34,163 nt of DNA from assembly GCA_024403935.1 (NCBI GenBank), contig JAKSQV010000016.1:1-34163 (forward strand), read 5' to 3'. This document shows, in pieces, positions 1-34,163 of this stretch (position 1 is its first letter; the number at the start of each line of letters is the position of its first letter). Below the pieces are notes generated by a model. It was given only the letters and a program-made list of their open reading frames with translations, searched no databases and was not told the origin of the DNA. Both the position numbers and the translations under genes were made by a program. The stretch comes from Ruminococcus sp. GTDB lineage: Bacteria > Bacillota > Clostridia > Oscillospirales > Ruminococcaceae.

Positions 1-657
1 GACCTCTGCCTCATTCGTGCGCTCGTCGTCATAATCAAATGAATACGCATTCCTGAGATGATATGCACACTCTCCGCGCTTGCTGTCAAGCACCTCGCTG
101 TCCGAAAAAACTGATTCGTCACCAAACGGCATTACGCTCTCGTCAGCAGGTCCGATCCACTGTGCCCACAGATTTGTGACGGGAGTTGCGCTTCCGCCGT
201 TGTTGAGCAGCTCACGCACCTTCTTGGAATCAGTGATATACGGGTATTCATGTGCCATTGCATAGTATGCTGTATGGAACTCAGACAGATCAACCGTCGG
301 ATCACTCTGTATCACGCTGCTCTCCGCACTTGCTATCGCTGCATGAGCCCAGCAGGTGCCATAGGGAGTCTGTGACTTCACAGGCGATACAGGGTAGCTT
401 CCGCGCATGCTGAAACAGTCAGGGAAAGCTTCGTTCTCTGCTGATGCAGTAACAGTGCTCTCCTGCGGCATAAGCTCTACATCTGTGTCAGCAGACCTGA
501 CAGGCAGACCAAGAACAGGTGCGGAGAAAGCACAGCTTCCCGACGCGCGGCTCTCAGATGCGATACAGCAGACCGCATCCGTAAGTCCAGAGTTATACGA
601 AACGGCAAGAGTCAGAGCTGCTGCCGCTGAAACCGCATTTCTGATAAATCTTCTCAT
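1..657 (-). CDS. Secreted papain-like (C1) cysteine peptidase, C-terminus beyond window
   Basis: The reading frame is open for 219 codons from an ATG at 657 to the window edge, so only the N-terminal part is present. The start has a good ribosome site (AAGGGG) a few bases upstream. Residues 1-30 look like a signal peptide (MRRF, then an Ala/Leu/Val stretch). After a low-complexity spacer comes the papain active-site block: Gln96 (oxyanion hole), then GTCW with catalytic Cys102 followed by WAHAA. The catalytic His and Asn should lie beyond the edge. The protein is probably exported and cleaves proteins or peptides outside the cell. It starts 13 bases after the YdcF-like gene and is probably co-transcribed with it. 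In ruminococci such peptidases often end in a dockerin; that cannot be seen here. The family call is firm, the substrate unknown. Confidence 0.82.
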   Translation of the reverse strand, partial: MRRFIRNAVSAAAALTLAVSYNSGLTDAVCCIASESRASGSCAFSAPVLGLPVRSADTDVELMPQESTVTASAENEAFPDCFSMRGSYPVSPVKSQTPYGTCWAHAAIASAESSVIQSDPTVDLSEFHTAYYAMAHEYPYITDSKKVRELLNNGGSATPVTNLWAQWIGPADESVMPFGDESVFSDSEVLDSKRGECAYHLRNAYSFDYDDERTNEAEV

Positions 658-670
658 TATGCCCCTTCTT

Positions 671-1459
671 TCAGAAAAAAACATCACGTGCCGCATAGTA
701 CGCTATGCCAAACCACTCTCTCACCCAATATGTCGGCAGGAGCCACCAGGGCGTATGGGCCGAGATATTATACGCTTCCATGCCGAGTCTGTGAGCCTTC
801 ATATCGGAACGAAGCTGATGAAAGCCGTCAGTCACTATCGTTATGTGCTCAGGCAGCTCCTCACGTTCGATTATTTCCTTTGAAAAGCTGAGATTCTCAT
901 CTGTCGAAGCAGACTTGTCCTCCTCAAATATACGCTGAGGAGCAATACCGCGTGAGATAAGGTAGTTCTTCATACATTCAGCTTCGCTTATGCTCTCATC
1001 GCTGCCCTGCCCGCCCGATACTATCACATAAACCTCCGGATTCTCGGAAATATATTCGCATGCCGCATCAAGTCTCCGCCTGAGCATGAGACTTGGTGCG
1101 CCGTTTTTAACCTTGCACCCGAGCACTACCACCGTTGTGTCGGTGCTTTCGGGAGCATCATTCATTTCCTTCACCATAAAGAAGCTCATAACTGCCGCTG
1201 CGGCAATACAAATCACCGTCAATACTGCGGCAATACACACGGCAGCACGTCCGCCGCTGCTTTCCCACAGGTGCGAAATCAGGCTCGTGAATTTACCATA
1301 GAACAAAAAAACTGCGGTAAGAACTCCTGATACAAAAGCTCCGACGCAGTTTCCGAGGTTAAGTATCCCGCCTGTCAGCGGCAGAAGAAATACTATAAAT
1401 ATTAGAAAAGAAATGAGAGCCGGTAAAACTCTCATTTCTGTCCTGATTAGATTAAACAT
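671..1459 (-). CDS. YdcF/SanA-like membrane protein (DUF218 domain)
   Basis: 262 residues. Three hydrophobic segments (about residues 11-33, 38-58 and 72-96) are followed by a DUF218/YdcF domain from about residue 107, with VVVLGCKV, a LMLRRRLDAA helix, the VSGGQGSDE motif near 148-155 and an STDENLSFS segment. E. coli SanA and YdcF share this domain; SanA affects envelope barrier function, but the biochemical activity of the family is not settled. The ATG at 1459 lies 10 bases after the upstream PHP gene stops and has an AAGGA upstream. An in-frame start at 1510 would add 17 residues and overlap the PHP gene. The gene sits between the PHP phosphoesterase and the cysteine peptidase in one transcription unit. 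Confidence 0.78.
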   Translation of the reverse strand: MFNLIRTEMRVLPALISFLIFIVFLLPLTGGILNLGNCVGAFVSGVLTAVFLFYGKFTSLISHLWESSGGRAAVCIAAVLTVICIAAAAVMSFFMVKEMNDAPESTDTTVVVLGCKVKNGAPSLMLRRRLDAACEYISENPEVYVIVSGGQGSDESISEAECMKNYLISRGIAPQRIFEEDKSASTDENLSFSKEIIEREELPEHITIVTDGFHQLRSDMKAHRLGMEAYNISAHTPWWLLPTYWVREWFGIAYYAARDVFF

Positions 1460-1469
1460 TACTATATTG

Positions 1470-2306
1470 TCAGTCCTTCTTTGCAGCGAGCTTGAGAATT
1501 CGATCAACATCCTCCTGTGATGTCAGCTCACTTCCGAGATGTGTCGGTACACTGTTATAAAGTCCGTGGAAATCAGAACCGCCTGTCCTGATAAGCTCAT
1601 ATTTTTCAGCAATCGCATTGAGTTCTCCGCGGTATTTTTCATCTGCTGAATAATGGCCGATCTCCACGCCGTCGATCTTGCCCTTTTTCGCAAGCTCCTC
1701 AAGAAGCTCAATATTGTCATACTGGGCAGGATGAGCCATTACAGCCACTCCTCTTGCGGTATGAATAAGGTCGATAACGAAGTTGACATCAGGATACTCA
1801 CGTTCAACATAGCATGAACCCTTCTTCGGGTTAAAGAGCTCACTGTCAAGCTTGCCGTAGAACTCAAGTGCGTATCCGTAGTCAATAAGCGCACGCATGA
1901 TGTGCTGCTTGAATATGCTCTTTGAAGCTGTTGTGTGCTTGAGGATGCTTTCGATGGTAATGGGGTACTTCTCCATGACCTTCTCGATCATTTCCTTTGA
2001 GCACGCCTTTCTGATCTCACAGGATTTAAGGCACAGACCTTCAAGTCTGTCCGGTTTCTGCGGAGCGTAGCAAAGAATATGTACTTTTCTGTTTCTGTCC
2101 TTGTCCCATGCAGAAAGCTCAACGCCGTGGAGTATCTTGACTCCTTCGCGCTGTCCGAGCACATCTGCTCTTGAAAACGAAGCCATGGTGTCGTGATCGG
2201 TGATAGACAGCAGGTCTATACCGGTGCGTTTCGCCTGTGAAATAATGTCCTCGATGCCGAGTGAACCGTCGGATAACTTTGTATGACAGTGCAGATCGCA
2301 GATCAT
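1470..2306 (-). CDS. PHP-domain phosphoesterase (TrpH/YciV type)
   Basis: 278 residues with the full set of PHP metal-binding motifs: HCH at 6-8 with Asp13, ITDHDT at 35-40, GVELSA with Glu63, AHP with His192, and GSDFHG with Asp245 and His247. This is the single-domain TrpH/RNase AM class, whose members hydrolyse phosphate from nucleotides such as 3',5'-bisphosphates or digest short RNA 5' ends. Which substrate applies here cannot be told from sequence. The ATG is preceded by AGAGGT at a 7-base spacing. The gene is first in a unit with the YdcF-like and peptidase genes, behind the promoter at 2427-2455, with a leader of roughly 110 bases in which I see no known riboswitch. Confidence 0.88.
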   Translation of the reverse strand: MICDLHCHTKLSDGSLGIEDIISQAKRTGIDLLSITDHDTMASFSRADVLGQREGVKILHGVELSAWDKDRNRKVHILCYAPQKPDRLEGLCLKSCEIRKACSKEMIEKVMEKYPITIESILKHTTASKSIFKQHIMRALIDYGYALEFYGKLDSELFNPKKGSCYVEREYPDVNFVIDLIHTARGVAVMAHPAQYDNIELLEELAKKGKIDGVEIGHYSADEKYRGELNAIAEKYELIRTGGSDFHGLYNSVPTHLGSELTSQEDVDRILKLAAKKD

Positions 2307-2426
2307 TGTTCAAACCTCTTTTCAACGCCGCAAAGCTCTTTGCATAATAAATCAGCCAGCGGCAGACAAAATTGTATACTGCATTATATGTGTTAAAATC
2401 ATAATAAAGTATATACAGTAATAACA

Positions 2427-2455
2427 ATTATATCATATCTTATGACAAATTTCAA
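2427..2455 (-). promoter_or_regulatory. Sigma-A promoter of the PHP-YdcF-peptidase unit
   Basis: Read on the minus strand: TTGAAA, a 17-base spacer, then TATAAT with an extended -10 TG (TGA-TATAAT). Spacing and -10 match the vegetative consensus. Confidence 0.75.
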
Positions 2456-2526
2456 GTATTTTGTGCATTTTTTTAAAACTAAGGGCTTGTAAAATATGTA
2501 ATCAAATAAAATCCGGCTGTATTACG

Positions 2527-3348
2527 TCATTGTAAAGCGGCATAAAGCTCGCCCTTCCTGAAGCCCGTCTCCTTTGCAACAGCTTTGCAGGCATCTGTCG
2601 GTTTCTCTCCCATGTCCATGAGCTTCTTCACCTGTTCAACTGCCTGCTCAAGTGTCATTTCCTCTGCATCGGGACTGCCGCCTTTGACTACGAGCACATA
2701 CTCTCCGCGCGGCTCATGCTCCGAATAGTAGCTTACCGCCTCTGCAAGAGTGAAGCGCAGAGTCTCCTCGTGGAGCTTCGTTATCTCACGGCATATCGAA
2801 ATCTGCCTGTCCGCTCCAAAAAAGTCCGCAAGGTCATCAAGAGTTGTGCGGAGCTTATGCGGAGCCTCATAGAATATCATCGCAGCTGTCTCACCGCGGA
2901 GCCGCCCGAGCTGTTCTTCTCTCTCCTTCCTGTTCACGGAGAGAAAGCCCTCGAATGTGAAGCGGTCAAGGTGGATGCCCGAAAGAGCCGCCGCAGTTAC
3001 AACTGCCGACGGGCCAGGAACGGCTCTCACATCTATTCCGTTTTCATAAGCAAGCTTAACAAGCACCTCTCCGGGATCAGAAATACACGGCATACCTGCA
3101 TCAGTCACAACTCCGCAGCTCTCACCTGCAAGAAGCCTGTCGATAATGCGCTGTGCATCAGCGCGTGAACTGTGCTGATGGAAGCTCACAAGCTCGTTCT
3201 TTATCTCATAACGTGTAAGAAGCTTCAGCGTGACACGGGTATCCTCGGCACAAAGAAAATCGACCTCCGCAAGCATACGAAGCTGGCGGAGCGTTATATC
3301 CTCCATATTGCCGATAGGCGAACCGATTATATAAAGTGTACCGCTCAT
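2527..3348 (-). CDS. rsmI: 16S rRNA (cytidine1402-2'-O)-methyltransferase RsmI
   Basis: 273 residues, the usual family size. It transfers a methyl group from S-adenosylmethionine to the 2'-O of C1402 in the decoding centre of 16S rRNA. Family markers: GTLYIIGSPIGNMEDIT at 3-19, AEDTR at 34-38, a GVVTDAGMPCISDPG block and AVPGPSA, all typical of tetrapyrrole-methylase-fold RsmI proteins. It is the last gene of the six-gene operon, and its start overlaps the trmN6 stop by four bases (ATGA). The trmN6-rsmI pairing is conserved in Firmicutes (yabB-yabC region of Bacillus). I see no convincing terminator hairpin in the 70 bases after its stop. Confidence 0.95.
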   Translation of the reverse strand: MSGTLYIIGSPIGNMEDITLRQLRMLAEVDFLCAEDTRVTLKLLTRYEIKNELVSFHQHSSRADAQRIIDRLLAGESCGVVTDAGMPCISDPGEVLVKLAYENGIDVRAVPGPSAVVTAAALSGIHLDRFTFEGFLSVNRKEREEQLGRLRGETAAMIFYEAPHKLRTTLDDLADFFGADRQISICREITKLHEETLRFTLAEAVSYYSEHEPRGEYVLVVKGGSPDAEEMTLEQAVEQVKKLMDMGEKPTDACKAVAKETGFRKGELYAALQ

Positions 3349-4067
3349 TCCTGCTCCTTTCCCACAGCATATATCCTTTGCAGCTCATCCGTGAAGCCGT
3401 CACCGCTGCGGATATAGAGCTGCTGCTCTATCTTCATAAACGGCTTTGAACCTTTTTTCCCCTCTATCAGGAACAGCCACGGTGCTTCATCTGCGTTCTT
3501 TGATACCATACGAAGACGTTTCGGCTCGATATTGTGTGATTTCATTGCGTATATCACGTCGCTCAGACGCTCCGGACGGTTGCATACGCACAGCCTGCCT
3601 CCGAATTTCAGCAGCTTCTCCGCCGCCGCACATACATCATCTATTGTGCAGAGTATCTCATGCCTTGCAATACGCTGTGCGGTTATGGCACTCTGAAAGC
3701 CTGCATTGTCCGCTTTATAAGGCGGATTGCAGGTAACAAGGTCAAGCTGTCCGAGAGGTGCGCCCTCCCACAGCTCTTTCAGGTCAGCACACACGGGCAC
3801 TATCCCGACAGTCTCGCTTCGCTCCATTCCAAGACGAAGCTGTTCTATCGCGCCCTCCTGTATGTCAACAGCATAGGTCACCTGCGGCGGACGGTGCTTC
3901 TGCATTATCAGCGGAATGATACCGCAGCCTGTACCGAGATCGCATACCTTATCCTTTGCGCGGTACATTGAGAAGTCCGCCAGCAGAAAAGCGTCTGTAC
4001 CGAAGCGGTGGTCGCTGCTTGCACAGACATATATCCTATCTGTCAGTTTTTCGTATTTGTATTCCAT
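3345..4067 (-). CDS. trmN6: tRNA1(Val) (adenine37-N6)-methyltransferase family protein
   Basis: 240 residues. It is a class I SAM-dependent methyltransferase with the SAM loop DLGTGCG at 43-49 and the amino-methyltransferase motif NPPY at 114-117, which marks N6-adenine methylation. The N-terminal FGTDAFLLADF segment and overall layout match the YfiC/TrmN6 family, which in E. coli methylates A37 of tRNA-Val; the exact target in this organism is inferred. It begins two bases after mnmA ends and overlaps rsmI by four bases, so translation of the three is probably coupled. Confidence 0.85.
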   Translation of the reverse strand: MEYKYEKLTDRIYVCASSDHRFGTDAFLLADFSMYRAKDKVCDLGTGCGIIPLIMQKHRPPQVTYAVDIQEGAIEQLRLGMERSETVGIVPVCADLKELWEGAPLGQLDLVTCNPPYKADNAGFQSAITAQRIARHEILCTIDDVCAAAEKLLKFGGRLCVCNRPERLSDVIYAMKSHNIEPKRLRMVSKNADEAPWLFLIEGKKGSKPFMKIEQQLYIRSGDGFTDELQRIYAVGKEQE

Positions 4068-4069
4068 GC

Positions 4070-5146
4070 TTATAATATTGTTCCTCCGCCGACTACGATG
4101 TCTCCGTCATACAGTACCACAGCCTGTCCGCTTGTAACAGCTCTTTGAGGCTCATCAAATTCGACTCTGTATCTGCCATCCCCGATATACGATACAACAG
4201 CAGGCTGTTCGTGCTGTGAATATCTTGTCTTGGCTGTCACGCGCATCGGAGCCGTCAGCTCGTCTACGGAGATAAGATTGAAGTCCTCTGCAATTAGCGA
4301 ATCTGTATACAGGTCAGACTCGCTTCCGAGCGTTACCGTATTCGTCTCTGCATCCTTGCGTACTACGTATGCAGGCTTGCCGAGCGATATGCCGAGGTGC
4401 TTGCGCTGACCTACGGTATAGCATATCACGCCCTTGTGCTTTCCGAGAATGTTTCCGTCCATATCGGTGAAGCTGCCATGCTTCGGGACAATGCCGCTGA
4501 ATCTGCTGATGAATCCGGCATAGTCTCCGTCAGGCACAAAACAGATGTCCTGACTGTCAGGTTTGTCCGAGTTCACAAGTCCCACCTGCTCCGCAAGTGC
4601 GCGCACCCGTGACTTTTCAAGCTTTCCGAGCGGAAACAGCGTATGCGCAAGCTGGTCCTGCGTAAGTGAATATAATACATAGGTCTGGTCTTTACTGCGG
4701 TCAGCAGGCCGCTTCAGAATATATCGTCCGCGTTCCTCATCATACTCGATAACGGCATAGTGACCTGTTGCGATGAAGTCATATCCGAGCTCCATTGCGC
4801 GGTCAAGCATTGCACCGAATTTGACATGGCGATTGCACTCTATGCAGGGATTAGGAGTCCTGCCGCATATATAGCTCTGTGCAAACCGCTCCATAACATC
4901 TGCACGGAAGTATTCAGTGAAGTCGAAAACAAAGTGCCCGAAGCCGAGCTTTTCCGCCACTGCCTTTGCATCTGACACATCCGACAGGGCACAGCAGGTC
5001 TTGCCGTCCTGTACTGCCTCAGCAATGTCCGCATCGCCGAACATCCTCAGTGTCACGCCCGTGACATCATATCCTCCGTCTCTCAGGAGCATAGCGGCAA
5101 CAGAGCTGTCAACTCCGCCGCTCATCCCGACCATTACCTTATTCAT
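4070..5146 (-). CDS. mnmA: tRNA-specific 2-thiouridylase MnmA
   Basis: 358 residues. MnmA uses ATP and a relayed persulfide to make 2-thiouridine at wobble position 34 of tRNA-Lys, -Glu and -Gln. The PP-loop motif SGGVDSS is at 9-15. The two catalytic cysteines are present: Cys101 in TPNPCIEC and Cys202 in DSQDICFVP. The ATG at 5146 gives the standard N-terminus MNKVMVGMSGG; an upstream in-frame start at 5182 would add 12 residues lying inside the preceding gene and is unlikely. The start overlaps the HAD gene stop by eight bases. A cysteine desulfurase partner is not in the window. Confidence 0.96.
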   Translation of the reverse strand: MNKVMVGMSGGVDSSVAAMLLRDGGYDVTGVTLRMFGDADIAEAVQDGKTCCALSDVSDAKAVAEKLGFGHFVFDFTEYFRADVMERFAQSYICGRTPNPCIECNRHVKFGAMLDRAMELGYDFIATGHYAVIEYDEERGRYILKRPADRSKDQTYVLYSLTQDQLAHTLFPLGKLEKSRVRALAEQVGLVNSDKPDSQDICFVPDGDYAGFISRFSGIVPKHGSFTDMDGNILGKHKGVICYTVGQRKHLGISLGKPAYVVRKDAETNTVTLGSESDLYTDSLIAEDFNLISVDELTAPMRVTAKTRYSQHEQPAVVSYIGDGRYRVEFDEPQRAVTSGQAVVLYDGDIVVGGGTIL

Positions 5147-5804
5147 TTTCCATATCCTCAAACAGCGAACGCACCTCTCCAAGCTCCATGAAGCTGTGAT
5201 CCGCCAAAGACTTTATCTTTTCCCATTCCGCATCAGACGCCTTATCGTAAACTGCTGCCGTAATGAAGCCTGCACCCGATGCTGTCTCTATGCAGTGGAT
5301 CGAATCCTCAATAACAAGTGTTTCCGAAGGTGCTGTGCCGAGAAGCTCAGCCGCTCCGAGAAAAATATCAGGAAATCCCTTACCGTTCGGATATTCCTTG
5401 TCTGTGAGCAGAAATGACATTCCGTCAAGGATACCGCATCTTCTCATGGCTGCCTCGGCAAGTCCCTTATAGGTAGCCGTTGCAGTTCCGTATGGTATCC
5501 CTTTTTCGTCAAGGAAGGCGATCAGCTCAGCCGCTCCTTTTTTTAACGGGATATTGTGCTCGTACTCCTCGCGTACAAGCTCCTCTATACGGCGGATGAT
5601 CTGCTTTGGTGTCATATCAAGCCCAAAACTGCTTATCATGAACTCCGCTGCATTTTCTATCGTCATCTGCTTTATCTTCCACGAAATCCCTGAAGGCGGA
5701 TCGGTAACTCCCTGCTCCACGAGAAATCTGCGGTCAATATCGAACCACATCCCCATTGAGTCTATAAGTGTTCCGTCAAGGTCAAGAATTACTCCCTTTA
5801 TCAA
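5139..5804 (-). CDS. HAD-family phosphatase / beta-phosphoglucomutase-like hydrolase
   Basis: 221 residues. HAD motif I DLDGT is at 8-12 (Asp8 nucleophile, Asp10 acid/base), followed by a helical cap domain. Motif II lies around GTATATYKG, and motifs III/IV include the conserved Lys region (PNGKGFPDIF) and VIEDSIHCIETASGAG. The layout is that of the subfamily I phosphoglucomutase/phosphatase group; the substrate is not predictable. The ATG overlaps the stop of the C39-like lipoprotein gene (ATGA) and the 3' end overlaps mnmA, so it is an internal gene of the RNA-modification operon. Confidence 0.85.
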   Translation of the reverse strand: MIKGVILDLDGTLIDSMGMWFDIDRRFLVEQGVTDPPSGISWKIKQMTIENAAEFMISSFGLDMTPKQIIRRIEELVREEYEHNIPLKKGAAELIAFLDEKGIPYGTATATYKGLAEAAMRRCGILDGMSFLLTDKEYPNGKGFPDIFLGAAELLGTAPSETLVIEDSIHCIETASGAGFITAAVYDKASDAEWEKIKSLADHSFMELGEVRSLFEDMENE

Positions 5805-6832
5805 GATGCTTCCTCCGTTGTATTCTGTTCTTCATCTGCCGATTCTGCAGCAGGCTTCGGCTCATTCAGAACGTCAAGGTTCTTTCTGAACCATATCCGT
5901 GAATCTTCTTCAAAAAGGCGGGTTGCCTTGATCCATCCTTCTTTCTGTTCGGCGGTAGTGTAGTCCGCTCCTGCCGATTCCTCATTTCCGCAGAGTACAA
6001 CAGCCTGCCTGTCCATACTTTCGTATATGCGCGTAAAGCGTTCAATTTCATACGTTACGTTTCCTGCAAGCGGATCGGCAACGTGTACTACACCTGCCTC
6101 AAAATCAAAGCCGTAGACTACCACACAATGCTGCATGGGATTGAAGTTCAGGTCTTCTCCGCAGCCGAGTGTGAACTCGTATTCCTTGTGTGTTTCTGCC
6201 TGATTGATAGTCGTCCAGACGACAGCAGGTCTGCCCTGCTCTATCTGATAGTATACTGCCTCTATCGGGCTGCCTGTGATATTTACCGCATACCAGTCCG
6301 AACCAAGATAGCTGAAATAGTCGTCGGCTGCCCTGACTATGACGGGCGCATTGCAGCCGAATCCGTTGTTGCTGCGCGGATCACCGAGATATGCATCATT
6401 CATCGTATAATAGCCCACCTGATCGTTAGCCATGAAGATGTCCGCCATCTCGACCTTGTCCGCACTGAAGCCGTAGAAGTTAAGCAGCTCTGTCAGCGCG
6501 GTGATCTCACAGCCTGTCGGCAGCTCTGGTGTCTGAAGCAGAGCATCGACATTCACGGCGCACTTTGTCCCGAGCTCATAATCCTCAGGCATTGCTGTGT
6601 CAATTTCTATCCTGAGCGGAGCTCCGTACTCATTGGTAGCTTCGGTCGGCTCTGTAACAGGCTCCGTGGCTGCTGTTGTAACGGGCGCTGTGGTCACAGG
6701 AGGCAGAGTTGAAGCGATGGTTGCGCCCTCGACCACATTTTCTCCCTCAAGACGCAGTATGCGTCCTTTACATGATGTCACTGATGCTGTGCATATAATT
6801 GCAGCTATTGCTGCACACACAAGTTTTTTCAT
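5801..6832 (-). CDS. C39-like cysteine peptidase-type lipoprotein
   Basis: 343 residues. The leader ends in VTSC (Cys21), a plausible lipobox, so the protein is probably tethered to the outer face of the membrane. Residues 35-70 are a Thr/Pro/Glu-rich linker. The domain that follows has C39_2-type peptidase features: LPTGCEITALTELLNFYG-like start with Cys108, HCVVVYG with His235, and a VADPL segment with Asp253. This fits a papain-fold Cys-His-Asp triad. Such stand-alone C39-like proteins lack the transporter part of bacteriocin exporters, and their substrates are mostly unknown. The gene begins four bases after tmcAL ends and overlaps the HAD gene, so it is expressed with RNA-modification genes although it acts outside the cell. 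Confidence 0.8.
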   Translation of the reverse strand: MKKLVCAAIAAIICTASVTSCKGRILRLEGENVVEGATIASTLPPVTTAPVTTAATEPVTEPTEATNEYGAPLRIEIDTAMPEDYELGTKCAVNVDALLQTPELPTGCEITALTELLNFYGFSADKVEMADIFMANDQVGYYTMNDAYLGDPRSNNGFGCNAPVIVRAADDYFSYLGSDWYAVNITGSPIEAVYYQIEQGRPAVVWTTINQAETHKEYEFTLGCGEDLNFNPMQHCVVVYGFDFEAGVVHVADPLAGNVTYEIERFTRIYESMDRQAVVLCGNEESAGADYTTAEQKEGWIKATRLFEEDSRIWFRKNLDVLNEPKPAAESADEEQNTTEEAS

Positions 6833-6836
6833 ATTC

Positions 6837-8039
6837 TCACTCCAGGTCTATCGCTATCTTCGCTCTGTAATCATCAGCCGCGGAGGTCACTGTATCAAGT
6901 GCAAGACCGTATATGTCCGAAGCTCTTTCCTCAAGCTCGGCAAACCGTCTTGTCACGCTGTTCTTCTGTGAAAGCTTGGCAGGCGACGAGCCATACGGAA
7001 TGGCTGCTCTGCCCTTTGCCGCCGCAAGTATTTCCCTGCCCTTTTCATTGAAGGCAAGGATACGTCCGTACGGAGGCATATGAGTCATATCCTCACGCGT
7101 TATACCGATTATCAGCGAAAGAAGTATACGCCTGATACGTGCCATTGTATATCTTTTGGTTTTCACCAGACAGAGCAGCTCATCAAGTGAGCCTGCCATT
7201 CTTGCGCCGTATATCCTGTTTTCAAGTCCCTGCGCCACATCGCTTATCTGTGCTATTTCTTCAACCGAGGACATTCTGAGCTTGTACAGCATCACTCTTT
7301 CAAGGCACTCAAGCTTCGCAATGCCGCCACTTTCCGCGGCTTCACTTACAGCCTCTGCCCATAGCTCGGGCATTATATCCGCAAGCTCGGAACGATCCGC
7401 ACCTTCAAGTATCTTACCGCGTATGTAAGAAGCACTGGCATAGCCGCCGTCATCAGTATCCGCGTCGTGTGCTGCTCCCTCACGTCTGACAGTAAAGGGC
7501 TTCATCGGTGAGTGAAAAGTCTTCAGTGCGTGGAGATACTCAATAGCAAGAGTATTGTTCGGCTCAGAGACTACTGCCGCTGCTTCGGGATATACACCGT
7601 TCAGCACCGAGCTCAGTGCACGGGGATAGGTATATCCCTTTTCCATTATGTCCTGTATCTCAGCTTTGCGCGAGCCTGCAATCTCATCTATCCTCTCAAG
7701 AGCTTCCGAGAGCTTTTCAATGTCTCCGCACTCGCTGCCGAAACTGAGCTCGTCCACAACTCCAAGAGAATTGAGCAGCCACACTGCCCCTGCAGCGAAG
7801 TTCTCTGCCGACGACAGGCTGAACTGGACAGGCAACTCGATAACAAGGTCAACTCCCGACCTTACAGCAAGCCGCGCACGTCTGAGCTTGTCGATTATCG
7901 CAGTATCTCCGCGCTGGACAAAGCTTCCGCTCATAACGGAAACTATATGTGTTGCACCGTTTTTCCGTGTTTCATTTATGTGATACAGGTGACCGTTGTG
8001 GAACGGATTGTATTCGCAGATAAGACCGCTTATCTTCAT
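6837..8039 (-). CDS. tmcAL: tRNA(Met) cytidine acetate ligase TmcAL
   Basis: 400 residues. TmcAL uses ATP and acetate, through acetyl-AMP, to form N4-acetylcytidine at the wobble base of elongator tRNA-Met. The N-terminus MKISGLICEYNPFHNGHLYH holds the nucleotidyltransferase HNGH motif at 14-17; further family blocks include MSGSFVQRGD, ELPVQFSLSSAENFA and SYIRGKI. It is the first gene of the six-gene operon, behind its own promoter at 8073-8101. Its neighbour ackA encodes acetate kinase, so acetate metabolism and an acetate-using tRNA enzyme lie side by side, although in separate transcription units. Confidence 0.93.
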   Translation of the reverse strand: MKISGLICEYNPFHNGHLYHINETRKNGATHIVSVMSGSFVQRGDTAIIDKLRRARLAVRSGVDLVIELPVQFSLSSAENFAAGAVWLLNSLGVVDELSFGSECGDIEKLSEALERIDEIAGSRKAEIQDIMEKGYTYPRALSSVLNGVYPEAAAVVSEPNNTLAIEYLHALKTFHSPMKPFTVRREGAAHDADTDDGGYASASYIRGKILEGADRSELADIMPELWAEAVSEAAESGGIAKLECLERVMLYKLRMSSVEEIAQISDVAQGLENRIYGARMAGSLDELLCLVKTKRYTMARIRRILLSLIIGITREDMTHMPPYGRILAFNEKGREILAAAKGRAAIPYGSSPAKLSQKNSVTRRFAELEERASDIYGLALDTVTSAADDYRAKIAIDLE

Positions 8040-8072
8040 TTATATACCTCGCACAAAAAACATTATATCCAT

Positions 8073-8101
8073 ATTATGCCTTATTTTTGCATATTTGTCA
8101 A
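8073..8101 (-). promoter_or_regulatory. Promoter of the tmcAL-rsmI operon
   Basis: Minus strand: TTGACA, 17-base spacer, CATAAT. It lies between the ackA terminator and the tmcAL start, so the operon has its own initiation site. A second AT-rich TATAAT-like string lies slightly downstream without a matching -35. Confidence 0.7.
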
Positions 8102-8118
8102 GCAGACCGCACCAACGA

Positions 8119-8148
8119 AAAAGCAGGACACCCAAAGGTGTCCTGCTC
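8119..8148 (-). terminator. Intrinsic terminator of ackA
   Basis: A perfect 11-bp stem (AGCAGGACACC with its complement) closes a 4-base loop and is followed on the minus strand by TTTTT. It starts 17 bases after the ackA stop codon. Confidence 0.9.
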
Positions 8149-8164
8149 AAATGTCATGTAATGC

Positions 8165-9364
8165 TTACTTTGAGATGAGCTCAAGTGTATCTCTTGCGAT
8201 AAGAAGCTCCTCGTTTGTAGGTACTATCCATACCTCGATCTTTGAATCGGGAGTAGAAAGCTTTGTGAGCTTGCCTCTTATAGAGCGGTTGAGCTCCTTG
8301 TCGATCTTGATTCCGAAGTAATCCATACCTGTGCATACGCCCTCACGTACTTCCCATGAGTTCTCGCCGATGCCGCCTGTAAAGAGGATGGCATCAAGAC
8401 CGTTCATGGCAGCAGCATAAGAACCGATGTACTTCTGTATCTCATATACGAGCATATCAGAAACGAGCTGTGCTCTTTCATTGCCCTCGTTTGCAGCAGA
8501 CTGAACATCACGGTTATCCGAGCCTACGCCGGATACTCCGAGGAAGCCGGACTTCTTGTTCATGTACTCACTCATCTCTGAGGGAGTAAAGCCGTGCTTG
8601 TCCGCAACAAATGTAACAGCTGAAGGATCAACCGAGCCTGTACGTGTTCCCATTACAACACCGTCAAGAGGAGTGAAGCCCATTGAAGTATCAACAGACT
8701 TTCCGCCGTCAACAGCTGTGATAGATGAGCCGTTTCCGAGGTGGCAGGATACTATCTTGAGATCCTTGACATCCTTGCCCATAGCTTCTGCGAGAGCCTT
8801 GGATACAAAACGGTGAGATGTGCCGTGGAAGCCGTACTTTCTTACGTGGTAGTTCTCATAGTCATCATAAGGAAGTCCGAACATAAATGCCTTTGGGGGC
8901 ATTGTCTGGTGGAATGCTGTATCAAATACAACGACCTGCGGTACATTTGCAGGGATAACGCTCTTGCAGGCACGGAGTGCAAGTGCATGAGCATGATTGT
9001 GTACGGGAGCAAGCTCGCGGAGCTCGTCTATCTTTTCGATTATCTCATCAGTTACGAGAACAGACTTATCGAAAACATCAGCTCCCTGTACTATACGGTG
9101 ACCAACAGCGGAAATTTCTTCCATGCTGTCGATTACCTTTGCATCGCTCTTTGTAAGAGCCTCAACAAGCTTCATGAAAGCTTCGGTATGTGTCGGGAAA
9201 GCACAGTCCTCATCGAGAGTTCTTCCGTCAGCAGCCTTGTGTGCGATATGTCCGTCGATTCCGATACGGTCGCAGTTGCCCTTTGCGAGTACGCTCTCAT
9301 CTTCCATATTGATGAGCTGGTACTTGAGTGAAGAGCTTCCTGCGTTAACAACTAAGATTATCAT
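8165..9364 (-). CDS. ackA: Acetate kinase
   Basis: 399 residues, standard length. It interconverts acetyl phosphate plus ADP with acetate plus ATP, the final ATP-yielding step of fermentation. ASKHA-fold markers are complete: NAGSSSLKYQL at 7-17, KYGFHGTSH, SCHLGNGSSITA, DTSMGFTPLDGVVMGTRTG and FTGGIGENS near the C-terminus. It is monocistronic, with a sigma-A promoter just upstream and a strong terminator downstream. A phosphotransacetylase gene is not adjacent. Confidence 0.97.
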   Translation of the reverse strand: MIILVVNAGSSSLKYQLINMEDESVLAKGNCDRIGIDGHIAHKAADGRTLDEDCAFPTHTEAFMKLVEALTKSDAKVIDSMEEISAVGHRIVQGADVFDKSVLVTDEIIEKIDELRELAPVHNHAHALALRACKSVIPANVPQVVVFDTAFHQTMPPKAFMFGLPYDDYENYHVRKYGFHGTSHRFVSKALAEAMGKDVKDLKIVSCHLGNGSSITAVDGGKSVDTSMGFTPLDGVVMGTRTGSVDPSAVTFVADKHGFTPSEMSEYMNKKSGFLGVSGVGSDNRDVQSAANEGNERAQLVSDMLVYEIQKYIGSYAAAMNGLDAILFTGGIGENSWEVREGVCTGMDYFGIKIDKELNRSIRGKLTKLSTPDSKIEVWIVPTNEELLIARDTLELISK

Positions 9365-9402
9365 AATGCAGATTCCTTTCAGATTAATATTTTGCGTATG
9401 AT

Positions 9403-9431
9403 ATTATACCACAAAATTCCTCATAATGCAA
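9403..9431 (-). promoter_or_regulatory. Promoter of ackA
   Basis: Minus strand: TTGCAT, 17-base spacer, TATAAT with extended -10 (TGG-TATAAT). The leader to the ATG is about 35 bases and carries AAAGGA as ribosome site. Confidence 0.75.
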
Positions 9432-9550
9432 CAAAAAGATAATTATATTTCTGATTTAACAATCGAGCCTCTTTGCGATGATAGTCTCCACAGAGGCGAA
9501 GCTGTCAGTTATTCAGCGTTCTGCCGCTGAAAACTACATTTTCTCATTCA

Positions 9551-9802
9551 TCATCTGAACAGTGAAAAAACCTTCTTCTCATACTGCTCCGACTCTATGG
9601 ACAACACCTTGTAGCCGTCCTCCTCTATGACAGCTCTGATACGTTCCTCATCAAGCGGATGCTCCGAGATCACCTCGGTAATACCGCTCTCATGGGAGGA
9701 AGTCACCTTCTTCACGTCAAAGCTGCCGCTTATAGCTTCGTTTACGTGCGCCTCGCAGTGTCCGCACATCATGCCTTCTATTTTAAGCGTAGTTTTTATC
9801 AT
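9551..9802 (-). CDS. HMA-domain heavy-metal-binding protein (copper chaperone-like)
   Basis: 83 residues. A single HMA ferredoxin-like domain with the metal-binding motif MMCGHC (Cys13, Cys16). Small soluble proteins of this type usually carry Cu(I) to a P-type ATPase; no such ATPase is in the window. The ATG at 9802 is chosen because AGGAGGTG lies six bases upstream; an in-frame start at 9847 would add 15 residues and overlap the helicase gene. The start is 41 bases after the helicase stop, so it may be read through from the TerB-ATPase-helicase operon. No strong terminator is seen in the roughly 100 bases after its stop. Confidence 0.85.
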   Translation of the reverse strand: MIKTTLKIEGMMCGHCEAHVNEAISGSFDVKKVTSSHESGITEVISEHPLDEERIRAVIEEDGYKVLSIESEQYEKKVFSLFR

Positions 9803-9843
9803 GATCAACACCTCCTTAATTTTATATTTCAGGCATATAATTG

Positions 9844-12096
9844 TCAAGCCTCACTGCTGCCTGACAACTCCGCCGACCATTCGGCTATGCGCTCTTTCAT
9901 GCCGCTGATGTCGAGTATACCGTACGCAAAGCCCTTGCGGACAAGCTCGGGCGGTACATATTGGTCATACTTCTCAAACAGCGGTACCTCGTTCGGATAT
10001 ACAAGCTCTAACGGATCAAAGCTGACCTGTGCCTCCTCGGCGAGTATACGGAAGAATTCCTCGGGCTGCACCTTCATGGTGAACTGTATGTAATACGGAC
10101 GTGCCGAATCCATGCCGCGCAATCCGAGCCTTTCGGCACAGCGGAGCTTCAGGAAGCGTTCCATTGCGAAAAATGCATACGTTCCGAGCCACGGGAACAA
10201 TGCCCACATATTTCCGCCGAGACATATCAGCGGCGTATCCGTCAAGCCCGAATTGCGGGCTGACTGCCGTCCCTGCTCAAGCCGCAGAACTGCGTTCTTC
10301 ATCAGATATGGGTAGCTCATATCCTCGCGCAGCACCTGCCGCATACGGAGAAGTATCTTCGTGTTGATGTCTCCGGGACAGTCGCCGAAGTATGCAGGCA
10401 CCTTGCCTTTTATCTTTTCACAGTATACAAGACGGCGTTTGTGGTCTATCTCCTCGACAAGCCATACGTGTCCTGCTATCGCAAGCTTTTCGCCTACCGG
10501 CGGCGGACTCACGACAGTACCGAGCTCCTGTGAATCCCAGCGGACTGTGTACTCCTCATTTTCCTGAAATACCGCATAGAATTTGAAGCTGTTTATAATC
10601 CTCTCGCCTGCAAGTCCTACGATGAGTCCGCCCTCCTCCGTTCGCTGGATATGCTCTGTCTCAAGCAGATGACAAAGCAGGATGCGGAAATCATCCTGTG
10701 AAATGCGGTGGAAGTATTTCAGCGACAGCACCCGCGATGCAAGCTGTGCAGGTGTCAGCTCGCCGTTTGAAGCAAGCGTGCTCATGGTCTGGTGATACAG
10801 AAGCGAAAATGGCAGTCGGTCAAGCTTTGGCGGCTCTACCCAGTGCTCCTCCGCATATACCTGTATCAGAGCTATCCCCTGTATCAGCGTCCACGGAACT
10901 GTCTCAGGAAGCATTGAGCGCGGCTCGGGAAGCTCCTCGCGTATAACGAACCACATTTCGGGCGGCAGGTCGCGCCTGCCTGTGCGTCCCATGCGCTGAA
11001 GGAATGACGAAACTGTAAACGGCGCATTTACCTGAAAGGCTCTTTCAAGCCTGCCTATGTCGATGCCAAGCTCAAGAGTAGCCGTTGTACATGTTGTCAT
11101 AAAGATGTCATCATCCTTCATCGCTGCTTCTGCTGTCTCGCGGTATGCAGCGGAAAGGTTGCCGTGATGTATAAGGAATCGGTCCGGCTCATGTTTTGCC
11201 TCGCAGTATGAACGGAGCGTGGTCGTGGCAGCCTCGCACTCCTCGCGTGAATTAAGGAATACGAGGCACTTTTTGCCGCGTGTATGCTCGAAGATATACC
11301 CCATTCCTGCATCGGCGTGCTCCGGAGCAGTATCCGTTTTCTCCTCAGGAACGGGCAGAGCTTCCACCTCCGCACCATCAGCGGGCTGATTCTCCTGCGA
11401 AATGTAGAAGTGCTCCATAGAAAGCCGCCACTTCACCTTTTTGCCTTCAATACGCGGTATTATCGTACCTCTGCCTGTACCGGAGGCAAGGAACTCTCCT
11501 GCAGCTTCAAGGTCGCCGATTGTTGCAGACAGACCTATCCTGCGCGGATTTGCTCCTGACAGTCTGCAAAGACGCTCTATCAGACAGAGCGTCTGTCCGC
11601 CGCGGTCACCGCGCATGAGCGAGTGCACCTCGTCAATGACGATAAAGCGCAGGTCACCGAACAGCTTCGGTATCAGCGAGTGCTTACGCAGCAGCATGGC
11701 TTCCAGAGATTCGGGTGTTATCTGCAATATACCCGAAGGATTTTTCAGCATCTTCGCCTTATGAGACTGTGCCGCATCGCCGTGCCAGTGCCATACAGGT
11801 ATATCCGCTTCCTCGCATAGCTCCGTCAGCCGCGTGAACTGGTCATTTATCAGGGCTTTCAGCGGTCCGATATACAATGCTCCCACCGAGCGCGGCATAT
11901 CCTCAGTAAAAAGAGTAAGTACCGGAAAAAAAGCAGCTTCTGTCTTGCCGGAGGCTGTCGATGCCGAAAGCAATACGTTTTCATCGGTGTTGAATATTGC
12001 TTCACCCGCAGCAGCCTGTATCGCGCGGAGCGACTCCCAGCCGTTCCGATATATGAAATCCTGAACAAACGGCGCATATCGGTCAAAAACGTTCAT
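9844..12096 (-). CDS. Lhr-like superfamily 2 DEAD/DEAH helicase (BrxHI-like)
   Basis: 750 residues. SF2 motifs: Walker A STASGKTEA with Lys51, motif II DEVH at 155-158, motif III SAT at 190-192, motif V ATLELGIDIG at 339-348 and motif VI QRMGRTGR at 367-374. The region after about residue 380 resembles the winged-helix and core extension of Lhr-type helicases, which are 3'-5' DNA/RNA helicases. It is far shorter than full-length Lhr (about 1500 residues) and near the size of BrxHI of BREX type 2. The ATG has GAGGGGGG upstream. It is the third gene of an operon with a BrxD-like ATPase and a TerB-domain protein, so a role in DNA handling or defence with those partners is inferred. Confidence 0.85.
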   Translation of the reverse strand: MNVFDRYAPFVQDFIYRNGWESLRAIQAAAGEAIFNTDENVLLSASTASGKTEAAFFPVLTLFTEDMPRSVGALYIGPLKALINDQFTRLTELCEEADIPVWHWHGDAAQSHKAKMLKNPSGILQITPESLEAMLLRKHSLIPKLFGDLRFIVIDEVHSLMRGDRGGQTLCLIERLCRLSGANPRRIGLSATIGDLEAAGEFLASGTGRGTIIPRIEGKKVKWRLSMEHFYISQENQPADGAEVEALPVPEEKTDTAPEHADAGMGYIFEHTRGKKCLVFLNSREECEAATTTLRSYCEAKHEPDRFLIHHGNLSAAYRETAEAAMKDDDIFMTTCTTATLELGIDIGRLERAFQVNAPFTVSSFLQRMGRTGRRDLPPEMWFVIREELPEPRSMLPETVPWTLIQGIALIQVYAEEHWVEPPKLDRLPFSLLYHQTMSTLASNGELTPAQLASRVLSLKYFHRISQDDFRILLCHLLETEHIQRTEEGGLIVGLAGERIINSFKFYAVFQENEEYTVRWDSQELGTVVSPPPVGEKLAIAGHVWLVEEIDHKRRLVYCEKIKGKVPAYFGDCPGDINTKILLRMRQVLREDMSYPYLMKNAVLRLEQGRQSARNSGLTDTPLICLGGNMWALFPWLGTYAFFAMERFLKLRCAERLGLRGMDSARPYYIQFTMKVQPEEFFRILAEEAQVSFDPLELVYPNEVPLFEKYDQYVPPELVRKGFAYGILDISGMKERIAEWSAELSGSSEA

Positions 12097-12133
12097 CCTG
12101 TCCCCCCTCGGAGCTGATATGTAATCTCAATTC

Positions 12134-13459
12134 TCATATCTCGAACTCTGCAAACTCGTCCTCGGTGCTCTCCTGCGATACTGAGGACGGCATATTCTCT
12201 GACATTATGAATTCACTGATATTGATGTGCGGATTCTGGTATACGATGTCAAGAAGCTCTATGAAATCGCGTATCACCTCACGCGGTGTGATGTGGCTGT
12301 CCGAGCCGATACGTCCGAATTCAAGCTTGATGAAGGCCACCATGTCCTCCTGTGTGATGTGTCGCTCGTAGCCGAAAAGTCCTGCATGGATGTCGGCAAG
12401 CTTCTCGGTGAGGACAAGCATCTCCTCATAAGTGAGCGGTGTGAGATGTATGACGGGCGCAAGCATATCCTTTACGCCTTCCCTGCCGAATCTTCCCTCG
12501 GCAAGCCGTGAACGCAGAGCCTCGTAGCTGTAGACTCCGCGCCGCGTATCCTCGATACACTGCGGAGTTCCTCCCATTATTATACCGAGATGCTTTGCCT
12601 TGCCCTGAAGTGTGTCATTGTACATGGTGAGAATCTTTTCATAGTTGTACTGGCGCGTAATTGCGTTAGGTATCTTGTATATATTCACAAGCTCGTCAAT
12701 GAGCACAAGCAGTCCGCTGTATCCTGCACGCGTCAGAAAGGCGGCAAAGAGCTTGATATACTCATACCAGTCGTCATCCGTGATAATGATATTCACACCG
12801 AGGTCATTCTTCGCTTCGGTCTTGGTAGTGTATTCGCCGCGGAACCACTTCACTACCTTTGCCTTGCTCTCGTCATCGCCTGCCGCATACGAACGGTAGT
12901 ATATCGTCAGCAGCTTTGCAAAGTCGAAGCCGTGTACCATTTCATTCAGTGCTGCTATTACCTCGAATATCTTCTTCTCAACAGCAGCTTCAAACTGCGG
13001 TGAATCAGCGGAAAGCCCCGTTTCGGCGGCTGTTTCCGACTGCACGCTGCTTATCCAGCGGTCGAGGATAAGCGTGAGAGCTCCGCCGTCGGGACGCGTC
13101 TTTGTGGACATATTGCGTATGAGCTCCTTGTACGTGGCAATTCCCTGCCCCTTTGTGCCCTGGAGACGCCGCTCGGGAGAGAGGTCGGCATCGACTACGA
13201 CAAAGCCTCTGTCCATAACGTGAGCACGTATCGTCTGAAGAAGAAAGCTCTTTCCGCTTCCGTATTTTCCCACAATGAAGCGGAAGGATGCTCCCCCGTC
13301 CTCAATTATGTCCACATCGTGGAGCAGAGCGTCTATCTCGACTTCTCTCCCGACGGTTATGTATGGCAGTCCTATCCTCGGAACAACGCCGCCCTTAAGC
13401 GAATTTATTACTGCGGAAGCTATTCGCTTCGGCACAGCCGGTCTGTTATTTTCAGGCAT
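12134..13459 (-). CDS. BrxC/BrxD-type P-loop ATPase (DUF2791-like)
   Basis: 441 residues. AAA+/STAND-like P-loop protein with Walker A VGKYGSGKSF at 63-72 and Walker B LVLIDE at 251-256, followed by a sensor-like IIMGGTPQ. The N-terminal IGLPYITVGRE segment and DADLSPERRL block match the family used as the ATPase of BREX type 2 (BrxD) and of related orphan cassettes. The ATG at 13459 has AAGAGGTG six bases upstream; a GTG nine bases further up is in frame but would sit in that ribosome site. It starts 12 bases after the TerB gene stop and ends 37 bases before the helicase. No methyltransferase or PglZ gene lies nearby. Confidence 0.83.
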   Translation of the reverse strand: MPENNRPAVPKRIASAVINSLKGGVVPRIGLPYITVGREVEIDALLHDVDIIEDGGASFRFIVGKYGSGKSFLLQTIRAHVMDRGFVVVDADLSPERRLQGTKGQGIATYKELIRNMSTKTRPDGGALTLILDRWISSVQSETAAETGLSADSPQFEAAVEKKIFEVIAALNEMVHGFDFAKLLTIYYRSYAAGDDESKAKVVKWFRGEYTTKTEAKNDLGVNIIITDDDWYEYIKLFAAFLTRAGYSGLLVLIDELVNIYKIPNAITRQYNYEKILTMYNDTLQGKAKHLGIIMGGTPQCIEDTRRGVYSYEALRSRLAEGRFGREGVKDMLAPVIHLTPLTYEEMLVLTEKLADIHAGLFGYERHITQEDMVAFIKLEFGRIGSDSHITPREVIRDFIELLDIVYQNPHINISEFIMSENMPSSVSQESTEDEFAEFEI

Positions 13460-13471
13460 TGTATTCACCTC

Positions 13472-14959
13472 TTATATATAGTTTTTAAGCTCTTCGGCGT
13501 AGTCCGCGATGACCTCGGGAACATCTGCGGTGCAGTCGATGACCGTATCTGCAAAAACATCGTAAAGCTTGTCATTAATGCTGTCTGCGAGCAGTGACGG
13601 CATAACGCCTGCCCCCTTTGCGGCAGACGACCAGTCCCCTCCCTCAAGCAGCACGCGAAGAAAGAGCCTTTCGCTGTCATCAAGCGGAGTGTCGCTCACT
13701 GCTTCATCAGCCTTTACGGGAAAATTCTCAGGCTCGGGTGTGGGAACATCAGGCTCCTCGTCAACTATCAGTCTGTCTCGTGTAACATCGGCGGCAGCCC
13801 GTATCCCTGCGAGCTTTGAAAGGTCGATCTCGATCCTTTTCGCTTCGGAAAGCCGCTTCTCCGCATCTATTTCATCAAGCACCTTTTTTATCAGCTCTGC
13901 CGTTGACTTGGATACCTCCGCAGGTCTGAGCCTGTATCGGAAATCATAACGCTCACGCATCAGGTGATCGAGCATCTTCATCAGCTCACCGAGCTGCTGG
14001 CTGCGGCTCCTGCTGCCGTAATACCGGTAACACCGCCACACGCCGTTGCGGCAGGTGTAGGTGTGTATGAGATTCAATGTGTAGTCCGTACTGCGGACGG
14101 TGTTTCTGTCGTAGAATACCGCCGACTCGAAAAGTCGGCAGTTCATCTCGGTGGGATGCCCGAAAAGCTTGTCACACAGTGACTTCTTTCTGTGTCCGCG
14201 GAAAAACTCAGACAGGCTGCGGAACACTCTTACTGCCGCAGTTTTAAATTCTGCGGCATTTGCAATGTAATAACGTGACTGTCCGAACGGATAGCCCGAG
14301 AGGTAATCAAGTGCGGCAAACAGTTCGTCGTCCGAGCTCTCCTCCCAGTTCAGCAGTCTCAGCAATGAGCTGTCATACAGCATATCAGGCATATCCGCAA
14401 TGCTCTGCGGGTCAAGCTGTTCGTATACGCAGTAATCGACCGTCCACTGGTGCAGATGCTTTTTCAGTTCTGCGTTCGTACCGCCGTATGCTTCCGCAAG
14501 GCGCTTCAGCAATACGATACGTTCCTGCGGTGATTCAGCTCCTATGCCGTTTATCAGTTCGTAGGCACGCATATACACAAACGGTATCGGAGCAGCGGCA
14601 TATTCGTTTTTCCAAAGCCGTGCCCTCCACGAAAAAAAGCCGCGGAGCTGTTCTGTTTCAAGGTCACGGTAGGTAGGATAATACCGTACGAAGTCTGACG
14701 TATACTCATATACATCGCTGAAATCCTCCATGAATCTGCCCTGAGTATAGAACAGCCACGCAGAGGTCTTCCAGTAAGCCTCAGGCGTGTACGCGAGAGC
14801 TTTCATATCCTTTATCTTCTGCGGTGTTTCGGGAGTCTGTATCTGTGAGGCGCGTTTCAGTATCGGCTGGTCGGTGTATACTTTATCGCGGAATGCACGG
14901 CTCCCGAGCAGCTTTTCATCGTGCAGCACAGAATCAAGTATGTCTTTCACGTCCGACAT
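13472..14959 (-). CDS. TerB_N/TerB_C domain protein, first gene of helicase cassette
   Basis: 495 residues. An N-terminal TerB_N-type region covers roughly residues 60-260 with the marker block YRDLETEQLRGFFSWRARL (97-115) and VYMRAYELINGIG. A TerB_C-like tail occupies about the last 75 residues (LPxSLLADSIND-type block and a DVPEVIADYAEEL end). TerB domains were named from tellurite-resistance loci, but this protein has no link to a tellurite operon here; partners are an ATPase and a helicase. The ATG at 14959 has AAGGGGG seven bases upstream; a GTG two codons earlier is possible. The predicted role is an adaptor or sensor for the cassette. The family call is good, the function unknown. Confidence 0.8.
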   Translation of the reverse strand: MSDVKDILDSVLHDEKLLGSRAFRDKVYTDQPILKRASQIQTPETPQKIKDMKALAYTPEAYWKTSAWLFYTQGRFMEDFSDVYEYTSDFVRYYPTYRDLETEQLRGFFSWRARLWKNEYAAAPIPFVYMRAYELINGIGAESPQERIVLLKRLAEAYGGTNAELKKHLHQWTVDYCVYEQLDPQSIADMPDMLYDSSLLRLLNWEESSDDELFAALDYLSGYPFGQSRYYIANAAEFKTAAVRVFRSLSEFFRGHRKKSLCDKLFGHPTEMNCRLFESAVFYDRNTVRSTDYTLNLIHTYTCRNGVWRCYRYYGSRSRSQQLGELMKMLDHLMRERYDFRYRLRPAEVSKSTAELIKKVLDEIDAEKRLSEAKRIEIDLSKLAGIRAAADVTRDRLIVDEEPDVPTPEPENFPVKADEAVSDTPLDDSERLFLRVLLEGGDWSSAAKGAGVMPSLLADSINDKLYDVFADTVIDCTADVPEVIADYAEELKNYI

Positions 14960-14992
14960 TTTCACGCCCCCTTTTCAATATCTTTACCTTTT

Positions 14993-15021
14993 ATTATAGC
15001 ACAGCTTCTGCCGATTGTCAA
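14993..15021 (-). promoter_or_regulatory. Consensus sigma-A promoter of the TerB-ATPase-helicase operon
   Basis: Minus strand: exact TTGACA, 17-base spacer, exact TATAAT, with extended -10 (TGC-TATAAT). The leader is about 27 bases. The match suggests strong constitutive transcription unless a repressor acts. Confidence 0.88.
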
Positions 15022-15046
15022 ACCTTTGTTCGCCGTATAAAATATA

Positions 15047-15075
15047 TTGCACAAACTGATCTGATGTGATATAAT
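15047..15075 (+). promoter_or_regulatory. Promoter of the PNPOx-like gene
   Basis: TTGCAC, 17-base spacer, TATAAT, extended -10 (TGA-TATAAT). It is back-to-back with the TerB operon promoter, with 25 bases between the two -35 boxes. Confidence 0.75.
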
Positions 15076-15105
15076 TGCTGTATCATACAAGCGACAGATC
15101 AGTTT
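15053..15105 (+). promoter_or_regulatory. Inverted repeat around the PNPOx-like promoter (candidate operator)
   Basis: AAACTGATCT at 15053-15062 lies in the promoter spacer, and its exact reverse complement AGATCAGTTT is at 15096-15105, downstream of the expected start of transcription. The arms flank the -10 box with 33 bases between them. Operator function is inferred. Confidence 0.4.
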
Positions 15106-15146
15106 TGACATACTCATTCACAATTAAATTTGTCAGGAGGAAGAAA

Positions 15147-15581
15147 ATGGAATTACTGAATGATAGAATTGAAAAAATTCTGACGGAGCGCTTTTCAAAG
15201 GACAGCCTCATCTCTTTGGCAACGGCAGTTGATAATATGCCTTATGTCCGTACTGTTGATGCCTTTTACGCCAATGGTTCATTCTATGTTCTGACACACG
15301 CCTTGTCAAACAAGATGAAACAAATTCAGGTCAATCCGCATGTTGCAATTTCAGGAGACTGGTTTACAGCTGCCGGAACAGGTATCAGCCTTGGCTATTT
15401 CGGCAAAGAGGAAAACAAAGAGATCGCAGATACAATGAAATACTATTTTTCCGAGTGGATAGATAACGGTCATAATAACTTTGACGATGAGAACACCATA
15501 ATTCTTCAGATCAGATTAGTCAAAGGTACGGTAGTATCAGATAACAAATGGATCGATATTGACTTTACAGAAGCAACTTGA
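15147..15581 (+). CDS. Pyridoxamine 5'-phosphate oxidase-like flavin-binding protein
   Basis: 144 residues, the size of a single split-barrel PNPOx-like domain. The N-terminal helix precedes a LISLATAVDNMPYVRTVDA strand pair and a GSFYVLTHALSNKMKQI block, where related proteins contact FMN and shape the barrel. Members bind FMN, F420 or haem and reduce varied substrates; which one applies here is unknown, and it is probably not the true PdxH. The ATG at 15147 follows AGGAGG closely. The coding sequence is more A/T-rich in codon choice than its neighbours, which hints at transfer. Monocistronic, with its own promoter and terminator. Confidence 0.75.
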   Translation: MELLNDRIEKILTERFSKDSLISLATAVDNMPYVRTVDAFYANGSFYVLTHALSNKMKQIQVNPHVAISGDWFTAAGTGISLGYFGKEENKEIADTMKYYFSEWIDNGHNNFDDENTIILQIRLVKGTVVSDNKWIDIDFTEAT

Positions 15582-15643
15582 ACCGTCTTTTGCTCACCTG
15601 TTGATCGGCAGGCCGCCGGACTGACACGTATCAATACCGCATA

Positions 15644-15670
15644 AGCAGCCGTGTGACCGGCTGCTTTTTT
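15644..15670 (+). terminator. Intrinsic terminator after the PNPOx-like gene
   Basis: 8-bp stem AGCAGCCG/CGGCTGCT with a 6-base loop, followed by TTTTT. It lies about 60 bases after the stop codon. Confidence 0.88.
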
Positions 15671-15723
15671 GTACCCCGTTAAGAGACTGCCGGACGCAGA
15701 AAGAACAAAACTTCGGATCTCTC

Positions 15724-15752
15724 TTGATTTTTCATTTGCGGTGTGATATAAT
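15724..15752 (+). promoter_or_regulatory. Promoter of the umuC-like gene
   Basis: TTGATT, 17-base spacer, TATAAT, extended -10 (TGA-TATAAT). The transcript would start about 30 bases before the GTG start codon. Confidence 0.72.
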
Positions 15753-15759
15753 ACAGTGA

Positions 15760-15771
15760 GAACATACTTTC
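15760..15771 (+). promoter_or_regulatory. Degenerate LexA (DinR)-box-like site
   Basis: GAAC-ATAC-TTTC lies at the expected transcription start. The Gram-positive LexA consensus has GAAC-N4-GTTC as core, so one core base differs, and the flanking bases on both sides also deviate. The gene type (Y-family polymerase) makes SOS control plausible; the site alone is weak evidence. Confidence 0.35.
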
Positions 15772-15787
15772 TTCAGGAGGTGATGAC

Positions 15788-17308
15788 GTGGAAGACAGAA
15801 CATATATCGCTATTGACCTTAAATCCTTTTATGCCTCGGCAGAGTGCGTGGACAAGCGGCTTGACCCGCTGAATGCTCTCCTCGTCGTTGCCGATCCGAG
15901 CCGCACCGAAAAAACGATATGCCTTGCTGTCTCACCTGCACTCAAGGCTTACGGTTTATCGGGCAGATCCCGGCTGTATGAAGTCATACAGCGTGTTGAC
16001 GAGGTCAATGCCGAACGCCGCCGCAAAGCTCCGCACGGAAGATTTTCAGGAAACTCCTGCCTCGCTGATGAACTGAGCTCCGACAGCTCTCTCAAACTCG
16101 ACTTCATTACAGCTATGCCGCGCATGGCGCGATATATGGAGCTAAGCACGAAGATATACGAGATCTACCTTCGCTATGTCTCTCCCGAGGATATGCACAT
16201 CTACTCAGTTGATGAGGTGTTCATTGATGCGACCGATTACCTCCGCACCTATAAGACCGACGGCAAAGGGCTCGCACGCATGATGATAAGTGATGTCCTT
16301 GCCGAGACAGGCATTACTGCGACCGCGGGCATCGGCACCAACCTCTACCTGTGTAAAATTGCCATGGATATTGTGGCAAAGCATCTCCCTCCCGATGAGA
16401 ACGGTGTACGTATCGCCGAGCTTGACGAGATGTCATACCGCCGTCTGCTGTGGGATCACAAGCACATAACCGACTTCTGGCGCGTTGGCAGCGGCATCAG
16501 CAAGCGGCTTGCTGAGTATGATATGTATACTATGGGAGATATTGCACGCTGTTCCGTAGGAGACAGATTCGACAGACTTAACGAAGACCTTCTGTACAAG
16601 CTTTTCGGTGTGAATGCCGAGCTGCTTATCGATCATGCATGGGGGTGGGAGCCATGCCGCATATCCGATATCAAATCATACCGCCCTGTAAACAGCAGTC
16701 TCAGCTCGGGACAGGTGTTGAAAACGCCATACGAAGCAGAACGTGCGCGGCTCATAGTCCGCGAGATGACCGATCTCCTGAGTCTCGACCTCGTATCAAA
16801 GGGACTGGCCGCCGATCAGCTCGTTCTGACCATCGGCTATGATGTCGAAAACCTCAAAGACAGCGAACGACTTAGCTGCTATAACGGCGGATTCAAAAGC
16901 GACCGCTACGGACGGCGCGTACCGACCTCTGCACACGGCTCCGTCAATCTTGGCAGGTTCACTTCCTCATCACGGCTTATGACCGAAGCCGTAGGGAAGC
17001 TGTACGACCGCATCGTTAACAGCTCCCTGCTGGTGCGAAGGATGACCATTGCCGCCAATCACGTTATTCCCGAATCAGACATACCGGAGGAACCTCCGCG
17101 TCAGCTTGATTTCTTTACGAACGCCGACTCGGTACAGGAAATCATTGACAATGAAAACGCCGCTCTCGAAAGAGAACGTGCCATTCAGCAGACCGTCATC
17201 AGTCTGAAGAAACGATTCGGACGCAATGCTGTCCTGAAGGGGATGAACCTTGAGGACGGAGCAACTGCCATTGAACGCAACGCTCAGATAGGCGGACACA
17301 AAGCCTGA
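15788..17308 (+). CDS. UmuC-like Y-family DNA polymerase (ImpB/MucB/SamB family)
   Basis: 506 residues. Y-family polymerases copy past damaged bases. The metal-binding residues are visible: Asp10 in IDLKSFYAS and Asp142-Glu143 in IYSVDEVFID. The GIGTNLYLCKIAMD block and helix-hairpin-helix-like region near KRLAEYDMYTMGDIA follow, then a little-finger domain. A short insert between about residues 75 and 110 is typical of the Gram-positive UvrX/YqjW-type branch rather than DinB. The start is GTG, supported by AGGAGG seven bases upstream; no in-frame ATG fits. It has its own promoter and a possible LexA-like site, and lies just beyond the TerB-ATPase-helicase cassette, on the other strand. Confidence 0.9.
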   Translation: MEDRTYIAIDLKSFYASAECVDKRLDPLNALLVVADPSRTEKTICLAVSPALKAYGLSGRSRLYEVIQRVDEVNAERRRKAPHGRFSGNSCLADELSSDSSLKLDFITAMPRMARYMELSTKIYEIYLRYVSPEDMHIYSVDEVFIDATDYLRTYKTDGKGLARMMISDVLAETGITATAGIGTNLYLCKIAMDIVAKHLPPDENGVRIAELDEMSYRRLLWDHKHITDFWRVGSGISKRLAEYDMYTMGDIARCSVGDRFDRLNEDLLYKLFGVNAELLIDHAWGWEPCRISDIKSYRPVNSSLSSGQVLKTPYEAERARLIVREMTDLLSLDLVSKGLAADQLVLTIGYDVENLKDSERLSCYNGGFKSDRYGRRVPTSAHGSVNLGRFTSSSRLMTEAVGKLYDRIVNSSLLVRRMTIAANHVIPESDIPEEPPRQLDFFTNADSVQEIIDNENAALERERAIQQTVISLKKRFGRNAVLKGMNLEDGATAIERNAQIGGHKA

Positions 17309-17351
17309 GCCATGCATAGAATAATTGTACATAGGTATTCCACATCGCCTG

Positions 17352-17380
17352 TTGCAAAAATCGTCTCATTATGCTATAAT
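17352..17380 (+). promoter_or_regulatory. Promoter of the serine acetyltransferase gene
   Basis: TTGCAA, 17-base spacer, TATAAT, extended -10 (TGC-TATAAT). The leader is about 42 bases, too short for a T-box or riboswitch. Confidence 0.75.
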
Positions 17381-17428
17381 GAATTCAGGTATCCACCATT
17401 TCCGCCAATTCCCAAGGAGGTACAGCTT

Positions 17429-18388
17429 ATGTCCGGCAAGCTCGAGGAAAAGATAAACTCCCTCGTTGATACGCTTATCAGCGACTACGGCAACGACCGT
17501 ACTATCGACAAAACTGTCACATTCGACCACCCCGACAAGGAAAAGGTCATTGATATCATCCTGCGTCTCAGGAATATCATCTATCCCGGTTATTTCAAAA
17601 ACGACCGCTTTAACCTATACACTGTCAGAAGTAATATTTCAGTTCAGCTTGAGGACATCATTCACAACCTCTCTCAGCAGATTTCAGTCGTTCTGCGCTA
17701 TAACTCCGATTTTGAGAACGCTCCTCAGCACATCATTGAACAGACCGCAGAGGAAAAGACTCTCGCTTTTCTTGATAAGCTCCCGATGATAAGAGAGTAT
17801 ATCGCCACAGATGTCGAGGCTGCTTTTCTCGGAGACCCTGCCGCCTTCAACAAGGAGGAGATAATCTTCTCATATCCGGGACTGTTTGCCATCCTCGTAA
17901 ACCGTATCGCTCATGAGCTTCATCTGCTCGGAGTACCGCTTATCCCGCGTATCATGACCGAACATGCCCACAGCGTTACGGGTATCGATATCCACCCCGG
18001 AGCTTCAATAGGCAGATACTTCTTCATTGACCACGGTACAGGAATAGTAATCGGCGAAACGACCGAGATCGGCGATAATGTCAAGATATATCAGGGCGTG
18101 ACTCTCGGTGCGCTCTCAACACGCGGAGGTCAGCTCCTGAAAAACCGCAAGCGTCATCCTACGATAGAGGACAATGTTACCATATATTCAGGCGCATCAA
18201 TTCTCGGCGGAGAAACAGTCATAGGCCATGATGCAGTTATCGGAGGCAACGCCTTCATCACAAAATCTGTTCCCGCAGGTGCAAGAGTCAGCATAAAGAA
18301 TCCTGAGCTGAAAGTCAACTTCTCCTCGGATAAGCCCGTACAGCAGACAGAACTTCCGCAGGATGAGAAATGGTCTGAAAGCAAGTAA
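17429..18388 (+). CDS. cysE: Serine O-acetyltransferase
   Basis: 319 residues. It makes O-acetylserine from serine and acetyl-CoA, the first committed step of cysteine synthesis. An alpha-helical N-terminal region is followed from about residue 183 by left-handed beta-helix hexapeptide repeats, with the catalytic block GIDIHPGA (Asp187, His189), the acceptor-site motif DHGTG (His202), IGETTEIGDNVKIYQGVTLGA and a C-terminal coil. The N-terminal region is longer than in E. coli CysE, matching the EpsC-type enzymes of anaerobes. The ATG at 17429 follows AAGGAGG; an in-frame start at 17312 lies upstream of the promoter and is rejected. No cysK is adjacent. Confidence 0.93.
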   Translation: MSGKLEEKINSLVDTLISDYGNDRTIDKTVTFDHPDKEKVIDIILRLRNIIYPGYFKNDRFNLYTVRSNISVQLEDIIHNLSQQISVVLRYNSDFENAPQHIIEQTAEEKTLAFLDKLPMIREYIATDVEAAFLGDPAAFNKEEIIFSYPGLFAILVNRIAHELHLLGVPLIPRIMTEHAHSVTGIDIHPGASIGRYFFIDHGTGIVIGETTEIGDNVKIYQGVTLGALSTRGGQLLKNRKRHPTIEDNVTIYSGASILGGETVIGHDAVIGGNAFITKSVPAGARVSIKNPELKVNFSSDKPVQQTELPQDEKWSESK

Positions 18389-18427
18389 AACTCGATATAT
18401 CCGCAAGAATGTCCGTATATAAATTTT

Positions 18428-18466
18428 GCCCCGAAGCAGTCTGTGCTGCTTCGGGGCATTGTTTTT
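18428..18466 (+). terminator. Intrinsic terminator of the serine acetyltransferase gene
   Basis: Perfect 12-bp stem GCCCCGAAGCAG with a 6-base loop, followed by ATTGTTTTT. The other side has no T-run, so it works mainly for the plus strand; the convergent ABC permease gene has no clear terminator of its own. Confidence 0.87.
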
Positions 18467-18516
18467 ACATCGCCGTGTTAAAACATATCAGCTATGCACC
18501 TTATACGCCTTTTCTA

Positions 18517-19827
18517 TCAGTCGTATCTGAGTGCATCGATAGGATTCATCTTTGCTGCCTTGCTTGCAGGATAATATCCGAAGAATACGCCTGTCAGCAT
18601 GGAGAAGATGATAGAAATTATTATGGCAGGAATTGACGGTACCATGGTTATTGTGCCAAGCACCTGCTTTGCAGTCGGTATCTGATTGATGACAAAGTTC
18701 GCTATCACGCCTGCAAGGAAGCCGTTGAAAAGTCCGAGGGCCAGACCGATCAGTCCGCCGATAAGGCACATTATCATTGCCTCCGTTACAAACTGTATCC
18801 TGATAGTCGTTTTCTTTGCGCCGAGTGCTTTTCGTATTCCTATTTCGCGTGTACGCTCCGTAACGCTTACAAGCATGATATTCATGACTCCCACGCCGCC
18901 GACAATGAGCGAGATAGATGCGATAACGGCTACGAATATGGTGATGATGTTTATCACAACATCGATTATCTTCATCGTATCCTGATTGCTCTGAACGATA
19001 GTCATGAAATTCTTGTTTGTCGAGTATTTCTCGTTAAAGAAATCTTTGATGTGCTGCTTTGCAAGCTTGCCGTCAGTTTTCGGATCGTAGGAGAGCACCC
19101 AGCCGAATTCGTACTGCTCGCCGTATTCATTATTGATCTCTCTTGCTATCGAGTTCGGGATATATACAGGAGTTACCGTATCGTCCTCGTTACTGCTCAG
19201 CGCACCGTTTATCATTGAATTATATGTGCTGACTCCGACAATGGTGAACTCATACGACAGTCCGTTCTTCTCTGCTATGAGCTCGATCTTCTGACCGATC
19301 GGATCCTCGTCGTTCTTGAAATACTGTCTCACAAAGATGTTAGATACTACGCAGGTATGCTTCTTCTGCGAAACATCATCCATCGAGATCATTCGTCCTG
19401 CAAGTATCCTTACCCCGTTCTGGTCAAGAGTACCGTTGTAAGCACCTACCAGATTAATTCTGAGATCCTTGCCGAGAGAATTCTTGAGTGAAGCGTTTCC
19501 GATAGGATTCTCCGCTGCTACACGCAGCTCAGGATACTCCTGTGTAAGCTCTTCGAGCGTCGAGTATGAAATGAGATCATCAGCAGTGTATACTGTATCT
19601 ATGGTGTCGTAATAGCTTTCCGATCTGGTCGTGACGAATACTCCGATGAGATTTGAGCCGAGTGAATTGAGAGTCGTAGTGATAGTTGAGCGCAGAGTCG
19701 TTCCGAGAGTCGTTATCGTTATCACAGCACATATTCCGATGATGATTCCGATCATCGTAAGCAGTGAACGAAGCTTGTTTGACAGTATCGAGCTCAACGA
19801 CATTTTCAGGTTTTCAAAAAGATTCAT
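18517..19827 (-). CDS. MacB-type ABC transporter permease (FtsX family)
   Basis: 436 residues. It has an N-terminal membrane helix (about 20-45, after LSNKLRSLLTMIGIIIG), a large extracytoplasmic MacB_PCD domain (about 50-290), then three C-terminal membrane helices of the FtsX type, with the conserved VGGVGVMNIMLVSVTERTREIGIRKALGA stretch in between. This is the MacB/LolC arrangement with the ATPase on a separate chain. Such systems export peptides, antibiotics or lipids by a mechanotransmission cycle. The ATG overlaps the ATPase stop by four bases (ATGA). Third gene of the adaptor-ATPase-permease operon. Confidence 0.92.
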   Translation of the reverse strand: MNLFENLKMSLSSILSNKLRSLLTMIGIIIGICAVITITTLGTTLRSTITTTLNSLGSNLIGVFVTTRSESYYDTIDTVYTADDLISYSTLEELTQEYPELRVAAENPIGNASLKNSLGKDLRINLVGAYNGTLDQNGVRILAGRMISMDDVSQKKHTCVVSNIFVRQYFKNDEDPIGQKIELIAEKNGLSYEFTIVGVSTYNSMINGALSSNEDDTVTPVYIPNSIAREINNEYGEQYEFGWVLSYDPKTDGKLAKQHIKDFFNEKYSTNKNFMTIVQSNQDTMKIIDVVINIITIFVAVIASISLIVGGVGVMNIMLVSVTERTREIGIRKALGAKKTTIRIQFVTEAMIMCLIGGLIGLALGLFNGFLAGVIANFVINQIPTAKQVLGTITMVPSIPAIIISIIFSMLTGVFFGYYPASKAAKMNPIDALRYD

Positions 19828-20570
19828 TCAGTACTCACCTCCGTTTCAGACACCGCAGACTCAGACGTTCCCTTTGTCGTTTTGCCTGTATCAGAGATGA
19901 TTGAACCGTCGCTTATTGTAATGATACGCTCCGTTTCAGCCGCAAGCTCGGGACTGTGCGTGATAAGAACAATGGTCTTGCCCTCCTCATCGTGGAGCTT
20001 GTGGAAGATGTCCATTACAAGATGTCCTGTCTTACTGTCGAGAGCACCCGTAGGTTCATCTGCAAGAATAATAGACGGATTGTTTGCCATTGCTCTTGCT
20101 ATGGCAACACGCTGCTTCTGACCGCCCGAAAGCTCATTCGGCTTATGCGTATATCTGTCATCCATATTAACGAGCTTCAGAAGCTCCATAGCCCGTTCCT
20201 GACGTTCTTTCTTCTTTACGCCTGCATACAGGAGCGGAAGCTCTACATTTTTGAGAGCGTTAATTCTCGGGATAAGGTTGAAGGTCTGGAAAACAAATCC
20301 TATCTCCTTATTCCTTATTGCACTGAGCTGCTTATCATTAAGGCGGCTCACGTCGGTGTCATTGAGGAAATATGTACCCTCGGTCGGTCTGTCGAGTGCG
20401 CCTATCATATTCATGAGCGTACTCTTTCCCGAACCCGAAGCACCGACAATGGCAACAAATTCACCCTCGTGTATATCAAGGTCTATGCCGTTGAGTATCT
20501 GCAGCTCATTCGGCTGACCGATATAATAACGCTTGATGATATTTCTCATCATTATCAGTTTTCTTGCCAT
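19824..20570 (-). CDS. ABC transporter ATP-binding protein (MacB/LolD type)
   Basis: 248 residues. Walker A GASGSGKST at 43-51, signature LSGGQ at 147-151 and Walker B IILADE at 167-172, with D-loop SALDSK-like ALDSK following. The sequence is of the LolD/MacB efflux ATPase group. The ATG at 20570 has GAGGGAGAG directly upstream and starts one base after the adaptor stop codon. In-frame codons up to 20615 would add 15 residues inside the adaptor gene and are less likely. It powers the FtsX-type permease encoded next. Confidence 0.93.
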   Translation of the reverse strand: MARKLIMMRNIIKRYYIGQPNELQILNGIDLDIHEGEFVAIVGASGSGKSTLMNMIGALDRPTEGTYFLNDTDVSRLNDKQLSAIRNKEIGFVFQTFNLIPRINALKNVELPLLYAGVKKKERQERAMELLKLVNMDDRYTHKPNELSGGQKQRVAIARAMANNPSIILADEPTGALDSKTGHLVMDIFHKLHDEEGKTIVLITHSPELAAETERIITISDGSIISDTGKTTKGTSESAVSETEVSTE

Positions 20571-20571
20571 A

Positions 20572-21999
20572 TTACTCTCCCTCATCCGTTTCGGGCTCGG
20601 AATACGGCTCGGCAATGGCTATCTCTTTGCCGTCGGTAATGGCAAAAGACTTAACATCCGTGAGAATGATATCGCCATCGTTAAGTTCATCGGAGATTAT
20701 CTCAGTAAGATAGTTTGTCTCCATGCCCTTCTCGACCTTTACTTCTTTTGCCTTGTAGCCGTTGCTTCCGTTTTTCTCGGCTACAAAAACAGAATATGTA
20801 TCATCAGAATTATGCATTATTGAGTCATAGGGAACAGCAAGCACGTCTTCCTTGCTGTCAAGAATTATCTTTGCCTTGGCAGTCATTCCGATGAGAAGCT
20901 TATCAGCTCCCTCATCTATCACTATTTCTGCGGAGTATCCGCCATCCATTTCGCCGGTATACATATTGAGCTCTCCGCTGTTGATATTTACAACGCGCTC
21001 AACCTTGCCGGAAAATTCTTCCTCGCCGGTCGCAGTGGTAGTGATAACAGCCTTCTGTCCTTCCTTGACGCTGAGAATATCTGCCTCTTTTATGGTGACA
21101 TTTATTCTGAGTGCGGAAGTATCCTCTATTGTCATCAGAGTCTCAGCCTTCGGAATACTTCCTTCGGCTATGTTCAGAGCTGTGACAATACCGTCTCTGG
21201 GAGCCTTAACAGTGCAATTATCTATCATCTCAGCAAGCTTGTCAAGCTCATCCTGAGCTGTACTGTCCTTGCTGAATTTCTCGTCATCAATAGCATCCTG
21301 AGCAAGCCCTATCGCAGCATCAGAAGACTTCACTGCATCATTGTATGCATCCTTCGCAGACTGCACAGCATCATCATAAGAGCTCAACGTGTCGCCGAAA
21401 GTCTCATACTGAGCCTTAGCCTCCTCGTAATACTGATAGTACATATCAGCAGCTTCATAATTGCCTTCATCGAAAAGGCTGCTGTATTTTGCGTAATTGT
21501 CATCAACTGTCTCTCCGAGCTTTCTGTACTTTTCATAAGCTGAGTCTCTCGCAGATACGGCACTGTCAATTCCGCGCTGCGCCTTGCGGAGAAGGTCATT
21601 TTTCTGCTCCTTTGCTTCCTGAAGGGCACGCTGGTTCTTATCATGGAAGCTCTCCTGCTTTTCATTGGACATATCAGCAGATTCTTTCAGCTTGTCATAC
21701 TGCTCCTGAAAACTTGTGCTGTCAAAGACACAAAGCACATCGCCCTCCTTGACCGCACTTCCCAAACCTACATTGAGCGACTGTACCTTTGATGTCACCT
21801 CGCTTGTGACATTTACGATATTCGAGCCCTCAACAGTACCTGAAACGCTGATGTAGTTCTCAACATCAGTATGCTCCATCGTATAGGTCGTGACAGGAAC
21901 ATTAATGATATCATTGATCCCGCACGATGCTCCCCCGCAAAGCAGAGCAGCAGACAATGTCAGAGCAGCTGCTGTCCTCAGAATTAATCCTTTGTTCAT
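20572..21999 (-). CDS. HlyD/MacA-type efflux adaptor subunit
   Basis: 475 residues. A hydrophobic leader (about 5-26) has Cys26 as a possible lipid anchor, though the lipobox is poor. Then come a lipoyl-like half (residues 50-90, VQSLNVGLGSAVKEGDVLCVF), a long charged coiled coil (about 95-235), the second lipoyl half (VKAPRDGIVTALNIAEGS), a beta-barrel domain and a membrane-proximal domain. It links the ABC pump to the outside in MacA fashion; in Gram-positives it probably assists substrate hand-off at the cell surface. First gene of the operon, behind a consensus promoter with an inverted repeat. Confidence 0.9.
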   Translation of the reverse strand: MNKGLILRTAAALTLSAALLCGGASCGINDIINVPVTTYTMEHTDVENYISVSGTVEGSNIVNVTSEVTSKVQSLNVGLGSAVKEGDVLCVFDSTSFQEQYDKLKESADMSNEKQESFHDKNQRALQEAKEQKNDLLRKAQRGIDSAVSARDSAYEKYRKLGETVDDNYAKYSSLFDEGNYEAADMYYQYYEEAKAQYETFGDTLSSYDDAVQSAKDAYNDAVKSSDAAIGLAQDAIDDEKFSKDSTAQDELDKLAEMIDNCTVKAPRDGIVTALNIAEGSIPKAETLMTIEDTSALRINVTIKEADILSVKEGQKAVITTTATGEEEFSGKVERVVNINSGELNMYTGEMDGGYSAEIVIDEGADKLLIGMTAKAKIILDSKEDVLAVPYDSIMHNSDDTYSVFVAEKNGSNGYKAKEVKVEKGMETNYLTEIISDELNDGDIILTDVKSFAITDGKEIAIAEPYSEPETDEGE

Positions 22000-22023
22000 A
22001 TAAAGAATACTCCTTTCATCCTT

Positions 22024-22066
22024 AATATTGACAATTATATCACAGACTTACAAGTTTGTCAATATT
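22024..22066 (-). promoter_or_regulatory. 11-bp inverted repeat over the MacA-MacB operon promoter (candidate operator)
   Basis: AATATTGACAA at 22024-22034 and its exact reverse complement TTGTCAATATT at 22056-22066. One arm contains the -35 box, the other begins at the end of the -10 box and covers the start of transcription. The arm centres are 32 bases apart, about three helical turns. A dimeric repressor is the natural reading; none is encoded next to it. Confidence 0.55.
22034..22062 (-). promoter_or_regulatory. Consensus promoter of the efflux operon
   Basis: Minus strand: exact TTGACA, 17-base spacer, exact TATAAT, extended -10 (TGA-TATAAT). Confidence 0.88.
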
Positions 22067-22191
22067 TTCACGAAATAATACACAGCAAAATTTCTGTGAT
22101 ACATAGCTATATATCCGCTGAACCGCTGTTTTCTGTATTATCTGTATTGGTACAGTCCATATTGTAACACATTATTCTGAGTTTGTCAAGT

Positions 22192-22231
22192 AAAAAAAGC
22201 TCTGACCGCAATAAATGGTCAGAGCTTTTTT
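22192..22231 (-). terminator. Terminator of the Maf-DUF1015 operon
   Basis: GCTCTGACC and its complement pair across a 9-base loop, extended by flanking A/T pairs, with seven Ts on the minus strand. It lies about 20 bases after the DUF1015 stop codon. Confidence 0.88.
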
Positions 22232-22251
22232 AATTTTTTTGCTTTGTATGA

Positions 22252-23511
22252 TTACTTTATCCTTCTTGCCTCGATATAGAAACGCTTGTCATCAGCGTGT
22301 CCCATAGAAAAGGTCTTTCGTGGAAGCGCTCCGTCCTTGATTACAGTCGGGAACAGCTCCGATTTGTCCATATCAGGAAGTATCAACGCGATACCGTTAT
22401 GCTTCTCAGCAAGTGCCTTTACATTTTCAATGCCGTGGATATAATCTATCTTTCCGCCCTTTTCCCTGATATAGCCGTCAAGGTATTTCTGGAGCGAGCC
22501 TACTGAGAGATTTGATGAAGGATTATGGATATAAAGCTTCTTTTCGCTGCCGCGGCAGACAATGTTCACCCACTGTGATGAAGGCTCCTCTGACAGGGCA
22601 AGTGATTCGATAAGACCTGCAATAAGGTCATCGCAGTCAACATCATACACAAGGCGGTATATAGCCTCAAATTTGAGTGCATCGCTGTGGAGGTCAACTA
22701 TCTCTGCAAGTGCATATCTTGCAGGATGATTCGAGAAGTCCTTGTCGGGCTCTGCCTTTTTGAGCTGTTCATAATACTCCTTCGCCGTTGCGAGCGAGTG
22801 ATTGCCGTCGCCCATCGCATAAAGCACAACAGGCTGTCCGTTCAGACCATGCTTACTGTTGAAGGCTTCAGCATCAGCCAGTGCCGAAAGAGCAGAATCA
22901 ATCTTTTCCTGCGCTGCCTCATCGACAAGATAGCCGCTTATACTGCCGCCGTTCTGCATGAGCTCTGTCTCATACAGCTTCTTCATTGAGTTCTTGTCAA
23001 GAGCTCCGATGACAGTATCCTCGGGATCATCAATGAGTATCATAATATGCGGAAGCTCAAGAGGAGCACCGTTTCTTACCTTGATTCTCGGAGGGATACG
23101 CTCTATTACGGTAGCTTCGGTAGCACGCACCTCAGAAGTGCTTCCCTTGGAGAAATCATACTTCTCAAGGTCGATAGCACCAATAAGTCCCTTGCGGACA
23201 ATGCCGTTGCTCTGTACGCGCTCCACATATACCATAGCGTTCTTGTACTCAGTAAAAACGCCGTCAGCTATATACTTGTCCATAGCAGTGTGGATATTGC
23301 CGATACGCTCGGAAACATCACTGTCCTCAAGATAAAGCTCGGGAAGGATAAGGCTCAGCGTTGACGGTGCTGTTCCGACCTTAGCTGTAACAGCGTCCCA
23401 GTATTCGGGCTCGCTCGTATACTGGTCGCAGGCGATAACAGCCCACTTGTTCATATCGACAGTGTCGTTCGGGATAAGAATATCCGCGTTGTGAAATGCA
23501 GTTGAATTCAT
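22252..23511 (-). CDS. DUF1015 family protein
   Basis: 419 residues, the family's usual size. Recognisable blocks include WAVIACDQYTSEPEYW near 23-38, the GLIGAIDLEKYDF segment, RATEATVIERIPPR and YAMGDGNHSLATAK with DGNHS at 235-239. No enzymatic activity can be assigned with certainty. The DGNHS motif is reminiscent of the DG-H motif of ParB-like nucleotide-using enzymes; that is inference. The gene starts one base after the Maf gene stop, with AAAGGAGA as ribosome site, so the two are translated from one transcript. A strong terminator follows. Confidence 0.85.
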   Translation of the reverse strand: MNSTAFHNADILIPNDTVDMNKWAVIACDQYTSEPEYWDAVTAKVGTAPSTLSLILPELYLEDSDVSERIGNIHTAMDKYIADGVFTEYKNAMVYVERVQSNGIVRKGLIGAIDLEKYDFSKGSTSEVRATEATVIERIPPRIKVRNGAPLELPHIMILIDDPEDTVIGALDKNSMKKLYETELMQNGGSISGYLVDEAAQEKIDSALSALADAEAFNSKHGLNGQPVVLYAMGDGNHSLATAKEYYEQLKKAEPDKDFSNHPARYALAEIVDLHSDALKFEAIYRLVYDVDCDDLIAGLIESLALSEEPSSQWVNIVCRGSEKKLYIHNPSSNLSVGSLQKYLDGYIREKGGKIDYIHGIENVKALAEKHNGIALILPDMDKSELFPTVIKDGALPRKTFSMGHADDKRFYIEARRIK

Positions 23512-23512
23512 C

Positions 23513-24085
23513 TCAGTTCTCCTTTATTGATGATAATAATTTATTCAGTTCCTGATTCAGACGTGAAACGGGAAGTCCCACCACGTTGAAATAGTCGCCG
23601 TTTATCTTTTCTACGAGCAGTGCCCCCCTGCCCTGTATGCCGTAGCCGCCGGCCTTGTCGTAAGGCTCATCGGTTGAAATATACGCCTCTATCTCATCTT
23701 CTGAAAGCTTGCGGAACGTGACATCTGTCGTCTCGGAAAAAGATACGGTGGAGCTTCCGTTCATTATGGTGCAGCCCGTAACAACCTGATGTGTGCGTCC
23801 TGACAGCAGCTCCATATAGCCGCGGCACTGCTCCTTGTCAGCAGGCTTGCCGAGTATCTCTCCGTCAGCAATAACGGTCGTATCGCAGCCGATAACTATT
23901 GCATCGGGATTTTTCAGCGATACCGACAGTGCCTTTATTGTTGAAAGGTACTCTGAAGCAAGCATAGGCGGTATGCCTTCGGGTATCGTCTCGTCCGCAT
24001 CTGTGGAAACGGCTGTAAAGCTGTCCGTGATGAGCTTCATGAGCTCACGCCTGCGCGGTGATGCGGAAGCAAGTATTATATTCAT
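23513..24085 (-). CDS. maf: Maf-family nucleoside triphosphate pyrophosphatase
   Basis: 190 residues. Maf proteins hydrolyse non-canonical or modified NTPs (dTTP/UTP and related) to the monophosphate and pyrophosphate, and affect septum formation when overproduced in Bacillus. Markers: ILASASPRRRELM at 4-16, IGCDTTV, GKPADKEQ, SGRTHQVVTG and EPYDKAGGYGIQG. The ATG at 24085 gives the standard family N-terminus and sits 11 bases after GGGAG; an ATG three codons upstream (24094) is only two bases from that site and is less likely. First gene of a two-gene operon with DUF1015. Confidence 0.92.
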   Translation of the reverse strand: MNIILASASPRRRELMKLITDSFTAVSTDADETIPEGIPPMLASEYLSTIKALSVSLKNPDAIVIGCDTTVIADGEILGKPADKEQCRGYMELLSGRTHQVVTGCTIMNGSSTVSFSETTDVTFRKLSEDEIEAYISTDEPYDKAGGYGIQGRGALLVEKINGDYFNVVGLPVSRLNQELNKLLSSIKEN

Positions 24086-24120
24086 ATTCAACATATCTCC
24101 CTAAAACAATCAATAGTGTT

Positions 24121-24149
24121 ATTCTATCACATTTGCTCTCCAATGTCAA
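24121..24149 (-). promoter_or_regulatory. Promoter of the Maf-DUF1015 operon
   Basis: Minus strand: TTGACA, 17-base spacer, TAGAAT, extended -10 (TGA). Divergent from the patatin promoter. Confidence 0.75.
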
Positions 24150-24177
24150 CAGCGACAATTTCCATTTCATCATATCA

Positions 24178-24206
24178 TTGACAAATCCTGCTGTTTCAGA
24201 TATAAT
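24178..24206 (+). promoter_or_regulatory. Consensus promoter of the patatin-like gene
   Basis: Exact TTGACA, 17-base spacer, exact TATAAT. Leader about 23 bases with GGAGGG close to the ATG. Confidence 0.85.
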
Positions 24207-24235
24207 ATTTTTTAGCACTATTATGGAGGGATACT

Positions 24236-25090
24236 ATGAAATACGGTCTCGTAATGGAGGGCGGCGCAATGCGCGGTCTGTTCACCGCCGGAGTCACAGA
24301 TGTTCTCATGGAAAACGGGATAGCCTTTGACAGCTCCGTCGGAGTCTCAGCAGGTGCCTGCTTCGGATGCAACTACAAATCCAACCAGCACGGACGCGCC
24401 ATACGCTACAACCTTCGTTTCAGAAACGAAAAACGCTATTGCAGCTGGAGCTCGCTCCTTCGCACAGGTGATATGTTCGGAGCGGAATTCTGCTACTACA
24501 CGATACCTGAAAAGCTTGACATCTTTGACACCAAGACATACGAATCTTCTCCGATGACGTTCTATGTGGTCGGAACAGATATAAATACAGGCAAAGCGGT
24601 CTATCACAACTGCCGTACAGCAAGAGGAAATGACATCGAGTGGATACGCGCCTCTGCTTCCATGCCGCTCGTTTCGCGCATTGTCAGGATAGAAGGGCGT
24701 GAATTCCTCGACGGCGGCATCTCCGATTCGATACCGCTCCGCTTTATGGAGAGCATCGGGTGCGGCAGAAATGTCGTTATCCTCACACAGCCGCGCGGAT
24801 ATGTCAAAACACCAAGCCGCTCTCTCGGGCTCGTCAAGCTCCGATACGGCAGGAAGTACCCAGAGCTCGTCCGCGCTTACGCTGAACGTCCGAATATGTA
24901 CAACGATGAGCTTCGCTACATTGACGCAGCAGAAAAGGCAGGCAGAGCATTTGTTATCGCTCCGCCTGAAAAGCTCCCGATCGGTCATGTCGAGCACGAT
25001 ATGGACAAGCTTCTTGAGGTCTACCGCATCGGCAGAAATGCGGCAAGAGAAAAGCTCCCTGAGCTTCGCAGCTTCATGGGGCTTGAGTAA
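24236..25090 (+). CDS. Patatin-like phospholipase (YjjU type)
   Basis: 284 residues. The patatin fold's catalytic parts are present: the oxyanion-hole block EGGAMRG at 8-14, the nucleophile elbow GVSAG with Ser38, and DGG with Asp159. The N-terminus (GLVMEGGAMRGLFTAGV-like) is that of the YjjU family of intracellular acyl hydrolases. No signal peptide or membrane segment is visible, so it probably acts in the cytoplasm or at the inner membrane surface on lipids; the substrate is unknown. Monocistronic, with its own promoter and a shared bidirectional terminator. Confidence 0.9.
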   Translation: MKYGLVMEGGAMRGLFTAGVTDVLMENGIAFDSSVGVSAGACFGCNYKSNQHGRAIRYNLRFRNEKRYCSWSSLLRTGDMFGAEFCYYTIPEKLDIFDTKTYESSPMTFYVVGTDINTGKAVYHNCRTARGNDIEWIRASASMPLVSRIVRIEGREFLDGGISDSIPLRFMESIGCGRNVVILTQPRGYVKTPSRSLGLVKLRYGRKYPELVRAYAERPNMYNDELRYIDAAEKAGRAFVIAPPEKLPIGHVEHDMDKLLEVYRIGRNAAREKLPELRSFMGLE

Positions 25091-25109
25091 TAGGCTCATA
25101 CAAAAAATA

Positions 25110-25170
25110 AACACATTCAGCTTATAAAGCCTGTCTGACGGCAGACTTTCATAAGCCGGATGTGTTTTTT
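25110..25170. terminator. Bidirectional terminator between convergent genes
   Basis: Long imperfect hairpin: AACACAT/ATGTGTT outer stem, GCTTAT/ATAAGC middle stem, GTCTG/CAGAC inner stem with ACGG loop. It is followed by TTTTTT on the plus strand and by TTTATTTTTT on the minus strand, so it can serve the patatin gene and the convergent membrane-protein gene. Confidence 0.82.
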
Positions 25171-25174
25171 CATT

Positions 25175-26104
25175 TCAGTAGAATACTCCCGAATTGCAAG
25201 ATGACTGCGTGCTGCTCTGATCATTGGACGGGAATGTTATGAAATAGCCGTAATCAGCTCTGCCGCAGAAGTCCGAAAGCTCGCTGTATGTTGCCTGTAT
25301 CCACAGGAATGACGATGAACTGCTTCCGTTATAGTACGTCTCGACACCCGAAATGCATCCGAGCCTTTCTGACTCAGCAAGCAATGATGAATAGTCAGTG
25401 ATGTTCTTTGTACCGCTGCCGCTCCATAGTGTTATCCTGACACGGTACTGTGCGCTGTCACCGTATTCGTTCATTGCAGCTCTTACAGATGAGGCAAGTA
25501 TCACCTCTCCGTCCTTCGGAACAGCATAGTCGTTCCCGCCGCCTGACGGATATGACTGGATGACTGTGAGATACTCCGGCGGCTCGTCTCCCTCACGAAG
25601 CATCGGACCGTATCCGTTAGATGCAGACTGCATTCCTGCTGCCGTTACCGAAGGAGCAGTAGTCCTGACCGCTGATGTATTCGCAGCAACAGTCGTTTCT
25701 GCAGCTGCTGTTGTCTGCACGGAAGCCTCTGCCACGGTGGTCTTGGATTCGGTCATTTCTCCGCTGGCTGTCTCGTTTTTTGAAGTAGTTTCTTCCCTGT
25801 GTTGTTCAGCCGTATTCGTTACAGTGGTTTCCGCCGCAGAGTCTGTACTGCTATATACAGCTTTTCTGCTCTGCGATACAGTGCTCTCGGAAATGAGATT
25901 GCTTCCCTGATCGGCCGCAGACGGCTTATTAGCCTGACTGAACGCTCCGCTGTACCACAGCCCCGTTCCTACCACTGCAGCGGCACATACAGGTGCAGTA
26001 ACGGCGGCAGCTTTCCTTATCTTTGTTCTCCTTGCCTGTTTTTCTTCATCGTACTCCCTTACACGCCTGAGTACGTCCTGTGTCATTTCTTCACAGCTTT
26101 TCAT
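25175..26104 (-). CDS. Membrane protein encoded with ECF sigma factor (candidate anti-sigma)
   Basis: 309 residues, no recognised domain. The short basic N-terminus (1-31) is followed by one membrane helix (about 32-52). An external Ser/Thr/Ala-rich low-complexity linker runs to about 180, then a compact C-terminal region with Tyr/Ser-rich stretches follows. The topology (small cytoplasmic part, single helix, external domain) is that of many anti-sigma factors, but no zinc-finger HxxxCxxC motif is seen. The ATG at 26104 has GGAGGG eight bases upstream and overlaps the sigma gene end by 14 bases, so the two are coupled. Role as anti-sigma is inferred from context. Confidence 0.6.
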   Translation of the reverse strand: MKSCEEMTQDVLRRVREYDEEKQARRTKIRKAAAVTAPVCAAAVVGTGLWYSGAFSQANKPSAADQGSNLISESTVSQSRKAVYSSTDSAAETTVTNTAEQHREETTSKNETASGEMTESKTTVAEASVQTTAAAETTVAANTSAVRTTAPSVTAAGMQSASNGYGPMLREGDEPPEYLTVIQSYPSGGGNDYAVPKDGEVILASSVRAAMNEYGDSAQYRVRITLWSGSGTKNITDYSSLLAESERLGCISGVETYYNGSSSSSFLWIQATYSELSDFCGRADYGYFITFPSNDQSSTQSSCNSGVFY

Positions 26105-26651
26105 AATCAAAGCCCTCCATTTCAAGTTGTGATCTCAGCGACTTTCTGGCACGATACAGAAGCGATTCAACGCTTCTCACGCTCCTGTGCATTATACGTG
26201 CCGTATCTCTGCTGCTTAGCTCCTCAAAGTACACCAGCCACAGCACCTGCTGGTAGTCAGAGCTTAGCTTTCGCATAGCCCTGTGTACTGCTATCTGCTG
26301 TTCCTTTCTGAGATAGAGTCTCTCGACCTCAGCCTCCCCGCTGACAAGCTCTGCGCTGTCCTCGAGTGATACAAATGTCCGCTTTCTGTTTTTGCGGATA
26401 TAGTCTATTGCAAGGTTCCTGCCGATGGTGTACAGCCATGTCTTGAACGAGCCGCCTCCCTTGTCACGCGGTTTTTTCGTTCCAAGCAGGACAAATGTGT
26501 CCTCCGCGATCTCCTCAGCAGTCTGTACGCTGCCGACAATGCTTGTCAGATACAGGATAAGTCCGTCCTTATAGTCCCTGATTATCTCAGCAATGCCGCT
26601 TTCGTCACCATCGTCACGGAAACGGCGATAGCTGATCGCACCGTTGTCCAT
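26091..26651 (-). CDS. ECF-type RNA polymerase sigma factor
   Basis: 186 residues. Region 2 lies around residues 25-92 (AEEIAEDTFVLLGTKK, GSFKTWLYTIGRNLAIDYIRKNRKR), and region 4 around 115-175 (AMRKLSSDYQQVLWLVYFEELSSRDTARIM-type helices, then a VRSVESLLYRARKSLR DNA-binding helix). Regions 1 and 3 are absent, which defines the ECF group. The ATG at 26651 follows AAAGGAG by seven bases; longer in-frame starts to 26690 lack such support. I find no sigma-A promoter directly upstream, so it may transcribe its own gene, a common ECF pattern. Confidence 0.9.
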   Translation of the reverse strand: MDNGAISYRRFRDDGDESGIAEIIRDYKDGLILYLTSIVGSVQTAEEIAEDTFVLLGTKKPRDKGGGSFKTWLYTIGRNLAIDYIRKNRKRTFVSLEDSAELVSGEAEVERLYLRKEQQIAVHRAMRKLSSDYQQVLWLVYFEELSSRDTARIMHRSVRSVESLLYRARKSLRSQLEMEGFDYEKL

Positions 26652-26726
26652 TGGTGAACTCCTTTCCGAGAGCATTTCTGCTGCACTCACCTATTACACG
26701 AAGCAAAGATGCAAAACTACTCACAT

Positions 26727-26753
26727 AAAAAATCCGCCCTGAGCAGGGCGGAT
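26727..26753 (-). terminator. Terminator of the solute-binding/VWA gene
   Basis: 10-bp stem ATCCGCCCTG/CAGGGCGGAT with a very small loop, followed on the minus strand by TTTTT. It lies eight bases after the VWA gene stop. Confidence 0.88.
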
Positions 26754-26760
26754 CTTTCTG

Positions 26761-28467
26761 TTACATCTGTGCATTGAAAAGCGCTGAGAGCTCATATACA
26801 ACATCATCGTTATCAGCGTCGATATAAACAGCCTCATTTATTGCTGAAAGTGACTTGAGGGAATCTATCTCCTCGTTGTATCCGATTGTATATATCGGTA
26901 TGCCGTAATATGCGACAAGCTCCGATGTAGGATCAAGCTTAACGCCCTTGTTACACATTCCGTCACTGAGTATGAATATCATGGTCTTTGCATCGGGGTG
27001 CTGCTCCTTGGCTTCGTTTATCATATTGATGCCGACAAGAAGAGCATCGTATGTGGCTGTTGAGCCGTTGGGCTTCATCTTTTCAACAGCTCCTGCAAAG
27101 TAGGAACGCTGTTCAAGGTTGAACTGTGCGATCGGAAGATTTACGGTTACGTCATCGCTGTACGAAAGAAGACCTACATAATTATCTGTCTTGATGTTCT
27201 TTGAAGCCTCGAGCAGAGACTGCTTGAGACGGTTGATCGGATCGCCGCTCATGCTTCCCGAAACATCGGCAATAAAGAGTGCAATAGTGGGCGTACCTGA
27301 ATCCTTTTCTTCCTTCCACAGACGCTGTGCATTGATAATGTCAGCTCCGCTTATGCGTGAATTATTGTATGAGAAGGTCTGATTCGGATCAAATCCGTAA
27401 TCAGCTGCTTTTTTCTGATATTCACTTTTCTTGGCGAACTCAACGAACATATCAAGGACTTCTTCCTGAGACTTGTCAAGATTGCCGACCTTATAAAGAG
27501 GATTGCTGTGCTTGTAGCCGAATGGTATGAAATCATAGCTGCTTTTGAGAACAGCACTGTTTACGTAAGCCTGATACTCCGTAACGCCTGCCTGAAGTGT
27601 ACCGCTCTGCATGGCATTGACCATCTGATCTGTGGTGTAGCACACGAAGGGTATGCTCTTCTGGAGCTGCTGGAACTTGCTTATGGAATTGGCACTGAGA
27701 ATGTCATTGCTGTCGAAATGCTGGAGTGCATTTACAAGGAAATTCAGACCCGTAGCGGAGGTATAGGGATATGTATATCCCATCTGTACATCACCTGCTA
27801 CAACAGAGTCAACTACTGTTTCAAAGGATACTGAGCCATACTTGCTTTCAATGGTCGATCTTGCGGTCTTGGAAAGTGCAATTCCTGCCGTATTCGGTAC
27901 AAGCTGCTCATCGACAACCGTCAGTTTTGCGCCGTTCTGCATTGCAAGCTCTCCGAAAAGAACATTCGACGGAGTATAAGCCTGTGGAACATATACGTTG
28001 TTGCAGATATAGTCGGATGCCGCACCTGATGCAATGCTTCTTATGCTGACAGAGGCTACGCTGCCGTCATCAAGGCGGAAGTATTCATCATTGAAATCGT
28101 TTGCGACCTCGTTCAGCCAGCCGTTCTGAGCCTTTCCAGCCTTTTCTGAGGTGGAGAATATCTCGATGTTCACATCGCCTTCACCAATTACGGTAAGAGG
28201 ATACTTTGTCTCGATGTTCGGAAGATTTGAGGCGGAGTTGTCAGAATAATCAACTGTTCCCTTGACTTTCTCTGCATTTCTGACCTTGACGTCGCTGACA
28301 TACTTTGACATTTTCTTCTCAGCCTGCTGCTGTGACAGCACCGCAGGCTCACCATTCTTACCGCCGCTCTTCGGGAATACAACAAGCGCTATTGTCATTA
28401 CAACAGTCGCTATCACACCCACAACCGCAATAAGTATCGGGACCACTATGTTATTTCCTTTTTTCAT
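26761..28467 (-). CDS. Membrane-anchored solute-binding plus VWA domain protein
   Basis: 568 residues. An N-terminal membrane helix (about 8-31) anchors it with the rest outside. Residues about 90-360 look like a type 2 solute-binding fold (GEGDVNIEIFSTSEKAG start, MGYTYPYTSATGLNFL segment, AGVTEYQAYV). Residues about 392-568 are a von Willebrand A domain with an intact MIDAS metal site: Asp401-x-Ser403-x-Ser405, Thr472 and Asp502. VWA domains bind protein ligands through the metal, so this fuses a ligand-sensing part to a protein-binding part. The ATG overlaps the stop of the small membrane protein gene by four bases. No ABC permease or chelatase partner is adjacent. Biological role unknown. 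Confidence 0.82.
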   Translation of the reverse strand: MKKGNNIVVPILIAVVGVIATVVMTIALVVFPKSGGKNGEPAVLSQQQAEKKMSKYVSDVKVRNAEKVKGTVDYSDNSASNLPNIETKYPLTVIGEGDVNIEIFSTSEKAGKAQNGWLNEVANDFNDEYFRLDDGSVASVSIRSIASGAASDYICNNVYVPQAYTPSNVLFGELAMQNGAKLTVVDEQLVPNTAGIALSKTARSTIESKYGSVSFETVVDSVVAGDVQMGYTYPYTSATGLNFLVNALQHFDSNDILSANSISKFQQLQKSIPFVCYTTDQMVNAMQSGTLQAGVTEYQAYVNSAVLKSSYDFIPFGYKHSNPLYKVGNLDKSQEEVLDMFVEFAKKSEYQKKAADYGFDPNQTFSYNNSRISGADIINAQRLWKEEKDSGTPTIALFIADVSGSMSGDPINRLKQSLLEASKNIKTDNYVGLLSYSDDVTVNLPIAQFNLEQRSYFAGAVEKMKPNGSTATYDALLVGINMINEAKEQHPDAKTMIFILSDGMCNKGVKLDPTSELVAYYGIPIYTIGYNEEIDSLKSLSAINEAVYIDADNDDVVYELSALFNAQM

Positions 28468-29144
28468 CGCATATCACCACTTTCTAATTCTTTTCTGTAA
28501 TCGCGTATGGATTCTATTAGCAGATTGAGTGACTTTATCTCTGCCTTACCCGAATCCTCGCCTGTGAGCTGTGAGGCTTCAATGAGAAGATTCGTATAGT
28601 CACCGAGTATTTTATCATTGCCTGCCGTAAGTGAGCGTATATAGTTCAGGTGCATTGTCATTTCGCTCCTGTTGGCAGACTGCATTATGGCTGCTCTTTT
28701 CATAAACAGGACCATATTATTCAGCATGACTGATTCAACGTCCTGATTGACGACTTCATACACTCCGCCCTGATAGCTGATAGCATCCAGAGTTTCCGAT
28801 TTCTTTTTGAAAAGCTCCCACTGCTGAAGCATCTTTGCAGCTTCCTGCCGGCACGGATAATAGTTTTTCAAATCCTTTATAACCTCTATGTAATCCTCGG
28901 GTTCATTTAGAGCGTCGAAGGTCTGCTCTGTTATCATATAACCGGGCTGGAAAGCCTTTTTTCCCTCGCCTGCAAGCTTGACGAAAAAATAGTTGCCGCC
29001 GCAGAGCAGAGCCATCAGCGCGACTATTGCGGCAACACCCGCAACAGGATTTGCAAGGATACCTGTTGAAGTAAAGAGCAGGACTCCTGCCGCTGCAGTA
29101 ATACAGTTAAACAATATCTGACCGATGTATTTCTTCAAGTGCAT
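28464..29144 (-). CDS. Two-helix membrane protein, partner of the VWA protein
   Basis: 226 residues, not confidently recognised. Two membrane helices (about 8-30 and 34-56) are followed by a long, mostly helical soluble part with charged heptad-like stretches (EDYIEVIKDLKNYY, QQWELFKKKSE, ESIRDYRKELE). The layout resembles XpaC-type proteins that travel with TelA and VWA genes, but the sequence match is too weak to claim it. The ribosome site AGGAGGGGGG abuts the ATG. It is the first gene of a two-gene operon with the VWA fusion protein and shares a four-base overlap with it, so the two products probably act together in the membrane. Confidence 0.6.
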   Translation of the reverse strand: MHLKKYIGQILFNCITAAAGVLLFTSTGILANPVAGVAAIVALMALLCGGNYFFVKLAGEGKKAFQPGYMITEQTFDALNEPEDYIEVIKDLKNYYPCRQEAAKMLQQWELFKKKSETLDAISYQGGVYEVVNQDVESVMLNNMVLFMKRAAIMQSANRSEMTMHLNYIRSLTAGNDKILGDYTNLLIEASQLTGEDSGKAEIKSLNLLIESIRDYRKELESGDMR

Positions 29145-29169
29145 CCCCCCTCCTGTTTAATCAAAATAT

Positions 29170-29198
29170 ATTATATACTATTTCATCCTAAATGTCAA
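29170..29198 (-). promoter_or_regulatory. Consensus promoter of the membrane protein-VWA operon
   Basis: Minus strand: exact TTGACA, 17-base spacer, exact TATAAT. Confidence 0.85.
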
Positions 29199-29258
29199 TC
29201 TGCCCATTTCTGAAAAACTGGCGTTTCCGGCACATAAAAAAATTTTCTTTTGATGCTG

Positions 29259-29287
29259 TTGCTATTTCATGAATATTATGATATAAT
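29259..29287 (+). promoter_or_regulatory. Promoter of the carboxypeptidase-like gene
   Basis: TTGCTA, 17-base spacer, TATAAT, extended -10 (TGA-TATAAT). About 60 bases lie between the start of transcription and the ATG. Confidence 0.7.
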
Positions 29288-29357
29288 ATAATGTGTATGT
29301 AATCACGGCTCCGTTCGGGGCTTTATATAGATGAAGAAAAATGAAAGCAGGTAGCTT

Positions 29358-30764
29358 ATGAAAAAGAAACTTATCGCATTCCTTTCCGCTGCGGCAATGC
29401 TTATCCCCTCGCTTAATGCCTTGAACGCAGGTGCTATCAACTTTACTCTTACCACACAGCTTAAAAGCGAATCCGCACTGCTGATGAACCTCGACTGCAA
29501 TGAGGTAATATATGAAAAAAATGCCGATGCAAAACAGATGCCCGGACCGCTGGTAAACATTATGACAGCCGTTGTCTGCATCGAGAACTGCAATGATCTG
29601 AATGAAGAAATAACGATCGATGAGGAAGTATTCTCTCCGCTGTATGTTACTGATTACCCCGATGACCTCCGCTTTGCCGAAATTGAGGACGGAGATGTCC
29701 TGACGTATACCGACCTTCTCTATGCCATGATGCTGAAATCTTCAATAGAGGCTTCTCAGACCATCGCCTACCTTATCGGCGGTGAAAGCGTTTCCTCATT
29801 TGTTGATATGATGAACGCAAAGGCAGAGGAGCTTGGTCTGGAGGATACCCACTTCACAAATCCCACAGGATTATACGATCCCGAACAGTATACGACCGCA
29901 CGGGATATGGCTGAGCTTACACAGTATGCTCTCAAAACCGCACATTTCGATTCTATCAGCTCTACCTATGAATACACACCGACAGTTCCCAACCTTGAAC
30001 GCCACCCTGACCGTGAATCGTGGGTATGGTTCCACTCAAATCTGATGATGGACAAGGACAGTGACTACTACTATGCAGGCTGCCGCGGCATCAAGACCGC
30101 TAATCTCGAAATGGGCGGACGCAATATTATTGCAACAGCAAGCAAGGACGGCAATAACTACCTTGCAATTTGTCTCAAGTCGCCGATAAGCAGTGCTGAC
30201 GGCGAAAACACATTCTATCACATCGCTGATACAATAACGCTCTTTAACTGGGCGTTCAGGACTTTTTCCTATCAGGTGGTGCTCCCTGATTCCGCTGAGC
30301 TCGGTGAGATACCTGTCGAGCTTGCCGACGGCAACAACTACGTTCTTGCAAAGCCCAAAGAGGAGCTCTCCATGCTGTGGTATGACGATGTCGATACTTC
30401 ACTCATCAGCAAGGACAATATCAAATGGTACAAGACTTCGCTTCAGGCTCCCGTAAAAAAAGGTGAGCCTCTCGGTACGGTAACGCTTGAATATGCAGGC
30501 GAACAGATAGGCACTGTGGAGCTTGTTGCAGTTTCCGATGTTGAAAGGTCTACCGCAAAATACAACTGGTACGCAGCAAAGATGTTCCCAAAGGCATCAT
30601 GGTTCAAAAAGTCACTGCTCATCTCCGGATTAATATGCCTTCTGTATATTCTCGTATGCATTTACGCCTATGTAATGCACAAGAACAAATCAAAGCCCAT
30701 AAAGCCGATGTATGCTGTCCCCAAGGTCAGCGGACAGAAAAAGAAGAAAACACCCAAGAATTAA
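29358..30764 (+). CDS. D-Ala-D-Ala carboxypeptidase-like protein with degenerate active site
   Basis: 468 residues. Signal peptide (1-26), then an S11-type penicillin-binding fold: SALLMNLDCNEVIYEKNAD (39-57), a GLEDTHFTNPTGL block, and ARDMAELTQYALK. A C-terminal membrane helix (about 425-445) with a Lys-rich tail would sit at the cytoplasmic face. All three catalytic motifs are altered. SxxK is replaced by PLVN at 64-67 in the otherwise normal IMTA context, SxN is Ser128-Ser-Ile130, and KTG is Lys246-Thr-Ala248. True DacF-type enzymes trim peptidoglycan peptides using that serine and lysine, so this protein is probably not a carboxypeptidase and may bind cell wall or partners instead. The frame is intact, so it is not a decayed gene. 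Confidence 0.85.
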   Translation: MKKKLIAFLSAAAMLIPSLNALNAGAINFTLTTQLKSESALLMNLDCNEVIYEKNADAKQMPGPLVNIMTAVVCIENCNDLNEEITIDEEVFSPLYVTDYPDDLRFAEIEDGDVLTYTDLLYAMMLKSSIEASQTIAYLIGGESVSSFVDMMNAKAEELGLEDTHFTNPTGLYDPEQYTTARDMAELTQYALKTAHFDSISSTYEYTPTVPNLERHPDRESWVWFHSNLMMDKDSDYYYAGCRGIKTANLEMGGRNIIATASKDGNNYLAICLKSPISSADGENTFYHIADTITLFNWAFRTFSYQVVLPDSAELGEIPVELADGNNYVLAKPKEELSMLWYDDVDTSLISKDNIKWYKTSLQAPVKKGEPLGTVTLEYAGEQIGTVELVAVSDVERSTAKYNWYAAKMFPKASWFKKSLLISGLICLLYILVCIYAYVMHKNKSKPIKPMYAVPKVSGQKKKKTPKN

Positions 30765-30775
30765 ACTGAAAACAA

Positions 30776-30880
30776 ACCGATACCTGTTCGGAGCAAGTCC
30801 CTTTTCAGCCATAAGAACGGCAGGCGAAGCCCGCTTATGAAAAGCTGTCAGAAGGACACTCCGGGTATCGGTCTTTTTTT
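30776..30880. terminator. Large structured hairpin/bidirectional terminator
   Basis: Nested pairings: ACCGATACC (30776-30784) with GGTATCGGT (30864-30872); CGGAG (30789) with CTCCG (30859); GTCC (30797) with GGAC (30854); CTTTT (30801) with AAAAG (30840); CATAAG (30810) with CTTATG (30834). Seven Ts follow on the plus strand; the minus strand has a weaker T-rich tract. It separates the convergent carboxypeptidase-like and amidase genes and is much longer than an ordinary terminator. Confidence 0.75.
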
Positions 30881-30918
30881 CTGCTCAACAACTGATAACT
30901 GAATTTATCCTGCCTTTT

Positions 30919-31656
30919 TTATAATTCAATATAATCGCTGCTTGAATAGCCTGTTATGCCGTTATAGTCAACAACGTACCAGCCCTCGGTCGAACCGTTC
31001 ACCGTAACTGTCGCCCCGTTCGGAACAACGCCGAGTATCTTTGATGCGGTACTCGGATAGGAACGTATCCTCAGTCCTGAGCCGTCAGTTACTACCGTTC
31101 CCCATCTGACAGCCGACGGACGTATGAACGGTATTCCAAAGTAATCACAGAGCGAACGTGCAAGATTTGCCGCAATGCTGCTCAGCTCGTTTTTTATCCA
31201 TGCTTCATCAGCATAGTTGTCATGATAACCCAGTTCACACAGAACTGCCACAGCTTTCGTGTTGAGCACCTCGCCGAGCGTATACGTCGGAACAGCTCTT
31301 ACCTTGTCAGGCAAAGGATATATGCTCTTGAGATTATTTGCAATGATGTTGGCAAGCTTCTCGCTGTCTGCGCTTCCGGGCGCAAAGTAGATGTCTATAC
31401 CGCGAAGCTTTCCTGACAGCCTGTCGGGTGCTGCATTCGAGTGGAGTGCAAGATGAACGTCATAGTATGCAGAATTTGAATCCTGTATCGCACCCGCAAA
31501 GGTGCGGTCAGGATCGTTGCGGACGTACTTTATCCCGCTTGAACGCAGATACGGCTCAAGCCGGTCCGCAAGCAGATTCATATACTGCTCCTCGCTGCCG
31601 CCGTTTACATAGATGTTGTATTCCTGCGTCGAGGGGCTCAAAAATACTTTAGGCAT
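30919..31656 (-). CDS. N-acetylmuramoyl-L-alanine amidase (Amidase_3) with SH3 domain
   Basis: 245 residues. Amidase_3 domain about 1-175, SH3b wall-binding domain about 184-245 (TDGSGLRIRSYPSTASKILG, GWYVVDYNGITGYSSSDYIEL). Visible catalytic or zinc residues: Glu22/23 after NGG, His72 in LALHSNA and Glu141 in CELGYHDN. The usual first zinc histidine (GHGG) is replaced by LSPSTQ, as in the 'LSPS' clostridial/phage-like branch. There is no signal peptide, so release may depend on another route or lysis. AAAGGAG lies before the ATG but inside a terminator-like hairpin (31657-31713). It probably shares the transcript of the DUF4236 gene. Confidence 0.85.
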   Translation of the reverse strand: MPKVFLSPSTQEYNIYVNGGSEEQYMNLLADRLEPYLRSSGIKYVRNDPDRTFAGAIQDSNSAYYDVHLALHSNAAPDRLSGKLRGIDIYFAPGSADSEKLANIIANNLKSIYPLPDKVRAVPTYTLGEVLNTKAVAVLCELGYHDNYADEAWIKNELSSIAANLARSLCDYFGIPFIRPSAVRWGTVVTDGSGLRIRSYPSTASKILGVVPNGATVTVNGSTEGWYVVDYNGITGYSSSDYIEL

Positions 31657-31713
31657 AAAAAAACTCCTTTCTCTGACGGGTGATCCCCTATCAGTATATG
31701 CGAAAGGAGTTTT
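31657..31713 (-). promoter_or_regulatory. Terminator-like hairpin that covers the amidase ribosome binding site
   Basis: On the minus strand AAAACTCCTTTC (31713-31702) pairs exactly with GAAAGGAGTTTT (31671-31660), a 12-bp stem with CTGA/TCAG and GGG/CCC pairs in the loop, followed by a run of Ts. The AAAGGAG in the 3' arm is the Shine-Dalgarno site of the amidase and the T-run is the spacer before its ATG. The same element can therefore end transcription or hide the ribosome site. Confidence 0.75.
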
Positions 31714-31761
31714 ATTTGCTTATCAGAAATGTGTTCCGATGGTCTCACCGCTTGCGCTGCT

Positions 31762-32010
31762 TCACTTCTTCTTCGCAGATGAAGTCTTCTTTGACGATGA
31801 GGTCTTTTTGGCAGCAGTCTTTTTCTTGTCGCCTGTCGGAAGCTTTGTGTCGTATGAGATGCCTGTTCCGGGCAGACTTGCAGTTACCTTTTTCTTGTTG
31901 AGAGTCACCTTTAACTTTTTACCGCCTATACTTACGCTCGGGCCGGTCTTATTCGCATTTATCTTGATAAGATTACCAAGCTTGAAGCTTTTCCTGAAAT
32001 GAAATCCCAT
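31762..32010 (-). CDS. DUF4236 domain protein with lysine-rich tail
   Basis: 82 residues. The N-terminal half is a DUF4236 domain: MGFHFRKSFKLGNLIKIN, a SVSIGGKK strand and SLPGTGISYD near 44-53. The last 25 residues are almost only Lys, Ser, Thr and Ala, which suggests nucleic-acid or polyanion binding. Function of the domain is unknown. The ATG at 32010 has GGAGG nine bases upstream; longer in-frame starts to 32121 lie in a structured leader and lack a ribosome site. The gene is followed by the hairpin before the amidase gene. Confidence 0.8.
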   Translation of the reverse strand: MGFHFRKSFKLGNLIKINANKTGPSVSIGGKKLKVTLNKKKVTASLPGTGISYDTKLPTGDKKKTAAKKTSSSKKTSSAKKK

Positions 32011-32083
32011 TGTCAAAACCTCCGATTTTCTTATTTGCACAGGAGCATCAATATATGTTGAGTTTGTGTATACTGACGAGCTG

Positions 32084-32123
32084 ATATGCAGCTTTTCTGC
32101 CGTTAAGGCAGCCACCTGCATAT
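32084..32123 (-). promoter_or_regulatory. Hairpin in the 5' leader of the DUF4236 gene
   Basis: ATATGCAG (32084-32091) pairs with CTGCATAT (32116-32123) and, inside it, CTGCC pairs with GGCAG over a 5-base loop, separated by short internal loops. It lies in a leader of about 130 bases between promoter and ATG. No known riboswitch was recognised. Confidence 0.5.
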
Positions 32124-32145
32124 TTCGCTCACAATCTATACAATT

Positions 32146-32174
32146 ATCATATCACATTTTTCTTAAAAAGTCAA
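32146..32174 (-). promoter_or_regulatory. Promoter of the DUF4236-amidase unit
   Basis: Minus strand: TTGACT, 17-base spacer, TATGAT, extended -10 (TGA). Confidence 0.7.
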
Positions 32175-32242
32175 TCGCAAAGCAGCAGAAATTATGCAAA
32201 ATGCAGCACGAGCTCTGCCGGACTTTCCTTAGAATTTTATAC

Positions 32243-32271
32243 TTGACACGACATAAGGATTATGATATAAT
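32243..32271 (+). promoter_or_regulatory. Consensus promoter of tRNA-Ala
   Basis: Exact TTGACA, 17-base spacer, exact TATAAT with extended -10 (TGA), 19 bases before the mature tRNA. Confidence 0.88.
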
Positions 32272-32290
32272 ATCAATGTATTCAACTGAT

Positions 32291-32366
32291 GGGGCATTAG
32301 CGCAGCTGGGAGCGCATCACACTGGCAGTGTGGGGGTCAGGGGTTCAAGTCCCCTATGCTCCACCA
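32291..32366 (+). tRNA. tRNA-Ala (anticodon GGC), CCA encoded
   Basis: 76 bases folding into a complete cloverleaf: acceptor GGGGCAT/ATGCTCC, D-stem GCGC/GCGC, anticodon loop CTGGCAG with anticodon GGC (reads GCC, GCU), and T-arm AGGGG-TTCAAGT-CCCCT. The acceptor contains the G3-U70 pair that marks alanine tRNAs. The 3' CCA is encoded. It has its own promoter and terminator and no other tRNA genes beside it. Confidence 0.97.
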
Positions 32367-32375
32367 TTTTTAAGG

Positions 32376-32419
32376 CTCGGAAACGGCTATATACTGTCGT
32401 TACCGAGTTTTGTTTTTTC
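32376..32419 (+). terminator. Terminator of the tRNA-Ala gene
   Basis: CTCGG and AACG pair with CGTT and CCGAG around an A-A mismatch, followed by TTTTGTTTTTT. Confidence 0.8.
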
Positions 32420-32589
32420 TAAAAATGTCCGTAACCATTTATCAGCCACTTGTTTTTTCAATTTATCCATTTTTTGACACAGTCCTCAGAGCGTTTGTTA
32501 TTGTCTCACAATTACAGGCTCTCGCTTCCCGAAAAATACATGAAGCGTTCCAGTCTGCAAGATATCAGATGCAGATGGGTATAGCGAAA

Positions 32590-32616
32590 GCCTCTGCCGG
32601 AATACCGGCAGAGGCT
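32590..32616. terminator. Terminator hairpin after the dockerin gene
   Basis: Perfect 11-bp stem GCCTCTGCCGG with AATA loop, five bases after the dockerin gene stop codon. Only three Ts follow on the minus strand and four on the plus strand, so the hairpin is strong but the T-tract short. Confidence 0.72.
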
Positions 32617-32620
32617 TTTG

Positions 32621-34163
32621 TTAATTCTGCGATATAAGTAAACGTCTCATCATAACAAGGTCAAAAGTATCAATCACGCCATCCTCGCAGAGATCAGCGG
32701 CATTCCAGTCAGCAAGAGTAACATCCTTAACCGCAAGAAGCCACTTCTGAAGCAGAACGATATCGGCGACTGTAAATTCGCCATCGGCATTGCAGTCTCC
32801 AATAACGCTATTGTTAATACATAACCAGTTCAGATTAAAAAGATAACCTTCTCCGCCCCTGAACACAAGATATACATCATTCACGCCGGAAGTCTTATCA
32901 ATGCTACACTTCTGAGTTTGCCATGTCTGCCATCCGCTTGTGCTGTTTACTTTCATAGTACCTATGATTTTTCCGTCAGGTGAGCCAAGATGTACTTCGA
33001 TCGAATTGTCTCCGCCATTTGAACCTACACGGAAATCAATACACTCAGCACCTTCTCCGAAATCGACATTTCTGAATCCGATATAGTCACCGTTTTCTAT
33101 GTAAGCGACATCTTTTCCGCCCTCATTGCAACTTTCAGTGTCAATACCAGATTGTGTTACGTAGCTTTCAGCTTCAATTCTTTCACCAAAAGGAATAGGT
33201 TCAGCAGGTACTATCGAACCTGTAACGCTGACTTTGCATTTTGCTGTAAACTGCTTATCACTTGGTTCAAGTGTTCTTGCTATGATTTCAGCAGTTCCGT
33301 CTGACAATGCAGTTACTACACCTTTTTTATCAACAGTTGCAACAAGCGGATTTGATGATGTCCAGATCACTACCTTGTCAGTTGCGTTTTCAGGGAAGAC
33401 ATCAGCTTTTATCTGTGATGTTTCTCCTGCATTTAGCGATATATTCTCTTGATTCAGACGGATTCCAGCCACATTGACACGAGAGCCGTTCAGCTTCCAT
33501 TTAGCCTGTATTCTCTGGTTGTATTCAGGCATGATGAATGTGGAAATGCTTCCGTCAGCACTTACCTTGGTCAGATCCATTGCATCAATTCCGACCTGCC
33601 AGCCGTCGAATGTATAACCGGGTCTTGATTTTGCATCTATTGTTACAAGCTCGCCCGGCTTATGATATTCTGTGACCAGAGAGCCCATTGAATCGCCGAC
33701 ATTGCTGAGGACCAGCACGCGCTTTTCAGCTCTGTTGATTCTGACAAGGTGCATATCTCTTGCACCGACAGATTCGATCTTTGTTGTGCCTGCGGGAGTC
33801 AGACGGAATACAAGAAGCTGGTCAAGGTCATATCCGCCGAGTATCTTTACACGGACTGTTTTTTCAGTATCACCTTTATTGAATGATACTGTCGGATCGT
33901 CAACGAAGCTGTAATCCTTGTCGGGACGTGCATCACCTGCAACAGGTTCGATTTTGAATTCCATGGTACTTACAGCAGGCTTGCTGAGGCTCAGTTTAAG
34001 GTCGATTAAATCTCCGGGTTTTGCTGAGGAATTGAGGTTTGCAAAGCCTACATTAACATCTTCTGTCAATCCGAGATTCTTGTTATAACCTACATCAATC
34101 TTAGGATATACTGCATAAGCACCCTTATTAACTCCATTATAGCCTGTACCGATTGCAGAACTG
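32621..34163 (-). CDS. Cellulosomal protein with CBM6 and type I dockerin (N-terminal part beyond window)
   Basis: The frame is open through the window end, so the N-terminus is missing and at least 513 residues are seen. Domains in order: a Calx-beta-like region (about 34012-33757); an InlB-type repeat with FDGWQ and FIMPEYN...IQAKW (33667-33493); a bacterial Ig-like BIG2 domain with WTSSNPLVATVD (33478-33220); a CBM6 with IEAESY, GDYIGFRNVDFG, GWQTWQT and FNLNWLCI (33181-32818); and a type I dockerin with two calcium loops, GDCNADGEFTVADIVLL and AADLCEDGVIDTFDLVMM (32800-32629). It should bind polysaccharide and dock onto a scaffoldin cohesin; the catalytic part, if any, lies outside. The first visible ATG/TTG codons are internal, not starts. 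Confidence 0.9.
   Translation of the reverse strand, partial: SSAIGTGYNGVNKGAYAVYPKIDVGYNKNLGLTEDVNVGFANLNSSAKPGDLIDLKLSLSKPAVSTMEFKIEPVAGDARPDKDYSFVDDPTVSFNKGDTEKTVRVKILGGYDLDQLLVFRLTPAGTTKIESVGARDMHLVRINRAEKRVLVLSNVGDSMGSLVTEYHKPGELVTIDAKSRPGYTFDGWQVGIDAMDLTKVSADGSISTFIMPEYNQRIQAKWKLNGSRVNVAGIRLNQENISLNAGETSQIKADVFPENATDKVVIWTSSNPLVATVDKKGVVTALSDGTAEIIARTLEPSDKQFTAKCKVSVTGSIVPAEPIPFGERIEAESYVTQSGIDTESCNEGGKDVAYIENGDYIGFRNVDFGEGAECIDFRVGSNGGDNSIEVHLGSPDGKIIGTMKVNSTSGWQTWQTQKCSIDKTSGVNDVYLVFRGGEGYLFNLNWLCINNSVIGDCNADGEFTVADIVLLQKWLLAVKDVTLADWNAADLCEDGVIDTFDLVMMRRLLISQN

Follow-up and report, generated by a model that had tools for sequence, protein, structure and literature searches.

Organization of the cassette

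Three adjacent genes, all intact and all on the minus strand, are situated in a 34,163 nt stretch of DNA from a Ruminococcus-type bacterium (the whole of this stretch is referred to below as the window). The genes are designated here sngA, sngB and sngC, and their coordinates are presented in Table 1, together with those of a promoter-like site upstream of sngA. The likely start of each gene is an ATG with a Shine–Dalgarno-like site, as read from the sequence. Only 3 nt separate the listed ORFs of sngA and sngB, and 37 nt those of sngB and sngC, so that co-transcription is likely. The predicted promoter matches the consensus at 12 of 12 positions; 16 promoter-like sites were found in the scanned stretch, as compared with a mean of 6.9 in shuffled sequences. 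The ORF list and the promoter match confirm the first-pass annotation in its description of three adjacent minus-strand genes behind a single consensus promoter. Neither a tRNA gene nor an Rfam match at the gathering threshold was found in the cassette.

Table 1. Coordinates of the sng genes and of the promoter-like site in the window
Feature	Position	Strand	Description
sngA	13472..14965	minus	497 aa ORF; likely true start ATG 14959
sngB	12134..13468	minus	444 aa ORF; likely start ATG 13459
sngC	9844..12096	minus	750 aa ORF; likely start ATG 12096
Promoter-like site	14993..15021	minus	Extended −10 sigma-70 type, TTGACA-17-TATAAT with preceding TG; consensus match

Identity of the three proteins

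SngA was matched by a single PADLOC profile, that for SngA (E=6.6e-70, aa 28–495). SngB and SngC were matched by the profiles of the same names with E values of 1.3e-195 (649 bits) and 3e-278 (923 bits), respectively. Pfam domains above the cut-off in SngA were TerB_N (PF13208, aa 48–215) and TerB_C (PF15615, aa 369–494). SngB is a member of the BrxC_BrxD family (PF10923, E=2.9e-174), with a Walker A motif at aa 67–74, a Walker B motif at aa 254–259 and a conserved C-terminal tail, while SngC contains DEAD and Helicase_C domains, the former overlapped by a ResIII match. It is apparent that the domains assigned in the first-pass annotation (a TerB_N/TerB_C protein, a BrxC/BrxD-family ATPase and an Lhr-like helicase) are those recognized by Pfam. 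The Walker A and B motifs, reported there as intact, and the SF2 helicase motifs, all reported there as present, are conserved throughout the 29 full-length trios of the genus described below. No nuclease domain was found in SngA, SngB or SngC.

Among solved structures, the top matches to SngC were 5v9x, a bacterial ATP-dependent DNA helicase that we take to be an Lhr protein (E=1.3e-24), and 6znp. SngC resembles the Lhr helicase in this respect, but is a protein of 750 aa encoded in an operon with sngA and sngB. No convincing match to a solved structure was obtained by sequence for SngB, or by sequence or profile for SngA, the weak matches to which had E values of 0.16 to 0.65. SngA shares its TerB_N and TerB_C domains with the TerB-containing Ter stress systems; Anantharaman, Iyer and Aravind have reportedly worked on the Ter domains. 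SngC is said to cluster with BrxHI, DruE and DpdJ in the accessible text of PMC12278908.

According to the accessible portion of PMC10250203, the Shango system consists of a TerB-like protein, an ATPase and a DEAD/DEAH helicase. In Pseudomonas aeruginosa PAO1 it lowers plating 10–100-fold for many, though not all, of the phages tested, and it is also found in Escherichia coli, where modest inhibition of two phages was observed. Shango has also been listed among the systems found in rumen genomes, in the part of a rumen survey that could be consulted (PMC13356809). The cassette of the window comprises the same three protein families as the Shango systems of P. aeruginosa PA14 and E. coli, each protein having its best profile match there, in the same order of TerB protein, ATPase and helicase; this likeness to the tested systems was drawn through the PADLOC profiles. 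It differs from them in its Ruminococcus-type host and in that no defence island was seen around it. On the basis of these profile matches, the cassette is almost certainly (with a probability of roughly 0.97) a Shango operon for defence against phages, complete in its three genes, sngA, sngB and sngC. It is a well-preserved member of a system that has already been described. The DNA-processing defence cassette suggested by the first-pass annotation is likely; its statement that no experimental function was known for the trio was mistaken, as Shango has published anti-phage activity (PMC10250203, accessible portion).

Distribution and gene order

PF10923 was detected in 54 of the 149 genomes searched: the genus accounts for 39 of these, counting that of the window, and the order for 15. 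When named genomes were scanned by pattern, at least 573 relatives of SngB were obtained, of which 80 were kept as a set of named loci. Some of these derive from the same genomes as the loci analysed below, and the two sets are not independent. The survey of gene order that had been proposed as a check showed the order to be conserved: sngA, sngB and sngC lie in that order on one strand in 72 of the 80 named loci (80 of at least 573 relatives). Six of the other eight are cut by a contig end, and two are without SngC within 6–7 kb.

Among 72,556 plasmid records, 692 carried relatives of SngB, all below 60% identity, and 542 of these 692 were typed as conjugative; SngB of the window is approximately 42% identical to the copies on enterobacterial plasmids. 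Five annotated plasmid regions were opened, and in all five the TerB protein, ATPase and helicase were found side by side in the same order. One of these regions, from a haloarchaeon, carries the Shango trio beside BREX-5 genes. Shango was not found in viral contigs in a pattern-limited scan.

Within the genus, 39 loci were available (the window and 38 others), 29 of which contain three full-length genes. Five of the remaining ten are cut by contig ends (L032, L045, L052, L069 and L070), three have an unlinked member (L042, L046 and L068) and two have interrupted genes (L060 and L064). Some of the 29 full trios have an extra ORF between sngB and sngC, and in one that is counted among them (L057) sngC is inverted.

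Co-occurrence of the sng genes

Ninety congeneric genomes (G000–G089) were covered by the searches for all three proteins. SngA, SngB and strong SngC matches (>300 bits) were observed in exactly the same 39 of these genomes, and none of the three in the other 51. Linkage explains most of this shared presence, and the informative cases are those in which the genes are not linked. In G032, sngA and sngB are on contig C8 and sngC is on C35; in G005, sngA and sngB are on C30 and sngC is on the short contig C135; in G028, sngB and sngC are on C32 and sngA is on C6. These three genomes are situated on separate branches of an ackA tree, and the separations therefore appear to have been independent events. 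In four genomes outside the genus (G118, G136, G094 and G143), the strong SngC match lies on a contig other than that of SngB. The retention of the genes as a set even when physically separated argues for one machine rather than for hitchhiking. There are counter-cases: SngA and SngB are accompanied by no strong SngC in the genomes to which L135 and L139 belong, or in G139 (60% complete). Most of the genomes are drafts, and errors of binning or assembly may lie behind unlinked or missing members.

When presence of Shango was mapped on a quickly built ackA tree (77 genomes), nine changes were required, as compared with approximately 26 in shuffled labellings, none of which (0 of 500) gave a number as low. 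A single supported clade holds 35 carriers among its 43 genomes, versus 2 among the 34 elsewhere. Shango is, in the main, a resident of this clade, with some losses or gains. The ackA gene itself is part of the retrieved locus in ten cases within the genus, that of the window among them, and a contig-end fragment of it is found in L046.

Sequence conservation and selection

The mean pairwise identities among the 29 full trios are 52.2% for SngA, 82.9% for SngB and 85.2% for SngC, and SngA has the lowest identity in every one of the 406 pairs. For nine close loci, in which dS was near saturation, dN/dS was 0.151 for SngA, 0.046 for SngB and 0.040 for SngC (one of the nine SngC sequences, that of L045, is cut by a contig end). 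Ten flanking genes, represented by 2–7 sequences each, gave values of 0.030–0.173; SngA lies above eight of these and below two. SngB and SngC are strongly held by purifying selection, and SngA evolves quickly, though still within the ordinary range. The dN/dS analysis of the nine loci gave no gene-wide indication of positive selection in sngA, sngB or sngC. The possibility that SngA is a hypervariable, arms-race protein was considered and is not supported, since its dN/dS falls inside the range of the flanking genes.

Two short segments are also conserved. The lettered positions of a patch at aa 63–79 of SngA, AYWKTSxWLFxxQGxFM, are invariant in the 29 trios, and the C-terminal tail of SngB, EFAEFEI, is exact in 21 of them. 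The distances of the three sng genes are correlated with one another at r values of 0.86–0.91, versus 0.51–0.78 with ackA (27 genomes).

A possible separately encoded helicase–nuclease partner

In two loci, L081 and L082, a gene for a protein of 1675–1679 aa directly follows sngC. The protein of L081 matches PDC-S37 (E=1.7e-60) and contains an MTES_1575 nuclease domain, that of L082 is a relative with 60% identity, and the domain suggests that this fourth gene is a possible effector. In L069, a gene for a protein of 1809 aa follows sngC; no PADLOC match to it was found. It might be supposed, then, that Shango delivers invaders to a separately encoded helicase–nuclease of the PDC-S37/DUF3320 type, which does the cutting. 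In its full form, Shango would be a nuclease-free module for targeting and helicase loading, all three parts of which are obligate even when encoded apart, and it would hand invader DNA to a separate DUF3320 (PDC-S37/Hhe-like) helicase–nuclease, with L081 and L082 showing the two joined.

A PDC-S37 protein of full length is encoded on a different contig of the window's genome, and a large multi-domain helicase is listed beside the Shango genes of PA14 in the accessible portion of PMC10250203. PDC-S37 was found in 34 of the 39 Shango genomes versus 10 of the 51 without Shango (15 of 51 on a broad count); clear fragments (G004, G005, G033 and G080) were scored as present, and G043, G063, G065, G082 and G084 were excluded from the strict count. 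Under phylogenetic control, however, this association was not supported. Nine independent pairs were obtained, of which 2.9 differed in the same direction, 0.5 in the opposite direction and 5.7 not at all, giving a median p of 0.5; with so few informative pairs, a value of 0.05 was out of reach. PDC-S37 was accordingly rejected as a genome-wide partner of Shango. Furthermore, five Shango genomes, all drafts, are without a strong PDC-S37 match, and among ORFs of at least 900 aa, relatives of the fourth gene were found at only two of 53 genome loci, L081 and L082, and at none of the 80 named loci (80 of at least 573 relatives). Delivery to such a helicase–nuclease is unlikely, as is the fuller scheme.

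Neighbouring genes and a possible housekeeping role

A Y-family polymerase, recognized by Pfam, adjoins the cassette in the window. Apart from the window, only L036, L045 and L155 have a match to this polymerase in the locus, with a further weak match (25%) in L150, and the neighbouring flavin protein (PNPOx) was matched in the window alone. The tie to these two neighbours proposed in the first-pass annotation is therefore unsupported, and a functional link between them and the cassette was rejected, as the neighbours are not conserved. No defence genes were identified by PADLOC among 15 other proteins of the window, apart from one weak permease-domain match, and so no defence island is visible there.

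These observations bear on whether the cassette might be a housekeeping module for DNA repair or stress, either Ter-like or concerned with damage tolerance in concert with the adjacent polymerase, rather than a phage defence. The TerB domains, the adjoining polymerase, the fact that no defence island was seen around the cassette and the residence of Shango in one ackA clade are all consistent with such a role. It is nonetheless very unlikely, considering the anti-phage activity of Shango in P. aeruginosa, the occurrence of SngB relatives on plasmids, most of them typed as conjugative, the rarity of the polymerase at other loci and the nine changes that the presence of Shango requires on the ackA tree.

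Relationship to BREX type 2

The first-pass annotation equated the ATPase and helicase with the brxD–brxHI pair of BREX type 2. SngB does match the PADLOC profile for BrxD (E=5e-48, 162 bits), and SngC that for BrxHI (E=7.8e-121, 403 bits), but the SngB and SngC profiles are ahead by 486 and 521 bits, respectively, and SngB scores 164.5 bits against the NCBIfam BREX_BrxD equivalog, under its cut-off of 350 bits. The profile search thus bears out the TerB_N, TerB_C and BrxC/BrxD families and the BrxHI-like match, while the best models are those of Shango and not those of BREX. Both systems appear to place distantly homologous proteins, an AAA+ ATPase and an Lhr-like SF2 helicase, beside one another, and the distant kinship of the two pairs holds on these scores; the cassette differs in having a TerB protein, in its BrxD and BrxHI scores, which are well short of those for the Shango profiles, and in having no PglZ match. 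The search for PglZ covered the genome of the window, a draft that is 74% complete, in which PF08665 gave no matches, and PglX, PglW and PglY were not matched by PADLOC among the trio and 15 other proteins of the window. In type 2 BREX, BrxD and BrxHI are closely linked as a dyad (PMC12839542, accessible text). That the cassette is a reduced or decayed form of BREX type 2, a brxD–brxHI pair left over from a BREX locus with the TerB protein replacing lost parts, is nevertheless most improbable and was rejected: it is largely refuted by the profile scores, including the missed equivalog cut-off, and by the independent conservation of the trio, with its own gene order and wide spread.

Proposed mechanism

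A Shango operon in a Ruminococcus-type bacterium is very probably the best explanation overall for the data presented in the preceding sections. The mechanism of Shango is listed as unknown in the accessible part of a 2026 review (PMC12926258), and no mechanistic paper on Shango was found in the open-licence literature among the matches listed. BrxD has been classed as an ORC/Cdc6 AAA+ ATPase and proposed as a loader of BrxHI (PMC12839542, accessible text). The word Shango does not occur in that text, and the transfer of the loading model to SngB and SngC is our own.

By homology, it is tentatively proposed that SngA may target, SngB load and SngC disrupt or remodel phage DNA. We infer the following roles, target and outcome. 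SngA, which carries the TerB_N and TerB_C domains and changes fastest of the three, would recognize or dock on a DNA or protein structure associated with the invader. SngB, as an ORC/Cdc6-type AAA+ ATPase of the BrxD family, would oligomerize and load SngC. SngC, as an SF2 helicase of the Lhr/BrxHI type, would then translocate along the targeted DNA and remodel it, such that phage replication stalls. As no nuclease domain was found in the trio, the damage would have to arise by unwinding or displacement, or through a further nuclease.

These modest comparative results help to frame the mechanism of Shango: the three genes are retained as a set when separated, and the TerB subunit is far more variable than the ATPase and the helicase. 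The Ruminococcus-type clade, in which Shango is stably resident and has diverged into dozens of copies, provides natural variation that can be drawn on in work on the mechanism.

Genes neighbouring sngC

In the window, the gene for a CopZ-like protein begins approximately 40 nt past sngC, the helicase gene of the Shango defence trio (sngA-sngB-sngC). Relatives of this protein are also encoded in six near loci, downstream of sngC and at most approximately 1.7 kb away. The relative in locus L058 is likewise found downstream of sngC, and ackA lies on the other side there. In the congeneric genome G032, a CopA-like gene, so called from its N-terminal motif only, adjoins the unlinked sngC.

The fourth-gene proteins of loci L081 and L082 are 1675–1679 aa long, and that of L081 contains an MTES_1575 nuclease domain. 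A PDC-S37 candidate was also identified in the window's own genome (see table).

Features identified in the window and in compared loci
Feature	Location	Strand	Remarks
CopZ-like metal-binding protein, 83 aa	window 9551-9802	-	named from GMMCGHC motif
DUF3320/PDC-S37-like protein	L081 11541-16568		fourth gene, directly 3′ of sngC
DUF3320/PDC-S37-like protein	L082 11554-16593		fourth gene, directly 3′ of sngC
PDC-S37 candidate defence protein, 1944 aa	G000:C32:997-5631 (L198)		window's genome, contig other than window's
Partial SngA C-terminal ends, tandem pair	L069 1-441 (G037)		at contig start

Other arrangements of Shango genes

In L057 (genome G075), sngAB and sngC are oppositely oriented within one locus. 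A plasmid of the archaeon Halocatena salina (L166) carries a Shango trio downstream of the BREX-5 genes pglX and pglZ, with one helicase-related gene separating pglZ from the trio.
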